From positions 1 to 64,000 of the forward strand of contig CAJFQQ010000008.1 of the NCBI GenBank assembly GCA_904419145.1: a stretch of DNA of 64,000 nucleotides, read 5' to 3'. The DNA is from an uncultured Oscillospiraceae bacterium. GTDB lineage: Bacteria > Bacillota > Clostridia > Oscillospirales > Oscillospiraceae. The position numbers and the translations under genes were made by a program. Positions 1 through 64,000 of the stretch are shown one piece after another (the first letter of the stretch is position 1; each line of letters starts with the position of its first letter). The notes beneath the pieces are model-generated. The model was not told the origin of the DNA. It saw nothing but the letters and a program-made list of their open reading frames with translations, and did no database searches.

Positions 1-3
1 TAT

Positions 4-91
4 GCGCGAGTGGTGGAATTGGCAGACTCGCTAGATTCAGGTTCTAGTGTGCATTACGCACGTGCGGGTTCAAGTCCCGCCTCGCGCACCA
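4..91 (+). tRNA. tRNA-Leu (anticodon CAG), CCA encoded
   Basis: The acceptor strands GCGCGAG (4-10) and CTCGCGC (81-87) pair, followed by discriminator A and an encoded CCA (89-91). The anticodon stem CTAGA/TCTAG encloses the loop TTCAGGT, giving anticodon CAG, which reads CUG leucine codons. A long variable arm (GTGCATTACGCAC) and the T-arm GCGGGTTCAAGTCCCGC fit a class II leucine tRNA. A terminator follows directly, so it is the last or only gene of its transcript; its promoter lies outside the window. Confidence 0.97.
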
Positions 92-128
92 AAAAAGAAA
101 GACACGCTAAAAGCGTGTCTTTCTTTTT
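92..128 (+). terminator. Rho-independent terminator of the tRNA-Leu transcript
   Basis: A 16-bp stem (92-107 with 113-128) around a TAAAA loop ends in a T-rich 3' arm. It begins right after the CCA end. Confidence 0.9.
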
Positions 129-327
129 GGCTTCCGCCGCCCAGAGGGCGGCTTCACCCTTCGGTATTTGAATGCACAGGGGTGGCAAAGCCGCCCCTGA
201 GCAATTCCCCGCCGCAGGCCGGGAATTTACGGCGCACTCGCGCCGCAGGTCAGAAGGTCGGGTGAGCAGGATCTCTTCTCATGCTCCCAAAGCTGAAAAT
301 ATTGATTTTAACCGACCCTCCCACGCC

Positions 328-362
328 GGAGCAAGCTTCGTATCGCTTGCTCCGATTTTTTT
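328..362 (+). terminator. Terminator-like hairpin with T7 tract
   Basis: Stem GGAGCAAGC/GCTTGCTCC with an 8-nt loop, followed by GA and seven T. The plus-strand transcript it would end is not identified; read-through from tRNA-Leu or a small RNA are both possible. Confidence 0.65.
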
Positions 363-479
363 AAGCCAGAGCGCGCTCCGCTGCCCCACCTTTCAAAATT
401 GAACCCACTTCGCCGGTTTTCAATTTTGTTTTGCCAAAGGAGCTGCGGAACGCCAGCGCTTCCTGTGTCTATATCATTG

Positions 480-513
480 AGAGAGGGGATCTCCGTACAG
501 CGATCCCCTCTCT
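480..513 (-). terminator. Hairpin downstream of hppA
   Basis: AGAGAGGGGATC pairs with GATCCCCTCTCT about 100 bp past the hppA stop on its strand. There is no T-tract after it, so it may only stabilise the 3' end of the transcript. Confidence 0.4.
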
Positions 514-611
514 AATGGTTCTTATGCCTTTTTTATCGGAAGTCCCTCTTGAACATTGCTGTCTTCAGATCCTGCTCCTTCTGTCAGAGGGCTTTGCGTC
601 CCATCAATCCA

Positions 612-2699
612 TCAAAAGATGGACAGAGCCACAAACAGCGGTGCCAGCAGGGATGCTACCAGGGACACTACCGTAATCTGGGTGTTGATGGAGGGGCCTG
701 CCGTGTCCTTGAACGGGTCTCCCACCGTGTCGCCCACCACGGCGGCCTTGTGGGCCTCGCTGCCTTTGCCGCCCTCGTTGCCGGCCTCTACGTACTTTTT
801 GGAGTTATCCCAAAGGCCGCCGGCGTTGGACATGAACAGCGCCAGCAACAGGCCGCTGACGATATTCCCCAAGAGGAACCCGCCGATGGCCCGGACGCCG
901 CCGATGAGCCCCACCACCACAGTGGCCAGGATGGCAAACAGGCCCGCAGGGATCAGCTCCCGCAGCGCGCCGGCGGTGGCGATGTCGATGCACTTGTCAT
1001 ACTCCGGCTGTACGCCCTCTTTTCCTTCCCGGAGGCCGACAATCTCCCGGAACTGCCGGTGGATCTCCGCCACCATGCGCTGGGCGTTCTTATCCACGCC
1101 CAGCATCAGCATAGCCGAGAACACCGCTGGGATGGCTGCGCCGATGAGGATACCGAAGAACACCGTGGGGTTCATGATATCAAAGCCGGTGAGCAGCTCC
1201 TCGCCCCGCTCGGCCAGGACCTCGTTGACCTCGGCCATGAAGGCCCCCAGCAGGCTGATGACGGTGAGGCCCGCCGCACCGATGGAGAACCCCTTGGTGA
1301 CGGCCTTGACGGTATTACCGGCGCTGTCCAGCTCGTCGCAGATGCGGATAGTCTCCTCGCCCAATCCGCCCATCTCTGCCAACCCCCGGGAGTTATCCAC
1401 GATGGGGCCATAGGCGTCGTTGGAGATAATCATGCCGACGATGGAGAGCATGCCCACCGCCGCCATGGCAATCCCGAACAGTGCGTAGCTGCCGCCCATA
1501 GGCGCACAAATCTGATAAGCGAACAGGGCCGAGACCGCAATACCGATCATAGCCGGCAGGGCGGAGACAAAGCCATAGGACACGCCGGAGAGGATGGTAA
1601 ACGCCGAACCGGAGTGGGATGCGTGGGCTACCCGCTTCACAATCGGCTTCGTATCGTCAGTGAAGTAGTCTGTGGTAATACCAATAATGACGCCCACCAA
1701 AAGTCCTACAGTTGATGCCCCCCAAATTCTCCAGGAAAACCCTTCGAACAAGGCAGTAGCTACGGCGGTAAGCGCCACAAAAATAGCCGTCGTTACATAG
1801 GTGGAGGAGTTGAGCGCATTGGTCGGGTTGCCGTTTTTCCCGATACGTGCGGTGGCAATCCCAAGGATCGAGGCCAGCAGGCCCAGGGCCGCATAGCAGA
1901 ACACCATCATGGTACTGACACCGCTGGTGCCGCCGTCAATGGTCTGGGCCAGCACCAGGGCCGCCGCCATAGCCGCCACATTGGAGTCAAAGAGGTCGGC
2001 CCCCATGCCGGCCACATCGCCCACATTGTCGCCCACGTTGTCCGCGATGACCGCCGGGTTGCGGGGGTCATCCTCGGGGATGCCCAGCTCCACCTTGCCG
2101 GTGAGGTCGGCACTGACGTCGGCAGTTTTGGTGAAAATGCCGCCGCCGGCCTTGGCAAACAGTGCCAGGGAGCTGGCGCCGAAGGAGAAGCCCAAAACGA
2201 TGGAGGAATCCCCGGCCAGCAGCAGTACGGCGGCCACACCCAGCAGGCTGAAGCCCACCACCGCAAGGCCCATAACCGCGCCGCCCCGGAAGCCCACCAT
2301 GAAGGCGGGCTGGATGCCCTTCTGCGCGGCCTCAGCGGCCCGTCCGTTGGAGGAAGTGGCCACCAGAATCCCGATCTTACCGGCAATGGCGGAGAGCACC
2401 GTCCCGGCGATATAGGCCAGGGTCATACCCACGTTTTCATGCCAGTCCCCCTGCCAGATACCCTGAGGCAGAAACAGCAGGATCAGCACCGCGGCCACGC
2501 CAGCAAACAAAGCAAGGATCTTGTACTCCTTGCGCATAAAGGTGTTGGCACCGGACTTAATCAAATCCGATACCCGCCGAATCGTCTGGTTTTCTGTCGG
2601 CTGGCGTTTTACCCAAAGATAGAGATAGGCCGCAAAGGCAAACGCGATGACAACTGCCAGGAATGAGAGCGCGTAGATGGTACTTGCGACTGGTTCCAT
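612..2699 (-). CDS. hppA: Membrane-bound K+-independent H+-translocating pyrophosphatase
   Basis: A 695-residue polytopic protein that couples PPi hydrolysis to ion pumping across the membrane. The PPi-binding signature DVSADLTGKVE lies at residues 194-204, followed by the Asp-rich segment with DNVGDNVGDVAG. The ion-specificity segment reads GNTVKAVTKG (461-470). Lys465 and Thr468 are the residues of the K+-independent, H+-pumping subfamily, where K+-dependent enzymes have Ala and Gly; the usual GNTTKA is GNTVKA here. The ATG at 2699 is preferred over one eight codons upstream because AGGAGG sits 9 nt before it. The gene stands alone with its own promoter and would recover energy from biosynthetic PPi. 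Family assignment is certain; ion specificity is inferred from the motif. Confidence 0.97.
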   Translation of the reverse strand: MEPVASTIYALSFLAVVIAFAFAAYLYLWVKRQPTENQTIRRVSDLIKSGANTFMRKEYKILALFAGVAAVLILLFLPQGIWQGDWHENVGMTLAYIAGTVLSAIAGKIGILVATSSNGRAAEAAQKGIQPAFMVGFRGGAVMGLAVVGFSLLGVAAVLLLAGDSSIVLGFSFGASSLALFAKAGGGIFTKTADVSADLTGKVELGIPEDDPRNPAVIADNVGDNVGDVAGMGADLFDSNVAAMAAALVLAQTIDGGTSGVSTMMVFCYAALGLLASILGIATARIGKNGNPTNALNSSTYVTTAIFVALTAVATALFEGFSWRIWGASTVGLLVGVIIGITTDYFTDDTKPIVKRVAHASHSGSAFTILSGVSYGFVSALPAMIGIAVSALFAYQICAPMGGSYALFGIAMAAVGMLSIVGMIISNDAYGPIVDNSRGLAEMGGLGEETIRICDELDSAGNTVKAVTKGFSIGAAGLTVISLLGAFMAEVNEVLAERGEELLTGFDIMNPTVFFGILIGAAIPAVFSAMLMLGVDKNAQRMVAEIHRQFREIVGLREGKEGVQPEYDKCIDIATAGALRELIPAGLFAILATVVVGLIGGVRAIGGFLLGNIVSGLLLALFMSNAGGLWDNSKKYVEAGNEGGKGSEAHKAAVVGDTVGDPFKDTAGPSINTQITVVSLVASLLAPLFVALSIF

Positions 2700-3049
2700 G
2701 AAAACTTCCCTCCTATTTTTCATCTGGTGAATCTATCGCAGGCGCCTGTCAGGCAGGACACCGAGCGAACCATGGAGAGGGGGGCGCGATGCACGGGGCC
2801 GCTGTTGACCTGTCAAAATCCGCTGGTTCGGGAGGGTGGTTGACGTTTTCTCTGATAGAAAGCCTACCTTCCCGCCCATTATAATTATATGCTTACATTT
2901 GTTATATTGCAACAAATATTTTTCGAAAAATCAAAAATTATTGTCAATTTTTTCTCAATATCCCACCCACATTCACTGTAACCTCTTTCGGGTACCCAAG
3001 CAGCAAGGACGGAGCCGGCGCTTATGTGCACTGGCTCCGTCCTTGCTGC
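2700..3049. other. hppA promoter and leader region
   Basis: No gene. It contains the rsmA-side hairpin (2999-3050), an AT-rich promoter block (2884-2960) and a roughly 175-nt hppA leader (about 2700-2877). I could not match the leader to a known riboswitch. Confidence 0.6.
2884..2912 (-). promoter_or_regulatory. Sigma-A promoter of hppA
   Basis: On the minus strand -35 TTGCAA (2912-2907), a 17-bp spacer and -10 TATAAT (2889-2884). Predicted start near 2877. Confidence 0.85.
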
Positions 3050-3050
3050 T
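2999..3050 (-). terminator. Hairpin at the end of rsmA
   Basis: An 18-bp perfect stem (2999-3016 with 3033-3050) whose first base overlaps the rsmA stop codon. The T-tract is weak, but position and stem length fit a terminator. Confidence 0.7.
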
Positions 3051-3937
3051 TACTCTTTCCCACCGCTATGGTATCCCGGGAGGCGCCGGTACAGGGTGCC
3101 GGACAGGGCGGCAAATTCCTCCAGCCCCAGCCGCTCTCCCCGGACGGTAGGCGGCAGGCCGCAGTCCTCCACTGCCGCGGCCAACTGCTCCTTGGAGAGC
3201 TGACCGCCGAAAACAGACTGCAGACTGTTCACCAGTGTCTTGCGCCGCAGGGCAAAGGCGGCCCGTACCGTCCGGAAGAAGAAGGGCTCCGGACACCGGA
3301 GGGCCACCGGCGGCTGACGGCGCACCCGGCAGCACAGCACCGCGCTGGTGACCTTGGGGGCCGGAAGGAAACAGGTGGGCGGCACGTCAAAGAGCACCTC
3401 CGGCTCCGTATAGTACTGTATAAAGACGGAAAAGGCCCCGTAGTCGCTGCCGGGACCGCCTGCCAGGCGCTCCGCCACCTCCTTCTGGATCATGACGGTG
3501 ATGGTTTCAAAGCATTTCGCCTCCACCAGCGCCGTCAAAATGGGTGTGGTGATGTTGTAGGGCAGGTTGGCGCAGACCAGAGGGGTATAACCCGCCATCC
3601 TCTCCCCCACCAGGGCCGGGATATCCAGCTTCAGAATATCCCCGGACACCAGGGTGAAGTTGTCATAGGGGGCCATGGTCTCCTCCAGCACCGGCACCAG
3701 CCTCTGGTCCAGTTCCACTGCCACCACGCAGCCTGCGCGGCGGCAGAGCTCCGACGTCAGCGGGCCGATCCCCGGTCCGATCTCCAGCACAGCGGTATCG
3801 GGCCCCGCGCCGCTGGCAGCGGCGATCTCTTGGGGGACCCAGTCCTCGATCAAAAAATTCTGCCCCATGGATTTGCTGAAATGAAAGCCGTGCCGGGCCA
3901 GCAGGGCCTGGATGGTATTGCGGTCACAGAGGTCCAT
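3050..3937 (-). CDS. rsmA: 16S rRNA adenine(1518/1519) dimethyltransferase
   Basis: KsgA/RsmA dimethylates two adjacent adenines in the helix 45 loop of 16S rRNA late in 30S assembly. The protein is 295 residues. It shows the KsgA N-terminus with SMGQNFL, the SAM-binding motif EIGPGIGPLT (about 52-61) and the catalytic NLPYNI motif near residue 120. The ATG at 3937 was chosen because AAGGAG lies 7 nt upstream; the open frame runs 15 codons further without a site. It is monocistronic, with an end-of-gene hairpin. Confidence 0.96.
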   Translation of the reverse strand: MDLCDRNTIQALLARHGFHFSKSMGQNFLIEDWVPQEIAAASGAGPDTAVLEIGPGIGPLTSELCRRAGCVVAVELDQRLVPVLEETMAPYDNFTLVSGDILKLDIPALVGERMAGYTPLVCANLPYNITTPILTALVEAKCFETITVMIQKEVAERLAGGPGSDYGAFSVFIQYYTEPEVLFDVPPTCFLPAPKVTSAVLCCRVRRQPPVALRCPEPFFFRTVRAAFALRRKTLVNSLQSVFGGQLSKEQLAAAVEDCGLPPTVRGERLGLEEFAALSGTLYRRLPGYHSGGKE

Positions 3938-4080
3938 TGTCGTTCTCCTTGTACCGGCGGTGCCAAACGGCCCCGCCTGCATAATATATTCGAATCACGC
4001 TATTTTTTTCTGCCAGATGGTGGCGCGCGTCCCCAAACCGTGCTACAATAGCCACCAGAAAAGAAAAGAGAGGGATCTGC

Positions 4081-4854
4081 ATGGAGGAACTGCTCCAATT
4101 ATATCTGATTGTCTGCCCGCTGATCTTTTTAGGGGGCTTTGTGGACAGCGTGGCCGGAGGCGGCGGCCTCATCACGCTGCCCGCCTATCTCATGGCAGGC
4201 CTGCCCACTCACATGGCCATGGGCACCAACAAGGTCGTCAATGCCATCGGCACGGGGACCGCCGCCCTTCGCTATCTGAAAAGCGGCCGGGTCCAGCTCC
4301 GTGTCGCGCTGGTCGCCGCCGTGACTGCCCTGGTGGGCAGCGTCATCGGCACCCGGGTCGCCCTGCTGATCCCGGAGGATATCCTGAAAATTCTGATGCT
4401 GGTGGCCCTGCCGGTGGTGGCGGTGGTCCTGGCGGTCAAAAAGGATTTCGGGAAGGAGTCCCCCGGCCCGAAGCGATCCTACAGCCGCCGCTATGAGGCC
4501 GCAGCCGCCGGGATCATCGGCCTCGTCATCGGCTGCTACGACGGCCTGGTGGGGCCCGGCACCGGCACCTTTATGATCATGGCCTTCACCATGGCGCTGT
4601 CCATGGATCTGATCACCGCCTCCGGCTGCGCCAAAATCGGCAATCTCGCCTCCAACGTGGCCTCGGCGGTGGTGTTTCTCCTGAATGGCAAGGTGTTCTG
4701 GGCCCTGGCGGTGCCCGCAGCGCTGTGCAACGCCCTGGGCGGCTACTGCGGCGCACGGTATGCCATCCGGGGCGGCAGCGGCAAAATCCGCGGCATGATC
4801 TTCCTGGTGCTGGGGCTGATGTTTGTGAAGATGCTGTGGGATCTGCTGGCCTGA
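4081..4854 (+). CDS. TauE/SafE family membrane transporter (sulfite/sulfonate exporter type)
   Basis: A 257-residue protein with about eight hydrophobic segments in two repeated halves, typical of the TauE/SafE (former DUF81) family. The N-terminal FVDSVAGGGGLITLP and the second-half GLVGPGTGTF stretches are the family's conserved glycine-rich motifs. Members are linked to export of sulfite, sulfoacetate or related anions; the substrate here cannot be read from sequence. GAGAGGG lies just upstream of the ATG. It ends 4 bp from the convergent methyltransferase gene with no visible terminator between them, so the transcripts probably overlap. Confidence 0.9.
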   Translation: MEELLQLYLIVCPLIFLGGFVDSVAGGGGLITLPAYLMAGLPTHMAMGTNKVVNAIGTGTAALRYLKSGRVQLRVALVAAVTALVGSVIGTRVALLIPEDILKILMLVALPVVAVVLAVKKDFGKESPGPKRSYSRRYEAAAAGIIGLVIGCYDGLVGPGTGTFMIMAFTMALSMDLITASGCAKIGNLASNVASAVVFLLNGKVFWALAVPAALCNALGGYCGARYAIRGGSGKIRGMIFLVLGLMFVKMLWDLLA

Positions 4855-4858
4855 CGCA

Positions 4859-5677
4859 TTATTTCCGTCGGAACACGTGGATGCGGAAGGCCGCTGTGAC
4901 CTCCAGCCGCTCCAGGGCACGCAGGCGCTCCACGCCCTCCCTGGGCGTTTTCCAGGCGTAGGGGGTCATGGCAAAGAGGTCCTCAACGGTCTGTCCCTCC
5001 AGGGAGAGGCGGCGGCTCACCGGCACCACGTCCAGATACCGAAATCCCTCGTACTCCACGGCCTGGTCCGGGTTTTCATAGGGCGCGTCATACAAAACCT
5101 GCTTCATCTCCATGAGATGCTCCGGTGCCGGCACCACATAGAGGAACACCCCGCCCGGCCGCAGTACCCGGCGGTACTCCTCCTGGGCCAGGGGCGCGAA
5201 GCAGTCCAGCAGCAGGCTGGCCGCCCCATCCCCCACCGGCAGATGGTATACCGAGGCCACGGCGAACTCCACATCCTTCGCCCGTCGGGCCGCCCGCTTC
5301 AGCGCCGCCTTGGAGAGATCCACTCCCGCCGCGCGGAGGGGCTTTCCCTCCTGCGCCAAGCGCCCTGCGATGGCGGCCGTATAGGCCCCCTCTCCGCAGC
5401 CGGCATCCAAAAGCACAGGCTCCTCACCGGCATGCAGCGCCGCCAGGTCGCACAGCGTCCGGCAGAGGTGGCCGTACCACCCGCCCTCCAAAAAGCGGCT
5501 CCGGGCGGCCACCATGGCCTTATCGTCCCCCGGCTCCTTGGCGTGCTTCCGGTTGGCGGGCAGAAGGTGGACGTACCCCTCCCGGGCAATGTCATAGCTG
5601 TGCCCCTTGGGACAGCGATAGCGCCCCTCCGCCCGCTCCAGAGGCGCGCCGCAGATGGGGCAGAGAAACAGAGACAT
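4859..5677 (-). CDS. RlmA-like 23S rRNA (guanine-N1) methyltransferase
   Basis: A 272-residue protein of the RlmA family, which methylates N1 of a guanine (745 or 748) in 23S rRNA helix 35. The N-terminal zinc ribbon is visible as CPIC at 6-9 and a second Cys-His set (CPKGH), followed by the family sequence SYDIAREGYVHLL. The Rossmann SAM site is LLDAGCGEGAY near residue 95. The ATG at 5677 has GGAGG 6 nt upstream; an ATG two codons earlier overlaps that site. It is transcribed divergently from the DUF3788 gene. Whether it acts at G745 or G748 is unclear. Confidence 0.85.
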   Translation of the reverse strand: MSLFLCPICGAPLERAEGRYRCPKGHSYDIAREGYVHLLPANRKHAKEPGDDKAMVAARSRFLEGGWYGHLCRTLCDLAALHAGEEPVLLDAGCGEGAYTAAIAGRLAQEGKPLRAAGVDLSKAALKRAARRAKDVEFAVASVYHLPVGDGAASLLLDCFAPLAQEEYRRVLRPGGVFLYVVPAPEHLMEMKQVLYDAPYENPDQAVEYEGFRYLDVVPVSRRLSLEGQTVEDLFAMTPYAWKTPREGVERLRALERLEVTAAFRIHVFRRK

Positions 5678-5761
5678 AACCATCCTCCATTCGTTTTCTC
5701 CATTATACCGCGCCGCGGCGTCCCTGTCGATACCGCATTTTCTTTGCGGGGCGGAAGGATG

Positions 5762-5790
5762 TTGATTTGCTGATCGCCTTATGCTATAGT
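5762..5790 (+). promoter_or_regulatory. Promoter of the DUF3788 gene
   Basis: TTGATT (5762-5767), 17-bp spacer, TATAGT (5785-5790). Start predicted near 5797, about 44 nt before the ATG. Confidence 0.75.
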
Positions 5791-5840
5791 TTTCTAAAAG
5801 AGGCCAAACGGAAGGCCGAAAGGGATAAAGGAGGCGCATT

Positions 5841-6254
5841 ATGCTGGATCCCATACCGAGCGCAGAACAAATGACCGCTTTGCTTGGACCTTCTCTGTAC
5901 GATGTATGGAAGGGCTTATGCGCCGCCATTGACGAAATATACGATATGGACTGCCTGTGGGGGCCGGGCGGCAAGGCGTGGAGCTATGAGTATAAATACC
6001 GGCGAGGCGGTAAAACGCTGTGCGCATTATACGCAAGGGAGCACTGCGTTGGCTTTATGGTGATCCTGGGAAAAGAGGAGCGGATAAGATTCGAGGCAGA
6101 CCGGGAACACTACGCCAGGGAGATCCAGAGAATCTATGATGAGGCGCAGACGTACCACGATGGAAAATGGATGATGTTTGAACCAGTGGACGCCTCTTTG
6201 TTTCCGGATTTTATCAGGCTGCTGCGCATCAAAAGGAGGCCAAACCGAAAATAG
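5841..6254 (+). CDS. DUF3788 family protein
   Basis: A 137-residue soluble protein matching DUF3788: an N-terminal helix, a central WGPGGKAWSYEYKYRRGGKT segment, the GFMVILGKEE strand and a C-terminal helix with KWMMFEP. AAAGGAGG stands 8 nt before the ATG and it has its own promoter. No enzymatic function is established for the family. It is monocistronic. Confidence 0.8.
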   Translation: MLDPIPSAEQMTALLGPSLYDVWKGLCAAIDEIYDMDCLWGPGGKAWSYEYKYRRGGKTLCALYAREHCVGFMVILGKEERIRFEADREHYAREIQRIYDEAQTYHDGKWMMFEPVDASLFPDFIRLLRIKRRPNRK

Positions 6255-6674
6255 AGCGTGTATGGAGGCCTTTTCTGCTGTCAAACCACGCGAAGCGACA
6301 GGAACCCGCTGATTTTCAAAAAGTGGCCGATTCCTCTTGACTTATCACGTCTTTTGTGCTATATTAAAAAATTGTGTGTTTCAATATTAATTTGGTAGAA
6401 GCGAAAGAACTGGTAACTGCCTTGTGTTTGGTGTTTTAGAGCGTCCCGCGGACCCGCAGCCAAAAATAGGGCGGTTTTTTGCTGTGCGCAGATAAATGCG
6501 CTCTGCGCTCCGATGCCGCCCGGTTCCACGGCGGCACGCCCAGGAAAAAGCGATTTCCCGCTCCCCTTTGCGGCCTATCTGCCCCGGCAGAGGAATCGGG
6601 CACTCATCCACACATCCCGGAACCATTCGCCCCAGCCAGGGGAACTCCCCTGCAACTTGAGAAGGAGGAACGCA
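6255..6674. other. 420-bp gap with promoter and long structured leader
   Basis: No coding sequence is supported on either strand. A strong plus-strand promoter at 6337-6365 starts a leader of about 300 nt before the flavoprotein ATG at 6675. Stems I can draw: GCGCAGA/TCTGCGC (about 6486-6508), TGCCGCC/GGCGGCA (about 6514-6536), CTGCC/GGCAG (about 6579-6590) and CAGGGGA/TCCCCTG (about 6636-6652), the last just upstream of the ribosome binding site. Confidence 0.6.
6337..6365 (+). promoter_or_regulatory. Sigma-A promoter upstream of the COG2509 gene
   Basis: TTGACT (6337-6342), exactly 17 bp, TATATT (6360-6365). The predicted start near 6372 is about 300 nt from the ATG, unusually far. Confidence 0.85.
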
Positions 6675-8081
6675 ATGAATACAGATGTCGTCATCATCGG
6701 CGCAGGTCCTGCGGGCATCTTTACCGCCATTGAGATGCTGAAGAAGGGCAGCAAGCAGCACATCGTCATGGTGGAAAAGGGCCAGCCCATCGAGAAGCGC
6801 CGCTGCCCCAAGAGCCAGACCAAGCAGTGCGTCAACTGCAAGCCCTACTGCCATATCACCACCGGCTTTTCCGGCGCCGGCGCCTTCTCCGACGGGAAGC
6901 TCTCCCTGAGCTACGAGGTCGGCGGGGATCTGCCCACCCTCATCGGGGCGGACTTGGCCCAGGAGACCATCCACTACACCGACCAGCTCTACCTGGAGTT
7001 CGGCGCAGACACCCACGTGGAGGGCCTGGGTAACACCGAGGAGGTCAAGGCCATCCGCAAGCGGGCCATCCAGGCGGGGCTGAAGCTGGTGGACTGCCCC
7101 ATCCGCCACCTGGGTACGGAGAAGGCCCAGGAGATCTACTACGCCATTGAGCAGGAGCTGCTCAAGCGGGGTGTGGAAATCCTGTTTGGCTACGAGTGCA
7201 CCAACCTCATTCTGGAGGGCGACGTGTGCAAGGGCGTCTGCATCACCAACGGGAAAGACAGCCAGGAGATCCTGGCCGGCCACACCATCATCGCCACCGG
7301 GCGCCGGGGCGCCGACTGGCTGGAGAGCCTGTGCGCAGAGCATAACATCGCCCACCAGCCCGGCACCGTGGATATCGGCGTGCGGGTGGAGGTACGCAAC
7401 GAGGTCATGGAGACCGTCAACCGGGTGCTGTACGAGTCCAAGCTGGTGGGGTATCCCCAGCCCTTCAAAAACAAGGTCCGCACCTTCTGCCAGAACCCCG
7501 GCGGCTTTGTCAGCCAGGAAAACTACGACAATGACCTGGCGGTGGTCAACGGCCACAGCTACAAGGAGCTCAAGAGCGACAACACCAACCTGGCCATCCT
7601 GTGCAGCCACAACTTCTCCTTCCCCTTCAACCAGCCCATCGCCTATGCCCAGAAGGTGGGAGAGCTGACCAACATGCTGGCCAACGGCCATATCCTAGTC
7701 CAGCGCTTCGGCGACATTCTGGACGGCAAGCGGACCTGGCCCAAGGAGCTGGCCCAGTCCAACGTCCGCCCCACCCTGCCCGATGCCGTGGCCGGCGACA
7801 TCACCGCCGCCATGCCCTACCGGGCCATGATCAATATTATCAACTTCATCCAGGCCATGGACCACGTGGTGCCCGGCTTTGCCTCCACGGAGACCCTCCT
7901 CTACTCCCCGGAGCTGAAGTTCTACTCCAACCGGGTGAAGATGGACGAGAACTTTGACACCAACGTCAAGGGGCTCCACTGCCTGGGGGACTCCTCCGGC
8001 TGGACGCGGGGGCTGATGATGGCCTCCATCATGGGCGTCCTCATGGGCCGCCGTCTCGTGGAAGAGGAGCAGGGGAAATAA
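6675..8081 (+). CDS. NAD(P)/FAD-dependent dehydrogenase, COG2509 family
   Basis: A 468-residue flavoprotein. The N-terminus VVIIGAGPAGIFTAIEML is a dinucleotide-binding fold (GxGxxG), followed by a Cys-rich stretch CPKSQTKQCVNCKPYCH (about 42-58) and FSGAGAFSDGKLSL, both typical of COG2509. The second nucleotide motif IIATGRRGADWL and the C-terminal LHCLGDSSGWTRGLMMASI, which closes the FAD site, are intact. The family is uncharacterised; the Cys cluster might hold a metal or a redox pair. The ATG at 6675 has GGAGGAA upstream; upstream in-frame codons belong to the leader. It is preceded by a long structured leader and ends at a strong hairpin. Confidence 0.9.
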   Translation: MNTDVVIIGAGPAGIFTAIEMLKKGSKQHIVMVEKGQPIEKRRCPKSQTKQCVNCKPYCHITTGFSGAGAFSDGKLSLSYEVGGDLPTLIGADLAQETIHYTDQLYLEFGADTHVEGLGNTEEVKAIRKRAIQAGLKLVDCPIRHLGTEKAQEIYYAIEQELLKRGVEILFGYECTNLILEGDVCKGVCITNGKDSQEILAGHTIIATGRRGADWLESLCAEHNIAHQPGTVDIGVRVEVRNEVMETVNRVLYESKLVGYPQPFKNKVRTFCQNPGGFVSQENYDNDLAVVNGHSYKELKSDNTNLAILCSHNFSFPFNQPIAYAQKVGELTNMLANGHILVQRFGDILDGKRTWPKELAQSNVRPTLPDAVAGDITAAMPYRAMINIINFIQAMDHVVPGFASTETLLYSPELKFYSNRVKMDENFDTNVKGLHCLGDSSGWTRGLMMASIMGVLMGRRLVEEEQGK

Positions 8082-8112
8082 CCCGCCCCAAAAACAGCAT
8101 TGAAGCAACGAC

Positions 8113-8146
8113 AAGGGAGGCGCGGCCGATCAGCCGCGCCTCCCTT
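8113..8146. terminator. Hairpin between convergent COG2509 gene and ftsZ
   Basis: A perfect 14-bp stem AAGGGAGGCGCGGC/GCCGCGCCTCCCTT with a 6-nt loop. It can serve both convergent genes; neither side has a long T-tract. Confidence 0.7.
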
Positions 8147-8160
8147 CTGATATGTACCAT

Positions 8161-9327
8161 TTACTTGTTGTCGAAGATCTTCATGATGTCGGCGAAGGGG
8201 TCGTCCTCCTCCGGTTCCTCCGGCTTCTTCACATCGTCCACGCCCACCGGGCCGGAGAACAGGGAGTCCCCCATCATCCGCTCAAACTCGCTGCGGATAT
8301 CGCTGCTGGAGTGGCCGGCCGTCCCTGCAGCTCCCTCCTGCTTGCCCTCGGCCGCCTTGGCGGCGTTATTCTTCTGATCGAAGCCCGTGGCAATGACGGT
8401 GACCCGGATCTCGTCGTCCAGCGTCTCGTCGAAGGTGGCGCCGAAGATGGTGAGGGCGTCGGGATGGACGGCGGACTGAACCAAACCGGCGGCCTGCTCG
8501 ATCTCCTCCAGGCCGATATCCGGGGAGCCGGTGATGTTGATGAGGATGCCCATAGCGCCGTTGATGGAGGTCTCCAGCAGGGGGCTGGACACGGCCATCC
8601 GGGCGGCCTCCTCGGCCTTGCCCTTGCCGGCTGCGCGGCCCACGCCCATGTGGGCAAGGCCGGCATCCTTCATGATGGCAGTCACGTCGGCAAAGTCCAG
8701 ATTGATGAACCCGGTATCCCGGATCAGGTCGGAGATGGACTGCACCGCCTGGCGCAGCACATCGTCAGCAATTTCAAAGGCGTTGGCAAAGGTAATCTTC
8801 TGATCGGTGGCGTGCTTGAGGCGCTCATTGGGGATAATCACCAGGGAGTCCACCTTGGTGCGCAGTTCCTCGATGCCGGCCTCCGCCTGTTGCATGCGGC
8901 GGCGCCCCTCGAACCCGAAGGGCTTGGTGACCACGCCTACGGTGAGGATCCCCTGCTCCTTGGCGATCTCCGCCACAATGGGGGCCGCGCCGGTTCCGGT
9001 GCCGCCGCCCATGCCGGCGGTGACAAACACCATATCCGTATCCTCCAGGGCCTTTGCGATCTGGTTGCGGCTCTCCTCGGCGGACTTGCGGCCAACCTCC
9101 GGATCACTGCCGGCGCCCTGGCCGTGGGTCAGTTTTTCACCGATCTGGATCTTATATGCAGCGTTGGACACATTCAGCGCCTGCTTGTCCGTATTGACAG
9201 CGACGAAATCCACACCGCGGGCACCGGAGCGCACCATCCGGTTCACCACGTTATTTCCACCGCCGCCGACACCGATGACCTTGATCTTCACCACGTTATC
9301 GGGAGCCGTCACCAATTCGAAACCCAT
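8161..9327 (-). CDS. ftsZ: Cell division protein FtsZ
   Basis: The tubulin-like GTPase that forms the Z ring, 388 residues. The GTP-binding signature GGGTGTG is at 107-113, preceded by [13 protein letters not shown] at 19-31; the T7-loop region NLDFADV is also present. A Glu/Ala/Gly-rich linker follows residue 330. The tail ends in [11 protein letters not shown] and lacks the IPxFLR-type peptide that binds FtsA in many bacteria. AGGAGG lies upstream of the ATG. It is the last dcw gene but is separated from ftsQ by a terminator and has its own promoter. No ftsA precedes it. Confidence 0.98.
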
Positions 9328-9401
9328 ACCAGTTCCTCCTACAAGAAATTGTATCGCACCCGGGCAGGAATACCCAAGATAAAGTATCTACAAGTGATTC
9401 T

Positions 9402-9430
9402 ATTGTAGTCCACTTTTGATTTGCGGTCAA
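9402..9430 (-). promoter_or_regulatory. Promoter of ftsZ
   Basis: On the minus strand TTGACC (9430-9425), a 17-bp spacer and TACAAT (9407-9402). Start near 9395, giving a leader of about 68 nt. Confidence 0.85.
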
Positions 9431-9462
9431 TAGGAAACCTTCCTATTTTTTCAGAATTTTTT

Positions 9463-9504
9463 TGCAAAAAAGCCCAGTCCCTGTCAAAATTTGGCGGGAC
9501 TGGG
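9463..9504 (-). terminator. Rho-independent terminator of the dcw operon (after ftsQ)
   Basis: CCCAGTCCC/GGGACTGGG stem (9504-9496 with 9481-9473) followed on the minus strand by C and six T. It separates the mraZ-ftsQ transcript from ftsZ. Confidence 0.85.
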
Positions 9505-9519
9505 ACATTCCGGCATATA

Positions 9520-10308
9520 TCACCTATCCGGCACAAAGTTGATGTGCTCGGAGAGATTTGTCAAAATGATGGTCCCCGTTTCATTGGGCTGCAGCTTCGC
9601 GATCACCTCCTCCAAGGCTTCCAGGTCCTGGGCAAAGTTGTCGTCGTAGTTCATCACCACCTGAAACCGTCCATCATAGGACATCACCAGCTCATCGCGG
9701 TCAGAGCAGTCTATGCTTTCCAGCTCTCCCAGCATCCCCCGCTCCTCCAAGGCGCTCAGCAGGCCCAGCACCTGCTCCTCCGTGGCGTTGCCGGAAGCTG
9801 GAAATTCGATCATCTCACCCACTGATGGCATTAAGAGCTCCACACCTGTAATCTGTGGATACTGGGCTGCCTGGGCGCTTGTGACCTCTTCCAAAATCTT
9901 CCCGCCACTGCTGACCAGCCATCCCGCATTGTCCTGCAGGATGGCCGCCACCGCCTCGCACTCCTCCACCGTAATGACCAGAGTATCCGGGAGACTTCGG
10001 CGGATAGAAACTGTTTCAATGTACGGCAACTGGGCGGTAATCTGCCTGCTGATGGCAAACTTGTTCAACAGGAACATATTGTCCCCGATTTCCACGCCGG
10101 TGCTGTCGATGATCTCCTGCTCCGTATACCGCCGGTTCCCGCTGACAACAAAATTCTGTGTCTTGAAAAACAGGATCAGGGCAGCAGCAATGGCGGAACA
10201 GATCACCAGGAACGAGAGAAACCGTGTCAGCACGGTCAGCCGTCCCCGGCCGTGATACCGGCGGCGGCGCGGCCGGCGCGGCGGCCTGCGTCTCCTGCGC
10301 TGCGCCAT
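9520..10308 (-). CDS. ftsQ: Cell division protein FtsQ/DivIB
   Basis: A 262-residue bitopic divisome protein that works with FtsL at the septum. A strongly basic Arg/Pro cytoplasmic tail (about 1-25) precedes one membrane segment (about 30-50). The POTRA domain follows, with FVVSGNRRYTEQEII and LPYIETVSIRRSLPDTLVITVEE. The ATG at 10308 has AGGTG 6 nt upstream; a GTG three codons earlier is also possible. It lies about 40 bp after murA and is the last gene before the terminator. Confidence 0.9.
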   Translation of the reverse strand: MAQRRRRRPPRRPRRRRYHGRGRLTVLTRFLSFLVICSAIAAALILFFKTQNFVVSGNRRYTEQEIIDSTGVEIGDNMFLLNKFAISRQITAQLPYIETVSIRRSLPDTLVITVEECEAVAAILQDNAGWLVSSGGKILEEVTSAQAAQYPQITGVELLMPSVGEMIEFPASGNATEEQVLGLLSALEERGMLGELESIDCSDRDELVMSYDGRFQVVMNYDDNFAQDLEALEEVIAKLQPNETGTIILTNLSEHINFVPDR

Positions 10309-10348
10309 GTGCTTCACCTGCCTTTCCTCTTTCGTATCCCGGAGCGCT

Positions 10349-11599
10349 CTACCGCTCCTGAATCTGTCCGCCCAGGCTCCGCAGATCCCGGGCGATGTCC
10401 TCGTAGCCCCGCTGAATATGGTGGATACAGCCGATCCTGCTCTCCCCCTGGGCGCTGAGGGCCGCCACCACCAGGGCTGCTCCGCCCCGGAGGTCCGTGG
10501 CCTGCACCTGTGCGCCCTGGAGCCGGTCCACGCCGCACACCACGGCTACCCGGCCCTCCACCCTGATATCCGCCCCCATGCGGATCAGCTCATCCACATG
10601 GCGGTAGCGGTTCTCAAAAATGTTCTCCACAAACACCGTGGCCCCCCGGCTCTTCAGCAGAGCTGCCATCAGGACCGCCTGGGCGTCGGTGGGAAATCCC
10701 GGATAGGGCGCGGTGCGCACCGGCCGGATGGAGTGCAGCTCCCCGCTGCTGCGCAGGAGCACTGCGTCTCCCGTGCTATGTATCTGACAGCCCGCCTCAT
10801 GGAGCGCGCCGGTAACCGTGGCCAGGTGGCGGTAGTCCACCTGCCGCAGCTCCACCTCGCCTCCCGCCGCCGCCACCGCCGCGAGGTAGGTTGCGGCCAC
10901 AATGCGGTCGGGCATGATAGTGTGCTCGCTGTCGTGGGTGGGGCTGCGCCCCTGGATCGTGACTGTGGAACTGCCGGCCCCCCGCACTTTGTGTCCCATG
11001 CCGTGCAGGAAGGTCTGGAGATCCTGGATCTCCGGCTCCCGGGCGGCGTTCATCAGGATGGTGGTGCCCTCACAGCCACAGGCGGCCAGAATCACGTTCT
11101 CCGTGGCGCCCACGCTGGGGATGCTCAGGGTGATCTCCCGCCCCTGCATCTCCCCCGTCTCGCAGCGCAGGCGGCCTCCGCCCTCCTGGATCTGGGCCCC
11201 CAGCTGCCGCAGGGCCGACAGGTGCAGGTCAATGGGCCGGGGCCCCAGCTCGCACCCGCCGGGCATGGACAGGTTGGCCCTGCCGCAGCGGGTCAGAATG
11301 GCCCCCAGGAAAATCACCGAGGAGCGCATCTCCCGCATCAGGTGATCCGGGATCTCACAGCAGGTCAGGTCTCTGGTGTCCACCACCAGACTGTTCCCCT
11401 CCCAGTCCGCCCTGCACCCCAGGTGCCGCAGGATCCGGATGGATGCGTCCACATCCCGGAGATGGGGACAGTTGTGCAGCACGGAAGTGCCGCTGTGCAG
11501 AATGGTGGCAGCCAGGATCGGGAGCACGCTGTTCTTGGCCCCCTGTACCTGCAGTGCCCCCTCCAGGGGCCTGCCGCCTTCAATGAAAAATTCGCCCAT
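10349..11599 (-). CDS. murA: UDP-N-acetylglucosamine 1-carboxyvinyltransferase
   Basis: MurA transfers enolpyruvate from PEP to UDP-GlcNAc, the first committed step of peptidoglycan synthesis and the fosfomycin target. It has 416 residues and the inside-out alpha/beta barrel of the EPSP family. GAKNSVLP places Lys22-Asn23 of the active site, and the mobile-loop cysteine is Cys116 in GGCELGPRPIDLH. GGAGGG lies 8 nt before the ATG. It sits where murC stands in many dcw clusters, between murG and ftsQ. Confidence 0.96.
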   Translation of the reverse strand: MGEFFIEGGRPLEGALQVQGAKNSVLPILAATILHSGTSVLHNCPHLRDVDASIRILRHLGCRADWEGNSLVVDTRDLTCCEIPDHLMREMRSSVIFLGAILTRCGRANLSMPGGCELGPRPIDLHLSALRQLGAQIQEGGGRLRCETGEMQGREITLSIPSVGATENVILAACGCEGTTILMNAAREPEIQDLQTFLHGMGHKVRGAGSSTVTIQGRSPTHDSEHTIMPDRIVAATYLAAVAAAGGEVELRQVDYRHLATVTGALHEAGCQIHSTGDAVLLRSSGELHSIRPVRTAPYPGFPTDAQAVLMAALLKSRGATVFVENIFENRYRHVDELIRMGADIRVEGRVAVVCGVDRLQGAQVQATDLRGGAALVVAALSAQGESRIGCIHHIQRGYEDIARDLRSLGGQIQER

Positions 11600-11697
11600 A
11601 CCATCGTCCCTCCGCAGTCGAATGTGTCAAAACTAATCCATCTTATGCGAAGGGATGGGACGGCGGTTACAGCTTCCCGGTGGAAACGGCCCCTGCT

Positions 11698-12819
11698 TCA
11701 GCGCACCAGGGCCATCACCGTATCATAAATCCTCTGGTTGGCATCCGGCACCCCCAGCTCCGCCATGCTGCGGCTCATCGCCTGACGGCGCGGGGCATCG
11801 GAGAGAATGGCGAGGGTCTCCCGCAGCAGGCGCTCCCCGCTGCACTCCGGCTCCAGGATCATCAGCGCCGCGCCGTGGTCTGCAAGCACCTGGGCGTTTT
11901 TCTCCTGGTGGTGGTTCGTCACGTTGGGAGACGGCACGATGATGGCCGGCACCCCCAGGGCGGTCAGCTCGCTGATGGTGGAAGCGCCCGCCCGGCAGAT
12001 CACCAGGTCGGCCCCCCGCATCAACAGGGCCATATCGTAAATATACTCCCGGACCTCCACCATAAGGCTGTGGTCCAGGTCGATGCCCCGCTCCTTCAAT
12101 CCTGCAAGGATGGCCTGATAGCCGTAGACCCCGGCGCCGTGGACGTGGTGGAATTTATTGGACCGAATCTCCTGGTCGATAAAGTCCACCATCTCCCGGT
12201 TCATCTCCGCCGCCCCCAGGCTCCCCCAGAAGGAGACCACCAGGGGCTTGCCGTCGTCCATCCCCAGGCGCTCCTTGGCCTGTTCCCTGGTGCAGGCGAA
12301 GAAGTCCCCCCGCACCGGGGTGCCGGTGACCCGCACCTTGTCCGGGTGGCGGTAGTTTTTCCGGCAGTCCTCAAACCCCACCATGATTACATCAGCATAG
12401 GGCTCCAGCAGCCGGGTGGTGAGCCCCGGGATGGCGTTGGACTCGTGGACAGCCGTGGGGATGCCGGCGGCGGACGCTGCTTTCACCATGGGATAGCTGG
12501 CATATCCACCGGTCCCCACCACCAGATCCGGGCGAAATGCCTTCAGGATCTTTTTTGCCGCCCGGGGCGCAGTGAAGAGATTCTTCAAAGAGATCAGATT
12601 ATGCCGGATCTCTCTGGGCTTCAACGAGCGGTGAAAGCTGGACACCTCCACCGCCTGAAAGGGATAGCCCGCCGTCTCGATGAGCCGGCGCTCGATGCCC
12701 CGGTTGGCCCCCACGAACAGGATCTCCGACCCCGGCTGTTTTTCCTGGATCAACCCCGCCAGGGCCAGGGCCGGGTTCACATGTCCCGCGGTGCCCCCGC
12801 AGGTAAAGATGACGCGCAC
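11698..12819 (-). CDS. murG: Lipid II synthase MurG (GlcNAc transferase)
   Basis: A 373-residue peripheral glycosyltransferase (GT28) that adds GlcNAc to lipid I on the inner face of the membrane. The N-terminal glycine loop CGGTAGHVNPALAL (7-20), the VGTGGYASYP motif near residue 101 and the C-terminal UDP-sugar site RAGASTISEL are all present. The start is GTG at 12819 after a G-rich site. A 98-bp gap follows to murA and a 210-bp palindrome-rich gap precedes it from ftsW. Confidence 0.96.
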   Translation of the reverse strand: MRVIFTCGGTAGHVNPALALAGLIQEKQPGSEILFVGANRGIERRLIETAGYPFQAVEVSSFHRSLKPREIRHNLISLKNLFTAPRAAKKILKAFRPDLVVGTGGYASYPMVKAASAAGIPTAVHESNAIPGLTTRLLEPYADVIMVGFEDCRKNYRHPDKVRVTGTPVRGDFFACTREQAKERLGMDDGKPLVVSFWGSLGAAEMNREMVDFIDQEIRSNKFHHVHGAGVYGYQAILAGLKERGIDLDHSLMVEVREYIYDMALLMRGADLVICRAGASTISELTALGVPAIIVPSPNVTNHHQEKNAQVLADHGAALMILEPECSGERLLRETLAILSDAPRRQAMSRSMAELGVPDANQRIYDTVMALVR

Positions 12820-12879
12820 AGCCCGTTCCCCCCTCTCCGTTGAAGTAGTCTGTCCTTGAAAATCCGATGCCCGCTTCCA

Positions 12880-13025
12880 AGGTCCAGTGTGCGGGTGCAG
12901 CGCACCCGAATGATTTTTCCGGCGACATGCGCGTCGGAAACATCCCTTGCGGTTTCCTAGTGTGCGAGCGCAGTGAGCGCGCGCCGGAAACCGGAATCCC
13001 CCAAATGCGCCCCGCGCATTTGGGA
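12880..13025. repeat. Block of four consecutive palindromes between ftsW and murG
   Basis: Four imperfect inverted repeats follow one another: GTGCGGGTGC/GCGCACCC (about 12888-12907), TTTCCGGCGAC/GCGTCGGAAA (about 12917-12943), CGGTTTCC/GGAAACCG (about 12950-12992) and CCCAAATGCG/CGCATTTGGG (about 12998-13022). The arrangement resembles REP/BIME-type intercistronic elements; whether it recurs elsewhere in the genome cannot be seen here. Confidence 0.6.
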
Positions 13026-13029
13026 GCGT

Positions 13030-14247
13030 TTATCCCGCCTTCATGGCCGGCATCTGTCTGGATACGCTGAGGACAATGCCCACCTCAAAGAGCTGGATCA
13101 TCAGCGCCGTACCGCCGTAGCTGAAAAAGGGCAGGGAAATGCCGGTAGCCGGGATGAGGCCCGTCACCACGGCGATGTTCAAAAACACCTGCAGGCCGAT
13201 CTGGGTGGTAACACCCACTGCCAGCAGGGCGCCGAAGCGGTCCCGGGCGTGAATGGCGATCCAGAACCCCCGGATGATGAGCAGGGCGAAGAGGATCATA
13301 ATGATCCCGGCACCCACATAGCCCAGCTCCTCGCAGATAATGGCGAAAATAAAGTCGTTGTGTTCCTCCGGAAGGAACATGAACTTCTGCCGGCTCCGCC
13401 CCAGGCCGACGCCGAACAGCCCTCCGGAACCAATGGCGATCAAACTCTGTGCCATCTGGTAGCTGGCGTCCTGGGCATCCCAGAAGGGGTCCCGCCAGGT
13501 CTGGATCCGGCTGGAGTTGTATCCAATGATCTCCATGAGGTCCGTAAACAGCATGGCGTACAGACCGGCGCAGACACCGAGGATCCCCCCGGTGACCCAC
13601 TTCCAATCCATGCCGCCTACCACCATCATCACCGCGCCGATGCCCACCAGCAGGATACAGCCGGACATGTGGGGCTCCATCAGCATCAGGACCGCATAGG
13701 CCAGAAGGATCAGCCCATAGGGCAGGATCCCGTATTTGAAGGTCCGCATCCGGTCCCGCCGCTGGGAAATCGTGGCGGCAAAATAGACGATGATGCCCAG
13801 CTTCGCCAGCTCCGAAGGCTGGTACTGTGGACCGGCCACCAGAAGCAGCTGCATCCAGCGGACCGAGTGGTTTCGCTCAATGCCGAACAGCTTTCCGTAG
13901 GCGTTGGGCCCCGGCAGGACCACCAGAACCAGCAGAGCCAGCGAACCAATCAGCGCCAGTGTCGCAACCCCTCTCAGCCGCTGATAGTTGATCTTGCTCA
14001 TGGCCATCATGGCCGCAATACCGGCGGCGGCAAAGATGACCTGGCTCCGGATAAAGTAGAGTGCGTCGCCGTGCTCATTGAGTGCGGAGGGAAAGCTGGC
14101 AGAAAAAAGCATGATGAGGCCAATCACCGTCAGCATCAGAACTAGGGCCAGGAATGGCACATCTACCGGTCCCTTGGCCAGTTCCTGCAGCTCCCGGACC
14201 TTCAGCCGACGCTCCTGCTGCCGCAGCCGTTTCTCCTCCTGGGTCAT
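13030..14247 (-). CDS. ftsW: SEDS peptidoglycan polymerase FtsW/SpoVE
   Basis: A 405-residue SEDS-family glycosyltransferase with ten predicted membrane segments that polymerises lipid II together with a class B PBP. Conserved motifs are QPSELAKLG, the extracellular-loop PEEHNDFIFAIICEELG and the C-terminal FFSYGGTALM. The PBP of the cluster lies three genes upstream and is the likely partner. The ATG at 14247 has AAAGGAG 7 nt upstream. FtsW and SpoVE cannot be separated by sequence alone; the position next to a SpoVD-like protein fits either a vegetative or a sporulation role. Confidence 0.93.
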   Translation of the reverse strand: MTQEEKRLRQQERRLKVRELQELAKGPVDVPFLALVLMLTVIGLIMLFSASFPSALNEHGDALYFIRSQVIFAAAGIAAMMAMSKINYQRLRGVATLALIGSLALLVLVVLPGPNAYGKLFGIERNHSVRWMQLLLVAGPQYQPSELAKLGIIVYFAATISQRRDRMRTFKYGILPYGLILLAYAVLMLMEPHMSGCILLVGIGAVMMVVGGMDWKWVTGGILGVCAGLYAMLFTDLMEIIGYNSSRIQTWRDPFWDAQDASYQMAQSLIAIGSGGLFGVGLGRSRQKFMFLPEEHNDFIFAIICEELGYVGAGIIMILFALLIIRGFWIAIHARDRFGALLAVGVTTQIGLQVFLNIAVVTGLIPATGISLPFFSYGGTALMIQLFEVGIVLSVSRQMPAMKAG

Positions 14248-14345
14248 GAACAATCTCCTTTCCGGAAAGGGCTCGCCCCGGAAGATCGCCGGGGACTACA
14301 TACCGCGCCGCTGTGGATGCGCGGTATACAGGAGTTTCCTCCCGC

Positions 14346-15335
14346 TTATACAATGTACCGCCCCATAACACCGAAATAAGCCAATGCGCAGAAGGCAGCA
14401 GACACTACAGTAAAGACCACCACGATCTTTACCTCGCCCCAGCCGCACATCTCAAAGTGGTGGTGAATGGGGGCCATTTTAAAAATGCGCTTGCCATGGG
14501 TCAGTTTGAAGTATGTCACCTGGATGATATCCGACAGGGTCTCAATGATATAAATGATCCCCACCAACACCAACACCAGTGGCATGTCGAAGGCAAAGGC
14601 CAGGCCGGCCACCGCTCCCCCTAAAAACAGCGAGCCGGTGTCCCCCATAAAAACCTTCGCCGGATAGGCATTGAAAATCAGGAAGCCCAGCAGCCCGCCC
14701 AGCATGGCCCCGGCAAAGATGCCCAGCTGGGTATATCCCCACCAGGTCGCCACGGACACAAAGAACAAAGCCACCGGGATGGTCACCGTGGTGGCCAGGC
14801 CGTCCAAGCCGTCGGTAATGTTGACAGCATTGACCGTCCCCACGATGACAAAGGCCGCAAAGACCATATAGACTGTCCAGTTGAGGTGGATATATGTCTG
14901 GAGGAAGGGCACATACACGTTTGGCGTCAGCATCCCTTCCAGGCGCATAAGCGCCAGGAAAGCAACCGCCGCCGCCAGCTGCAGCACGAATTTCTGCAGC
15001 GCCGTCAGGCCCAGGTTCTGGTGCTTTTTCACCTTCTGATAGTCGTCAAAAAAGCCGATCGCACCGAACACCAAGGCAAACAGGAAGACATACAGGTGGG
15101 TATAGACCCCCTGGCGCATCTGCTCCCAGCCAGCGGCTACCACCGCCACGCCGATGCCCAGGATGAACATCAGCCCTCCCATGGTGGGCGTGCCGGACTT
15201 TCCGGCGTGCCACTTGGGGCCGTCCTCCCGTATGCTCTGCCCGGCCTTCATCCGGCGCAGAGCCGGCAGAATGACCTTTCCACCTATCAGCACTGTGACG
15301 GCAAAACTGATTAAACAGGCCACAATCATAATCAT
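14346..15335 (-). CDS. mraY: Phospho-N-acetylmuramoyl-pentapeptide-transferase
   Basis: MraY transfers phospho-MurNAc-pentapeptide to undecaprenyl phosphate to give lipid I. The protein is 329 residues with about ten membrane segments. Hallmarks are KSGTPTMGGL, FFDDYQKV (catalytic Asp pair), NITDGLDGLA and the C-terminal histidine motif APIHHHFEMCGW. GAGGGAG precedes the ATG. It follows murE directly; murF, which usually stands between them, is absent. Confidence 0.97.
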   Translation of the reverse strand: MIMIVACLISFAVTVLIGGKVILPALRRMKAGQSIREDGPKWHAGKSGTPTMGGLMFILGIGVAVVAAGWEQMRQGVYTHLYVFLFALVFGAIGFFDDYQKVKKHQNLGLTALQKFVLQLAAAVAFLALMRLEGMLTPNVYVPFLQTYIHLNWTVYMVFAAFVIVGTVNAVNITDGLDGLATTVTIPVALFFVSVATWWGYTQLGIFAGAMLGGLLGFLIFNAYPAKVFMGDTGSLFLGGAVAGLAFAFDMPLVLVLVGIIYIIETLSDIIQVTYFKLTHGKRIFKMAPIHHHFEMCGWGEVKIVVVFTVVSAAFCALAYFGVMGRYIV

Positions 15336-15443
15336 AGGTTCTTTTCTCCCTCAAACCGGCGGCATCCGCCGGGTTCTTTTGTTGTCCCTTCGTCCTTCAG
15401 CACGGGTATTGTCTGCCGGGAATGGCGGGCCCAGCGTGCCGTT

Positions 15444-16889
15444 CTACTTCTTCCGGACTGCCAGGTACTCCGCCACCACTTCCCGCTCGTCCAGATGATG
15501 CTTGACATGGTTGATTTCCTGGTAATCCTCGTGGCCCTTTCCGGCCAGGACGATAATGTCTCCCCTCTGGGCGTGGTCGATGGCATAGTGAATGGCCTCC
15601 ACCCGGTTCTCCACCGTTACGTGGGGCGTTTTGGTGCCCGAGAGCCCGGGCAGAATATCGGCAATGATAGCCGCCGGGTCCTCGGTGCGGGGATTGTCGG
15701 AGGTGACGATCACAAAATCCGCGTTGTCTGCGGCGATCTTCCCCATCTGGGGCCGCTTGGTCCGGTCCCGGTCACCGCCGCAGCCGAACAGCGCCACCAC
15801 GCGCCCCTTGGCGAAGCCCTTCACCGCCTTCAGCACATTTTCCAGAGCGTCGGGCGTGTGGGCGTAGTCAATAAGGATCGTGTAGTCCCCGTCTGTAGGC
15901 ACCGGCTCCACACGGCCTTTCACATGGGCGGTGTGGCTGAGGATCTCCGCGCTCTGTGCCAGAGACACCCCCAGGGCCTGGGCGGCAGCCAGCACACCAA
16001 GGGTATTATATACCATAAATCCACCAGGGATTGCAACCTGAATTTTCTGCACGCCCCCCTGCTCCACCGCATCAAACTCCACCCCTGTGTCGTGGAGGCA
16101 GATGTTCTGGGCCTGGAGATCCCCAGTTTTCTCCCCGAAGGACACCTTCCTGCAGGTGGCGTGGGCCATCAGACGCTCCGCCCACGGGTCGTCGGCATTA
16201 TAGACGCCCACATCGCAGTTCTGAAATAGAATCGCCTTGGCATCACAGTATGCCTCCATGGTGCCATGGAAGTCCAGGTGGTCCTGGGTCAGGTTGGTGA
16301 ACACCCCCACGGCGTAGCGAACCCCATAGACCCGGTCCAGGCTGAGGGCGTGGGAGGACACCTCCATCACCACATGGGTGCAGCCGGCGTCCGCCATCTC
16401 CCGAAAGAGCTTCTGCACCTCAAAGGACTCCGGGGTTGTGCGCTCGGTGTGGAGGACCTGATCCCCGATCATGTTCTGATTGGTGCCGATGAGCCCCACC
16501 TTGGCCCCGGCGGCGTGTTCCAGGATATCCTTCAGGAGATAGGTGGTGGTGGTCTTGCCGTTGGTGCCGGTGACGCCCACCATGGTCATCTCCCGGGCCG
16601 GGTGGTGGAAGAAATTGGCCCCCACCACAGCCAGGGCTCGGCGGCTGTTTTCCACCTGGATATAGGGAATGTCCCCCTCCGGCGGCGTCTGGCACAAAAT
16701 GCACACTGCCCCCCTCTCCACCGCAGCAGAGATATACTTGTGGCCGTCGGTGGCAAAACCGGCCATGGCGACGAACAGGTCTCCGGGCCGGGTCTGCCGG
16801 GAGTCGTAGCTGACGCCGGTAATCTCCATCTCCAGATCCGCTGAAATGTGCTGGGCCGAAATATTCTGCAATATATCCGATAATTTCAT
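15444..16889 (-). CDS. murE: UDP-MurNAc-L-Ala-D-Glu:meso-diaminopimelate ligase
   Basis: An ATP-dependent Mur ligase of 481 residues that adds the third amino acid of the stem peptide. The P-loop GTNGKTTT is at 108-115. The substrate-selecting motif DNPRTEDP starts at residue 398; the arginine of DNPR is characteristic of meso-DAP enzymes rather than lysine enzymes. The ATG at 16889 has GAGGAG 7 nt upstream, so the open frame's first 19 codons are excluded. An AT-rich block upstream (16945-17000) could carry an extra promoter. Confidence 0.96.
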   Translation of the reverse strand: MKLSDILQNISAQHISADLEMEITGVSYDSRQTRPGDLFVAMAGFATDGHKYISAAVERGAVCILCQTPPEGDIPYIQVENSRRALAVVGANFFHHPAREMTMVGVTGTNGKTTTTYLLKDILEHAAGAKVGLIGTNQNMIGDQVLHTERTTPESFEVQKLFREMADAGCTHVVMEVSSHALSLDRVYGVRYAVGVFTNLTQDHLDFHGTMEAYCDAKAILFQNCDVGVYNADDPWAERLMAHATCRKVSFGEKTGDLQAQNICLHDTGVEFDAVEQGGVQKIQVAIPGGFMVYNTLGVLAAAQALGVSLAQSAEILSHTAHVKGRVEPVPTDGDYTILIDYAHTPDALENVLKAVKGFAKGRVVALFGCGGDRDRTKRPQMGKIAADNADFVIVTSDNPRTEDPAAIIADILPGLSGTKTPHVTVENRVEAIHYAIDHAQRGDIIVLAGKGHEDYQEINHVKHHLDEREVVAEYLAVRKK

Positions 16890-17025
16890 GGCAGTACTCC
16901 TCTTTTGTTTCTTCCCCATCCGCATTAGGCGGCCGGGACTCAACAAGAGTATATTATAATTTTTTACAATATAATCCGTTTATAGTGTCGAAAATATTGC
17001 AAAATATGCGGACTTGTATGGATGC

Positions 17026-19398
17026 TTAATCTCGCACAGAGGTGTCTCCGAAGCGAACCTCCACCACACTGCCAGCCTCCAGCTGCGTTCCCTCGGCATA
17101 GTTCTGGCTGATGGCGATGACCGTACTGCTGTTCGCGTCCACAGCGCCGGTGACCTTCATAATGAGGCCGGCATTGGTAATGGCCTCGTTGGCCTTGGAG
17201 GCGCTCATTCCCACGACATACGGAACCGAACACAGCGTATCCGGCTTTTCCTCCCCCATGTAGAGGATGATCTCCGCGTTGTTAGGCACAATGGCGCCGC
17301 CCAGCGGCGTCTGATCGGTGACCGTGTCGCCCTCGCCCACCACGCGGTAGTCGGTAAATCCATATTCCGCCAGCCGGGCCTCGGCTGCCTCCTCGGTCAT
17401 TCCCACCACATTGGGTACTGTGGCATCGGCGCCCACCAGCTCCTCGGCGGTGTACTGGGGCTCAATGCCGAGATAGGGCAGGATATCCGCCATAATTTCT
17501 CCGGCGGTAGGCGCCACCATGTTGCCGCCGGACACATAGGTACCCGTGTCACGGCCCGGGGTATCCAGGGTCAGCAGCATAATGATCTGGGGATCGTCGG
17601 CGGGGGCGAAGCACAGGAAAGACACTACCACGTCCTTTGTTCCGGTCTTGTCGGCGGTGCCGGTCTTGCCGCCGATGCGGTAGCCGGCCACCTGGCCGTT
17701 CTTGCCGGTGCCGTTGGAGACCACGTACTCCAGGATTTCCCGGACCGTGGCGGAGGTCTCCTCGCTGACGACCTGGCGGACCGGGGTGGCATCGTGCTGC
17801 ATGATGATATTCCCGCTGCTGTCCTTTACCTGTTCCACCACATAAGGCGTGTAGAGGTAGCCGCCATTGATGCAGGCAGCTTGAGCAGCAATCAGCTGCA
17901 GGGGGGTGACAGTGAACGTCTGGCCAAAGGAATAGCAGGCCACATAGATATCACTGCTGACAAAGGTCTCCCGGTCGGCGGGAATGCCGGCCACCTCCCC
18001 CTGCAGATCCACGCCGGTGGGTTCAAACAAGCCAAAGGCATCCATATAGTCATAGTAAGTATCCGCCCCGATGCGGAAGCCCATGTTAATAAAAGACGGG
18101 TTACAGGAATTGGCCGTAGCGGTAGTCAAGTCCTGAATCCCATGTCCCGCCCGCTTGCTGCAGTGGATCGTCTCTACTCCTACGCGTACCGATCCGGTAC
18201 AATTGAAGGTCGTGTTCTTATTCACCACACCTTCTTCCAGCGCCATAGCCAGGGTGAGAATTTTGTAGGTAGATCCTGGTTCATAAGTATCGTTGACCGC
18301 CTTGTTGCGCCACTGCTTATTGCGCAACTGCGTCAAGGTATCAGCATACTCCTCCTCACTGGCCAGTTCCAGTTGCTGCTGCAGGAGGCTGTCATAAATG
18401 GCGCTGTAGTCATTCAAATCGTAGTTGGGCAGAGAGGCAATAGCCAAAAGGGCCCCGGTGTTACAATCCATGATAATTCCGGTTGCGCCGTTGGCAACAT
18501 CATATTTCTCAACGGCTTCCTCCAGGCCTTTCTCCAGAGCGTATTGAACTGTGGTATCAATCGTAAGCACCAGATCGTCGCCATTCTCTGCATCATAATA
18601 CTGTTCATACTGGTACAACAGCGTCCGCTGATTGGCATCCTTTGCGGTAACGGCTACGCCGGTTGTCCCCTTCAGTTCATCATTATAGATGGCCTCTGTA
18701 CCGTAAGCCCCCTCATTCTCAGCGTTGACAAAACCAATTACATGTGCTGCCAGGGTGGAATAGGGGTAATACCGCTTAGAATCGGCTGTCAGGTAAATTC
18801 CGCGCAGTGTAACTGGATCCTCGGTTGGAACGGTTTCCCCGGCCTCGTTTACCTGGGTAATCGGGTTTCCGTTGTCATCAATTTCCCCATTGATAAAACG
18901 TCGAACCTCGTCTGCCGCATCCTGCTCCACCTTTTTGGCCAACGGCTCATACTGGGAATATGTCTTATCCATCAGCTCCAGAATATGGGACTCCTCCAGA
19001 CCCAGGATCCGTGCCAGTCCACGAGCCACATATTCCTTATACTGGCCCTTGAGATAGGTAACATCCGCACCGGTTGCTGCATCCTCCTCATCAGAGCGCT
19101 CATTGATCTCCAGCGGGGAGATGAAAATGGTCTCTGCTGTAGCGGACACAGCCAGTGTCTCGCCGTTGCGGTCATAGATGGTTCCTCGGGAAGCGGTAAT
19201 TGTTGTGCTGCGGGTCTGCTGACTGACCGCTTTATCTTCCAGGAATTGGTGCTGGTTGATCTGCAGGTCGTAGAGCTTAACAAACAGCATGGCAAAACAG
19301 AGTACGCCAAAGAACAGCATAAACCACTTTGTCCGCCGCTGGATCGTCAGACTCGCCTTGCGGGCGTTTTCGGTCTTTCGTTTCAGTTGCTTTGCCAA
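17026..19398 (-). CDS. Class B penicillin-binding protein with two PASTA domains (SpoVD/PBP2B-like)
   Basis: A D,D-transpeptidase that cross-links septal or spore peptidoglycan, anchored by one N-terminal membrane segment (about 27-45). Counting from the ATG at 19404, the dimerisation domain begins near SRGTIYDRNG (72-81), and the active-site motifs are STYK (378-381), SCN (433-435) and KTGT (580-583). Two PASTA domains occupy about 660-725 and 727-790; in SpoVD-type proteins these bind wall fragments. That ATG lies against the GGAGG site, and TTG at 19398 has the better 7-nt spacing, so I use TTG (790 residues). SpoVD versus vegetative PBP cannot be settled from sequence. Confidence 0.93.
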   Translation of the reverse strand: MAKQLKRKTENARKASLTIQRRTKWFMLFFGVLCFAMLFVKLYDLQINQHQFLEDKAVSQQTRSTTITASRGTIYDRNGETLAVSATAETIFISPLEINERSDEEDAATGADVTYLKGQYKEYVARGLARILGLEESHILELMDKTYSQYEPLAKKVEQDAADEVRRFINGEIDDNGNPITQVNEAGETVPTEDPVTLRGIYLTADSKRYYPYSTLAAHVIGFVNAENEGAYGTEAIYNDELKGTTGVAVTAKDANQRTLLYQYEQYYDAENGDDLVLTIDTTVQYALEKGLEEAVEKYDVANGATGIIMDCNTGALLAIASLPNYDLNDYSAIYDSLLQQQLELASEEEYADTLTQLRNKQWRNKAVNDTYEPGSTYKILTLAMALEEGVVNKNTTFNCTGSVRVGVETIHCSKRAGHGIQDLTTATANSCNPSFINMGFRIGADTYYDYMDAFGLFEPTGVDLQGEVAGIPADRETFVSSDIYVACYSFGQTFTVTPLQLIAAQAACINGGYLYTPYVVEQVKDSSGNIIMQHDATPVRQVVSEETSATVREILEYVVSNGTGKNGQVAGYRIGGKTGTADKTGTKDVVVSFLCFAPADDPQIIMLLTLDTPGRDTGTYVSGGNMVAPTAGEIMADILPYLGIEPQYTAEELVGADATVPNVVGMTEEAAEARLAEYGFTDYRVVGEGDTVTDQTPLGGAIVPNNAEIILYMGEEKPDTLCSVPYVVGMSASKANEAITNAGLIMKVTGAVDANSSTVIAISQNYAEGTQLEAGSVVEVRFGDTSVRD

Positions 19399-19516
19399 AG
19401 CCATCCCTCCTTAGGGGTAAACAATGATTTCTCCATTTCTCTTTTAAGACAGGACAAGGAGTAAGAGAACCTCTCTTACTCCCCATACAATCCACACATT
19501 ACAATATAGGTCCCAG

Positions 19517-20089
19517 TTACCGGAAATATTCCACCACCGTGCAGATCCCCTGGCCCAGCATAGAGAGTATCTTGCCAAAGCCGCTCTCCTCCTGGCTATA
19601 CACCGTGGCGCTGTCCGGCTCAGACAGATCAATATAGTAGATCTGGCTGTCACTGGGCTGGCTCATGCCGGCCTCTGTGGCCGCCTCCTTCACACCGCTC
19701 AGGTCAAAGGCCTGCTCATGCTTGGTAATGAGGGAGACCTGCTGGGTCTGGAGGGTCTCCAGCTCCGACTGCATCTGCACCACATTGCCGGAAATGGCGG
19801 TCAGCTCCACATAGCTCATCACCAGCATCACCAGCATCGCTGCCACAGCGGCAAACCCCAGCACCATCACGGGGGAGACATGCTGGGCAGGGCGCACCTT
19901 CGCTTTCGCGCTTTCGCGGGCGTGGGCGATCACATCCGCGGGCGTCTCCTCCATGGGGCGGGTCAAGCCGTCCGGCTCCATATAGCCGGTATTCTCCAGC
20001 TGCCGCTCCAGCGTCTTGAAATCATATGCCAGAGAACCATTCACCACACCCGGGGTATTATACTTTCGTCTTGCTGTGGCAGTGGCCAT
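19517..20089 (-). CDS. ftsL: FtsL-like cell division protein
   Basis: A 190-residue bitopic protein in the ftsL slot between rsmH and the PBP gene. It has a long cytoplasmic tail, one membrane segment (about 74-94) and a short heptad-rich stretch (VVQMQSELETLQTQQVSLITKHEQ region), as in FtsL/DivIC. A roughly 60-residue C-terminal extension beyond the coiled coil is longer than usual. AAAGGAGG is 8 nt from the ATG. Assignment rests on topology and position, since FtsL sequences diverge quickly. Confidence 0.8.
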   Translation of the reverse strand: MATATARRKYNTPGVVNGSLAYDFKTLERQLENTGYMEPDGLTRPMEETPADVIAHARESAKAKVRPAQHVSPVMVLGFAAVAAMLVMLVMSYVELTAISGNVVQMQSELETLQTQQVSLITKHEQAFDLSGVKEAATEAGMSQPSDSQIYYIDLSEPDSATVYSQEESGFGKILSMLGQGICTVVEYFR

Positions 20090-20123
20090 AGAACGGTCCT
20101 CCTTTGTAGTGGTATTCAGTACT

Positions 20124-21074
20124 CTAGTACTCTGTCCGCTCTGCTACCCGGAGTTTTGCGCTGCGGGAACGCGGATTATCTTCCAGCTCCTTTGGGGAAG
20201 CAGTAATCGGTTTCCGGTTGATTAGGTTCATTTTCGGCTTTTTCCCGCACACGCACACCGGAAACTCCGGCGGGCAGGTGCACCCGGTGGCCATCTGCCG
20301 CAGCGTCTGCTTGACAACGCGGTCCTCCAGGCTGTGGAAGGTAATCACCGCCAGCCGTCCGCCGGGACGCAGGCACTTGGCCGCAGCCTCCAGCATGGGG
20401 GGCAGCTCGTCCAGTTCTCCATTGACCGCAATGCGGATGGCCTGGAAACTGCGCTTGGCCGGATGCTGCTTCTCCCGCAGGGCCTGGGGCGGCATCGCGC
20501 CCTTGATGCAGTTTACCAGCTGCAGCGTAGAAGATAAGGGTCCATCCTCCCGCTGTCGGACGATGGCCCGTGCAATGCGGGGAGCGTAACGCTCCTCACC
20601 GTATTCAGACAGGATGCGCCGGAGCTCCTCCTCGCTCCAGGTGTTCACCACCTCATAGGCAGTCAGGGCAGCGGCGGTATCCATCCGCATGTCCAGTGGG
20701 GCGTCCTGCATATAGCTGAAGCCGCGCTCCGCCTCATCCAGCTGCGGAGAAGAAACGCCCAAGTCAAAGAGCATCCCATCCACGAATGGAACCTTCAATT
20801 CCCGAAGGACTTGCTCCAATTGGCTGAAATTGCTGTGGACCAAAGTCACCCGGTCCATATAGTCCGCCAGTCGTTCCCGGGCGGCCTCAATAGCAGCCAT
20901 GTCCCGATCCAGCGCGATGAGCCGCCCTGTGGTGAGGCGCTTAACAATCTCCAGGGAGTGGCCGGCCCTGCCCAGGGTTCCATCCACATAGACACCCCCC
21001 GGCTGGATGGCAAGGCCCTCCATGCACTCCTGAAGCAGTACCGGCGTATGCCCGTAATCCCTTTCCATTTCCAT
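20124..21074 (-). CDS. rsmH: 16S rRNA cytosine(1402)-N4-methyltransferase
   Basis: RsmH/MraW adds the N4-methyl of m4Cm1402 in the ribosomal P site. It is 316 residues if read from the ATG at 21074, which begins 1 bp after the mraZ stop; a second ATG at 21068 is equally plausible. Key motifs are GHTPVLLQE at the N-terminus, the SAM loop DGTLGRAGHS, FDLGVSSPQLDEAERGFS and the C-terminal FHSLEDRVVKQ. It is translationally coupled to mraZ. Confidence 0.96.
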   Translation of the reverse strand: MEMERDYGHTPVLLQECMEGLAIQPGGVYVDGTLGRAGHSLEIVKRLTTGRLIALDRDMAAIEAARERLADYMDRVTLVHSNFSQLEQVLRELKVPFVDGMLFDLGVSSPQLDEAERGFSYMQDAPLDMRMDTAAALTAYEVVNTWSEEELRRILSEYGEERYAPRIARAIVRQREDGPLSSTLQLVNCIKGAMPPQALREKQHPAKRSFQAIRIAVNGELDELPPMLEAAAKCLRPGGRLAVITFHSLEDRVVKQTLRQMATGCTCPPEFPVCVCGKKPKMNLINRKPITASPKELEDNPRSRSAKLRVAERTEY

Positions 21075-21075
21075 A

Positions 21076-21492
21076 TCAGAAGCCCAGCTCCTCCATAGCG
21101 GCAGCCAGATTTTCCGGATCCAGCCCGCTGTTCTCGATGGGGGCCCAGCGCTCCGGATTCCACAGCTCCACACATCGGCTGGCGCCGGTGATAACGACTT
21201 CCTTTTCCAGTTTTGCATACTCCCGGAGTTTTGCGGGGATCAGGATACGCCCCTGAGCGTCGGGCTCACACTTGGCAGCGTTAGCAAAGAGCGTCCGCAT
21301 ACTCCGGGCCTTGGAAATTGGGAGAGCCTCCACCTTCTCAATCAGAGCCTCCCATTTGGTGTCAGAGTAGACAGAAAGGCATCCATCCAGGCCGATGGTA
21401 ACATAAAAAGTTTCTCCCAATTCTTCCCGGAATTTGGCAGGGATAAACAGTCGGCCCTTTGCATCAATACTGTGCTGGTACTGGCCGATCAA
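21076..21492 (-). CDS. mraZ: Transcriptional regulator MraZ
   Basis: A 138-residue protein with two SpoVT/AbrB-like domains, shown by HSIDAKGRLFIPAKFREELG and CEPDAQGRILIPAKLREYA. MraZ represses its own dcw operon by binding TGGG repeats near the promoter. Homologues start at (M)IGQYQHSID, so the start is most likely TTG at 21492, which has AAAGGCGG 9 nt upstream; the open frame runs 20 codons further without a good site, with GTG at 21501 as an alternative. TGGGG repeats lie just upstream. Confidence 0.93.
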   Translation of the reverse strand: MIGQYQHSIDAKGRLFIPAKFREELGETFYVTIGLDGCLSVYSDTKWEALIEKVEALPISKARSMRTLFANAAKCEPDAQGRILIPAKLREYAKLEKEVVITGASRCVELWNPERWAPIENSGLDPENLAAAMEELGF

Positions 21493-21546
21493 ATTCCCCA
21501 CCCGCCTTTCTAATTCAGGTCGATTGTGGGAAAGTTCTCTACTATT

Positions 21547-21561
21547 CCCCACTTTCCCCCA
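21547..21561 (-). promoter_or_regulatory. Candidate MraZ operator (TGGGG repeats, 10-bp period)
   Basis: On the minus strand TGGGG occurs at 21561-21557 and 21551-21547, exactly 10 bp apart, just downstream of the predicted start site. A further TGGGG lies at 21500-21496. TGGG-type repeats at one-turn spacing are the known MraZ target. Confidence 0.7.
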
Positions 21562-21574
21562 CTTGACTTTCTTT

Positions 21575-21603
21575 AGTATAGCAAGTCGTTATGTAAATTG
21601 CAA
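21575..21603 (-). promoter_or_regulatory. Promoter of the dcw operon (Pmra)
   Basis: On the minus strand TTGCAA (21603-21598), a 17-bp spacer and TATACT (21580-21575). Start near 21568, about 75 nt before mraZ. Confidence 0.85.
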
Positions 21604-21911
21604 GAAAAAGTTTCGCATTTTTTCTCCTCAAATCCTCCAATATTTCCCAAAAATCTCCATTTTTATGTATATAAAACACATGTTCGATTATTTTGCCGTC
21701 ATTGTTCTACGCCTTCATGTTCCCATATATAGCGTATCGAACACCGTTCAGGCACAATATCTTGATCGTCTCATTCCCCTCCCGCCGGAACAGCTACTAT
21801 GCCAGCAGCATTGCATTGTAACATTGCACAAATTTTGCAGGTACATTTCTGCATTTTGCCCAGTACTCGCTTACCTACGCATTGACGCTGCACCCGCTTT
21901 GCAGAACAGAT
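21604..21911. other. Gene-free AT-rich stretch upstream of mraZ
   Basis: No supported coding sequence; only 9- and 17-codon reading frames with weak sites. It holds a LexA-like half-palindrome at 21673-21686 (see findings) and otherwise nothing recognised. Confidence 0.5.
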
Positions 21912-21951
21912 AAAAAAGAGCCGCGGAAGGGGTGCTCCCTTCCGCGGCTCT
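21912..21951 (-). terminator. Rho-independent terminator of the rsmD-coaD operon
   Basis: A 14-bp stem (AGAGCCGCGGAAGG/CCTTCCGCGGCTCT) with a 7-nt loop, followed on the minus strand by six T. Confidence 0.9.
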
Positions 21952-21966
21952 CACTGTTATGTCATC

Positions 21967-22476
21967 CTATTTGTGCTGCTCGTCCTCCGCCATTCTGCGC
22001 CGTGCCTCCTGATACTTCTCCTGAGAGGCAGCCCGGTATTTGGCACGGGTCTCCTGCATCTCCGAAAGCGCCATCTGCAGGGCTTCTTCGGTGCGCCGCA
22101 GGGCATCCTCCGTGTATTCATTGGTTACCTGAAGCATAGTAGCCGCCCGTTCCTCAGCCCTCCGCACGATCTCGTGGCCTTTCTCCCGGGCTTCCTGGGT
22201 AATCTTGCTCTCGGATACAATGGTCTTCGCCTCTAAATCCGCTTTGCGGCGGATGTTGTCCGCCTCCCGCTTGGCAGCTTCCACATATTCATCCCTGGCC
22301 CGGATCAGATCCTGAGCCTTCTTCAACTCCACCGGAAGCTGCGCCCGGATCTCGCCCAGCATGTCCAGCACTTCATTGCGGGAGACAATGCACTTATCAC
22401 TACTAAAGGCGGAACTCTTCGCCTCGTCGATCGTCTCATACAGCATGTCAATCAGGTGTAACACATCGCTTGCCAT
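21967..22476 (-). CDS. Coiled-coil protein of unknown function (ATP synthase subunit E/H-like)
   Basis: A 169-residue protein, almost all helical and highly charged. Heptad-rich sequence runs from about residue 45 to the end (KREADNIRRKADLEAKTI, AREKGHEIVRRAEERAATM). It has no signal peptide or membrane segment. Such proteins are often auto-annotated as V-type ATPase subunit E/H or F0 subunit b because of the coiled coil, but no ATP synthase genes are nearby and I do not support that call. It lies 2 bp after coaD, in one operon with coaD and rsmD. The N-terminus VLHLIDMLYETIDEAK is shared with DivIVA-like clostridial proteins only in general character. Confidence 0.7.
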   Translation of the reverse strand: MASDVLHLIDMLYETIDEAKSSAFSSDKCIVSRNEVLDMLGEIRAQLPVELKKAQDLIRARDEYVEAAKREADNIRRKADLEAKTIVSESKITQEAREKGHEIVRRAEERAATMLQVTNEYTEDALRRTEEALQMALSEMQETRAKYRAASQEKYQEARRRMAEDEQHK

Positions 22477-22478
22477 TG

Positions 22479-22958
22479 CTAACCCTTTCCCTTCCCAATC
22501 TCCTCCGCCACCGCAGAGGGCAAATATCGCTCTAACTTCTGGCCATATCGGATCATTTCTCGGGCCATGGTGGAACTAAAGTAGATGAACTCCGGACGAG
22601 CCGGCAGCAAAACTGTCTCCAGCTCCGGCGCCAGCCCCTGATTGATCCAGGCCATCTGATATTCATTGTCAAAATCTGTGCCGCAGCGCACACCTTTTAC
22701 CAGGAAGGCCGCCCCCCGCTGACGGGCATAGTCCGCCAGAAGGCCCTGCCATAATTCCGCCTCTACATTAGGCATTTCACGCACTGCCAGACGTGCCAGC
22801 TCCAGCCGCCGCTGGGGCGGGAACATGCCCCGATCCTTCTCACCGTTGGTCATCACACACACCAGCACCCGGTCAAAGAGGGCCGCAGCACGCCGGATAA
22901 TATCCAAGTGTCCCAAAGTGATGGGATCAAAACTGCCAGGGCAGACCGCAATTTTCAT
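22479..22958 (-). CDS. coaD: Pantetheine-phosphate adenylyltransferase
   Basis: CoaD converts 4'-phosphopantetheine and ATP to dephospho-CoA, the penultimate CoA step. It has the usual length of 159 residues. The nucleotidyltransferase motif GSFDPITLGHLDII (8-21, with its TxxH) and the C-terminal YFSSTMARE segment (ISSTxVR-type) are present. Its start overlaps the rsmD stop by 4 bp, so translation is coupled. Confidence 0.96.
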   Translation of the reverse strand: MKIAVCPGSFDPITLGHLDIIRRAAALFDRVLVCVMTNGEKDRGMFPPQRRLELARLAVREMPNVEAELWQGLLADYARQRGAAFLVKGVRCGTDFDNEYQMAWINQGLAPELETVLLPARPEFIYFSSTMAREMIRYGQKLERYLPSAVAEEIGKGKG

Positions 22959-23512
22959 GCCTCGTCCTCCCCCTGCCGGTGGTAGACCGTCAGCTTGATC
23001 TGTCCATAGCGGTAGGTACGGTGAAGGAAATACGGCTGCGCCACCGGCGGCAGTTCCTGGGAGATTTTACTTTCACACACTATTATACCATGCCCGCGAA
23101 GAATGTCAAACTGGGTAATTTTGGAAAGTGCCTGCTCCAAAAGCCCTGTCCCGTAAGGCGGATCCAGGAACACAATATCAAATTTCTCCCGGCAGGTGGA
23201 CAGATACGCCATAGCGTCCCCGCAGATCACCCTTCCCCGGTCCTGTAACCCCGTCAGCTTCAGGTTTTCCCCCACCAGGCTCGCCGCATCTTTTCGCATA
23301 TCGAGAAAAATGGCAGAAGCCGCGCCCCGGCTCAGTGCCTCAATCCCAAGCTGCCCTGTGCCGGCAAACAAATCCAAAACCCGCCGTCCTTCAATATCAA
23401 ACTGAATGATATTAAAAAGGCCCTCCTTCACCCGGTCTGTAGTGGGGCGGGTCTCCGTCCCGGACAGCTCTTTCAGCCGTCTTCCCCGGGCTGTGCCTGT
23501 GATTACACGCAT
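22955..23512 (-). CDS. rsmD: 16S rRNA guanine(966)-N2-methyltransferase
   Basis: A 185-residue methyltransferase acting on G966 in the 30S subunit. The start RVITGTARGRRL, the TDRVKEGLFNI segment, the SAM loop DLFAGTGQLGIEALSRGA and the catalytic FLDPPYGTG (DPPY) motif are all intact. AAAGGAG lies 9 nt before the ATG. It is first in the rsmD-coaD-coiled-coil operon, a pair conserved across Firmicutes. Confidence 0.95.
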   Translation of the reverse strand: MRVITGTARGRRLKELSGTETRPTTDRVKEGLFNIIQFDIEGRRVLDLFAGTGQLGIEALSRGAASAIFLDMRKDAASLVGENLKLTGLQDRGRVICGDAMAYLSTCREKFDIVFLDPPYGTGLLEQALSKITQFDILRGHGIIVCESKISQELPPVAQPYFLHRTYRYGQIKLTVYHRQGEDEA

Positions 23513-23627
23513 GGCGCCATTCTCCTTTTTCAGCCGCTAGGCGGTACAATGAATTGATTTTATTTTAGGGCATATCTATCCTTTTTTCAATAGTTTTCTA
23601 TCCATGCCCAGGCTTTTCTTTTTCTAC

Positions 23628-23656
23628 TTGTTATCTATGGCCACTTCGTGTATAAT
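23628..23656 (+). promoter_or_regulatory. Promoter of the yloU-yloV pair
   Basis: TTGTTA (23628-23633), 17 bp, perfect TATAAT (23651-23656). Start near 23663. Confidence 0.8.
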
Positions 23657-23747
23657 ATGGGCACAAGTATCCGAAATGATTCCAATTGCCCAATTCCCCT
23701 ATGCATGTGATGTTCCAGAACGAATCCGATGAAAGGATGTTGTTTTT

Positions 23748-24098
23748 ATGATTAAATTAAATACCGACAAAGGTGCCATCAGTATCAGCAGCAGTGTCGT
23801 GGCCAATATTACCGGCAACGCAGCCACCAACTGTTTTGGCGTCAAGGGAATGGCCTACCGATCCATGACCGACGGATTGGTCCATCTGCTGCGCAAGGAG
23901 ACCATGAGCAAGGGCGTTCAGGTGATCTATAACGAGGACAGCACCGTTTCCATCCGCTTACACATTATCGTGGAACACGGAGTGAACATTACCGCCGCCT
24001 GCCGCTCCATTATGAGCGAGGTCAAGTACAAGGTCACCAAATATACCGGCGTGGAAGTCAAGTCTGTGGATGTCTGTGTGGACTCCATTGTGATGTGA
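23748..24098 (+). CDS. Asp23/Gls24 family envelope stress protein (YloU-like)
   Basis: A 116-residue Asp23-family protein: ISISSSVVANITGNAATNCFGVKGMA at the N-terminus and the mid-protein IRLHIIVEHGVNI segment are typical, as is the C-terminal VKSVDVCVDSI. Family members associate with the membrane periphery and respond to envelope stress. It is followed 21 bp later by the DAK2 gene, as yloU-yloV are in Bacillus subtilis. Confidence 0.9.
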   Translation: MIKLNTDKGAISISSSVVANITGNAATNCFGVKGMAYRSMTDGLVHLLRKETMSKGVQVIYNEDSTVSIRLHIIVEHGVNITAACRSIMSEVKYKVTKYTGVEVKSVDVCVDSIVM

Positions 24099-24119
24099 TA
24101 GAAGGAGGAGCATATTGCG

Positions 24120-25799
24120 ATGAAAGCTACCGTCGATGGGGTTTTGTTCAAGCAGATGGTCCTCCATGGATCTGCGGCCATTGCCCTGCAAAAGCAGAAA
24201 ATCAATGATCTGAATGTGTTCCCTGTACCCGATGGGGACACAGGCACCAATATGTCCATGACGATTAACACCGCAGCCACAGAGCTGCGCAAGACCACGC
24301 CGGAATCCGTGGAGCAGGCCAGCAAAGTCACTGCCGGTGCCCTGCTCAGGGGGGCCCGGGGCAACAGCGGGGTTATTCTGTCTCTGTTGTTCCGCGGTAT
24401 TTCCAAGGGGCTCAAGGGCGTGGAGGAGGCAGATGGCAAAGCCTTTGCCGCCGCCATGCAGGAGGGCGTGGCCGCCGCCTACAGCGCGGTGATGAAGCCC
24501 GCCGAGGGCACGGTCCTCACAGTCTCCCGCCTGGCCTCCAAGCGGGCGGTGGAGGCCGCCCGGGAAAACAACGACGTGCGCTTTGTCTTGGAGCAGGCCA
24601 TCGAGACTGGCTACGAGGTGCTGCCCCAGACCACTGAAATGAACCCGGTACTGAAAAAGGCTAACGTGGTGGACGCCGGCGCCAAGGGATACCTGGTGAT
24701 CCTGGAGGGGATGCTGGCCGCCGTGAAGGGCGAGCCCCTGCCGGAAGTCACCGAGGACGGCAGCGCCCAGGAGAAGGCGGACTTTGCCGCCCTGGGCGAG
24801 GAGGAGATCACCTTTACCTTTGACACGGTCTTTATCGTCCGCAAGACCACCAACAAGCCCCTGGAGGGCCTGCGGGCCTATCTCAGCAGCATCGGCGACA
24901 GTCTGGTGATCGGCGAGGATGACGACGCTTTCAAGGTTCATGTCCACACGGATACCCCGGGCAGCGCCCTGAATGAGGCCCAGAAATACGGCACTCTGGA
25001 GCTGGCAAAAATTGAAAACATGCGCACCCAGGCAGAGGATCTGGCTGCCGGCCGGCAGGCGCAGAGCACCGATGATCTGGATGCAGTAGAGCGGGAGCTG
25101 GAGGAAGGCGCTGCCCCCGCGGGTCCGGCTGCGCCGGAAAAGCGGTATGGCTTCCTCTCTGTATGCGCTGGAGACGGCATTGCCGCTGTATTCCGGGATC
25201 TGGGAGTAGACGGCATTATCTCCGGTGGGCAGACTATGAATCCCTCTACCGAGAGCATTCTCAATGAGATCAACCGTACCCCTGCCGAGGTGGTCTTCGT
25301 TTTGCCCAACAACAAGAATATCATTATGGCCGCTCAGCAGTGTGTGGGCTTAGCCGAAGGGAAAGAGGTCATTGTGGTCCCCACCGCCACGATTCCACAG
25401 GGAATTACCGCCATGATGAATGTGGATCTGGAAGCCGAGCCCCAGGAGATTTTAGAGGCTATGACTGCCTCCATGGAGTCTGTGGCCACCGCCCAGATAA
25501 CCTATGCCGCTCGAGACAGCGACTTTGACGGGTTTGCCATCCAGGAGGGGGACTATCTGGCTCTGCTGGGTGGGAAGCTTTTCGGCACCGAGCGGGATAT
25601 CGCCGCCCTTCTGCGGCAGCTGGCTGGTGAGGCGGCTGCCCGCAGCGCGGAATTTGTCACCATTTTCTACGGCGAGGATGTCTCCGAGGAGGATGCCGCC
25701 GCTACGGAGGCCATTTTCTCCGAGCTATGTCCCGAGGCGGAGCTGTCTGTCCTTCCGGGGGGGCAGCCAGTGTACTATTATATCATCAGCATCGAGTGA
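24120..25799 (+). CDS. DAK2-domain fatty acid kinase catalytic subunit (FakA/YloV-like)
   Basis: A 559-residue protein with an N-terminal DhaL/DAK2 domain (about 1-200) carrying VFPVPDGDTGTNMSMT, whose aspartates bind Mg-ATP, and LLRGARGNSGVILS. The middle and C-terminal FakA domains follow, with GQTMNPSTESIL and LPNNKNI. FakA phosphorylates fatty acids held by DegV/FakB proteins so that exogenous acids enter phospholipids. A DegV-family gene lies at 52826-53674 and is a candidate partner. GGAGGA sits 11 nt before the ATG. A hairpin follows. Confidence 0.92.
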   Translation: MKATVDGVLFKQMVLHGSAAIALQKQKINDLNVFPVPDGDTGTNMSMTINTAATELRKTTPESVEQASKVTAGALLRGARGNSGVILSLLFRGISKGLKGVEEADGKAFAAAMQEGVAAAYSAVMKPAEGTVLTVSRLASKRAVEAARENNDVRFVLEQAIETGYEVLPQTTEMNPVLKKANVVDAGAKGYLVILEGMLAAVKGEPLPEVTEDGSAQEKADFAALGEEEITFTFDTVFIVRKTTNKPLEGLRAYLSSIGDSLVIGEDDDAFKVHVHTDTPGSALNEAQKYGTLELAKIENMRTQAEDLAAGRQAQSTDDLDAVERELEEGAAPAGPAAPEKRYGFLSVCAGDGIAAVFRDLGVDGIISGGQTMNPSTESILNEINRTPAEVVFVLPNNKNIIMAAQQCVGLAEGKEVIVVPTATIPQGITAMMNVDLEAEPQEILEAMTASMESVATAQITYAARDSDFDGFAIQEGDYLALLGGKLFGTERDIAALLRQLAGEAAARSAEFVTIFYGEDVSEEDAAATEAIFSELCPEAELSVLPGGQPVYYYIISIE

Positions 25800-25804
25800 G
25801 TAAA

Positions 25805-25842
25805 GGGAAGGCGGTTTATGCTGTGGCACAAACCGCCTTCCC
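25805..25842 (+). terminator. Hairpin after the yloV-like gene
   Basis: Stem GGGAAGGCGGTTT/AAACCGCCTTCCC, 13 bp with a 12-nt loop, 6 bp past the stop codon. The T-tract is weak. Confidence 0.7.
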
Positions 25843-25998
25843 CTATCTTCCCATACAGGCTTGCCCATGCAGCATTTCACGCTCGCTTTACCTGCTTCTG
25901 ATAAAAGAAACCTCCGCCTGTGATAGTATGGTTTATAGGTATTTCGATGTCGGCAGCATACACTGCAGATACGCTGTTTTTGAAGGGAGGAATCGTCT

Positions 25999-26526
25999 GT
26001 GAAAACCTGGAAACTCTGCCTCCTGTCCCTGGTGCCCGGTGTGCTGGGCTGGCTGCTCAACCTGCTGCTCTCTTGGGTACTCTTTGCCTCTCTGCCTGAT
26101 TTCTTTTATACCCTGTTATTCTACCTTGTCTACTACCTCCCCACCGCGGCCACTATCGTTTTCTGCCTGTGGCTGGGCCGCCGCTGCGGTCGGGCGAAGG
26201 TCTCATTTCCCAAGTACCTGCTGTGTACCCAGTGGCCCAGTGTGGTGGGCCTGGGGCTGTATGTCTGGCAGTTTCTCTTTGTCTCGGATGCGGCGCGCAG
26301 CACCTTGCTGGCTGTGTTGGGGCAGATGCCTTCCGCCCCGCTGATGTGCATTGCCACCCGACTGACATGGCTGCTGGATACGGACAATACATGGGACCAA
26401 CCGGAAAGCCTGCTGGCCACCATTTTCTCCCTGGTACTGCTGGCACTTCTCTATATTGCCGGGTACGGGTGGGGTCGGCGAAACCAGCGCATCGAAGATG
26501 CTGAAATCGTGCGATATACCCGGTGA
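25999..26526 (+). CDS. Hypothetical membrane protein
   Basis: A 175-residue protein with four hydrophobic segments (about 7-30, 34-57, 75-98 and 140-160) and a polar C-terminus. No family recognised. The start is GTG at 25999 with GGGAGG upstream. It stands alone between a terminator and the convergent rplT operon. Confidence 0.7.
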   Translation: MKTWKLCLLSLVPGVLGWLLNLLLSWVLFASLPDFFYTLLFYLVYYLPTAATIVFCLWLGRRCGRAKVSFPKYLLCTQWPSVVGLGLYVWQFLFVSDAARSTLLAVLGQMPSAPLMCIATRLTWLLDTDNTWDQPESLLATIFSLVLLALLYIAGYGWGRRNQRIEDAEIVRYTR

Positions 26527-26543
26527 CCCTTTTCTGAAACCAC

Positions 26544-26580
26544 AAAAAATCCCCCTGTCCCGAATCAGGACAGGGGGATT
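26544..26580 (-). terminator. Rho-independent terminator of infC-rpmI-rplT
   Basis: A 13-bp stem AATCCCCCTGTCC/GGACAGGGGGATT with six T on the minus strand. It also lies 22 bp past the stop of the convergent membrane protein gene. Confidence 0.9.
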
Positions 26581-26600
26581 CTCTTTGCTGCAAAAAGCAA

Positions 26601-26957
26601 TCAGCCGTTGGCCTTCTTGGCCATGTCCACCAGCTGGGCGAAAGCGGCCTCATTGTTCACAGCCAGCTCAGCCAGCATCTTGCGGTTGATCTCCACGCCG
26701 GCGGCCTTGAGACCATGCATAAAGGTGGAGTAATTCATGCCGTGGAGCTTCACGGCGGCGCTGATGCGGGTGATCCACAGCTGACGGAAGTCGCGCTTTT
26801 TCAGCTTGCGGCCGGTGTAGGCGTACACGCCGGACTTCATCACAGCTTGGTTTGCCACTCTGAAGTGCTTGGACTTGCTGCCCCAATAGCCCTTGGCCAG
26901 CTTCAGCACTTTATTTCTTCTCTTACGGGTCATCATTGCGCCCTTTACTCTTGCCAT
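26601..26957 (-). CDS. rplT: 50S ribosomal protein L20
   Basis: A 118-residue protein starting [18 protein letters not shown], with KGYWGSKSK and the typical [11 protein letters not shown] segment. L20 binds 23S rRNA early in assembly and in Firmicutes represses its own operon through the infC leader. GAGGAGG stands 10 nt before the ATG; it is third in infC-rpmI-rplT. Confidence 0.98.
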
Positions 26958-26993
26958 ATCTTAAAAGCCTCCTCTTCTAGCGTATTCTCTTAC

Positions 26994-27191
26994 TTATTTG
27001 TAGGGGATCATCTTGCGGATGGTAGCCTCATTGGTCACATCGGCATAGCCACCGGCACGCAGACGACGGGTACGCTTGGTATCCTTCTTGGTGAGGATAT
27101 GGCTCTTATAGGCCTTGGCGCGCTTAACCTTACCGCTCTTGGTGAGGTTGAATCTTTTTTTTGCTCCGCTGTGGGATTTCAGTTTAGGCAT
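26994..27191 (-). CDS. rpmI: 50S ribosomal protein L35
   Basis: A 65-residue basic protein starting [17 protein letters not shown], the standard length and sequence for L35. AAGGAG is 9 nt from the ATG. It lies between infC and rplT in the usual order. Confidence 0.98.
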
Positions 27192-27236
27192 ACTCTCTTA
27201 CTCCTTCCATTTCGTTCCCTTGCCGAGGCAAGTCTC

Positions 27237-27755
27237 TTACTTTTTGACCTTGGGGGTGAGGAACATGGACATGTGCCGCCCCTCCAGTTTGGCTCCCTTG
27301 TCCACGTTGGATACCTCGGCGCACTGCTCTGCAAACTTATCCAGCAGGTTCTTGCCGATATCCGTATGGGCCATTTCCCGGCCCCGGAAGCGGACGGAGA
27401 CCTTCACCCGGTTTCCCTCGGTCAAAAACTTCTGGGCGTTTTTCAGCTTGACATTGAAATCCCCAATATCGATGCCGGGAGACATACGAATCTCCTTGAT
27501 CTCCACCACGTGCTGGTTCTTGCGGGCCTCTTTCTCCCGCTTCCCCTGCTCGAACCGGAACTTGCCGTAATCCATGAGCTTGCACACAGGCGGGGTCGCC
27601 TGGGGGGAGATCTTCACCAGGTCCAGCCCCTCCCGGTCTGCTACAGCCAGAGCCTCGTCGGCGGACATGATGCCCAGCTGCTCACCATTGGTCCCGATGA
27701 GCCGCACTTCCTTATCCCGGATCTCCTCATTCAGCTGATGCATAACACTGCTAAT
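27237..27755 (-). CDS. infC: Translation initiation factor IF-3, probable AUU start
   Basis: IF-3 keeps 30S subunits free and checks start-codon selection. The N-domain LNEEIRDKEVRLIGTNGEQLG and the C-domain KEIRMSPGIDIGDFNVKLKN are typical. Upstream of the conserved region the nearest ATG (27743) is 22 nt from AGGAGG. An in-frame ATT at 27755 is 10 nt from it and would give ISSVMHQLNEEI, like the ISKDF-type starts of Bacillus IF-3 encoded from AUU. AUU starts in infC let IF-3 repress its own synthesis. From ATT the product is 172 residues; start choice is inferred. Confidence 0.93.
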   Translation of the reverse strand: MSSVMHQLNEEIRDKEVRLIGTNGEQLGIMSADEALAVADREGLDLVKISPQATPPVCKLMDYGKFRFEQGKREKEARKNQHVVEIKEIRMSPGIDIGDFNVKLKNAQKFLTEGNRVKVSVRFRGREMAHTDIGKNLLDKFAEQCAEVSNVDKGAKLEGRHMSMFLTPKVKK

Positions 27756-27764
27756 AACCGAAGC

Positions 27765-27933
27765 ACCTCCTAATCCATTTTTCGACACATCATTTGCCCG
27801 GATAAAACAAAGCGACGGATGCAAATGCACCCGTCCACACAACAACAAGCACCCATCACTGGGTGATTGAAACCATGTAAACCTCTTCGCAGCGCTGGAG
27901 GTGAGGCGGATGCTGCCAGCCTTCTTTGTTTTC
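27765..27933 (-). promoter_or_regulatory. infC leader with attenuator-like hairpin (candidate L20 leader)
   Basis: About 175 nt lie between the promoter and the infC start. They hold an ATCACCC/GGGTG hairpin (about 27855-27875) and then a GACGG(G)TGCA/TGCA(T)CCGTC stem (about 27815-27836) followed by GCTTTGTTTT on the minus strand, which resembles a terminator. Firmicutes infC-rpmI-rplT operons are often controlled by L20 binding to such a leader; the assignment is by position and structure only. Confidence 0.55.
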
Positions 27934-27939
27934 GATGGT

Positions 27940-27968
27940 AGTATACCTAAAGTTCTTTCATTTGTCAA
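27940..27968 (-). promoter_or_regulatory. Promoter of infC-rpmI-rplT
   Basis: On the minus strand perfect TTGACA (27968-27963), a 17-bp spacer and TATACT (27945-27940). Confidence 0.9.
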
Positions 27969-28357
27969 GGAAAACTTTTATTCATCTCATCCGACATGTT
28001 TTCCGCACGGCTTTGCGCCTCCCCCTGGGTAAAATCTGGATGCTGTACCCCTTGCCGCCTGGAATGCGCAGCCTGCACAGGCTTCCTCCCCCCGCAGATC
28101 CAGCGGGAGCCTCCGGGCGACTCCAGTCGTCTTTGAGGCGATTTATCGGGCAGGTACCCGTTCTTTTGTGAAAGATGCCAAGAGTCTAACGCGATGTCCT
28201 GTAGGACCATCCGTATAGGTTGCTGATTTTCTGAAAAACAAAATTCGTTTACAATTTCGTTACCTTTTCCCTTTTGGAAAGAGGTACAATGTCTGATAGT
28301 TTGTTGCAAACGGATACGGTTTTCCCGGTGCATGCGCAAAGAAAGGAATCAATACAT
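27969..28357. other. Gene-free divergent region between infC promoter and exporter operon
   Basis: About 390 bp without a supported gene. Reading frames on both strands lack ribosome binding sites. A plus-strand TACAAT near 28286 could be the exporter -10 but has no good -35. Nothing else recognised. Confidence 0.5.
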
Positions 28358-30055
28358 ATGGAAGATACTCAGGAACAGTTGGAAGTGCAGGATCTATATG
28401 ACCAGGAGCCGCCTGCCGAGCAGGAACCCCCAGTCAAGAAGCCCAACTTCTTTCGCCGCTGCCTGAACAGCTGGAAAAAATGGTCCCGAAAAAAGAAAAT
28501 TTGGTCTGTAATCGCCTTGATACTGGTGGTGGTTATTCTATCCCGCCTGCTGTCCGGCGGGCGGCAGGCCGACAATGGACCCACCTATTTGACCGCCGCC
28601 GTGGAGCGGGGGAATATCACCTCCAGCCTCAGTGACAGCGGCACCCTGGAGCCTGCGGACTCCTATACCGTCACCTCTCTGGTGTCCGGCGAGGTGCTCA
28701 CCGCCGACTTCGAGGAGGGCGATGTGGTGGAGAAGGACACTCTGCTCTACAGCATCGACAGCAGCGACTCCACCAACAGCATCGAGCGCACCCAGCTGAA
28801 TCTGGACCAGGCCCAGCGCAACTACGACCGGACGCTGGAGACCCAGGAGGACCTGAATGTCAAGTCCACCGAGGCCGGCACGGTGACCGAGCTTCTGGTG
28901 GAGGTCGGGGATGAAGTCATTGCCGGCCAGGAGCTGGCCCAGATCCTGGATCGGGACAACATGGAGCTGGAGGTCCCCTTCCTCCGGGACGAGGCTGCCT
29001 CCATCTCCGTGGGCCAGCGGGCCACAGTCACCCTGGACAGCACCTTTGAGGAGCTGTCCGGCACAGTCACAGACGTCAGCGGCGCGGATGTGATCCTCAG
29101 CGGCAACCGCATCGTCCGCTATGTCACCGTCGAGGTACCCAACCCGGGCGCCCTGACGGAGACCACCGCCGCCACCGCTATGGTAGGGGATTACGCCTGT
29201 GTGGCCAGCGCCAACTTCTCCTACAAGGCCCAGACCTCTATCACCGCTCCCGCCGCCGGCGACGTGGTGGACATCTATGTCCACGAGGGCTCGGAGGTCG
29301 GCAGGAACCAGGTGCTGATGTACATACAGAGCGACGACGTCCAGGACCAGGTGGACAACGCCTACAACTCCCTGCGGGACGCGGAGATCGCCCTGGAGAC
29401 CCAGGAGAACAACTACAACATCACCTCCCCCATCCAGGGCACGGTGGTGGAAAAGGGTTTCAAGGCTGGAGACAATGTCTCCTCCGGCTCCACTCTCTGC
29501 ACAGTATACGACCTCTCTTACCTGACCATGACCGTTTATGTGGATGAGTTGGACATCAGCAGCGTAGCGGTTGGTCAGCGCGTTACCATTACCGCGGACG
29601 CAGCAGAGGGCCAATCCTATGAGGGCGTAGTGACCACTGTCAGCATCAAGGGGACCACCAACGGCGGCGTCACCACCTATCCCGTCACCATCCGCATCAA
29701 TGAGACAGACGGCCTTCTCCCCGGCATGAATGCCGACTATGAAATCATTACTGCCCAGGCAGATAATGTGCTGCGCATCCCGGCGGCAGCCGTGGACCGG
29801 GGCAACCGGGTCCTGGTGGTGGATGAGAATGCCGACGGCAGTGACGGCGCTCCGGAGGGCTACCGTTACCAAAATGTCACCACCGGCATCACCGACGGCG
29901 ACTGGATCGAGATCACCGACGGTTTGACCGAGGGCGACACCATCGCCTATATCCCCAGCAGCAATGACTCCTCCGGCTTTATGGGCATGATGATGGGCGG
30001 TATGGGTGGAGGCGGCGAGATGGTCGTCGCCCCCGCCGCCCCCATGGGAGGCTGA
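28358..30055 (+). CDS. HlyD/MacA-type efflux adaptor (membrane fusion protein)
   Basis: A 565-residue adaptor. A charged cytoplasmic tail (about 1-50) leads into one membrane segment (about 51-68). Extracellular lipoyl/barrel-sandwich halves and a short hairpin follow (LNLDQAQRNYDRTLETQ), then a second biotinyl-like unit (ITAPAAGDVVDIYVHEG; ITSPIQGTVVEKGFKAGDNV) and beta-barrel domains. The C-terminus is a Gly/Met-rich run. It sits 2 bp before an ABC ATPase and a MacB-type permease, so it should link them to substrate or wall. The ATG at 28358 has AAAGGAA upstream. Confidence 0.88.
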   Translation: MEDTQEQLEVQDLYDQEPPAEQEPPVKKPNFFRRCLNSWKKWSRKKKIWSVIALILVVVILSRLLSGGRQADNGPTYLTAAVERGNITSSLSDSGTLEPADSYTVTSLVSGEVLTADFEEGDVVEKDTLLYSIDSSDSTNSIERTQLNLDQAQRNYDRTLETQEDLNVKSTEAGTVTELLVEVGDEVIAGQELAQILDRDNMELEVPFLRDEAASISVGQRATVTLDSTFEELSGTVTDVSGADVILSGNRIVRYVTVEVPNPGALTETTAATAMVGDYACVASANFSYKAQTSITAPAAGDVVDIYVHEGSEVGRNQVLMYIQSDDVQDQVDNAYNSLRDAEIALETQENNYNITSPIQGTVVEKGFKAGDNVSSGSTLCTVYDLSYLTMTVYVDELDISSVAVGQRVTITADAAEGQSYEGVVTTVSIKGTTNGGVTTYPVTIRINETDGLLPGMNADYEIITAQADNVLRIPAAAVDRGNRVLVVDENADGSDGAPEGYRYQNVTTGITDGDWIEITDGLTEGDTIAYIPSSNDSSGFMGMMMGGMGGGGEMVVAPAAPMGG

Positions 30056-30057
30056 CC

Positions 30058-30801
30058 ATGAGTGCGCTGATCGAATTTCAGAAGGTCTGTAAATATTACC
30101 AGATGGGCGACACAGTGGTGAAGGCCGCGGACCACATCTCCTTCCAGATCCAGAAGGGGGAGTTTGTGGCCATCGTGGGCAAGTCCGGCTCCGGCAAGTC
30201 CACCTGCATGAACATTATCGGCTGTCTGGACGTGCCCACCAGCGGCACCTATCTGCTGGACGGCAACGATGTGGGCACCCTGGACAAGAATCATCTGGCG
30301 GAGATCCGCAACAAGATGCTGGGCTTCATCTTTCAGCAGTATAACCTTCTGCCCAAGCTCACGGTGCTGGAGAATGTGGAAGTCCCCCTGATGTATGCCG
30401 GCGTTCCCAAGCCGGAGCGCCGCCAGAGGGCTCTGGCAGCCCTGGAGATTGTGGGGCTCGCCAGCAAACTGAAAAACATGCCCAACCAGCTCTCCGGCGG
30501 CCAGCAGCAGCGGGTGTCCATCGCCCGGGCCCTGGCGGGAAATCCTGCGGTCATTCTGGCCGACGAGCCCACCGGCGCCCTGGACAGCCGCACCAGCCGG
30601 GAGGTTCTGGGGATGCTCCAGAATCTCCACAGCCAGGGCCACACCGTGGTTCTCATCACCCACGACAACTCCATCGCCGTTACTGCCCAGCGGATCATCC
30701 GCCTGGAGGACGGCCAGGTGGTCTATGACGGCGACGCCCACGCGCCGGAGGCCGTGGTGACCCACAACGACATCTGGCAGGAGAGGGGGAGCGCCTCGTG
30801 A
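30058..30801 (+). CDS. MacB/LolD-type ABC transporter ATPase
   Basis: A 247-residue ATPase with Walker A GKSGSGKST (41-49), the signature LSGGQQQR, Walker B VILADEPT and the switch histidine in VLITHD. Its closest type is the MacB/LolD/FtsE branch, which drives mechanotransmission across the envelope rather than classical transport. The GTG start of the permease overlaps its stop by 4 bp. Confidence 0.94.
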   Translation: MSALIEFQKVCKYYQMGDTVVKAADHISFQIQKGEFVAIVGKSGSGKSTCMNIIGCLDVPTSGTYLLDGNDVGTLDKNHLAEIRNKMLGFIFQQYNLLPKLTVLENVEVPLMYAGVPKPERRQRALAALEIVGLASKLKNMPNQLSGGQQQRVSIARALAGNPAVILADEPTGALDSRTSREVLGMLQNLHSQGHTVVLITHDNSIAVTAQRIIRLEDGQVVYDGDAHAPEAVVTHNDIWQERGSAS

Positions 30802-31991
30802 ATTTCCTGGAAACCTTCCAGATGGCGGTCCAGAACATCTTCTCCAGCAAGATGCGCTCCTTTCTCACCATGCTGGGCATCATCATCGGCATCGCCTCTG
30901 TCATGGTCATCATCGGCCTGGGCAACGGCATGCAGACCTATATGACTGAGCAGTTCCAGGCCATCGGGGCCAATACCCTGGAGGTGTCCATCATGGGCCG
31001 GGGTTCCTCAAGAAATGTGGATGAAGAGGATATGTACCGCATCGTGTCCGACCATCCGGAAGATCTGGCTCTGATCTCCCCCACTGTCTCTGTGCGGAGC
31101 ACCGTGAAGATAGGGACAGAGACGCTGTCTTTCACCTCCGCTACCGGAGTTGGCGAGGACTATTTCGCCATCAAGCAGTACAGTATCGCCCAGGGCCGGG
31201 GCCTGCAGTACATCGATATGGATAAGCGCCTCCACGTCTGCGTGGTGGGACTGTACATTGCCAATGAATACTACAACGGCGATGCGGTGGGACAGTCCAT
31301 CCGCATCGGCGGCACCAAATATGAGATCGTGGGCGTGATGGCCCAGGAGGGCGACACCCTGGAGGAGGGCGGCACGGACGACGTGATCTTCCTTCCCTAT
31401 ACCACCGCCGCCCGCCGCTCCGGCACAGAGGTCACCAGTTACACCATCACTGTGGTGGATGAGAACCGGGCCACCGAGTGCCGGGAGCTGGTGGAGGACG
31501 AGCTGACAGAGATCTTTGGCTCCGACAGCGCCTTTACCGTCATCAGCATGACCGAAATCCTGAACATGATGACGGAGATGCTCAACGTGATGATCACCAT
31601 TCTGGCCGCCATTGCCGCCATCTCCCTGGTGGTGGGCGGTATCGGCATCATGAACATCATGCTGGTATCCGTCACTGAGCGCACCCGGGAGATCGGTATT
31701 CGAAAGGCCTTGGGTGCCAAGGAGCGGAGCATCATGGCCCAGTTTGTGGTGGAGGCTGCCGTCACCAGCGCCATCGGCGGTCTGATCGGCATTGCCGCAG
31801 GCTATGCCTTCTCCTCCCTGGCCTCCACTTTGATCGTAGCATTGCTGAGCACTCAGATGTCGGTAACCCCGACAGCATCCTCTATCGCCCTGGCCTTCGG
31901 CATTTCTGCTGCCATCGGTATCCTGTTCGGCTATCTGCCGGCCAAGAAGGCCGCCCAGCTCAACCCCATCGACGCGCTGCGCTATGAATAA
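30798..31991 (+). CDS. MacB-like ABC transporter permease
   Basis: A 397-residue FtsX-fold permease: one N-terminal membrane segment (about 18-43), a large extracytoplasmic MacB core domain (about 45-265) and three C-terminal membrane segments. The cytoplasmic TERTREIGIRKALGAK motif is diagnostic. It starts at GTG within the ATPase stop. With the adaptor it forms a MacAB-like tripartite unit without an outer-membrane channel, as in Gram-positives; likely cargo is a peptide, lipopeptide or antibiotic. Confidence 0.93.
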   Translation: MNFLETFQMAVQNIFSSKMRSFLTMLGIIIGIASVMVIIGLGNGMQTYMTEQFQAIGANTLEVSIMGRGSSRNVDEEDMYRIVSDHPEDLALISPTVSVRSTVKIGTETLSFTSATGVGEDYFAIKQYSIAQGRGLQYIDMDKRLHVCVVGLYIANEYYNGDAVGQSIRIGGTKYEIVGVMAQEGDTLEEGGTDDVIFLPYTTAARRSGTEVTSYTITVVDENRATECRELVEDELTEIFGSDSAFTVISMTEILNMMTEMLNVMITILAAIAAISLVVGGIGIMNIMLVSVTERTREIGIRKALGAKERSIMAQFVVEAAVTSAIGGLIGIAAGYAFSSLASTLIVALLSTQMSVTPTASSIALAFGISAAIGILFGYLPAKKAAQLNPIDALRYE

Positions 31992-32010
31992 CAAAGGAGG
32001 GAGTTTCCCG

Positions 32011-33864
32011 ATGAAACGACTGATTCCACTCTGCCTCGCTCTGGTCATGGCCTTGACCTGCCTTGCGGCCGTACCCGCCCAAGGGGCGGACCTGGCCTCC
32101 GTCCAGGGGACGGTCCAGGCTCTCGGCATTATGACCGGCGACGAAAACGGCAACATGAACCTGACCGCCTCCATTAACCGGGCGGAATTTGCCAAGATGC
32201 TGGTGATGGCGTCCCCCTATAAGGACTCCGTCGCCTCCGGCGCCAGCAACTACTCCCTGTTTTCCGACGTACGCCGGGGCCACTGGGCCACGGAGTATAT
32301 CCGGGTGGCCGTGGAGCAGGGCTGGGTCACCGGTTACAGCGACGGCACCTTCCGCCCGGACCAGACCATCAAGCTGGAGGAGGCCGCCGCCTCCCTGCTG
32401 CGGCTGCTGGGCTATGAGAACAGCGACCTGGTGGGCTCCTATCCCGCCGCCCAGATCAACAAGTTCCACGCCCTGGGCCTGGGAGACGGCATTACGGTCA
32501 CCCAGGGACAGCTACTGACCCGCGGGGACTGCATGTATATTTTCTATAACCTGATGACCGCCGAAACCAAGTCTGGCAGTGTCTATGCCACCACCCTGGG
32601 CTACAGCCTCACCGCCTCCGGGGAGCTGGACTACGCAGGGCTGGTTTCCTCGGACCTGAAAGGCCCCTTCACCGCCGCCTCCGGCCGTCTGGACCTGCCC
32701 TTCACACCGGTATCCTATACTAAGAACGGCCATACTGCCTCCGCCTCGGATGTGAGCGAGTATGACATCTACTACTACAACGAAAACACGCGGGCGGTTT
32801 ACCTCTACAGCAACCGTGTCACCGGCACCTATACCGCCGCCACCCCCAGCACCACCTCTCCCACCAGCGTCACGGTGGCCGGAAACAGCTACACCCTGGG
32901 CACCTCCAGCGCGGCCTATAAGATGTCCTCCATGGGCGACTTCACCGTAGGCGATGTGGTGACGCTGCTCATCGGCATGGACGGCACCGTGGCCGACGTG
33001 GTGGCTGCCGAGGAGGTCTCCTCCATCTGCTACGGCGTGGTCACCGCCAATGGCAACGAGAGCTATGTCACCGCCGGCGGCGCCATCGAGTCCGGCCGCA
33101 CTGTGGAGATCTTCTGCACCGACGGCACCACCCGCACCTTCACCGCCAACGCCACCATGCGCGTGGGCAGCATCGTATCCGTCAGCTACTCCGGCGGCAG
33201 GACCGTGGTGCGCAGCATCGGCAGCAAGTCCACGTCCGGCCAGGTCAGCCGGGACGGCACCAAATTCGGTGACCTGAAATTTGCTTCCGACGTGCAGATC
33301 CTGGACACCGACCGGGACGGCAATTATGCTATCATCTATCCCAGCCGTCTGGCGGGCTACCGTCTGGACAGCGACGATGTGCGCTGGTACGCCACCAACG
33401 AGGACGGTGAGATCACCTATCTGATCCTCAACAACGCCACCGGCGACATCTACACCTACGGGCTTCTCACCAATGTCACTGAGGTGAACACCGGGACTTC
33501 CATCACCAGCTCCTACTCCTACGTCATCAACGGCACTGCCGGCGTCCATGCCCCCAGCGGCACCATGTACAACGTGGAGAGCGGCGGCGCCCGGTTCATC
33601 TACTCCGGCGGACAGATCGACGGTATCCGCAACCTGAAGCGGCTGTCGGTGGACGATATCACCACCACCCAGCTCACCGCCGACGGCCAGACCTACAAAA
33701 TCTCCGAGCAGGTCCAGGTCTACCTCCGCTCCGGCGGTAGTTACAACCTGACCAACCTGGCCGCTGTAGGCGATACGGCAGCCTATGACCTTGTGGCCTA
33801 CTACGACGACCTGAATGTCAGCGCCGGCGGCCTGGTCCGGGTGATCGTGGCAACGCCGAAGTAA
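32011..33864 (+). CDS. Secreted S-layer homology (SLH) domain protein
   Basis: A 617-residue exported protein. A signal peptide (MKRLIPLCLALVMALTCLAA; cleavage near AQGA) is followed by SLH repeats at about 25-185, including FSDVRRGHWATEYIRVAVEQG and GYSDGTFRPDQTI. SLH domains attach to pyruvylated secondary wall polymers. The rest is Ser/Thr/Gly-rich beta sequence of unknown fold. The ATG at 32011 has AAAGGAGGG 10 nt upstream and lies 19 bp after the permease stop, so it probably belongs to the exporter operon. Whether the exporter serves it is unknown; its signal peptide points to Sec export. Confidence 0.88.
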   Translation: MKRLIPLCLALVMALTCLAAVPAQGADLASVQGTVQALGIMTGDENGNMNLTASINRAEFAKMLVMASPYKDSVASGASNYSLFSDVRRGHWATEYIRVAVEQGWVTGYSDGTFRPDQTIKLEEAAASLLRLLGYENSDLVGSYPAAQINKFHALGLGDGITVTQGQLLTRGDCMYIFYNLMTAETKSGSVYATTLGYSLTASGELDYAGLVSSDLKGPFTAASGRLDLPFTPVSYTKNGHTASASDVSEYDIYYYNENTRAVYLYSNRVTGTYTAATPSTTSPTSVTVAGNSYTLGTSSAAYKMSSMGDFTVGDVVTLLIGMDGTVADVVAAEEVSSICYGVVTANGNESYVTAGGAIESGRTVEIFCTDGTTRTFTANATMRVGSIVSVSYSGGRTVVRSIGSKSTSGQVSRDGTKFGDLKFASDVQILDTDRDGNYAIIYPSRLAGYRLDSDDVRWYATNEDGEITYLILNNATGDIYTYGLLTNVTEVNTGTSITSSYSYVINGTAGVHAPSGTMYNVESGGARFIYSGGQIDGIRNLKRLSVDDITTTQLTADGQTYKISEQVQVYLRSGGSYNLTNLAAVGDTAAYDLVAYYDDLNVSAGGLVRVIVATPK

Positions 33865-33909
33865 AGCGATACCCGGACGGTTCCCAAAAGCGCCTATCCT
33901 GAGCAAAAT

Positions 33910-33945
33910 AAGACGCCCGGCAGAGTTTCCTCTGCCGGGCGTCTT
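33910..33945. terminator. Bidirectional-type hairpin between SLH gene and rubrerythrin
   Basis: A perfect 16-bp stem AAGACGCCCGGCAGAG/CTCTGCCGGGCGTCTT with a TTTC loop between two convergent genes. Confidence 0.85.
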
Positions 33946-33956
33946 GCTTTCAGATC

Positions 33957-34547
33957 TTACTTCTCATAGGGGGACAGCTCCAGGCGGATAAAGTACCCCT
34001 GGCTGTGCTTGCAGACCGGGCACTGGGCCGGCGCCTGCTTTCCGTTGTGGATATGGCCGCAGTTGAGGCAGATCCAGGCTGTGTCCACATCGCTGACAAA
34101 GAGCTTTCCCTGCTCCAGCAGCTGGGCAAAGCGCTTGAAGCGGTCGGCGTGGACCTTTTCGATCTTGGCAATCTGCCGGAAGGCCGCGGCAATGGCCGGA
34201 AAGCCCTCCTGCTCCGCCTGATCGCCAAAGGCGGGATATGCACTCTCATACTCGTCCATCTCGTGCTCTGTGGCCAGCTTCAGCAGCTCCAGCACATCTT
34301 CGGTGCAGTCTACCGGATAGCCGGCGGTGATGTCAATGTTGGCGCAGCCGGCTTTTTTCAGGTAGTCGTAAAATACCTCCGCGTGCTCCTTCTCCTGGCC
34401 GGCGGTGTATTCAAACACCAGCTGCAGCACCTCCATGCTGTTCTTCTTCGCGGTGGCCGCAGAAAAGGTATAGCGGTTGCGCGCCTGGCTCTCCCCGGCA
34501 AACGCCCGCAGCAGATTCTCCTTGGTAACGCTGTCTCGCAGTTCCAT
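33957..34547 (-). CDS. rbr: Rubrerythrin
   Basis: A 196-residue non-haem diiron peroxidase that reduces H2O2 in anaerobes. The four-helix ferritin-like part supplies the iron ligands in GESQARNRY, EYTAGQEKEHAE, EHEMDEYE and KIEKVHADRF. The C-terminal rubredoxin-like site has CLNCG and CPVC pairs. AGGAGG precedes the ATG. It is divergent from the small Asn-rich peptide gene. Confidence 0.97.
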   Translation of the reverse strand: MELRDSVTKENLLRAFAGESQARNRYTFSAATAKKNSMEVLQLVFEYTAGQEKEHAEVFYDYLKKAGCANIDITAGYPVDCTEDVLELLKLATEHEMDEYESAYPAFGDQAEQEGFPAIAAAFRQIAKIEKVHADRFKRFAQLLEQGKLFVSDVDTAWICLNCGHIHNGKQAPAQCPVCKHSQGYFIRLELSPYEK

Positions 34548-34613
34548 AACCTACCTCCTTACATTGGTAAGGCTAGTATGGGCAGGGCGATTTTGTTTTA
34601 TTCTCCCATGCAT

Positions 34614-34642
34614 GTATATTTTTCCGCAGCGGGGCAACAATA
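34614..34642 (+). promoter_or_regulatory. Candidate sigma-F/G-type (forespore) promoter
   Basis: GTATA (34614-34618), a 14-bp spacer and GGCAACAATA (34633-34642), which fits the sigma-F pattern GYATA...GGNNANNNTR. No sigma-A promoter is evident here. It would drive the 37-residue peptide. Short consensus matches arise by chance, so this is tentative. Confidence 0.35.
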
Positions 34643-34678
34643 GAGCCGTACTCAGCTGCAGGAAAGGAGGTGCGCTCC

Positions 34679-34792
34679 ATGGAGAAGAACTGCAACACCA
34701 ATCAGAACAAGAACAACCAGAATAAGAACACGAACCAGAATACCAACAATCAGAATAACAACCAAAACAAGAATCAGAACTGCAACAAGTAA
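34679..34792 (+). CDS. 37-residue Asn/Gln/Lys-rich peptide
   Basis: A complete small gene: AAAGGAGGTG, 6-nt spacing, ATG, 37 codons, TAA, then a strong terminator. The product has 19 Asn, 6 Gln, 5 Lys and 3 Thr, in an alternating N-x pattern, with one Cys near each end (positions 5 and 35) and no hydrophobic residue after Met1. It has no signal peptide. Asn is written almost only as AAC/AAT alternating with CAG/AAG, so the DNA is A-rich against a GC-rich background. No function is known to me; a spore or coat component is one guess, suggested by the possible sigma-F promoter. Confidence 0.75.
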   Translation: MEKNCNTNQNKNNQNKNTNQNTNNQNNNQNKNQNCNK

Positions 34793-34798
34793 CCAGCA

Positions 34799-34838
34799 GG
34801 GCGGCGGGAGAAACATTTCTCCCGCCGCCCCGTTTTTT
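34799..34838 (+). terminator. Rho-independent terminator of the Asn-rich peptide gene
   Basis: A 15-bp stem GGGCGGCGGGAGAAA/TTTCTCCCGCCGCCC with a 2-nt loop, then CG and six T, starting 7 bp past the stop codon. Confidence 0.92.
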
Positions 34839-34855
34839 CTCCCATCCCAAAGCAG

Positions 34856-34887
34856 CGGAGGGGGTATGGCACGCCATACCCCCTCCG
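34856..34887 (-). terminator. Hairpin downstream of the serine hydrolase gene
   Basis: A 15-bp stem CGGAGGGGGTATGGC/GCCATACCCCCTCCG with a 2-nt loop, 19 bp past the stop. No T-tract. Confidence 0.6.
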
Positions 34888-34905
34888 TAAGGTTTTGATC
34901 TGTCG

Positions 34906-36957
34906 TTATGCTATGGTGATCGTAAACTGGGCGGTATCTTCTGCCGCAAAGACGATCCAGCCGCCCTCCGGCAGCGTTACGGCAGTATCGCCGTAGATCC
35001 AGGAGGAGGCCACCATCTGGAGGTTTGCGTCGTAGACCGTAAACATGGCGTCCTCCGGGACCTCCACGGTCATGGTCCTGCCGGCGGCGGAGCCCACCTG
35101 GTACCACCGGGCGCTCTCCTGGCCCTGAACCGTGCAGACGGAGCGCTCCGCAGCGGAGATGGCAGGTACCGCGGCGCTGTCCATGTAGATCGCGCCGTTG
35201 AGGAGGATATACTCCACACCGTCTATTGTCGTAAACTCCACGGTGCCGCTGTCCCGGCTTCCGGTACCGGGGATCTGCAGCGCCGGAACCGCGGTGTTGG
35301 CGTCTGTGATCTGGTTGTTCAGCAGATAGCCCTCCGCACCCTCCGGGAGTCCCTGGAAGGAGAGGCCCGCAAAGACACTGCTGAAGGGGTACAGGGCAGA
35401 GGAATACCGCTCATTAACCTGGAGGTAGAACTTCCCGTCCCGGGCCTGCCAGGCCGCCAGAGCCTCGGGATCCGCCTCATAGTCCGGCAGGCGCTCCAGC
35501 ACGTAGCTGGCGGTGGGGAACACCGCCCAGCCGGGGACATAGCCGTAGGACTTCTGGAAGAGGTAGACCTGTCCGTTCTCCTCCTCCACGAACTTCAGCA
35601 GGGCGAAGTTGTCTGCATCCCGGAAGGTTCCGTCCTCCCGGTAGGTCAGCTGCTGCTGTGTGCCGGCCAGGTCCAGGGTCAGCACCCCGTCGGCGGACAC
35701 GTCCACCCGGCCCACGGTGGTGGAGGTGCCGTAGGCCCCGCTGTAGTCCATCAGCTCCGCAGGCATGGCAGCCGGCGCCGCCTCGTCCAGGGCAGCCGTG
35801 GTCTCCACCGTCACGCCCTCCTCCGCCAGTGCGGCGATGAGGATATTGGCGGCCGAGGCCTGGTTATAGGTGCTGACGCCGCCGGAGGACATGACGGCGC
35901 AGGCCATATCGTACTCCGGCAGCACCACCAGCCCCGCGTGGTAGGCCAGGGTATCCCCGCCCTTTACCAGGGCCTGGATGCCGTTCTGGTTGAAGGGGAA
36001 CATGTGGACATTGTCCCAGCCCAGGCCATAGGCCAGGGCGTCGTCCTCACTGTCCTCGGGCCACATGCCCTTCACCGCCTCGTTGGTGGCCATGGCGGCC
36101 AGGGACTCCTCACTGAGAAGTGCCTCGCCGGTGAGAGCTCCGCCAAAGGCCGCCAGATCGGAGGCGGTGGCGTAGATGCCGCCGCACCCATAGACGGCCA
36201 GGGTCTCCGGCGGCAGGGCCCGGGTCTCGCCGGTGGTGAGGTAGGCCTTCGCCAGACGGCTGGTATCAAAGTCGTCACTGGGGACAAAGGTGCTCTCCAG
36301 TCCCAGGGGCTCCGCGATCTCCTGTGCCAGGAAATCACCGAAGTCCATGCCGCTGGCCGCCTCGATCACCAGCTGAGCCAGGGAGAAGCTGTCGTTGGAG
36401 TAGACGCTGTAGGCCCCCGGGTCCGCCTGGAGGGTCTGGGTGGAGAGCCGCTCCAGCAGGTCATCCGTGGCGTCATACTCCCCGTCGGCAAAGAGGAAGG
36501 AGCCGGGGCCGGCACTGCCCATAAGGCCCGAGGAGTGGTTCAGGAGCATCCGCACGGTGATATCCTGATACCGCTCGTCGGCCATGGTGAAGTCCGGGAG
36601 GTAGGTGGTGACCGGCTCGTCCAACTCCACCCTGCCATCCTCCACCAGGAGCATCATGGCCGCAGCGGTGTAGACCTTGCTGATGGAGCCCGCCCCATAG
36701 AGGATATCATCGGTAATCAGGCGGTTCTCCGTCAGGGAGTAGACACCAGCGCTGCCCGTGAGGACGATCTCCCCATCTTTCCACAGGGCATACTGTACGC
36801 TGGTAGCGCCGCCGTACTCCATAGCGGTCTGCGCCTGTATCTGCGCCGTCTGTTCTAAACCATCGGAAGTGTCGTCTGCTGCGGCCGCCGGCGCCAGAGA
36901 GACCAGCAGCACCAGGGCCATCACCAAAGCGGACAGGCGCGTTTTCAACTGTTTCAT
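34906..36957 (-). CDS. Secreted beta-lactamase-family serine hydrolase
   Basis: A 683-residue exported protein with a signal peptide (LSALVMALVLLVSLAPAAAA). The class C beta-lactamase/D,D-peptidase fold spans about 40-370: SISK near residue 92 (nucleophile Ser and Lys), YSN near 185 (general base Tyr) and the HAG triad near 335. The remaining 300 residues are beta-rich and unrecognised, longer than in most family members. Probable substrates are D-amino-acid peptides or esters; a resistance role is not implied. The ATG at 36957 has AAAGGA 9 nt upstream. It has its own consensus promoter. Confidence 0.88.
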   Translation of the reverse strand: MKQLKTRLSALVMALVLLVSLAPAAAADDTSDGLEQTAQIQAQTAMEYGGATSVQYALWKDGEIVLTGSAGVYSLTENRLITDDILYGAGSISKVYTAAAMMLLVEDGRVELDEPVTTYLPDFTMADERYQDITVRMLLNHSSGLMGSAGPGSFLFADGEYDATDDLLERLSTQTLQADPGAYSVYSNDSFSLAQLVIEAASGMDFGDFLAQEIAEPLGLESTFVPSDDFDTSRLAKAYLTTGETRALPPETLAVYGCGGIYATASDLAAFGGALTGEALLSEESLAAMATNEAVKGMWPEDSEDDALAYGLGWDNVHMFPFNQNGIQALVKGGDTLAYHAGLVVLPEYDMACAVMSSGGVSTYNQASAANILIAALAEEGVTVETTAALDEAAPAAMPAELMDYSGAYGTSTTVGRVDVSADGVLTLDLAGTQQQLTYREDGTFRDADNFALLKFVEEENGQVYLFQKSYGYVPGWAVFPTASYVLERLPDYEADPEALAAWQARDGKFYLQVNERYSSALYPFSSVFAGLSFQGLPEGAEGYLLNNQITDANTAVPALQIPGTGSRDSGTVEFTTIDGVEYILLNGAIYMDSAAVPAISAAERSVCTVQGQESARWYQVGSAAGRTMTVEVPEDAMFTVYDANLQMVASSWIYGDTAVTLPEGGWIVFAAEDTAQFTITIA

Positions 36958-37016
36958 GGCTTTGAATCCTTTCTGATCATACAACTGCATCGGCGGCGGT
37001 CAGGCCGCCGTCCCCT

Positions 37017-37044
37017 ATTATACTGAAACGACTTGGTTTGTCAA
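37017..37044 (-). promoter_or_regulatory. Consensus promoter of the serine hydrolase gene
   Basis: On the minus strand perfect TTGACA (37044-37039), a 16-bp spacer and perfect TATAAT (37022-37017). Confidence 0.9.
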
Positions 37045-37086
37045 ATGGGACAAATCCCCATCATCGCGTACTTTTGGGACGCGATG

Positions 37087-37119
37087 ATCCCCCCTGGGCA
37101 GGGCCAGGGGGGATTTTTT
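37087..37119 (+). terminator. Terminator-like hairpin between two divergent promoters
   Basis: ATCCCCCCTGG/CCAGGGGGGAT with six T on the plus strand, preceded by another inverted repeat CATCATCGCGT/ACGCGATGAT (about 37060-37088). No gene ends here. The lrgA promoter is further downstream, so this is not its attenuator. Confidence 0.7.
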
Positions 37120-37147
37120 CGCCCTGCCTCCAGCCGAGCAAATTTTA

Positions 37148-37176
37148 TTGACAAAACCCGGACCAAGCGCTAAAAT
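37148..37176 (+). promoter_or_regulatory. Promoter of lrgAB
   Basis: Perfect TTGACA (37148-37153), 17 bp, TAAAAT (37171-37176); start about 35 nt before the ATG. Confidence 0.88.
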
Positions 37177-37218
37177 TTCCCTGACCATTCAGAACCCTCA
37201 CAAGGAGAGCACTTCCCT

Positions 37219-37584
37219 ATGAAAATTTTCTATCAAATCGGCATTATTTTCGGCCTTTGCTGGGTCAGCGAAGTTGTTGCGTCTCTATTACCCTTCTCCT
37301 TCCCTGCCAGCGTCATCGCCATGCTCCTGCTGCTATTGCTGCTATTGACCGGCCTTCTCAAATTGGAGCATATCCGGGAAAAAGCGGATTTCCTGCTGGC
37401 CAATATGGCGATCTTTTTTCTGCCGTCTCTGGTTGGTATTATGGAATATACCGACATACTGCAGCAATACCTGCTCCCCCTTCTGCTGATCTGTGCAGTC
37501 AGCACAGTGCTGACTTTTGCGGCTACGGCACTGAGTGTCCGTGCAACTCTGCACCTGTTGGAGAGGAGGAAACACCATGGCTGA
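37219..37584 (+). CDS. CidA/LrgA family membrane protein
   Basis: A 121-residue protein with four membrane segments, typical of the holin-like CidA/LrgA family; LPFSFPASVIAMLLLLLLL and FFLPSLVGIMEY are the conserved regions. With LrgB-type partners these proteins affect murein hydrolase activity, and some carry pyruvate or other small metabolites. AAGGAGAG precedes the ATG. It overlaps the next gene by 8 bp. No LytSR-type regulator is adjacent. Confidence 0.92.
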   Translation: MKIFYQIGIIFGLCWVSEVVASLLPFSFPASVIAMLLLLLLLLTGLLKLEHIREKADFLLANMAIFFLPSLVGIMEYTDILQQYLLPLLLICAVSTVLTFAATALSVRATLHLLERRKHHG

Positions 37585-38260
37585 TCTGTTTGCCTCTCCC
37601 TTTTTTGGCGTGGCGCTGAGCATTCTGGCTTTCTGGATTGGCGTCAAGATCCAGAAAAAGACCCGCCTTGCTGTCTGCAACCCTCTGCTGATTGCCTCCA
37701 TACTGGTCATCTGCATCTTATTGGTCTTCCGAATCCCTTATGCCGACTACAACCGAGGCGGTGAACTCATTACCCTGTTCCTCTCCCCTGCTACCGCTGC
37801 CTTGGCCGTCAGCATCTACAACAAGATCCGGCTGCTGCGGAAAAACTGGCTCCCCGTCTTAGTGGGATGCACCATTGGTTCCCTGGTCTCTATGGGCAGC
37901 GTCCTGCTGATGTGCCGGATATTTGGATTGGACGAAGCTGCCACAGCCTCTCTGCTCCCCAAATCCGTGACTACCTCCATCGCTGTCAGTGTAGCCGAAG
38001 CCCACGGGGGGATTCCCTCCTTCACAGTGGTAGCGGTCTGTATCACCGGCATTCTGGGCAGCATAATCTCCCCTTTCCTGATCCGTTTGCTGCGGGTCAA
38101 GAACCCGGTGGCCGCAGGGCTTGCCATCGGGGCCAGTTCCCACGCCGTTGGGACCTCCAAAGCTTTGGAAATTGGAGAGACTGAGGGCGCCATGAGCGGA
38201 CTGGCTATTGGCGTCTGCGGTCTGATTACCGTGCTGTTTTCCATGTTCCTGTCCTATTGA
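37577..38260 (+). CDS. LrgB family membrane protein
   Basis: A 227-residue protein with seven to eight membrane segments. LLPKSVTTSIAV, GGIPSFTVVAV and ASSHAVGTSKALEIGETEGAMS mark the LrgB/CidB family. The ATG at 37577 has GGAGAGGAGG upstream and lies inside the lrgA end, so the two are coupled. It is the partner of the LrgA-like protein. Confidence 0.93.
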   Translation: MADLFASPFFGVALSILAFWIGVKIQKKTRLAVCNPLLIASILVICILLVFRIPYADYNRGGELITLFLSPATAALAVSIYNKIRLLRKNWLPVLVGCTIGSLVSMGSVLLMCRIFGLDEAATASLLPKSVTTSIAVSVAEAHGGIPSFTVVAVCITGILGSIISPFLIRLLRVKNPVAAGLAIGASSHAVGTSKALEIGETEGAMSGLAIGVCGLITVLFSMFLSY

Positions 38261-38276
38261 TCTCCGTTTCAACACG

Positions 38277-38314
38277 AAAAGACAGCTCCGAAACGATTCC
38301 GGAGCTGTCTTTTT
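38277..38314. terminator. Bidirectional terminator between lrgB and glmS
   Basis: GACAGCTCCG/CGGAGCTGTC flanked by A4 and T5, so it can end both convergent transcripts. Confidence 0.85.
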
Positions 38315-38376
38315 CCGTATATGGTTTTTCGCCTTCCGGCGCGGCGCGCGGCTGCCCGCTCCTGCGGCCCACTTCG

Positions 38377-40221
38377 TTACTCCACCGTCACGCTCTTGGC
38401 CAGGTTCCGGGGCTTGTCAATGTCGCAGCCGCGCATGAGGGCCACATAGTAGGCAAACAGCTGCAGCGGCACCACGCCCAGGCTGGGCAGCAGCATATCG
38501 TGGGTCTCCGGGATGGTGATGACCGCATTGGCGTTCTTCTCCATATCCGCCCGGCGGGTCTCGGTGGTCAGGGCCAGCACATCGGCGCCCCGGGAGCGGA
38601 CCTCCAGGACATTGGCCATGGCCTTGTCGAATAGTTTTCCATAGGTGCCCAGAGCCACCACCAGCGTCCCGTCCTCGATGAGGCTGATGGTGCCGTGCTT
38701 GAGCTCCCCGGAGGCGTAGGCCTCGGAGTGGATGTAGGAGATCTCCTTGAGCTTCAAAGAGCCCTCCAGTCCCAGGGCATAGTCCACGTTGCGGCCGATG
38801 AAGAACACGCTGTCGTGGTTGAAATACTGGGATGCGAAGTACTGGATGTCGTCCTTGTTGGCGAGGATGGTCTCCATCTTACCCGGCAGCAGCAGCATCT
38901 CGTCCAGCACCGCATGGTACTCGCTCTCCTCCACCGTGCCCAGGATCTTACCGAAGTACAGCGCCAGCAGGTCCACCACCGCCATCTGGGTGGAGTAGGC
39001 CTTGGTGGTGGCCACGGCGATCTCCGGACCGGCCCAGGTGTAGAGCACCTGGTCGGACTCACGGGCGATGGAGCTGCCCACCACATTGACGATGGAGAGG
39101 ATCCGCCCGCCCAGGCGCTTGGCCTCCCGCAGGGCGGCCATGGTGTCCAGCGTCTCCCCGGACTGGCTGATGACCACCACCAGGGTCCTCTCATCCACGA
39201 TGGGGCTCATGTACCGGAACTCCGAGGCCAGGGCCACCTCCACCGGGATGCGGGTCAGCTTTTCCAGGTTATACTTCCCCACCATCCCCACGTGGTAGGA
39301 GGAGCCGCAGGCCACGATATAGATTTTCCTGAACTGCCGGATCTCCTCCTCGGTAATGTCGAAGTCCTCAAAATACACCTCACCCTCCCGGATGCGGGGG
39401 AAGATGCACCGGCGCAGGGCCTCGGGCTGCTCCATGATCTCCTTGAACATGAAGTGCTCGTAGCCGCCCTTCTCCGCCGCGTCGATCTCCCAGTCCACGT
39501 GAGCGGTCTCCTTGTCGATGGGCTGCATCAGGTGGTTGTAGCACTGGATGCCGTCCTTGGTGAGCACCGCCAGCTCGTCATCGTCCATATAGGCCACATC
39601 CCGGGTGTACTTGATGATGGCCGTAACGTCGCTGGCCAGGAAGCTGCATCCCTCGCCGTAGCCCAAAATGAGCGGGCTGTCCTTGCGCACGGCGATGAGC
39701 TGGTCGGGCTTATCGGCGCAGAGGATGCCCAGGGCATAGGCCCCCTCGATCCGCCGCAGGCACCGGCCCACCGCCTCCAGAATGTCCACATGGTCCGTCT
39801 CATAGAAGTACTCGATGAGCTGGGCCACCACCTCGGTGTCCGTCTCTGATGTAAAGGGCACCCCCTGCTCTGTCAGGAAGGTTTTCAGCTCGGCGTAGTT
39901 CTCAATGATGCCGTTGTGCACCACGGCAATCCTCCCGCTGCGGCTGACCTGGGGGTGGGCGTTGACGTCGCTGGGGGCGCCGTGAGTGGCCCAGCGGGTG
40001 TGGCCGATGCCCACCGTGCCGTCCAGGTCCGCCCCGCCCCGGATCATATCGCTGAGGACCTGGAGGCGGCCCTTGGCCTTCTCCACCTGCATTTTCTGGT
40101 ATTTCCCGGAATAGATCGCCACGCCGGCGCTGTCATAGCCCCGGTACTCCAAACGTCTGAGCCCCTCCAGCAAAATGGGGGCGGCCTGCTCCTGTCCTAC
40201 ATATCCAACAATTCCACACAT
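38377..40221 (-). CDS. glmS: Glutamine-fructose-6-phosphate aminotransferase (isomerizing)
   Basis: GlmS makes glucosamine-6-phosphate, the entry point to UDP-GlcNAc and the cell wall. It has 614 residues. The start MCGIVGYVG exposes the glutaminase nucleophile Cys after Met removal; two SIS isomerase domains follow, with SQSGET, and the protein ends in PRNLAKSVTVE. The ATG at 40221 has AGGAGG 8 nt upstream; an ATG two codons earlier would bury the Cys. A glmS ribozyme lies in the leader. Confidence 0.98.
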   Translation of the reverse strand: MCGIVGYVGQEQAAPILLEGLRRLEYRGYDSAGVAIYSGKYQKMQVEKAKGRLQVLSDMIRGGADLDGTVGIGHTRWATHGAPSDVNAHPQVSRSGRIAVVHNGIIENYAELKTFLTEQGVPFTSETDTEVVAQLIEYFYETDHVDILEAVGRCLRRIEGAYALGILCADKPDQLIAVRKDSPLILGYGEGCSFLASDVTAIIKYTRDVAYMDDDELAVLTKDGIQCYNHLMQPIDKETAHVDWEIDAAEKGGYEHFMFKEIMEQPEALRRCIFPRIREGEVYFEDFDITEEEIRQFRKIYIVACGSSYHVGMVGKYNLEKLTRIPVEVALASEFRYMSPIVDERTLVVVISQSGETLDTMAALREAKRLGGRILSIVNVVGSSIARESDQVLYTWAGPEIAVATTKAYSTQMAVVDLLALYFGKILGTVEESEYHAVLDEMLLLPGKMETILANKDDIQYFASQYFNHDSVFFIGRNVDYALGLEGSLKLKEISYIHSEAYASGELKHGTISLIEDGTLVVALGTYGKLFDKAMANVLEVRSRGADVLALTTETRRADMEKNANAVITIPETHDMLLPSLGVVPLQLFAYYVALMRGCDIDKPRNLAKSVTVE

Positions 40222-40300
40222 GGTCATTTCCTCCTGTTTTTCATCGGGCTCCGGCGTTTTGGGCGCAGTACGTCCCTCCCGCCGGAGCGGTTTTCAGCAA

Positions 40301-40486
40301 GAGGACAAACCCGCAGATGTCTGTGCCTCATCCTCCGGTCACAGCCCCTTTGTCCCCCGGTCGCCCGGGGATTTGTCGGCTGTGTGCGCACCCGGAGGGG
40401 TACGGAGGGGCATCCGCCGAAATGCTCGATACTCCCCTCTCCTCGTCGTCTGCGCCCCGCATAGAGCGGGCGCAGCGCTGGCGCTT
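40301..40486 (-). ncRNA. glmS ribozyme (GlcN6P-activated self-cleaving riboswitch)
   Basis: On the minus strand the element starts at AGCGCC; cleavage is expected between A40485 and G40484. The conserved core follows: a P2-type stem (CTGCGCCC/GGGCGCAG), GACGAGGAGAGGGG, TATCGAGCA, TTTCGGCGGATGCCCCTCC and then CACAGCCG. A CCCCGG-rich P3/P3.1 region and the P4-like hairpin (40301-40336) complete it. This matches the Bacillus subtilis element segment by segment. Glucosamine-6-phosphate acts as cofactor for cleavage, which destabilises glmS mRNA, so GlmS product represses its own gene. Confidence 0.93.
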
Positions 40487-40562
40487 GTGATGGGACTGGT
40501 CCCATGGTCCTCCTTTCCTGTTTCTGCGGTTTCTATCTATAAAGGCGCAGCGCGCCCCTATA

Positions 40563-40706
40563 TCACTTTTTTCTCCGCTCCTGTATCACTTTTACTATAA
40601 TATACACCAGGTAAACACAGAAAATCACCGCGGCGGGCAGCAGCACAAAGATCGCAAAAAATCCGCCAATGCCCTGATACAGGGCGTACTCCACAATGCC
40701 GGACAC
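40563..40706 (-). CDS. Small membrane peptide, BhlA/holin-like (unlisted)
   Basis: A 47-residue frame: GTG start at 40706 with GAGGAG 9 nt upstream, ending in TGA. The peptide has a short polar start (SGIVEYALYQG), one long hydrophobic segment (GGFFAIFVLLPAAVIFCVYL, extending into VYIIV) and a basic tail (QERRKK). That layout resembles BhlA/UviB-type holin-like peptides. It lies upstream of the glmS ribozyme on the same strand and divergent from the DUF421 gene. The function is unknown and a chance hydrophobic frame cannot be ruled out. Confidence 0.55.
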   Translation of the reverse strand: MSGIVEYALYQGIGGFFAIFVLLPAAVIFCVYLVYIIVKVIQERRKK

Positions 40707-40793
40707 GCCTATACGCTCCTCTCATTTTCTGTTCTGCTGTCAGGAATATCCCAACCCTTCCCGGGCATACTGACCGGGAAAGGATGTGTTCCC

Positions 40794-41477
40794 ATGACAA
40801 CGGCGTTTTTCCGCACGGTGATCCTCTACCTGCTGCTGATGGCGGGCCTCCGCCTGCTGGGCAAGCGGCAGATCGGAGAGCTGGAGCCCAGCGAGCTGGT
40901 GCTGACCCTCATCATTTCCGATCTGGCGGCTGTTCCCATGCAGGACTTCGGCATCCCGCTGGTGAACGGCGTGTTCCCCATCATCATCCTGCTGTGTCTC
41001 AGCATGATCCTCAGCTTTGTGAATCTGAAATCCGTGCGCTTTCGCAGCATCCTCTGCGGCAAGCCCGCCATCATCATCCGAGAGGGCCGGCTGGTCCAGC
41101 AGAATATGAACAAAACCCGCCTCACCATCGACGAGCTGTATGAACAGCTGCGGGGCCAGGGCATCACGGATCTGCGCACCGTGAAGTACGCGATCCTGGA
41201 AACCAACGGAAAAATCTCCGTCCTCCCCTATACCCGGGAGAGCCCCGTCACCCCCAAGATCCTGGGGGCCCAGGTCCAGGACGAGACCGTGCTCCCCATC
41301 CTCCTCATCAATGACGGGCGCGTCATGTCCGACAATCTCCGCGCCAGCGGACGGGACATGTGCTGGCTGGAAAAACAGCTCCGCTCCCGCAAGCTCTCCA
41401 GCCCCAGGCAGGTCTTTCTCCTGACCGTGGACGAGGCGGGCACCGTGGAGTGTGTCATAAAGGAGGGCAATGTATGA
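40794..41477 (+). CDS. DUF421 membrane protein (YetF family)
   Basis: A 227-residue protein with three N-terminal membrane segments and a soluble C-terminal part of about 130 residues. LLGKRQIGELEPSELVLTLIISDLAA and the C-terminal LPYTRE segment are typical of YetF/YrbG (DUF421). The family is linked to the spore or envelope, but its molecular role is unknown. It overlaps the following DUF4363 gene by 4 bp. Confidence 0.9.
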   Translation: MTTAFFRTVILYLLLMAGLRLLGKRQIGELEPSELVLTLIISDLAAVPMQDFGIPLVNGVFPIIILLCLSMILSFVNLKSVRFRSILCGKPAIIIREGRLVQQNMNKTRLTIDELYEQLRGQGITDLRTVKYAILETNGKISVLPYTRESPVTPKILGAQVQDETVLPILLINDGRVMSDNLRASGRDMCWLEKQLRSRKLSSPRQVFLLTVDEAGTVECVIKEGNV

Positions 41478-41854
41478 AGCCGCTGGCCGTTTCTCTGGCA
41501 GTCCTGGCAGCCATCCTGGCCTTCTCCCTGTGGACCGGGTGCTACGTGCGAGGGCGCACCGAGGCCTGGTCGGATCAGCTGGCCGCAACCGACGAACTCG
41601 CCCAGCAGGAGCGCTGGGAGGACGCGGAGGCCGGGCTTCAGCGCGCCTATGCCGACTGGGATGCCATCCAGACCTTCCTCCACACCCTCATGGAGCACGA
41701 CGCGCTGGACGAGGCGGAAGCCCTGTTTGCCACCGCCTTTGCCGCCTGCGACGAGCAGGACGGGCCGGATTTTCACGCGGCCATAGCCCAGCTGAACACC
41801 CAGCTGCACCTGCTGGCAGAAACCCAGGCCATCAGCGTCAAGAACATCCTATAG
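41474..41854 (+). CDS. DUF4363 family protein
   Basis: A 126-residue protein with one N-terminal membrane segment (about 4-22) and an all-helical extracytoplasmic domain with repeated Glu/Ala/Asp. DUF4363 genes commonly follow DUF421 genes in Clostridia, and the 4-bp overlap here points to coupled translation and a shared complex. No enzymatic motif is visible. Confidence 0.82.
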   Translation: MKPLAVSLAVLAAILAFSLWTGCYVRGRTEAWSDQLAATDELAQQERWEDAEAGLQRAYADWDAIQTFLHTLMEHDALDEAEALFATAFAACDEQDGPDFHAAIAQLNTQLHLLAETQAISVKNIL

Positions 41855-41869
41855 GCTCTATCCCTTTGA

Positions 41870-41910
41870 CGCAGCCAGGCGGACATTGGTTCCCTGGCTG
41901 CGGCGTTCTT
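41870..41910 (+). terminator. Terminator of the DUF421-DUF4363 operon
   Basis: CGCAGCCAGG/CCTGGCTGCG with a 13-nt loop and a moderately T-rich tail. Confidence 0.7.
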
Positions 41911-41969
41911 TCCGGCAAAATCGCCCGCTCATTGCCGCGCCCGCGCCGGGCTCGTCCACGCTCCGGCCT

Positions 41970-42425
41970 CTACTTCTCCGCCAGCAGCTTGTTCAGCTCC
42001 GACATGAAGGTGTTGATATCCTTGAATTGGCGGTAGACCGAGGCAAAGCGCACATAGGCCACCTCGTCCACGGTCTTCAGCTTCTCCATGACCTGCTCCC
42101 CGATGGCCTCTGTACTGACCTCCCGCTCCAGGGAGTTCTGGAGGGTCTGCTCGATCTCGTCGGTCAGCCGCTCCAGCTCCGCCAAAGGGACCGGCCGCTT
42201 CTCACAGGCCCGGATCATGCCGTTGAGCACCTTGCTCCGGTCAAAGGTCTGACGGCTGCCGTCCTTCTTGATCACCACCATGGGCAGGAACTCCATGGTC
42301 TCATAGGTGGTAAAGCGTTTTTCACAGGACAGGCACTCTCTGCGGCGCCGGATGCTGTTTCCCTCGTCCGCGGGACGGGAGTCCACGACACGGCTCTCTT
42401 TATATCCACAGTATGGGCACTTCAT
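41970..42425 (-). CDS. nrdR: Transcriptional repressor NrdR
   Basis: A 151-residue repressor of ribonucleotide reductase genes. The N-terminal zinc ribbon uses Cys3, Cys6, Cys31 and Cys34 ([21 protein letters not shown]); the ATP-cone domain follows and senses ATP/dATP. The ATG at 42425 has GGAGG 8 nt upstream and matches the usual NrdR start. No nrd gene is in the window, so its targets are elsewhere. Confidence 0.96.
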
Positions 42426-42508
42426 CTTGCTGTCCTCCAATTCTGTATGGGTATATGTAGTAGTATACCATATGGATTCGGAAATTGGTAGACTCATTTG
42501 TTTTTTCC

Positions 42509-43036
42509 TCACGGGAAAACCGGGTGGTCGTCCCGGTCAAAGCGGTAGACCACATAGACCTGCCCCTGAATGGTCTGGATCTGGGCAAAGCAGAACAGCG
42601 TGGTGATGGGAAAGGGCTGGTCCGTCCGGTAGGGCAGGGCCAGCAGCCGCACGTTCCGCTCCTGCCGCCACAGGGCCCCCGGGATGCCGGACAGTTCCCG
42701 GGCGAGTTGGGCGTCCCGCTGGAAGAACTCCCCTGCCGCAGCCAGAGATTGCCACTGGGTCTGGTGGGCAAAGGCGTAGCTCAGGCGCAGCTCGCCCCGC
42801 CAGATGGTCCCCAGGGCCTGCAGCTCCCCGGTACGCACCGTCCGCCGGAGGCCCATGCCCTCCCCCTTCGGCTCCAGGACCCCCAGGGGGTACTCCCCCC
42901 TTTCGCACAGGAGATAGGCCCGGAACAGCCCCGTGTTGTCCCGGCGGCAGGATACCTCCACCTGGGTCCTCCCGCCCTGGGCCGTCAGCGTCACGCTGCC
43001 CGCCTGATCCCCCTGATAGAGCACCGGATAGTCCAC
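42509..43036 (-). CDS. Hypothetical protein
   Basis: A 175-residue soluble protein, rich in beta strands and without signal peptide, membrane segment or recognised motif. The C-terminal half alternates aromatic and charged residues ([16 protein letters not shown] at the end). The GTG at 43036 has GGAGG 7 nt upstream and is a better start than the ATG at 43051, which overlaps that site. It lies between mazF and nrdR on the same strand. No function suggested. Confidence 0.65.
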
Positions 43037-43177
43037 CCCGTCACCTCCCATACGGCAAGTCCCCTCTCCCTGCAGTATATGCAGCCGCCGAGGCCGCCAT
43101 GCCGGGCCGCCTCAAACAGAAAAGAGCCATACCGCAGCCGCCCCCCGGCGGCCGCGATATGGCATACCATGTCTTGC

Positions 43178-43543
43178 TCAGACCAATCGGTCGTTCTGCA
43201 GGCCGAAGCTGACGGCCAGGGCATTGTCCACCTTGCCCATCAGTTCCGCGTCCACCCGCCCCATCTTCTCACGAAGGCGGCGCTTATCGAGCGTCCGGAT
43301 CTGTTCCAAAAGCACCACAGAATCCTTGGAGAGCCCATAGCTCTGCGCAGAAAGCGAGATGTGTGTGGGCAGTCTGGCCTTCCCGGTCTGGGAGGTGATG
43401 GCCGCCGCGATGACGGTGGGGCTGTAGCGGTTGCCGGTGTCGTTCTGCACGATGAGCACCGGACGCACACCCCCCTGCTCGCTGCCCACCACCGGGCTGA
43501 GGTCGGCATAATAGATGTCGCCGCGTTTGACGCTTGTATCCAC
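43178..43543 (-). CDS. MazF/PemK/NdoA-type endoribonuclease toxin
   Basis: A 121-residue protein of the PemK/MazF fold. The start [21 protein letters not shown], the RPVLIVQND strand and the [13 protein letters not shown] segment are conserved, including the Arg and Thr of the mRNA-cleavage site; [15 protein letters not shown] is the typical helix. The start is GTG at 43543. In Bacillus subtilis ndoA follows alr and the antitoxin gene ndoAI. Here it follows alr but no antitoxin gene is found. Confidence 0.92.
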
Positions 43544-43706
43544 TGTAATTCACGCTCCGCCGGAAGAAAGTGCCACCCTGGAGGGTAGCCACTATCATTC
43601 TCCCACGCAGCCCCGCAATTTATACAGCCGGGACAAAATTCCCGGCGCTGTGGGTCTGTGCCCCGTAGTATCCTATGCCACAGCGGTGCAGGGGGTGCCT
43701 GTGCGC

Positions 43707-44876
43707 TCACTCCAGGTACAGCCGCAGCTCCGTGCCCACGATCTTCCCGCCCCGGACATAGACCCGGGGCACCCGCTTGCTCACCGCGCAGGTCAGCTCA
43801 TAGGGAATCGTCCCCGCCAGGGCCGCCAGGTCGTCCACCCGGCTGCGCTGGCCGAAGATCTCCACCTCGCTCCCCACCTGGACATGGGGCTTGTCAGTCA
43901 GGTCGATCATACACATGTCCATGCAGATGCGGCCCAGCACCCGGGCCGGACCGTCCTCCGTCATGACGCTGCATCGGTTGGAGAGGCAGCGGAAAAAGCC
44001 GTCGGCATAGCCGATGGGCAGCACCCCTGTGCGGGTGGGCTGCTCTGTCCGGTAGAGGCGGCCATAGCTGATGGTGCAGTCCGGGTCAAAGACCTTGATG
44101 GTGCTGACCGTGGTCTTGAGAGACATCACCGACCGGAGCCCCAGCGCCTCCGCCCCTTCGCCGCAGCCGTAGAGCAGGATCCCAGGCCGGACCATATCCA
44201 GCTTCATCTCCGGATAATGCACCACCGCGCCGCTGTTGGCGCAGTGGCGCAGGCGGAAGGTGCACCCCTGCCCCTCCAGCGCCGCGACAAACCGGCAGAA
44301 CAGGTCGAACTGCTGCCGGGTAAAGTTCTCGTTCTCCTGCCCCGGCTCATCGGAGACGGCGAAGTGGGTAAAGATACCCTCCACGTCAAGATGGGGCATC
44401 CGGCAGGCCCGGGCCGCACCGGCCACCCCCTCGTCAAAATGCCGCCCGGCACAGAGAAATCCCAGGCGGGACATGCCGGTGTCCACCTTGATGTGGCAGC
44501 GCAGCACGCCGCCGCAGGCCGCCGCGGCCTCGTTATAGGCCACGGCCTTGGCCTCGCAGGTGATGGCCTGAGTCATGTTGTACTCCAGGAGCTGGGGCAC
44601 GTATTCCTCCGGGGTGTGGCCCAGGATCAGGATGGGCATGGCAATGCCGTTGTGGCGCAGCTCCCGCCCCTCGTCCAGGCTGGACACCGCCAGATAGGCC
44701 GCTCCCAGGTTTTCCAATGTCCGGGCCGTCTGAAGGGCACCGTGGCCGTAGGCATCGGCCTTTACCACGCCCACCACGCCGGTGTCCGCCCCCACCCGGT
44801 CCTGCAAGGTTCGAAAATTATGCTCCAGGGCGTCCAGATCAATCTCCGCCCAGGTCCTCCTCAGTAATGGTTCCAT
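43707..44876 (-). CDS. alr: Alanine racemase
   Basis: A 389-residue PLP enzyme that makes D-alanine for the peptidoglycan stem peptide. The PLP lysine is Lys39 in VVKADAYGHGA; the TIM-barrel HIKVDTGMSRLGF and the C-terminal GRICMDMCMIDLT, with the catalytic Tyr in TISYGRLYR, are intact. GAGGAG precedes the ATG. Its start overlaps the end of the lipoprotein gene by 38 bp. Confidence 0.97.
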   Translation of the reverse strand: MEPLLRRTWAEIDLDALEHNFRTLQDRVGADTGVVGVVKADAYGHGALQTARTLENLGAAYLAVSSLDEGRELRHNGIAMPILILGHTPEEYVPQLLEYNMTQAITCEAKAVAYNEAAAACGGVLRCHIKVDTGMSRLGFLCAGRHFDEGVAGAARACRMPHLDVEGIFTHFAVSDEPGQENENFTRQQFDLFCRFVAALEGQGCTFRLRHCANSGAVVHYPEMKLDMVRPGILLYGCGEGAEALGLRSVMSLKTTVSTIKVFDPDCTISYGRLYRTEQPTRTGVLPIGYADGFFRCLSNRCSVMTEDGPARVLGRICMDMCMIDLTDKPHVQVGSEVEIFGQRSRVDDLAALAGTIPYELTCAVSKRVPRVYVRGGKIVGTELRLYLE

Positions 44877-45465
44877 GGTCTGTCTCCTCTGCTGTAAACT
44901 GGGTCAGCACGGCGGTATAGACCACCGTCTCCTCCAGGGTGATCTCCCCCTGCAGGGGGATGCCGTTCTCATCAAACCAAACGGCGGTGTACTGCTTACC
45001 ACCGTCGCTGCTCGTCATTTCAAAGGTCACGCGGAGGCACTCTGTCTCCCCCAGCGCCTCCCGGCCCGTCTCCAGGGGGTATCCCTGTCCCATGGCCCGG
45101 AGCATGCTGGGCACGGCCCACATGGGGCTGATCTCCGTTCCGGAGTAGGTCCCGGCGTCCAAGAGGATGCCGTCATACTGGAGCGTCAGCGCCTCTCCAG
45201 TGAGGGTGGCGGAGATCCCCGCCAGATCCTCCGGCGCCAGCACCTCTACTGTGGACTCCTCCGGCGTGTAGCTGCAGCGCAGGGTGTAGGTCCGCACCTC
45301 ATCGCCGTAGTGGCAGGTGAGCTCCGCCTCCACGGTGGCGGCGGAGAGATTCTGGAACTTCATCTGCAGTTCCTCTGTCTCCTGCTTCTCCGCCGTCTCT
45401 CCTCCACAGCCGGCCAGAGACAGGCAGAGGGTCATCATCAGTGCAAAAAGCAGGGCCTTTCGCAC
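44839..45465 (-). CDS. LolA/YdcC-like lipoprotein
   Basis: A 208-residue exported lipoprotein. The lipobox LSLAGC places the lipid-modified cysteine near residue 20. The mature part is beta-rich, with the STVEVLAPEDLAGISATLTG segment typical of the YdcC/LolA-like group. AAGGAG is 9 nt before the GTG start. In Bacillus subtilis ydcC also precedes alr. The cargo of the Gram-positive family is unknown. Confidence 0.82.
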   Translation of the reverse strand: MRKALLFALMMTLCLSLAGCGGETAEKQETEELQMKFQNLSAATVEAELTCHYGDEVRTYTLRCSYTPEESTVEVLAPEDLAGISATLTGEALTLQYDGILLDAGTYSGTEISPMWAVPSMLRAMGQGYPLETGREALGETECLRVTFEMTSSDGGKQYTAVWFDENGIPLQGEITLEETVVYTAVLTQFTAEETDHGTITEEDLGGD

Positions 45466-45478
45466 ACTTGGACACTCC

Positions 45479-46312
45479 TTACTCCAGTAATTCCCGGATG
45501 GCCTCCGGAATGGCCGCCACCACGTCCCCCGGCGTTACGCCGTAGGCCGTGAGCCGCCCCTCACACAGATCCCCGGCGCGGCCGTGGAGCCACACCGCCA
45601 GCGAGGCGGCGTCATAGGGCTCCGCCCCCTGGCCGATCAGGGACAGCACCATCCCCGCCAACACATCGCCGGTGCCCCCCTTGGACAGGGCGCTGGAGCC
45701 GGTGGTATTCCGGCGGACCCGCCCATCCGGAGCGGCCACGATGGTGCCCGGCCCCTTCAGCACGGTGACACAGCCATGCTCCGCGGCAAAGCGGCGGGCC
45801 GCCGCCTCCCGCCCCAGGGTCAGGTCGCCGCCCAGGCGGGCAAATTCCACCGCATGGGGCGTTACCACCGTGGGGGAGCGGCGGGCTCTCAGCACATCTA
45901 TATGCGCGGCCGCTGCATTTATGCCGTCGGCATCCAGCACCACCGGGCACTCCAGATCCGCCAGGAGCCGCAGGGCCAGCGTCCGGGCCCGCAGCGCGCT
46001 GCCAAGCCCCGGCCCCAGGAGCACGGCATCGCAGCCGGTCAGCTTCTCCCGTCCGGTGGCAACATCCTCCGGCAGGGGGTAGGCCATGGCGGCGTCGCAC
46101 CGGGCAGCCACGATGGGGTAGACCTCTCCCGGCACACCCACGAGCACCAGACCGCTGCCGGTGCGGACGGCGGCCTCCCCGGCATATACCGGCGCGCCGG
46201 TATACCCCACGGCGCCCCCGACGACAGCTACCTTTCCGAAGGTCCCCTTGTGCCCCTCCGGATACCGCCGGGGCAGCAGGGCACGGCAGAGCCCGGCTGT
46301 GATCTCCTTCAT
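45479..46312 (-). CDS. nnrD: ADP-dependent NAD(P)H-hydrate dehydratase
   Basis: A 277-residue ribokinase-fold repair enzyme that dehydrates NAD(P)H hydrates. GTFGKVAVVGGAVGYTGAPVYAGEAAVRTGSGLV, LLGPGLG, VLDADGIN, TPHAVEFARL and the C-terminal GTGDVLAGM mark the YjeF_C family. The epimerase domain (YjeF_N), often fused in front, is absent, so an epimerase must come from elsewhere. The ATG at 46312 has GGAGG 8 nt upstream. It starts the block leading to alr. Confidence 0.92.
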   Translation of the reverse strand: MKEITAGLCRALLPRRYPEGHKGTFGKVAVVGGAVGYTGAPVYAGEAAVRTGSGLVLVGVPGEVYPIVAARCDAAMAYPLPEDVATGREKLTGCDAVLLGPGLGSALRARTLALRLLADLECPVVLDADGINAAAAHIDVLRARRSPTVVTPHAVEFARLGGDLTLGREAAARRFAAEHGCVTVLKGPGTIVAAPDGRVRRNTTGSSALSKGGTGDVLAGMVLSLIGQGAEPYDAASLAVWLHGRAGDLCEGRLTAYGVTPGDVVAAIPEAIRELLE

Positions 46313-46421
46313 GGGTCGTTCCTCCTCTGCGTTTGCATCTGTCAGCTGCATTGTACCACAGGCCGATCATTTTGTTAAGGGAAATCTGCCTCAAATGGGT
46401 TCGAATTGTTCAACTGTCACC

Positions 46422-46450
46422 TTGCAAAATACGGTAGGACATGTTATCCT
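46422..46450 (+). promoter_or_regulatory. Promoter of the LysR-type gene
   Basis: TTGCAA (46422-46427), 17 bp, TATCCT (46445-46450); start about 30 nt before the ATG. The two inward half-sites upstream that LysR proteins use were not resolved. Confidence 0.6.
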
Positions 46451-46486
46451 TATATGAGCATTTCTAATGGAACAGGAGGTGCATTG

Positions 46487-47383
46487 ATGGAAACAAAGAA
46501 GTGGGAGGCCCTGCTCACAGCGGTGGAGCTGGGGAGCTTTACCAGAGCAGCCCAGCGCCTGGAATATACCCAGTCCGGCCTCACACACATGATGCACGCC
46601 CTAGAAAAAGAGGTCGGTTTTCCGCTGCTGATCCGGGATCGCTACGGTGTACGCCTCACCGCCGCCGGTGAGCGGCTTCTGCCCGCTGTGCGGGAATTCC
46701 AGCAGGCAGGGAAACGGCTGGAGAATCAAATTTCCCTGGTGGGGAATACCAAGAAAGAGAGCATCCGTGTGGCCGCCTATTCCAGCATGTGCGTCCACTG
46801 GCTTCCGGCCATTGTCTCCAAATTCCGCACGGATTACCCGGATATCAGCGTGGATATCCGCATGGGAAATGTGGATGAGATGTATACCTGGCTACAGGAG
46901 GACAAGGTGGATATCAGCTTTGTCAGCCGTCAGGAGCGGGACGGCTTTGACTGGATTCCTCTGTGGGATGACCCTCTGCTGGCGATTCTTCCACCGGACT
47001 ATCCGATTGGAAGTCAGCGCTCTTTCCCCGTCGAAGAATTTGAAGGGCGGGAATTTTTGATGCCCTCCCTCGGTTTCGAGTACGATATTGCCCCGATCTT
47101 CCGCGCTGCCGGTGTATCCCCGGACATCCGTGATACTTCGGTGGATGATAACACGGTCATTTCCATGGTAGAACTGGGTTTGGGATACAGTATTTTGTCT
47201 GATCTGATCCTCCAGGGGCGCCAAGATAATATTATCGCCCGCCCCTTGGATCCGCCGGCCTACCGCCCCCTGGGCATTACCCTTCCCTCCTTGCAGCTGG
47301 CAACGCCCTTGACATTGCAGTTTATTGACTACTCCCGGGAAGTTGTTCGATTGATCCATTCATCCCAACCCCAGAAAAAATAG
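46487..47383 (+). CDS. LysR family transcriptional regulator
   Basis: A 298-residue regulator with an N-terminal winged helix (GSFTRAAQRLEYTQSGLTHMMHALEKEVG at about 16-44) and a periplasmic-binding-type sensor domain. The ATG at 46487 has AGGAGGT upstream. It runs 15 bp into the DUF2156-GNAT gene, with which it is probably co-transcribed. Its effector is unknown. Confidence 0.92.
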   Translation: METKKWEALLTAVELGSFTRAAQRLEYTQSGLTHMMHALEKEVGFPLLIRDRYGVRLTAAGERLLPAVREFQQAGKRLENQISLVGNTKKESIRVAAYSSMCVHWLPAIVSKFRTDYPDISVDIRMGNVDEMYTWLQEDKVDISFVSRQERDGFDWIPLWDDPLLAILPPDYPIGSQRSFPVEEFEGREFLMPSLGFEYDIAPIFRAAGVSPDIRDTSVDDNTVISMVELGLGYSILSDLILQGRQDNIIARPLDPPAYRPLGITLPSLQLATPLTLQFIDYSREVVRLIHSSQPQKK

Positions 47384-47398
47384 GAGAGATTTCATTTT

Positions 47399-48799
47399 AT
47401 GCTGATCTTCAAACCAGTCAATGTAAAAAGCAGTGCCAAACTGCGCAAGTATTACAAAAATTGTCCCTACCGGCTGTGCGAATACTCGGTGGGGGTCAAG
47501 CTTATGTGGCGCCACCACATGGACCCCTGCTTTGCGGAATCCAATGGCTGTCTCATTGTCCGCAATTCCTACCACGGCGGTGCTTCCTTCGATTACCCGG
47601 TGCCCCTGGACGACAGCGCCGACCTGAATGCCGCCCTGGACGAGATTGACGACTACTGCCGCGCCAATGGCATCCTCCCCGCCTTTCAGACCGTGCCGGA
47701 GGATGCCCTGCCGGTACTGCTCCATCGCTACCCCTATACCACCGTCACCAACGGCCGCACCTGGCAGGACTACCTGTACAACGCCCAGGATCTCGCCACC
47801 TTTGCCGGCCGCCGGTACTCCGGCCAGCGCAACCACATCAATAAATTCCACAAGCTCTATCCCGCCGCTGTCTTTCGTCCCATCACCAAAGCCGACAGCG
47901 AAGAGCTGGAGACCTTTTGGGACGAGTTTCACCTGGCCTTCAACAAGGAAAACGCCATGGCAAAAAAGGAGCTGTGCTACGCCAGGAAGCTGACCCGCCA
48001 GATTGGGAAATCCTGGGTGCTGGCCGGTGCGCTGGAGCTGGAGGGAAAATTCATCGCCATCTCCCTGGGGGAGATCTGCGGAAGCACTTTGATCTGCCAC
48101 ATCGAGAAGGCCCTTCCTGGCTATGAGGGGGTCTATCCCACCATGGTGCAGTCCTTTGCCTCCTACTATGGAAAGGACTGCCTTTGGATCAACCGGGAGG
48201 ATGACAGCGCCGACAAGGGCCTTCGCACCAGCAAGACCCAGTACCTGCCCTCGGACATGGGCCGCAAGTACCGTGTCGCGGTGTCCACCGATCTCTGGAA
48301 TCTGGACCGCGTCCCCGCCCTCCAAAGCGAGCGGCTCACCATGGACGCCATTACCCGCGCCGACATCCCCGCCTATAACCGCCTGTGCCTGGATGACGCG
48401 CGCAACCGCTGGTGGGGCTACGACTACCGCAAGGACCTGAAGGGGGAGCTGACGGAGAATTACTTCTACCGGGTGGCCCAGAAGGATTTCAAGAGGAAGC
48501 TGGCGGTAAACTTTGCCATCCGTCTGGATGGACAGTTCATCGGTGAGGCGGTGCTGTACAACTTCGACTACAAGGGCGCCGCCGAGCTGGGCTGCCGCAT
48601 CCTGCCGGAATTTGCCGGCCATGGCTACGGGGCCGAGGCCTTTCGCCGCCTGGCGGACTGGACGCTGTATGAACTGGGGCTCTACCGCTTGGTGGCCAAA
48701 TGCTACAAGGAGAACACGCCCTCCTATCAAATGCTCAGCGCCGTCATGCGCCGGACCGGCGAGGACGACACCTTCTATCACTTCGAAAAGCTGATCTGA
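47399..48799 (+). CDS. DUF2156-GNAT fusion acyltransferase
   Basis: A 466-residue two-domain protein. The N-terminal half (about 1-290) is a DUF2156 domain, the acyltransferase-like fold of the MprF C-terminus, with NCPYRLCEYSVGV and YSGQRNHINKFHK. The C-terminal half (about 305-466) is a GNAT acetyltransferase with the acetyl-CoA loop RILPEFAGHGYGAEAFR and VAKCYKENTPSYQML. DUF2156 relatives transfer aminoacyl groups to lipids or small molecules; the GNAT substrate is unknown. It directly follows the LysR gene and ends at a bidirectional terminator. Confidence 0.85.
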   Translation: MLIFKPVNVKSSAKLRKYYKNCPYRLCEYSVGVKLMWRHHMDPCFAESNGCLIVRNSYHGGASFDYPVPLDDSADLNAALDEIDDYCRANGILPAFQTVPEDALPVLLHRYPYTTVTNGRTWQDYLYNAQDLATFAGRRYSGQRNHINKFHKLYPAAVFRPITKADSEELETFWDEFHLAFNKENAMAKKELCYARKLTRQIGKSWVLAGALELEGKFIAISLGEICGSTLICHIEKALPGYEGVYPTMVQSFASYYGKDCLWINREDDSADKGLRTSKTQYLPSDMGRKYRVAVSTDLWNLDRVPALQSERLTMDAITRADIPAYNRLCLDDARNRWWGYDYRKDLKGELTENYFYRVAQKDFKRKLAVNFAIRLDGQFIGEAVLYNFDYKGAAELGCRILPEFAGHGYGAEAFRRLADWTLYELGLYRLVAKCYKENTPSYQMLSAVMRRTGEDDTFYHFEKLI

Positions 48800-48802
48800 G
48801 CA

Positions 48803-48838
48803 CAAAAACGCCCGGGATGAAGCATCCCGGGCATTTTT
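48803..48838. terminator. Bidirectional terminator
   Basis: GCCCGGGATG/CATCCCGGGC with a 3-nt loop, flanked by A5 and T5, between two convergent genes. Confidence 0.9.
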
Positions 48839-48842
48839 ATCG

Positions 48843-50024
48843 CTATTTTGCCTTTTCCATCTGCTCTGACGGCTCGCCGGCCTTTCCACGCCGCCCTCCG
48901 CCGGCCAGGAAGAAGCCGGCGCACAGGGCCGTGAAGGGCGCCACGGTCACCAGACCGAAGGAGCCGATGAGGGTGTGGATGATCTCCGCGGCCACATATT
49001 TGTAGTTGAGCATGTGGTCCAGCGGGGTCCCCTGGGCCATGAACACCATCAGCAGGGCCACATAGCCGCCGGAATAGGCCAGCAACAGCGTGGTCGTCAT
49101 GGTACCCATGGCCGCCCGGCCCACGTTCATGCCGGACCGGGTGGCCTCCCACCAGCTCAGGTCCGGCCGCTTCTCCACCACCTCATGGACGGCGGAGGTG
49201 ATGTCCACCGAGAGATCCATCACCGCACCGGCGGCGCCGATGAAAATGGACGCCATAAAGATTTGGGTCAGGTTCAAATACTGGTAGCCGGAATAGAGGA
49301 GGCTTTCGGAATAGGACATCACCGCGCCGTGAATCTGGAACAGGTCGGTGAACACCGCCCCCAGGACGCATGTTACCAGGATACCCAGGAAGGAGCCCGA
49401 CACCGCCGAGAGGCACCGGCGGTCAAAGCCGTAGACCAGTGCGATGATGAGCACGGTGAGGAACAGCGTGATCAGCAGCCCCACCCAGATGGGATTCCAC
49501 CCCTTGAGATACAGGGGGACCAGCACCTTCCACAGCGTCAGCACCGTCAGGGCAAAGGAGGCCAGGGCCCGGATGCCTGTTTTCCCCGCAAACAGGATCA
49601 GCAGCAGGGCAAAGCACACCGCCATCACCAGCTCCCAGTTCAGGCGGTAGTGGTCGGTCATGGTGATATTGGTGATGGTATCCCCATCGTGGCTGATGAC
49701 CACCTGGGCCACATCCCCGGGGGCGAAGATCTTGTCCTGCTCCAGGGAGCCGTTGAGCATGTTGATGCCCACCGCCGTCTGTCCCTCGAACTGGCCGCTC
49801 AAAATTTCCAACTCACACCGCTGCTCGCCGGAGCGGACCAGTCCCGTGTCGATAATGGCGGAATCATCCACCGAGAGAACCCGAGCGGTGCACCGCTCAG
49901 CCTCCTGATAGTTGAGGGCGTCCTCAAACCCGGTGGGCAGGAAGAGCAGAATCACAATCGCCAGCAGGCACACCAGCACCGGCATGTGGTAACGCAAGGG
50001 TTTTGATTTCAGTTTGTTCAGCAT
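48843..50024 (-). CDS. YibE/F family membrane protein
   Basis: A 393-residue protein with an N-terminal membrane segment, an extracytoplasmic beta domain (about 40-140) and about seven C-terminal membrane segments. FIGAAGAVMDLSVDITSAVHEV and the MGTMTTTLLLAYSG segment are YibE/F hallmarks. The family is uncharacterised; transport is inferred only. AAGGAG precedes the ATG. It leads downstream of two small hypothetical membrane genes on the same strand. Confidence 0.88.
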   Translation of the reverse strand: MLNKLKSKPLRYHMPVLVCLLAIVILLFLPTGFEDALNYQEAERCTARVLSVDDSAIIDTGLVRSGEQRCELEILSGQFEGQTAVGINMLNGSLEQDKIFAPGDVAQVVISHDGDTITNITMTDHYRLNWELVMAVCFALLLILFAGKTGIRALASFALTVLTLWKVLVPLYLKGWNPIWVGLLITLFLTVLIIALVYGFDRRCLSAVSGSFLGILVTCVLGAVFTDLFQIHGAVMSYSESLLYSGYQYLNLTQIFMASIFIGAAGAVMDLSVDITSAVHEVVEKRPDLSWWEATRSGMNVGRAAMGTMTTTLLLAYSGGYVALLMVFMAQGTPLDHMLNYKYVAAEIIHTLIGSFGLVTVAPFTALCAGFFLAGGGRRGKAGEPSEQMEKAK

Positions 50025-50057
50025 GGGTGAAACTCCTTGTTTTGGTGAATACTTTCC

Positions 50058-50585
50058 TCAGGCAAGGCCCAGTACCCCGGCCAATTCCTCCGCTAGAGCC
50101 GCACCGGCACCGCCGTCCCACCAGCCCACCTGATAGGCCCGGTCGTTGATAAAGACCGTCTCCCCGCCAGTGAAGTGGGCCGACCAGACTTGGCGGCCCT
50201 GGGCGTCAAGGCCGGTGAGGTACACGTCCCAGTCGCCCGCGCCCCGCCAGCTGTGCGTGTCTGTCAGGGTTCCCCAGAAGCGGTGGTAGGAACGGAAATT
50301 CAACACACGCTGTATGGCCTGGACCTCGGAACTGTCCGGAGAAAAGGTGTACCCCCGGGTCTCAAACTGAGGCATGCCCACAAAATCTTCCGGATCAAAG
50401 GGCGCAGATCCCAAGTAGTGATCCGTCACGACATTCACCTGCTCCACCTCCTGCTGGGCAAGGGACGGAAAGGCCAGGGGCTGAATAAAGTACCAGGCCA
50501 GAAGCAGGAGAACGGTCAGCACTGCCAGGGGCAGCACCACATAGTGGACTGGCGTCCGTATGGAAAAAGAACGCATGAAACGCAT
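50058..50585 (-). CDS. Hypothetical membrane-anchored protein
   Basis: A 175-residue protein with one N-terminal membrane segment (about 15-37) and an extracytoplasmic domain rich in Trp/Tyr/Phe. AAAGGAG lies 8 nt before the ATG. No family recognised. It lies 33 bp before the YibE/F gene and likely shares its transcript. Confidence 0.65.
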   Translation of the reverse strand: MRFMRSFSIRTPVHYVVLPLAVLTVLLLLAWYFIQPLAFPSLAQQEVEQVNVVTDHYLGSAPFDPEDFVGMPQFETRGYTFSPDSSEVQAIQRVLNFRSYHRFWGTLTDTHSWRGAGDWDVYLTGLDAQGRQVWSAHFTGGETVFINDRAYQVGWWDGGAGAALAEELAGVLGLA

Positions 50586-50615
50586 GTTACGATCTCCTTT
50601 GTAACAACATGGTGG

Positions 50616-50861
50616 TCAGCTCTCGTCGTCCAGCTCCGCCCCGCAGTGGGGGCAGCACTTGCCGGGACGGTAATAGATCCAATGGATCTTTTCATGGCAG
50701 AAGGGGCAGCGAAAGCGGGCCCATTCAAACAGGATCGAGGCTGCCAGCAACAGCAGAGACAGCCACCACCATCCCTGGCTCTCCCGGACAGCCCCCGCGA
50801 TTCCGGCGGCAATGCAGGCTGTCAGGATCGCACAATGGATCAGATTGTTCTTGCGGACCAT
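50616..50861 (-). CDS. Small membrane protein with C-terminal zinc ribbon
   Basis: An 81-residue protein: two hydrophobic segments (about 7-24 and 29-46) and then CPFC and CPHCG pairs that can bind zinc. The ATG at 50861 has GGGGAG 8 nt upstream. No family recognised; it is followed 30 bp later by the membrane-anchored hypothetical gene. Confidence 0.65.
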   Translation of the reverse strand: MVRKNNLIHCAILTACIAAGIAGAVRESQGWWWLSLLLLAASILFEWARFRCPFCHEKIHWIYYRPGKCCPHCGAELDDES

Positions 50862-50962
50862 TATACATTCTCCCCTTTCCCATAGGGTGCACACCACGGC
50901 AGCCCGCCCCCACCGGCTGGCGGGAGCGGGCTGTACGCATCACATGGGAAATGTGCCCTCGA

Positions 50963-52522
50963 TCAGCGGACCTTCAGCATGTCGGCCAGCTTGTTATAGA
51001 TCTCGGTGTTGTCGTAGTAGCCGTTGAACACCTCGGCATTCACGCCCTCAGCCAGCACGGCCACAGGCAGGCCGGTGTGGCTGTAGGAGGTAAAGGAGAT
51101 GCCGGACTTGTTGTTGATGATGTGGGTGATGGTGACGCTCAGGGGCTCGTAGGTACCGTAGAGCACATACTCCTCCTGCTCGTACTCGCTGGCGGCGGTG
51201 CCGTTGACGCTCTTCTCGTAGGCGGCGCGCAGCTGCTCCAGCTCGTACTCGGTGAGAACCAGCTTGTCACCCTCCTCGCCCTCGGTCTTCAGGCCAAAGA
51301 GTTCCTCCACATCAGCCAGGACCTCTTCAAAGGAAGTCTTGTTAGCCTTGTAGTCAGCCACATAGTCACTGTCGTACTTGGCAAAGGAAATCTTCTGGTT
51401 CTCCAGCAGGGTCAGATAAGTGTCGTAATCCGTACCGGCAAAGCCGATGGTGAGTCCGCCGGTCTCATGGTCGCCGGTCACCAGGATCAGGGTCTCGCTG
51501 GGATGCTCAGCAGCAAAGTCAATGGCCACTTGGACAGCGTCGGCCAGAGCGATGGTATCATGGATGGTAGAAGCTGCGTCATTGGCGTGGCAGGCCCAGT
51601 CAATCTTGCCGCCCTCGCACATCAGGAAGAAGCCGTCTCTATCGTCGGAGAGGACCTCAATGCCCTTTTCCACATAATCCGCCAGAGACCACATATCATC
51701 GGTACGGTCAATCTCGTAGGCCATGGCGTCGCTGTCGGCCAGATGCTCGTCAATGACAATCACCTTGTCGTCGTCAGCGGTCAGAGCCTCTGCGTCGGCC
51801 TGGGTGTTCACCACCTGATAGCCGGCGGCCTCCGCCAGGTCATACAGGTTCTCCTGATTGCCGTCCGCGCCATCCGGGCTCAGCAGGCCGCCGCCGGCAA
51901 AGTACTCAAACTCGGAGTCGATGAGCTCCAGGCCGATGTCGTAGTAGTCGTTACGGCTGGCCTGATGGGCATAGAAGGCAGCAGGCGTAGCATGGTTGAG
52001 GTTCACGGAGGTGATGACGCCGATGCTGTAATCCTTCTGGCTGTGGAGCTTTTCTGCGATGGTTTCATACTCCACTGTGCCGGTCTCATCCACGTTGATA
52101 GAGCCGGAATAGGTCTTATAGCCCGTAGCAATGGAGGTTGCAGTAGAAGCGGAGTCGGGAGCAAAGCTGTTGGAGTCATAGGTAACCGCGCTGCCGGCAG
52201 CCTCAAAGTTCATGAAATTGAGGTACTCGGGGCCGTCCAGCGTGGCGCCCTGATTATCATCCAGGCTGGGCTGAGCCTGGAAATAGTCCTCGTCATTGAG
52301 GGCGCCCAGATAATCAGCCGTGGACTGAATCTGAGGATAGCTCATACCGTCACCGATAAACAGGAATACATATTTGGGGGTTTTCAAATTGGCATTCTGG
52401 GTTACGGTAGCGGACAGTTCATTGGTATCCTGCTGTTCTACATCAGCGGCTTGGACACCACAGCCCACCAAGATGCCTGCCAGCATGGTAAGGCTCAAGA
52501 GTGCGCTTACGATCTTCTTCAT
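50963..52522 (-). CDS. Alkaline phosphatase (lipoprotein)
   Basis: A 519-residue PhoA-superfamily enzyme. The lipobox LVGC puts the lipidated Cys at residue 21. Metal ligand Asp58 lies in FLFIGDGMS, the nucleophile is Ser124 in PDSASTATS, and EGGKIDWACHAN and VTGDHETGG supply the second metal site. It hydrolyses phosphate monoesters outside the cell. AGGAGG precedes the ATG. A TATAAT lies upstream with a poor -35 and one TTAACA, which could be half a PhoP box, but no repeated box is present. Confidence 0.93.
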   Translation of the reverse strand: MKKIVSALLSLTMLAGILVGCGVQAADVEQQDTNELSATVTQNANLKTPKYVFLFIGDGMSYPQIQSTADYLGALNDEDYFQAQPSLDDNQGATLDGPEYLNFMNFEAAGSAVTYDSNSFAPDSASTATSIATGYKTYSGSINVDETGTVEYETIAEKLHSQKDYSIGVITSVNLNHATPAAFYAHQASRNDYYDIGLELIDSEFEYFAGGGLLSPDGADGNQENLYDLAEAAGYQVVNTQADAEALTADDDKVIVIDEHLADSDAMAYEIDRTDDMWSLADYVEKGIEVLSDDRDGFFLMCEGGKIDWACHANDAASTIHDTIALADAVQVAIDFAAEHPSETLILVTGDHETGGLTIGFAGTDYDTYLTLLENQKISFAKYDSDYVADYKANKTSFEEVLADVEELFGLKTEGEEGDKLVLTEYELEQLRAAYEKSVNGTAASEYEQEEYVLYGTYEPLSVTITHIINNKSGISFTSYSHTGLPVAVLAEGVNAEVFNGYYDNTEIYNKLADMLKVR

Positions 52523-52825
52523 AGTTTCCTCCTAAATTGTTGACTTGTTTCATGTCCAAAGACAAGTTCATTATAAAAATGCCATGTTAAAACTGCCAGC
52601 AGCTCTCGGTGAAAAGCAGGTAAAAAGGATGTAAAACCCACTTCCGTCTCTGCATCGCATCGATTTCTCCGTATTTTCCCTGTTTTCTCTACTTTCGACT
52701 TTACTTTTCCCCGCTGTCGTGCTAGAATAGGGCCCGTTATTGCACCATTTCATGTATCCATGCCGCTGTCAGACGGCAGCAGGTCATTTTGCCGCGATCC
52801 TTCCCGGCAAATCAAGGAGGTTTCC
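52523..52825. other. Divergent promoter region between alkaline phosphatase and DegV genes
   Basis: About 300 bp, no gene. On the minus strand TATAAT lies near 52571-52576 with TTAACA about 15 bp upstream and no good -35; on the plus strand there is a sigma-A promoter at 52700-52728. Confidence 0.5.
52700..52728 (+). promoter_or_regulatory. Promoter of the DegV gene
   Basis: TTTACT (52700-52705), 17 bp, TAGAAT (52723-52728). The leader is about 90 nt. Confidence 0.7.
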
Positions 52826-53674
52826 ATGAAAAAGAACGTTATCATTACTACTGACAGCGTCTGCGACATGCCAAAGGAGCTGTTGGAGCGCTATCAGGTT
52901 CGAATGATCCCGCTCACCATCAGCGAGGGGGATCACTCCTATAAGGACGGCGTGGATTTCACACCGGACGACATCTACGAACTCTACGACAGCCAGCACC
53001 TGCTGCCTAAGACCTCGGCCATTTCTCCCCAGGAGTTTATCGACTTTTTTACGCCCCTGACACAGGATGGCAGTGAAGTCGTGCATATTGATATCAGTTC
53101 AGCCTGTTCCGCCACCTATCAAAATGCCTGTATGGCTGCCAGCGAGCTGGAGGGTGTCTATCCTGTAGACTCCCTGCACCTGACGTTGGGTCAGGGTCTG
53201 CTGGTGATCGAGGCCTGCCGCCTGCGGGACGCGGGGCTCTCCGCCCGAGAGATCGCCGAGCAGCTGCCGGCCTATCGGGAGAAGATCGTAACCAGCTTCG
53301 TGGTGGATACCCTGGAGTATCTCTGGAAGGGCGGCCGGTGCAGCGGCCTCACCGCCTTTGGCGCTAATCTTCTGCAGGTCCGGCCCTGTTTGGAGCTCCG
53401 GGAGGGCGAGATCAAGGTGGCCCGGAAATACCGCGGCACCATGCAGAAGGTGTACACGCAGTACATCCGGGACTATCTCAGCCGGGAGAACATCGACACC
53501 CGGATGGGATTTTTGGTCCACTCCGGCCGTATTTCCCAGGAAACGCTGGATCAGCTGCGGCAGCTGATCTTGGAGCTGGTTCCCTTTTCGGAGGTGCCCA
53601 TTGTCCGGGCCGGCTGCACGGTGACCAGTCACTGCGGTCCCGGCACCATCGGCGTCATTTTTGCATCCAAGTAA
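52826..53674 (+). CDS. DegV family fatty-acid-binding protein (FakB-like)
   Basis: A 282-residue DegV-fold protein. IITTDSVCDMPKELLERY, VHIDISSACSATYQNA and VVDTLEYLWKGGRCSG are the usual lipid-pocket and dimer motifs. FakB-type proteins hold a fatty acid for phosphorylation by FakA, a homologue of which is at 24120-25799. The ATG at 52826 has AAGGAGG 5 nt upstream; the upstream codons are excluded. It stands alone with a terminator. Confidence 0.93.
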   Translation: MKKNVIITTDSVCDMPKELLERYQVRMIPLTISEGDHSYKDGVDFTPDDIYELYDSQHLLPKTSAISPQEFIDFFTPLTQDGSEVVHIDISSACSATYQNACMAASELEGVYPVDSLHLTLGQGLLVIEACRLRDAGLSAREIAEQLPAYREKIVTSFVVDTLEYLWKGGRCSGLTAFGANLLQVRPCLELREGEIKVARKYRGTMQKVYTQYIRDYLSRENIDTRMGFLVHSGRISQETLDQLRQLILELVPFSEVPIVRAGCTVTSHCGPGTIGVIFASK

Positions 53675-53675
53675 A

Positions 53676-53713
53676 CGAAAAAAGCGAGGCTCCGGGGCAA
53701 TGCCCGGAGCCTC
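53676..53713. terminator. Terminator between DegV gene and AI-2E transporter gene
   Basis: GAGGCTCCGGG/CCCGGAGCCTC, with an A-run on its left side (a T-run on the minus strand). Confidence 0.8.
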
Positions 53714-53725
53714 ATTCAGTTTTGT

Positions 53726-55006
53726 TCAGGGCCGTTTGGAATTTTCTGTCTCGTCAGACTGCTCCGCCTTCTCAACTCCTTCGGCCGGTGCAGGTGGTGT
53801 TTTACCCAATTGCTGATCCGTCAGCGGTTTGTGGGTGCGATAATTATAGGAATGGATCGGCAATCCCTTTTTTTCCAGCCGCCACTCGGAAAATTTCCGG
53901 ATGCCGGTGTAGATGCATGCGAAGGTTGGGACCCCGATAAACATTCCCAGAATTCCCCACAGTCCGCCGCCTACCAGGATCGCCACGATCACCCAAAAGC
54001 TGCTCAAGCCTGTGGAATCGCCCAGGATTTTGGGGGCCAGGACATTACCATCCAGCTGTTGGAGAACGATGATCATGATAATAAAGTAGAGGCACTTGAT
54101 GGGGCTGTCCAGCAGAATCAGGAACGCCGATGGAATCGCTCCCAGGAACGGCCCAAAGAAAGGGATCAAATCTGTTACCGCCACAACCACGCTGATCAGC
54201 GGTGCATAGGGGAACTGGAAAATCGAAGAGAAAATAAAGCATAAAATTCCCACTATCAGGGAGTCCAATAGCTTCCCGCGGAAAAACCCGCTGAAAATAT
54301 GATCCACTGCCTTGACGCCGCGAATCAGCCATGCCGCGCGCTTCTCATTGAACAGCGCATAAGTAAGCTTACAGCCTGTGGCAGCGAACTGTTCTTTTGT
54401 CGCCAACAAATATACTGATACAATAATTCCAACCAACAAGTTGGTCAGGAAGGTAAAGAAATCCATAACCCCTCCTACCAGCCCGCTGGTGAAGGACGTA
54501 ATCAGCGCTTGCGCTTGGGGCAGCAACGTATTGCGCAGCCACGCCACAGCGTCCTCATAGTAATCCTGCACCAAATTGGTCAGCCAGTTCTTGGCGGTGG
54601 GATTGTCCTCCAAGAAGCGCTGAATCCACTGCACCACGTTGCGGTAATAGCTTTCCGCATTTCCGGCCAAAGTCAGTATACTTTCATAAAGTTGCGGCAG
54701 CAAAATGCTCAGCAACACATAGAGCCCCGCCACTACCAGTACCCAGCTGAGAAAAATGCTGGTAGCCCTGGGCCATATCCCCTTGCCGCCCTTTGGGAAA
54801 ATTTTCCGTTCAAACCAGTTGACAATGGGCGTCAGCAGATAGGCCATAAAGAATCCATAGAACACCGGCGCTAGAATATCCACCAGTTTGTTAAGATAAA
54901 GCAGGAGGACGCTGTGCTGAAAAACCGTGTCGTAAAAAACCAGCACGCCGCAAATGACAGCAAAGGCCGTCAAACCCCAATAGAGATATTTTTTGTCAAA
55001 CCGCAT
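53726..55006 (-). CDS. AI-2E family transporter
   Basis: A 426-residue membrane protein of the AI-2E/YtvI family with about eight membrane segments. The conserved C-terminal PYAPLISVVVAVTDLIPFFGPFLGAIPSA region and LVGGGLWGILGMFIGVP are present. Members differ widely in substrate (ions, autoinducer 2), and the name alone does not prove quorum signalling. The ATG at 55006 has AGGAGG 10 nt upstream. It is monocistronic. Confidence 0.88.
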   Translation of the reverse strand: MRFDKKYLYWGLTAFAVICGVLVFYDTVFQHSVLLLYLNKLVDILAPVFYGFFMAYLLTPIVNWFERKIFPKGGKGIWPRATSIFLSWVLVVAGLYVLLSILLPQLYESILTLAGNAESYYRNVVQWIQRFLEDNPTAKNWLTNLVQDYYEDAVAWLRNTLLPQAQALITSFTSGLVGGVMDFFTFLTNLLVGIIVSVYLLATKEQFAATGCKLTYALFNEKRAAWLIRGVKAVDHIFSGFFRGKLLDSLIVGILCFIFSSIFQFPYAPLISVVVAVTDLIPFFGPFLGAIPSAFLILLDSPIKCLYFIIMIIVLQQLDGNVLAPKILGDSTGLSSFWVIVAILVGGGLWGILGMFIGVPTFACIYTGIRKFSEWRLEKKGLPIHSYNYRTHKPLTDQQLGKTPPAPAEGVEKAEQSDETENSKRP

Positions 55007-55161
55007 CCTGCCTGTACCTCCTGTTTGATCCTTCTTTGTATTTTCAGGTATTTTCAGTTTACCCGAGTTTGAAAGGAATTGCAATAGATCCCTGGATATG
55101 ATATACTTCCTTAGGCAGACTTTACAGTCTTTTTATCAATCATTGCGAGGTGACCTGCCCA

Positions 55162-56052
55162 ATGTCCAAGACGCTGCTGATGATCGTCAATCCAACAGCA
55201 GGCAAGCGCCGTTCCCGATCTTTCTTTTTTGATATCATCTCTATTTTCTCTGAAGCAGGATACCTTGTGAGCTTGCGGCAAACCCGGGGGCCCGGGGATG
55301 CGGTGCGTCTGGCCCGGGAAGAAGGGGCCCACTTCGACCTGGTAATCTGTTACGGCGGAGACGGAACCCTGAATCAGACCGTCAACGGTCTGCTGGAACT
55401 TCCTGCGTCACCGCCAGTAGGCTACATTGCCGGCGGCAGCACCAACGACTTCGCCGCCAGCCTCCGATTACCTTCCGACCCTGTGGAGACCGCTGAGCGC
55501 ATCATCAGCAGTCCCGGCCGTTTTTTAGACGTCGGGCGTTTTAATGATCGATACTTCATTTATGTTGCCTCTTTCGGAGCCTTTACCAAGGCCTCTTATT
55601 CTGCCCCCCAGAATATCAAAAACGATCTGGGGCATCTGGCCTATATTATCGAAGGGGTCAAGGACCTCCCTACTCTGCGCTACTACCGGGCTCGCATTGA
55701 AGCGGACGGTGAAATATTTGATGGCCGCTTCCTTTTTGGCGCGATTGCCAATGCTACTTCTATCGGCGGGCTTCTCAAGCTCAATCACGAGGACGTTATT
55801 ATGGATGATGGAAAATTCGAGATGCTTTTGGTCCCGGAACCCAAGTCCCTTGCCGCCCTCAACGATATGCTTCGGGCCCTGATCCTTCAGGAATTTGATG
55901 ACAGCAACACCGGCCTTATCATGCGGCATGTATCCCGCATCACTATTTCCACTGAGGAGACGCTGTCCTGGTCTCTGGACGGGGAACCCTCCCCCGCTGT
56001 ATCTCAGGTGGAGATCGAAAACCTGCATCAGAGGCTGCTGGTACAAGTATAG
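55162..56052 (+). CDS. Diacylglycerol kinase-family lipid kinase (YegS/BmrU/DgkB-like)
   Basis: A 296-residue kinase. The start MIVNPTAGKRRS, the nucleotide motif YGGDGTLNQTVNGL and GYIAGGSTNDFAASLR mark the DagK catalytic family; the C-terminal beta domain ends with WSLDGEPS. It could recycle diacylglycerol or phosphorylate another lipid. GAGGTGA lies 8 nt before the ATG at 55162; an upstream GTG is less likely. It is divergent from the AI-2E gene. Confidence 0.92.
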   Translation: MSKTLLMIVNPTAGKRRSRSFFFDIISIFSEAGYLVSLRQTRGPGDAVRLAREEGAHFDLVICYGGDGTLNQTVNGLLELPASPPVGYIAGGSTNDFAASLRLPSDPVETAERIISSPGRFLDVGRFNDRYFIYVASFGAFTKASYSAPQNIKNDLGHLAYIIEGVKDLPTLRYYRARIEADGEIFDGRFLFGAIANATSIGGLLKLNHEDVIMDDGKFEMLLVPEPKSLAALNDMLRALILQEFDDSNTGLIMRHVSRITISTEETLSWSLDGEPSPAVSQVEIENLHQRLLVQV

Positions 56053-56225
56053 CCAACATTTCGTATAAAAATCTCTCTGGCATCTGGGACTGCTTTTCAA
56101 CTTTTGTCCCGGCGCCCCGTAGACCAGGGTTCCGCTACACCGGAAGCCAGTTCTTCTCATACGCGTTATGCCAACATAAATAGTTATCCTCCTCTGTGGG
56201 AGGTGCTAAATATAAAAGGGAGAAA

Positions 56226-56684
56226 ATGGAAGAGAAAAGAACCTGTGAATTTTGCGGTGCGGAGATGGATGCTCAGGCGGTTGTATGCCCCAGCTGCGGA
56301 AAAACTCCGACAGCCAAGGATCCAACTAAAAAATTTTGCAAACATTGCGGCGCCCCTATCGACAAGGATTGTGTTGTGTGTCCCAAGTGTGGAAAACAGG
56401 TAGAAGAACTCCATACACAGCAGCCCCAAGTCGTCATTAACAATACCAATAGCAATGTTGCCAACGCCAATGCCAATGTCGCTTCTGGAGCTATGCCGAA
56501 AGCGAAAAACAAGTGGGTTGCATTTTTGCTGTGCTTCTTCCTGGGTTTTATTGGTGCACACAAGTTTTACGAAGGGAAAATCCTTTTGGGGATCGTATAT
56601 ATCTTTACCGGCGGTATTTTCGGGATCGGCATCTTGGTGGATCTGATTCGTCTCCTCTTCAAGCCAAATCCTTATTATGTTTGA
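56226..56684 (+). CDS. TM2-domain protein with two zinc ribbons
   Basis: A 152-residue protein. Two zinc ribbons (CEFCG/CPSCG at about 6-25 and CKHCG/CPKCG at about 38-58) are followed by an Asn/Ala-rich linker. A TM2 domain (about 92-145) ends it, with CFFLGFIGAHKFYEGK and a second membrane helix. This is a common bacterial pattern of unknown role. GGGAGAAA precedes the ATG at 56226. It is monocistronic. Confidence 0.9.
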   Translation: MEEKRTCEFCGAEMDAQAVVCPSCGKTPTAKDPTKKFCKHCGAPIDKDCVVCPKCGKQVEELHTQQPQVVINNTNSNVANANANVASGAMPKAKNKWVAFLLCFFLGFIGAHKFYEGKILLGIVYIFTGGIFGIGILVDLIRLLFKPNPYYV

Positions 56685-56743
56685 TGGATTCAATTACAGC
56701 AACTGTCTATGTTAGATCCGTATTATCTATCCCATACTTACGG

Positions 56744-56775
56744 GGAAGGGCGGAGGCTTTAAGCCCCCGCCCTTC
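56744..56775 (-). terminator. Hairpin downstream of the S41-SLH gene
   Basis: AAGGGCGGaGGCTT/AAGCCcCCGCCCTT, 14 positions with one mismatch. It begins 3 bp past the gene and may serve both convergent genes. Confidence 0.65.
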
Positions 56776-56777
56776 TC

Positions 56778-58493
56778 TTATCCCAGCGCCGTCACAAAGC
56801 GGCTCAAAAATTCCTGACCCTCTTGGCGGCATATGGCAGCCTGAGGGCTGCAATCGTCCCGCAACAAACCGTGCCGCCAGGCGTCCTCCACGTATTGAGC
56901 CGCCCAGGGATGTGACAGGGCATCCACCCATCCAGGCGCTTGGCCGTCCTGCACAATGGGGATCTCTGCGTCTGCTGCGTCCAGATACCGCTCTGCCAGC
57001 ACCGCTGCCTCCTCCCATGTGATACAGTGGGTTGGGGCAAACATACCTTCGGCTTTACCGCCAACGATCCCCAGCTCCACAGCCCATACAATATCCGGAA
57101 CATACCAGTTGAAGGGGAATACATCGTCAAACGGCATCCCCCATGTGTCCGCCTGGGCGCCCACCGCCTGCCGCAGCATGGCGATAAAGCGGCCCCGGGA
57201 CAGAGGCGCCTGGGGCTGCTCCGCCGCAGAGAAGGGCTCCTGCCGCGCCAGTAGGGCTTCTACTGCGGTATCCCGGCCGGCCAGATAGTCCTCCAGCGTC
57301 TGCGGCACCTCCCAGTCCGGCTGGATGGCTGTGACGCCCAGTCCAACAGCGCACTCCAGGTAGTCCGCCAGGGTGATATACTTCGTGGAGCACTGAACCT
57401 GGATGCCGCTGTTTGGCAGGCGGAACGAGCCCACACTGCCGAAGTGATCCACGCTGCCGCTTGTGGCCTCTCCCGCGAGATAGCCGCCCATCTCCCGGAT
57501 CTCCATGGCGTTGATGGCGGCGGAGGAGAAGGTGGCCTCCCCCACCAGGCCCCAGACCTCCACCGCTCCGCTGCGGACCATGGGAGCCAGGAGCATCAGA
57601 ATGGGAACCAGCACCCCGTCGGAGCCGCCGCTGTTGTTGCGCAGGTCGATGAGGACCTTGTCATAGTCCTTGGCAGACAGGTCCTCTGCCACCTGGGCAG
57701 CAAAGGTCTCCATGGGCAGCTCCGGGTCCTCCTGGCAAGTGTTGAACTGGATGTAGTAGGCATCCCCAAGATCCAGGGAGAAGTAGTAGCGGTCCTGGGC
57801 CGCGGTGGCCGGGACCTGCGTGCGCCGGCTACTCAGCTGCACCACCGCGGGCCAGGCGGCATCGTCCGAGGCGCTCAGCGCCGACAGTACCACCTCGGCC
57901 TCTTCCCCATCCGGCCCGGTAAGGGCCAGGTGCAGCTCCGCTCCGGCGTCCACCACCCCGGTATAGGCCAGCACCTCCGCCGAGGCGATGCACTGGCGCA
58001 CCTGACGGCGCAGCTTGATGGGGTTGTCACTGCTGAGAAGGCCCCCCAGCTTGTCGCAGACCTGCCCCATGGTCTGGCCGTTCAGCGCCTCGATGGTCCA
58101 GCCCAGGTAGGCCGCCTCTGTCTCCGGCAGGCCGGTGACCACCCAGGCCCCGTCGAACCAGCGGATGGAAAACGGGAACATGCTCCCACTGCTGAGCACG
58201 CCGCTGATGTTCAGGCTGGTATGGGAGTCCCCGATCATCGCCACCAGGGACTGGAGATCCAGGGCAAAGGTGGCGTCGTCCACCGCGGCGAGGCGGCCCT
58301 CGATCTCCGCCTTTTTCGCCAACAGGACCTCCTCGGCGGCATTGGCAAACAGATTGGGGTGGTACTCCTTCAGGGCCTCATACAGGGTATCCAGGTCCTC
58401 CCGGCGCTGGGCGGCGGTGTCCTCTCCGGCGGCATAGGCCGGGACAGACAGTACCATCAGCAGAGCAAGAAACAGGGAAACAGCGCGTCGCAT
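56778..58493 (-). CDS. Exported S41-type peptidase with C-terminal SLH-like domains
   Basis: A 571-residue exported protein with a signal peptide (FLALLMVLSVPAYAAG). Residues about 30-420 form an S41 (tail-specific protease/Tricorn core) domain: SLVAMIGDSHTSL, the DLRNNSGGS segment and the Ser of ATFSSAA, plus GEATSG. Residues about 440-560 hold SLH-like repeats (FPFNWYVPDIVWAVELGIVGG with CITWEEAAVLAERYL; the last part lacks a clear GxF..P motif). It probably trims or processes surface peptides while bound to wall polymer. AAGGAG lies 8 nt before the ATG. Confidence 0.85.
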   Translation of the reverse strand: MRRAVSLFLALLMVLSVPAYAAGEDTAAQRREDLDTLYEALKEYHPNLFANAAEEVLLAKKAEIEGRLAAVDDATFALDLQSLVAMIGDSHTSLNISGVLSSGSMFPFSIRWFDGAWVVTGLPETEAAYLGWTIEALNGQTMGQVCDKLGGLLSSDNPIKLRRQVRQCIASAEVLAYTGVVDAGAELHLALTGPDGEEAEVVLSALSASDDAAWPAVVQLSSRRTQVPATAAQDRYYFSLDLGDAYYIQFNTCQEDPELPMETFAAQVAEDLSAKDYDKVLIDLRNNSGGSDGVLVPILMLLAPMVRSGAVEVWGLVGEATFSSAAINAMEIREMGGYLAGEATSGSVDHFGSVGSFRLPNSGIQVQCSTKYITLADYLECAVGLGVTAIQPDWEVPQTLEDYLAGRDTAVEALLARQEPFSAAEQPQAPLSRGRFIAMLRQAVGAQADTWGMPFDDVFPFNWYVPDIVWAVELGIVGGKAEGMFAPTHCITWEEAAVLAERYLDAADAEIPIVQDGQAPGWVDALSHPWAAQYVEDAWRHGLLRDDCSPQAAICRQEGQEFLSRFVTALG

Positions 58494-58583
58494 CCAATCA
58501 ACTCCTTCTATCAGATGCTCTTATTATAACATCGCCGTCCCGTTCCGTCTTTTAAGAATTATTTAAGGCCGGTTTAAGATTTC

Positions 58584-58621
58584 AAAAAGGAAGCGAGGTC
58601 CGGGAAGTTCCCGAACCTCGC
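58584..58621 (-). terminator. Terminator after the acidic repeat protein gene
   Basis: GCGAGGT(T)CGGGAA/TTCCCG(G)ACCTCGC with one mismatch, and five T on the minus strand. Confidence 0.8.
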
Positions 58622-58655
58622 GTTTCAGTGCGTTGGCTGCGCTGTTTCCAGCGCG

Positions 58656-59201
58656 TCAATTCTGCTCCTCTTTCCCCTCGATATCAATGGTATCCACCAC
58701 CGGCGCATCATCGTGGGGGTTATATTGCATATCGTTGAGGGCGTAGTCGATCTCGTCAGAGACCACCGGATGCTCCTTCTTCCGGGTCTGCTCCTCCTTG
58801 CCCTCGGTGTCGATCGTATCCACCACCGGCGCGTCGTCATGGGGGTTATACTTCATATCGTTGAGGGCGTAATCGATCTCGTCGGAGACCTCCATCTCCT
58901 CATCTTTATTACTGCTGCCTTCCCGCAGGCTCCGCAGCTCCTCCCGCATCTGGGCGATCTTCGCAGCAGAGGCATCAATCTTCTGGTGCCAGGGCAGATA
59001 AGCCCCGATATCCCCCTCGCTGCCGGAGGCATAGTCCTGGTGGCAGAGCTTTCCAAGCTCAATCTGTGCCTTCTTGATCTTATCCTGCTCCGCGGCGATC
59101 TGCAGGTTCAGCTTCGCGCTCTTGGCCGCGTTCTTCGCCAGCTCCGCGGCGGCAGCGGCAGTCTCCGTCGCTTTTTCCTTAATGCTGTCCATCCATTCCA
59201 C
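58656..59201 (-). CDS. Acidic coiled-coil protein with a tandem C-terminal motif
   Basis: A 181-residue soluble protein with an alanine-rich N-terminal helix, a coiled coil (about 22-95, KLNLQIAAEQDKIKKAQIE) and a C-terminal part of two copies of a 34-37-residue acidic unit. Each copy has VSDEIDYALNDM, YNPHDDAPVVDTID and EGKEEQ; they are separated by a basic TRKKEHP spacer. No signal or membrane segment. The first codon is GTG at 59201; an ATG at 59192 is also possible. No family recognised. It follows proS on the same strand. Confidence 0.72.
   Translation of the reverse strand: MEWMDSIKEKATETAAAAAELAKNAAKSAKLNLQIAAEQDKIKKAQIELGKLCHQDYASGSEGDIGAYLPWHQKIDASAAKIAQMREELRSLREGSSNKDEEMEVSDEIDYALNDMKYNPHDDAPVVDTIDTEGKEEQTRKKEHPVVSDEIDYALNDMQYNPHDDAPVVDTIDIEGKEEQN
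58680..58890. repeat. Intragenic direct repeat (two copies of about 85 bp)
   Basis: The unit at about 58681-58765 recurs at about 58798-58882 with roughly nine of ten bases identical, most changes being at third codon positions. The copies encode the duplicated acidic motif. The silent divergence shows that the duplication is not brand new. Confidence 0.8.
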
Positions 59202-59255
59202 AGTTCCTTACCGTCCTTTCATATAATACAGCAGAATCCTTCCGCTCGGTTCCGA

Positions 59256-60698
59256 TCAATAGGCCACGCCCCAGATGATATCCGTCTCGCACTCCTTGCC
59301 GCAGACCGGGCACTTGCCCATACTCTTTCTCTGCTGGAGCGGCATGCAGCGGGAGGTAACCCCCACCTTCTCCTTCATGGCCAGCTCGCACTCCAGGGAA
59401 CCGCACCACTTGGTCTTGACGAATCCGCCGTTGTTCTTCTCCAGGATCGCCTTGACCTCCTCCCAGGTCTCTGCCTCGAAGGAGTTGTCCTCCAGATTCT
59501 TCTTGGCCATGGCGAACATGTTGTCGTGGATGGCGTCCAGCAGGGACGTCACCGTCTCCTCCAGCGCCTCCAGGGGGACGAAGGTCTTTTCCCCGGTATC
59601 CCGGCGGGCGATGCAGCACTGGTTCTTCTCCATATCCTTGGGGCCGATCTCCACCCGGAGGGGCACGCCCCGCATCTCGTACTCTGCGAACTTCCAGCCC
59701 GGGCTCTGCTCGCTCTCGTCGATCTTCACCCGGACACCGGCCGCCTGGAGCCGGTCGTAGAGGCCGCGGGCCGCCTCCAGCACTCCCTCCTTATGCTGGG
59801 CCACCGGGATCACCACCGCCTGGACGGGGGCGATGCGGGGCGGCAGCACCAGGCCGTTGTCATCGCCGTGGGTCATGATAATGCCGCCGATCAGGCGGGT
59901 GGACACGCCCCAGCTGGTCTGATGGGGATAGCTGAGGGTGTTGTTCTTGTCTGCAAAGGTGATGTCAAAGGCCCGGGCGAACCCGTCGCCGAAGTAGTGG
60001 CTGGTACCGGCCTGGAGGGCCTTCTTGTCGTGCATCATGCACTCCACGGTGTAGGTCCTCTCCGCGCCGTTGAACTTCTCCTTGTCGGTCTTGACGCCCC
60101 GGGTCACCGGCATGGCCAGCACGTTCTCACAGAAGTCGGCGTAGATATTCAGCATCCGCACCGTCTCCTCCACGGCCTCCTCCGCCGTGGCGTGCATGGT
60201 GTGGCCCTCCTGCCACAGGAATTCCCGGTGGCGCAGGAAGGGGCGGCTGGTCTTCTCCCAGCGCAGCACGCTGCACCACTGGTTATAGAGCTTGGGCAGA
60301 TCCCGCCAGGAGTGGATGATATTCTTGTAGTGCTCGCAGAACAGCGTCTCGCTGGTGGGGCGGATGCAGCAGCGCTCCTCCAGCTTCTCACTGCCGCCCA
60401 TGGTGACCCATGCGCACTCGGGAGCAAACCCCTCCACGTGGTCCTTCTCCTTCTGCAGGAGGCTCTCGGGGATCAGCATGGGCAGGTATACGTTTTCATG
60501 GCCGGTCTTTTTGAACTCCGCGTCCATGATGCGCTGAATATTTTCCCAAATGGCGTAGCCATAGGGACGGTAGATGAACATGCCCTTGATGCTGGAGTAG
60601 TCGATGAGCTCCGCCTTGGTGCACACATCGGTAAACCACTGGGCAAAATCTACATCCCGGGAGGTGATGGCCTCCACCTGTTTCTTGTCCTTCGCCAT
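59256..60698 (-). CDS. proS: Proline-tRNA ligase, archaeal/eukaryotic-type (short, no INS domain)
   Basis: A 480-residue class II synthetase. The motif-2 region ([16 protein letters not shown]), [11 protein letters not shown] and the [14 protein letters not shown] segment are intact. The bacterial editing (INS) domain is absent. The C-terminal zinc site uses Cys pairs in [12 protein letters not shown] and the protein ends in the tyrosine of WGVAY, as in the eukaryote/archaeon-like group. The ATG at 60698 has GAGGAG 8 nt upstream. It is monocistronic, from its own promoter. Confidence 0.96.
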
Positions 60699-60749
60699 AG
60701 TATCTCTCCTCATATTATATAAAAAGATAGCGTATCTATCTAAGTTTTT

Positions 60750-60778
60750 ATTGTATCGGCCCCGGGCGAAAATGTCAA
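60750..60778 (-). promoter_or_regulatory. Promoter of proS
   Basis: On the minus strand perfect TTGACA (60778-60773), 17 bp, TACAAT (60755-60750). No T-box fits in the short leader. Confidence 0.85.
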
Positions 60779-60815
60779 GGGATACTCACCCCAATTCCCG
60801 CTGTCCTCCTGCTGG

Positions 60816-60845
60816 TTGCAAAATGGCGGGCATTTGTGGTAGAAT
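60816..60845 (+). promoter_or_regulatory. Promoter of the HTH membrane protein gene
   Basis: TTGCAA (60816-60821), 18 bp, TAGAAT (60840-60845). The leader of about 110 nt carries small hairpins (CGCAAC/GTTGCG near 60885-60908). Confidence 0.65.
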
Positions 60846-60963
60846 AGCGCCGCGCAACCGCAAATTGACAGAGAAATCTGCAAACGCAACACCAAATCGG
60901 TGGCGTTGCGGCTGGTTCCACGGTAGGATAGGGCTACCAAATTCACAAGGAGGACACACCCCT

Positions 60964-61860
60964 ATGGCTTTTTCCGACAACCTGCAATATCTCCGCACCC
61001 GGCAGAACCTCACCCAGGAGCAGCTGGCTGAGCAGCTGGACGTATCCCGCCAGAGCGTCAGCAAATGGGAGGGCGGTCAGAGCTTCCCGGAGATGGACAC
61101 CATCCTGCGCCTGTGCGACCTGTTCTCTGTCTCCCTGGACACCCTGCTCCGGGGCGACGCGGCGGCGGAGGCCCAGGCGGACACCGCCGGGTATGACCGG
61201 CACATGAACCTCTTCACCCGGCAGGTGGCGCTGGCGGTGGCCGGTATCATTATAGGCGTTTCGCTGATGATGTCCACCATGGCCTTCGGCCTCCCGGAGC
61301 CCCTCGCCACCGCCCTGTTCCTGCTGATCCTCACGGCTGCTGTCGTCGTCTTAGTCGCCTGCGGCATCCAGCACGACAACTTCTGCAAGCGCTATCCGGT
61401 AATCCCGGACTTCTACCCCCAGGAGGAGAAGGACGCCTTCCACCAGAAATTCGTCTGGCTTATGGCCGGCGGCGTGGGGGCCATCCTCTTTGGCGTCATC
61501 GCCATGCTGCTGTTTTTCTCCGTCTTCCCGGAGGAGGAATTTTATGAGCTCCTGGCCGGGGCGGTGTTCCTGCTGGTCGTGGCGGGGGCGGTCGCCGTCT
61601 TTATCTACGGCGGGATGCAGGAGGAGAAATACAAAATCTGGAAATACAACCGGGACAACAACCCCACCCCTGAGGCCAAAAAGCGGCTGAACCTCATCAA
61701 CACGGTCTGCGCCTGCATCATGCTGGCGGCCACGGCGGTGTATGTGGGCCTGGGCCTGACCCTGGACCTGTGGGGCACCGCCTGGTGGGTCTTTGCTGTG
61801 GGCGGCATCCTCTGCGGGGGCGCCGTGGTCATCCTGGATCCCTATAAGGGGGAGGACTGA
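60964..61860 (+). CDS. Membrane-anchored XRE-type HTH protein
   Basis: A 298-residue protein. The N-terminal helix-turn-helix (about 1-65: LRTRQNLTQEQLAEQLDVSRQSVSKWE) is a Cro/C1-type domain. It is followed by five hydrophobic segments (about 80-100, 105-125, 160-182, 186-210, 255-290) with charged loops. Such one-component regulators may sense envelope state. The ATG at 60964 has AAGGAGGA 9 nt upstream. Its target is not identified. Confidence 0.87.
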   Translation: MAFSDNLQYLRTRQNLTQEQLAEQLDVSRQSVSKWEGGQSFPEMDTILRLCDLFSVSLDTLLRGDAAAEAQADTAGYDRHMNLFTRQVALAVAGIIIGVSLMMSTMAFGLPEPLATALFLLILTAAVVVLVACGIQHDNFCKRYPVIPDFYPQEEKDAFHQKFVWLMAGGVGAILFGVIAMLLFFSVFPEEEFYELLAGAVFLLVVAGAVAVFIYGGMQEEKYKIWKYNRDNNPTPEAKKRLNLINTVCACIMLAATAVYVGLGLTLDLWGTAWWVFAVGGILCGGAVVILDPYKGED

Positions 61861-61869
61861 GCAGAACAC

Positions 61870-61892
61870 AACCACCAGCTTCGCTGGTGGTT
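61870..61892. repeat. Right-end subterminal hairpin of the IS200-like element
   Basis: A 10-bp perfect stem AACCACCAGC/GCTGGTGGTT with a TTC loop. Confidence 0.75.
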
Positions 61893-61971
61893 GGCACTAT
61901 GCGGGCATAGCCCTTTGTTCCTCGCGGACGCATACAACGCTTAATACGGTCTGCCAGCTGCGTGGGGCCTG

Positions 61972-62433
61972 TTACTTGCCGCCCGTAAACGGGCCATTTG
62001 ACGGGATCCTCAGTTGTTCTCCCGTCTCGTCCTCTTTTTGCTGGTTTCTCACATATTCTGTAATTCAGTTCTCGTTCCTCCCTACTGTATCCACATAGTA
62101 CCCTCTACACCAAAATTCCCGGTTTCGGTACTTGTATTTCAGCTCGCCGAATTGCTCATACAGCATCGTGCTGCTCTTCCCTTTCAGATACCCCATAAAG
62201 TACGACACCGAGATTTTCGGCGGTATCTCCACAAACAGGTGGATATGGTTGGGGCACGCTTCCGCTTCTATGATCCTTACCCCTTTCCACTCGCACAACT
62301 GCCGCAGTATCTTCCCTATTGCCGCTTTCTTTTCTTTGTAAAATACTTTCCTGCGGTACTTCGGCGCAAATACAATATGATATTTGCAATTCCATCGCGT
62401 ATGAGATAAACTATTCATGTCATTCAGTCCCAT
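61972..62433 (-). pseudogene. tnpA: IS200/IS605-family transposase TnpA with in-frame TGA
   Basis: The Y1 HUH transposase frame runs 122 residues from 62433 to a TGA at 62067-62065. The HUH pair His63-His65 is in NHIHLFVE. The frame continues past the stop for 31 more codons to a TAA (61972), with TEYVRNQ immediately after the TGA. Those residues include the family's catalytic Tyr (position 127) and the Gln four residues later (131). A product ending at 122 therefore lacks the nucleophile and should be inactive unless the TGA is read through. The 5' end is complete, with GGGAGGG 7 nt before the ATG, and that site is hidden in a hairpin. Confidence 0.88.
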
Positions 62434-62441
62434 CTGAATGC

Positions 62442-62501
62442 CCTCCCTTTGCTATTCTCTGTGCAGTTGGCAGACCGCACTCTCATTATAGCAAAGGGAG
62501 G
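62442..62501 (-). promoter_or_regulatory. RBS-sequestering inverted repeat upstream of tnpA
   Basis: A 14-bp perfect inverted repeat CCTCCCTTTGCTAT/ATAGCAAAGGGAGG (62442-62455 with 62488-62501) contains the tnpA Shine-Dalgarno sequence in one arm. A TATAAT lies in the other arm. A hairpin blocking the RBS is the known way IS200 limits its transposase. Confidence 0.75.
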
Positions 62502-62533
62502 TTTTTCTTGTTTATCGCCATAGGCTTTTGTGT

Positions 62534-62554
62534 ACCACCCGCCTAGCGAGTGGT
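62534..62554. repeat. Left-end subterminal hairpin of the IS200-like element
   Basis: ACCACCCGC/GCGAGTGGT, eight pairs with one mismatch, loop CTA; it resembles the right-end hairpin. Confidence 0.6.
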
Positions 62555-62563
62555 GTTGGACTA

Positions 62564-62598
62564 CAAAAAGGCCGCCCCGGTGGCTTCCGGGGCGGTCC
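62564..62598 (-). terminator. Rho-independent terminator of the GH13 gene
   Basis: GACCGCCCCGG/CCGGGGCGGCC with six T on the minus strand, a few bases past the gene. Confidence 0.88.
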
Positions 62599-62610
62599 TG
62601 ACGGAAAATG

Positions 62611-63918
62611 TTACTCCGTCCGCCAGAAGCGGACGCTGCGGGGCGGCAGCTCGCTGCCGCCGCCAAAGTCGTGGGGCGCGCCGGTGATGAGATCCGTGGC
62701 CCGGCCTGCCTGTGCGTCAAAGTGGGCGGTAAAGGGCGCGCTGTCGGCGTTCACCGCCACCAGCACCCGCTCCCCCTCTACAGCCCGCTCAAAGATGATC
62801 TGCCGGTTGGTCAGCAGCACGTTCCGGTAGCCGCCGTACTGCAGTGCCCGGCTGCCGTGGCGGGCCGCCGCCAGGGCGGCGATCCAGTCGGTGAGGCTGT
62901 TCCACTCCGGCCGCTCCAACGCCGGGCGCAGCGCCGCGTCCCCGTCGGCCTTCCGCCCTTGGATGCCCCACTCGCTGCCGTAGTACACCGCGGGCACGCC
63001 GGGCATGCCGAAGAGCAGCCCATAGGCTGGCTGCAGGTGCCCCGGTTCCCGGAGGATCGAGGCGATGCGCTCCACGTCGTGGTTGTCCAGGAAGCTCAGG
63101 AGGTGGGCTCCCCGGTAGACCGTCCAGGGCTCCGGCCCAAACTGCCGGGCCAGGCTGTGGCCGATCTCAAAAAGGTTCTGGTCATTGAAGCTGGACCACA
63201 GGCCCTTGTAGCACTCGTAGTTGGTGACGCTGTGGCACAGCCCCTCCCCCATCCAGCGGTTGTAATCCCCGTGGAGGGTCTCCCCCATGAGGACGAAGTC
63301 CGGCTTCAGCGTGTCCGTAAAGGCCCGCAGCTGCCGCAGGTACTCCACCGGCAGGCAGTAGGCCACATCCAGCCGCAGCCCGTCGATGCTGTAGTCCGCC
63401 ACCCAGCCCCGGATCGCCTCAAACTGGTGCTGCACCACCGCCGGATTCTGGAGGTTCAGCTTCACCAGCTCATAGTGGCCCTCCCAGCCCTCGTACCAGA
63501 AGCCGTCGTTATCATTGCTGTTGCCGTTGAAATCAATGTGGAACCAGTCTTTGTAGGCGCTGTCCCACTTCTTCTCCTGCACGTCCCGGAAGGCCCAGAA
63601 GCCCCGGCCCACGTGGTTGAACACCCCATCCAGCAGCACCCGGATGCCGGCATCGTGGAAGGCAGCGCACACGCGCTGCAGGTCCTCCTTCGTCCCCAGG
63701 CGGCAGTCCACCCGGTTGTAGTCCCGGGTGTCATACCCATGGCGGTCACTTTCGAAGAGGGGATTGAGCAGCACCGTGTCCGCCCCCAGCTTCCGGATGT
63801 GCTCCACCCAATCCAACAGGCGCAGGATGCGGTGCTCCGTCACACCGTCGTTGTCCGCCGGCGCGCCGCACAGCCCCAGGGGATAGATCTGGTACACCAC
63901 CGCTTCATCAAACCACAT
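62611..63918 (-). CDS. GH13 alpha-amylase-family glycosidase
   Basis: A 435-residue cytoplasmic glycosidase (no signal peptide) with the (beta/alpha)8 barrel of GH13. The four conserved regions are DGVFNHV (97-103), GLRLDVA (nucleophile Asp184), LMGETLHG (acid/base Glu213) and FLDNHD (transition-state Asp281). The opening MWFDEAVVYQIYPLGLCGAP resembles the neopullulanase/cyclomaltodextrinase subgroup, acting on maltodextrins brought into the cell. AAAGGAG lies 7 nt before the ATG. It is monocistronic. Confidence 0.93.
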   Translation of the reverse strand: MWFDEAVVYQIYPLGLCGAPADNDGVTEHRILRLLDWVEHIRKLGADTVLLNPLFESDRHGYDTRDYNRVDCRLGTKEDLQRVCAAFHDAGIRVLLDGVFNHVGRGFWAFRDVQEKKWDSAYKDWFHIDFNGNSNDNDGFWYEGWEGHYELVKLNLQNPAVVQHQFEAIRGWVADYSIDGLRLDVAYCLPVEYLRQLRAFTDTLKPDFVLMGETLHGDYNRWMGEGLCHSVTNYECYKGLWSSFNDQNLFEIGHSLARQFGPEPWTVYRGAHLLSFLDNHDVERIASILREPGHLQPAYGLLFGMPGVPAVYYGSEWGIQGRKADGDAALRPALERPEWNSLTDWIAALAAARHGSRALQYGGYRNVLLTNRQIIFERAVEGERVLVAVNADSAPFTAHFDAQAGRATDLITGAPHDFGGGSELPPRSVRFWRTE

Positions 63919-63954
63919 AGCCCTTCTCCTTTATCGAAAAAATCGTCGGCTTTT

Positions 63955-63984
63955 ATCATAGCCCATAGATATAGTCTCTGTCAA
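63955..63984 (-). promoter_or_regulatory. Promoter of the GH13 gene
   Basis: On the minus strand TTGACA (63984-63979), an 18-bp spacer and TATGAT (63960-63955). Leader about 30 nt. Confidence 0.8.
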
Positions 63985-64000
63985 TTCCCGTCCCACAGGG

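Follow-up and report, generated by a model that had tools for sequence, protein, structure and literature searches.

Introduction

CT398, HP0958 (also named FlgZ), and MSMEG_4306 are the closest described counterparts of the protein analyzed here, each built of antiparallel helices that form a hairpin, with a further module at the C terminus, a layout like that of the family to which our protein belongs. In a published study (PMC5947703), HP0958 and CT398 are described as coiled-coil zinc-ribbon proteins binding RpoN and FliH, and the hairpin of MSMEG_4306 spans residues 5-176. The hairpin of the family studied here has ~95 residues.

The gene of interest lies in a window, i.e., the whole stretch of 64,000 nucleotides that was analyzed, from an uncultured Oscillospiraceae bacterium. 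The order of parts in CT398 and HP0958, hairpin and then zinc ribbon, is the same in the zinc-ribbon branch of the window family, whereas the window protein itself has no C-terminal zinc ribbon. PF02591, which we take to be the Pfam model for the CT398/HP0958 family, was absent among the listed Pfam hits for the sequences scanned, and CT398 (4ilo) came at rank 49 in Foldseek with an E value of 1.4. The likeness to CT398 and HP0958 is best described as an analogy of layout and not as membership. Nearer relatives were found in the window genome itself (G000), where the zinc-ribbon paralogs at C9:52826 and C7:36323 carry the same N-terminal hairpin domain (31% identity for the C9 protein) but end in one (C9) and two (C7) zinc ribbons, with no acidic tail. 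In the acidic-tail members of genus g97, the hairpin is 49 to 55% identical to that of the window protein and the C-terminal tail is acidic as well, but the tails are devoid of the 42-residue unit described below and the genes lie behind lgt, not proS (5/5 loci).

A tandem acidic repeat ends the hairpin protein

The hairpin-protein gene occupies positions 59201-58656 of the minus strand as an open ORF of 181 aa, running from a GTG start (59201-59199) to a TGA stop (58658-58656). The same GTG start is found in the ortholog from a congener (G009), in which the ATG lying 3 codons downstream is absent and an extra in-frame ATG occurs 7 codons upstream of the GTG. proS, encoding prolyl-tRNA synthetase (59256..60713, minus strand), lies upstream on the same strand, its stop codon being 54 bp from the hairpin gene. 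Just 3' of the gene is an intrinsic-terminator-like hairpin of 13 pairs, 9 of them G-C (58593..58621, minus strand; consensus match only), followed downstream by the gene of an S41-peptidase/S-layer-homology protein (56778..58493, minus strand) that adjoins the G009 ortholog too.

The helical hairpin domain common to the family covers residues 1-95 (58917..59201, minus strand), as delimited with AlphaFold2. Two repeat units, defined by Tandem Repeats Finder and codon comparison, make up most of the remainder: unit 1, residues 105-146 (VSDEIDYALNDMKYNPHDDAPVVDTIDTEGKEEQTRKKEHPV; 58764..58889, minus strand), and unit 2, residues 147-181 (VSDEIDYALNDMQYNPHDDAPVVDTIDIEGKEEQN; 58659..58763, minus strand). 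Tandem Repeats Finder reported a 126-bp period at 58661-58890, with 1.8 copies, 87% matches, no indels, and a score of 369. The tandem acidic motif claimed in an earlier note on this DNA was thus confirmed by the open ORF, by this repeat, and by the two occurrences of SDEIDYALNDM in the six-frame translation of the window. Two details of that description were amended: the two copies are present, but the unit is 42 residues long and the second copy ends at residue 35 of the unit, cut by the stop codon; and a predicted helical hairpin does precede the repeats, as the announced coiled coil, but they start ~10 residues past it and not at once. The tail contains 31% Asp/Glu, 8% Lys/Arg, and no Cys, the whole protein having a single Cys and no CxxC. 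Genome-wide, exact matches to the DNA pattern of the NPHDDAP type number two, both in the repeats of the hairpin gene. A NPHDDAP-like site with 1 mismatch elsewhere in the same genome (C17) was rejected as being at control level (3 matches versus 5 for the reversed pattern).

The AlphaFold2 model, computed from a two-sequence alignment (mean pLDDT, 62; pTM, 0.43), predicts helices at residues 2-59 and 65-93, a block with pLDDT mostly between 74 and 92. From residue 96 onward, pLDDT falls below 50, with short low-confidence helices at residues 107-117 and 149-157 that correspond to the DEIDYALNDM piece of each unit. With this model of middling confidence, Foldseek against the PDB returned no match at an E value of ≤0.001 (best, 0.43), and a sequence search of the PDB gave one hit at an E value of ≤1, a seryl-tRNA ligase (0.18). 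No signal peptide or membrane helix was seen by eye in the window protein.

The tail is under purifying selection in two species

Over their 35 shared codons, the two window copies differ by 15 bases, of which 12 are silent and 3 amino acid changing, with 12 of the 15 at third positions, giving a dN/dS of 0.036 (Nei-Gojobori, 35 codons). Random substitution, with the number of changes and the transition share kept as observed, would produce a mean of 10.0 residue changes, compared with the 3 seen (p ~1e-4). This codon comparison bears out the earlier proposal that the DNA has drifted silently while selection kept the protein. Within the ortholog, copy 1 and copy 2 are separated by 22 base differences and 5 residue changes, for 14.0 residues expected (15.5 silent and 6.5 changing differences by Nei-Gojobori count). 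Between the two species, copy 1 shows 10 base differences, all silent and at third positions, with 0 residue changes versus 6.6 expected, the protein being the same over its first 35 residues; copy 2, with 17 bases and 5 residues different for 11.0 residues expected, is looser. The dN/dS between species is 0.059 for the tail and 0.099 for the hairpin, the constraint on the tail being no weaker than that on the hairpin, in an analysis spanning two genomes and, for each unit, 35 codons. The tandem repeat is real and selected. Since both species share the residues that tell the copies apart (K or Q after NDM), the duplication predates the split of these two sister species. An assembly artefact was rejected, as both copies, each with its distinguishing residues, recur in the ortholog, which comes from a separate assembly.

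This ortholog is the only one found, and the copy count in homologues, which the earlier note had proposed to check, likewise gave two for it. The contig scan, which detects close relatives only and may omit the genome of the window, had a single confirmed locus, on the G009 contig (uncultured Oscillospiraceae bacterium). With one genome compared per species, the full-protein search in the genus matched 8 of 11 genomes; the gene itself is found in the window genome and G009 only, the other six matching through zinc-ribbon relatives. Absence of the ORF from close strains had been named as speaking against the repeat, and such absence was found at the species level: among 10 congeners in which the DNA behind proS was read, the hairpin gene is present in G009 only and absent in 9, several of these nine being incomplete assemblies. 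Searched alone in 400 genomes of the bacterial family, the tail matched 34 at an E value of ≤1, strongly in the window genome and G009 only; the remaining 32 matches, with E values of 0.02 to 0.62, are counted by E value and not by single alignment. Phages and plasmids gave no match at an E value of 0.01, leaving a phage or plasmid origin unsupported. In viral contigs, six stretches matched a pattern, none being confirmed, and a search there with the DNA pattern of the tail core gave no exact hit.

A widespread unnamed family with variable tails shares the hairpin

A single-sequence search with the hairpin alone matched 261 of the 400 genomes of the bacterial family at an E value of ≤0.001 (best value outside the genus, 1.2e-24), and 76 of 197 genomes drawn at the order level (Oscillospirales), a set that includes genomes of the window's family, matched at ≤1e-6. 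The window hairpin was recovered with an E value of 4.1e-35 by a profile from 42 members, window protein included and hence not independent. By sequence similarity, the hairpin is a member of this family, the feature that marks membership, a hairpin domain of ~95 residues with an ELGKL core, being present in the window protein. Searches of Pfam and NCBIfam gave nothing above the curated cutoff for the window protein, and no family was matched at an E value of ≤0.001 by more than 2 of 38 members (best, 7.8e-5). Thus, the earlier statement that no family is recognized holds for named families but misses the unnamed one, widespread in 261 of 400 genomes. Among the paper titles listed, none was on the window protein or its hairpin family.

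Of the 89 members that the hairpin HMM extracted, 8 have a terminal zinc ribbon and nearly all others an acidic low-complexity tail. In 15 of 20 loci fetched from the order-level search, Cys patterns resembling ribbons are present, frequently two or more. The window protein fits the acidic-tail branch, its acidic tail being present and a zinc ribbon absent. Its genome encodes at least three members of the family, namely, the window gene, the one-ribbon paralog (contig 9), and the two-ribbon paralog (contig 7), the last of which has a kinase gene with TPR repeats in its vicinity (protein kinase; L234, 588-3758).

The tails of relatives retain acidity but little sequence and change fast. The median Asp/Glu content is 37.5% in 67 tails, 22 of the 89 members having been dropped from the composition and repeat analyses (14 without the core pattern used for cutting the tail and 8 with ribbons). 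By shuffling, 17 of 63 tails contain internal repeats at a P value of ≤0.01, including those of the window protein and its ortholog, which score highest among the 63; several of the repeated tails are of a simple EEPAEE or EPCCCEEK type. A [PV][PV][VI][DE]T core is present in 7 of 67 tails, from about four lineages, versus a shuffled mean of 0.26, with several carriers being close kin and the window and ortholog accounting for 2 of the 7. Stretches in which hydrophobic and acidic residues alternate are found in 13 of 67 tails versus 1.2, this pattern and the core both having been picked after viewing the tails. Kinship to the whole unit was sought in 78 members (11 of the 89 dropped: window, ortholog, 8 ribbon members, and 1 with a very short tail), of which 7 scored at a P value of ≤0.05 for 3.9 expected, so that none is shown. 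The repeated binding motif or docking peptide suggested in the earlier note keeps its plausibility through a P-V-V-D/E-T core found in few relatives' tails, but the full unit does not recur. As judged from these comparisons, the window repeat is one lineage's duplication within a normally variable acidic tail. Among other tails, those of L195, L197, and L165 are built from acidic repeats that are rich in Cys, such as CCCEDEKKEDGE, and possibly metal binding, and that of L177 is rich in His and Glu.

Proposed function and alternatives

We propose a model in which the window gene encodes a cytosolic protein of the unnamed Oscillospirales family, made of an antiparallel helical hairpin, probably self-associating, and an acidic disordered tail. 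The ancestral tail would have consisted of the short helix-forming SDEIDYALNDM, the hydrophobic-acidic strand PHDDAPVVDTID, and a Lys/Glu spacer; a single duplication in the ancestor of the two sister species doubled it, and both copies have been retained by purifying selection. Each unit could act as a linear docking motif, and association of the hairpins, coupled to two units per chain, could allow a partner to be held in a multivalent manner. An adaptor of the cytosol that contacts its partner twice through the duplicated tail motif is our best-supported working reading, with a probability of about 0.45, in which we infer the docking and the multivalency, as well as the cytosolic place and the self-association, the disorder of the tail being taken from prediction.

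Several points call for reserve toward docking: the wide variation of tails elsewhere in the family would fit a tolerant acidic segment equally well, the whole unit has no detectable kinship to other tails, the selection is read from two genomes, copy 2 is looser than copy 1, and the structural model is of middling confidence. The tail could instead be a charge and solubility segment in which acidity alone matters, the duplication being a tolerated accident, as in relatives whose tails hold their acidity with little sequence and are internally repeated in 17 of 63 cases, several of the simple type. We hold this for rather unlikely, as copy 1 has no residue change for 6.6 expected, which indicates that its sequence and not only its charge was held, and as the window tail is constrained at least as much as the hairpin. 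Less probable still is a role in metal or thiol handling, in which Cys and His of the hairpin, together with His, Asp, and Cys of the tail, would bind a metal and stand in for the ribbon that the other branch carries. The zinc ribbons that end that branch, the Cys- or His-rich tails of several relatives, and the near restriction of Cys72 to ribbon-less members would speak for it. Cys72 is found in 78 of 86 ribbon-less members and 3 of 23 ribbon members, ribbon status being set by Cys pattern and at least one match (L249) resembling a Cys-rich tail instead. The window pair has no Cys72 and carries His72 with Cys53/His54, so that Cys72 is typical of the ribbon-less branch, not defining; by the predicted helix limits, Cys53 and His72 should lie across the hairpin from each other. 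Of the 28 members that lack Cys72, 4 carry Cys53, compared with none of the 81 members that have it, in counts that ignore relatedness and in which 2 of the 4 carriers are the window pair and 1 is a ribbon protein. This exclusivity is a lead only. The absence of Cys from the window tail weighs against the metal-binding role, as do the neglect of relatedness in the counts and the dependence of the ribbon calls on Cys patterns.

We are similarly skeptical of a helper of lipoprotein or envelope biogenesis acting with Lgt, of which the window copy would have been moved or transferred beside proS with its job kept. On the same strand, lgt lies ≤700 bp upstream in 46 of 80 family loci and farther upstream in 5 more, these loci being taken from the listed hairpin matches (the first 40 mostly the best ones) and hence not drawn at random from the 261 genomes; for one representative locus, a match to the Pfam LGT family was confirmed. 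No lgt was seen in the other 29, of which 11 have >4.7 kb of upstream sequence and 18 <1.6 kb, nor within ~4 kb in 20 further order-level loci, 18 of them outside the window's family. Likewise, in the window's genus (G002 and G005 excluded), the sequence read at nine lgt loci contains no member of the family. A hairpin tree nests the window pair inside the lgt-linked genus g97 (support, 96/80; with a long-branch warning), but an earlier hairpin tree did not resolve the pair, and topology tests rejected neither its grouping with the genus's zinc-ribbon paralogs (p-AU 0.056) nor that with eight lgt-less members (p-AU 0.122). In a quick lgt tree, the window's genus is far from the lgt-linked genera. 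Horizontal transfer of the window pair's gene is only suggested by these trees, and the lack of a visible signal peptide or membrane helix further disfavors a helper of Lgt. The two genes that often precede lgt in family loci, presumably M16-peptidase-like, would agree with an envelope role; a 90-residue piece of one of them gave no Pfam hit. In L102-L141, a frequent gene order is two paralogous genes, lgt, and the hairpin gene.

To return to the adaptor reading, it could be extended to the family as a whole, a large one in gut Oscillospirales, in which the C-terminal zinc ribbon and the disordered acidic tail may have been swapped for one another, the latter going along with a conserved Cys of the hairpin and, in many genera, with a place behind lgt, while the tail of the window lineage became a selected, duplicated docking motif. 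We consider this scenario possible, if rather doubtful. Taken alone, the repeat is a modest lineage-specific tail duplication, although it offers an example of a bacterial tail, predicted to be disordered, whose sequence is held while those of relatives vary. The unnamed hairpin family is the more useful result, as its function is testable in cultured relatives.

Genomic neighborhood

The window gene lies behind proS and not behind lgt, the latter position being common in the family without defining it. The proximity of proS is probably incidental because many relatives sit behind lgt. An IS200-like transposase gene (62068-62433, minus strand; Pfam Y1_Tnp, E value of 2.2e-36) lies ~1.4 kb upstream of proS and could have a bearing on local rearrangement. 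Past the S41-peptidase/S-layer-homology gene, on the opposite strand, the window encodes a protein with a zinc ribbon and a TM2 domain (56196-56681, plus strand).
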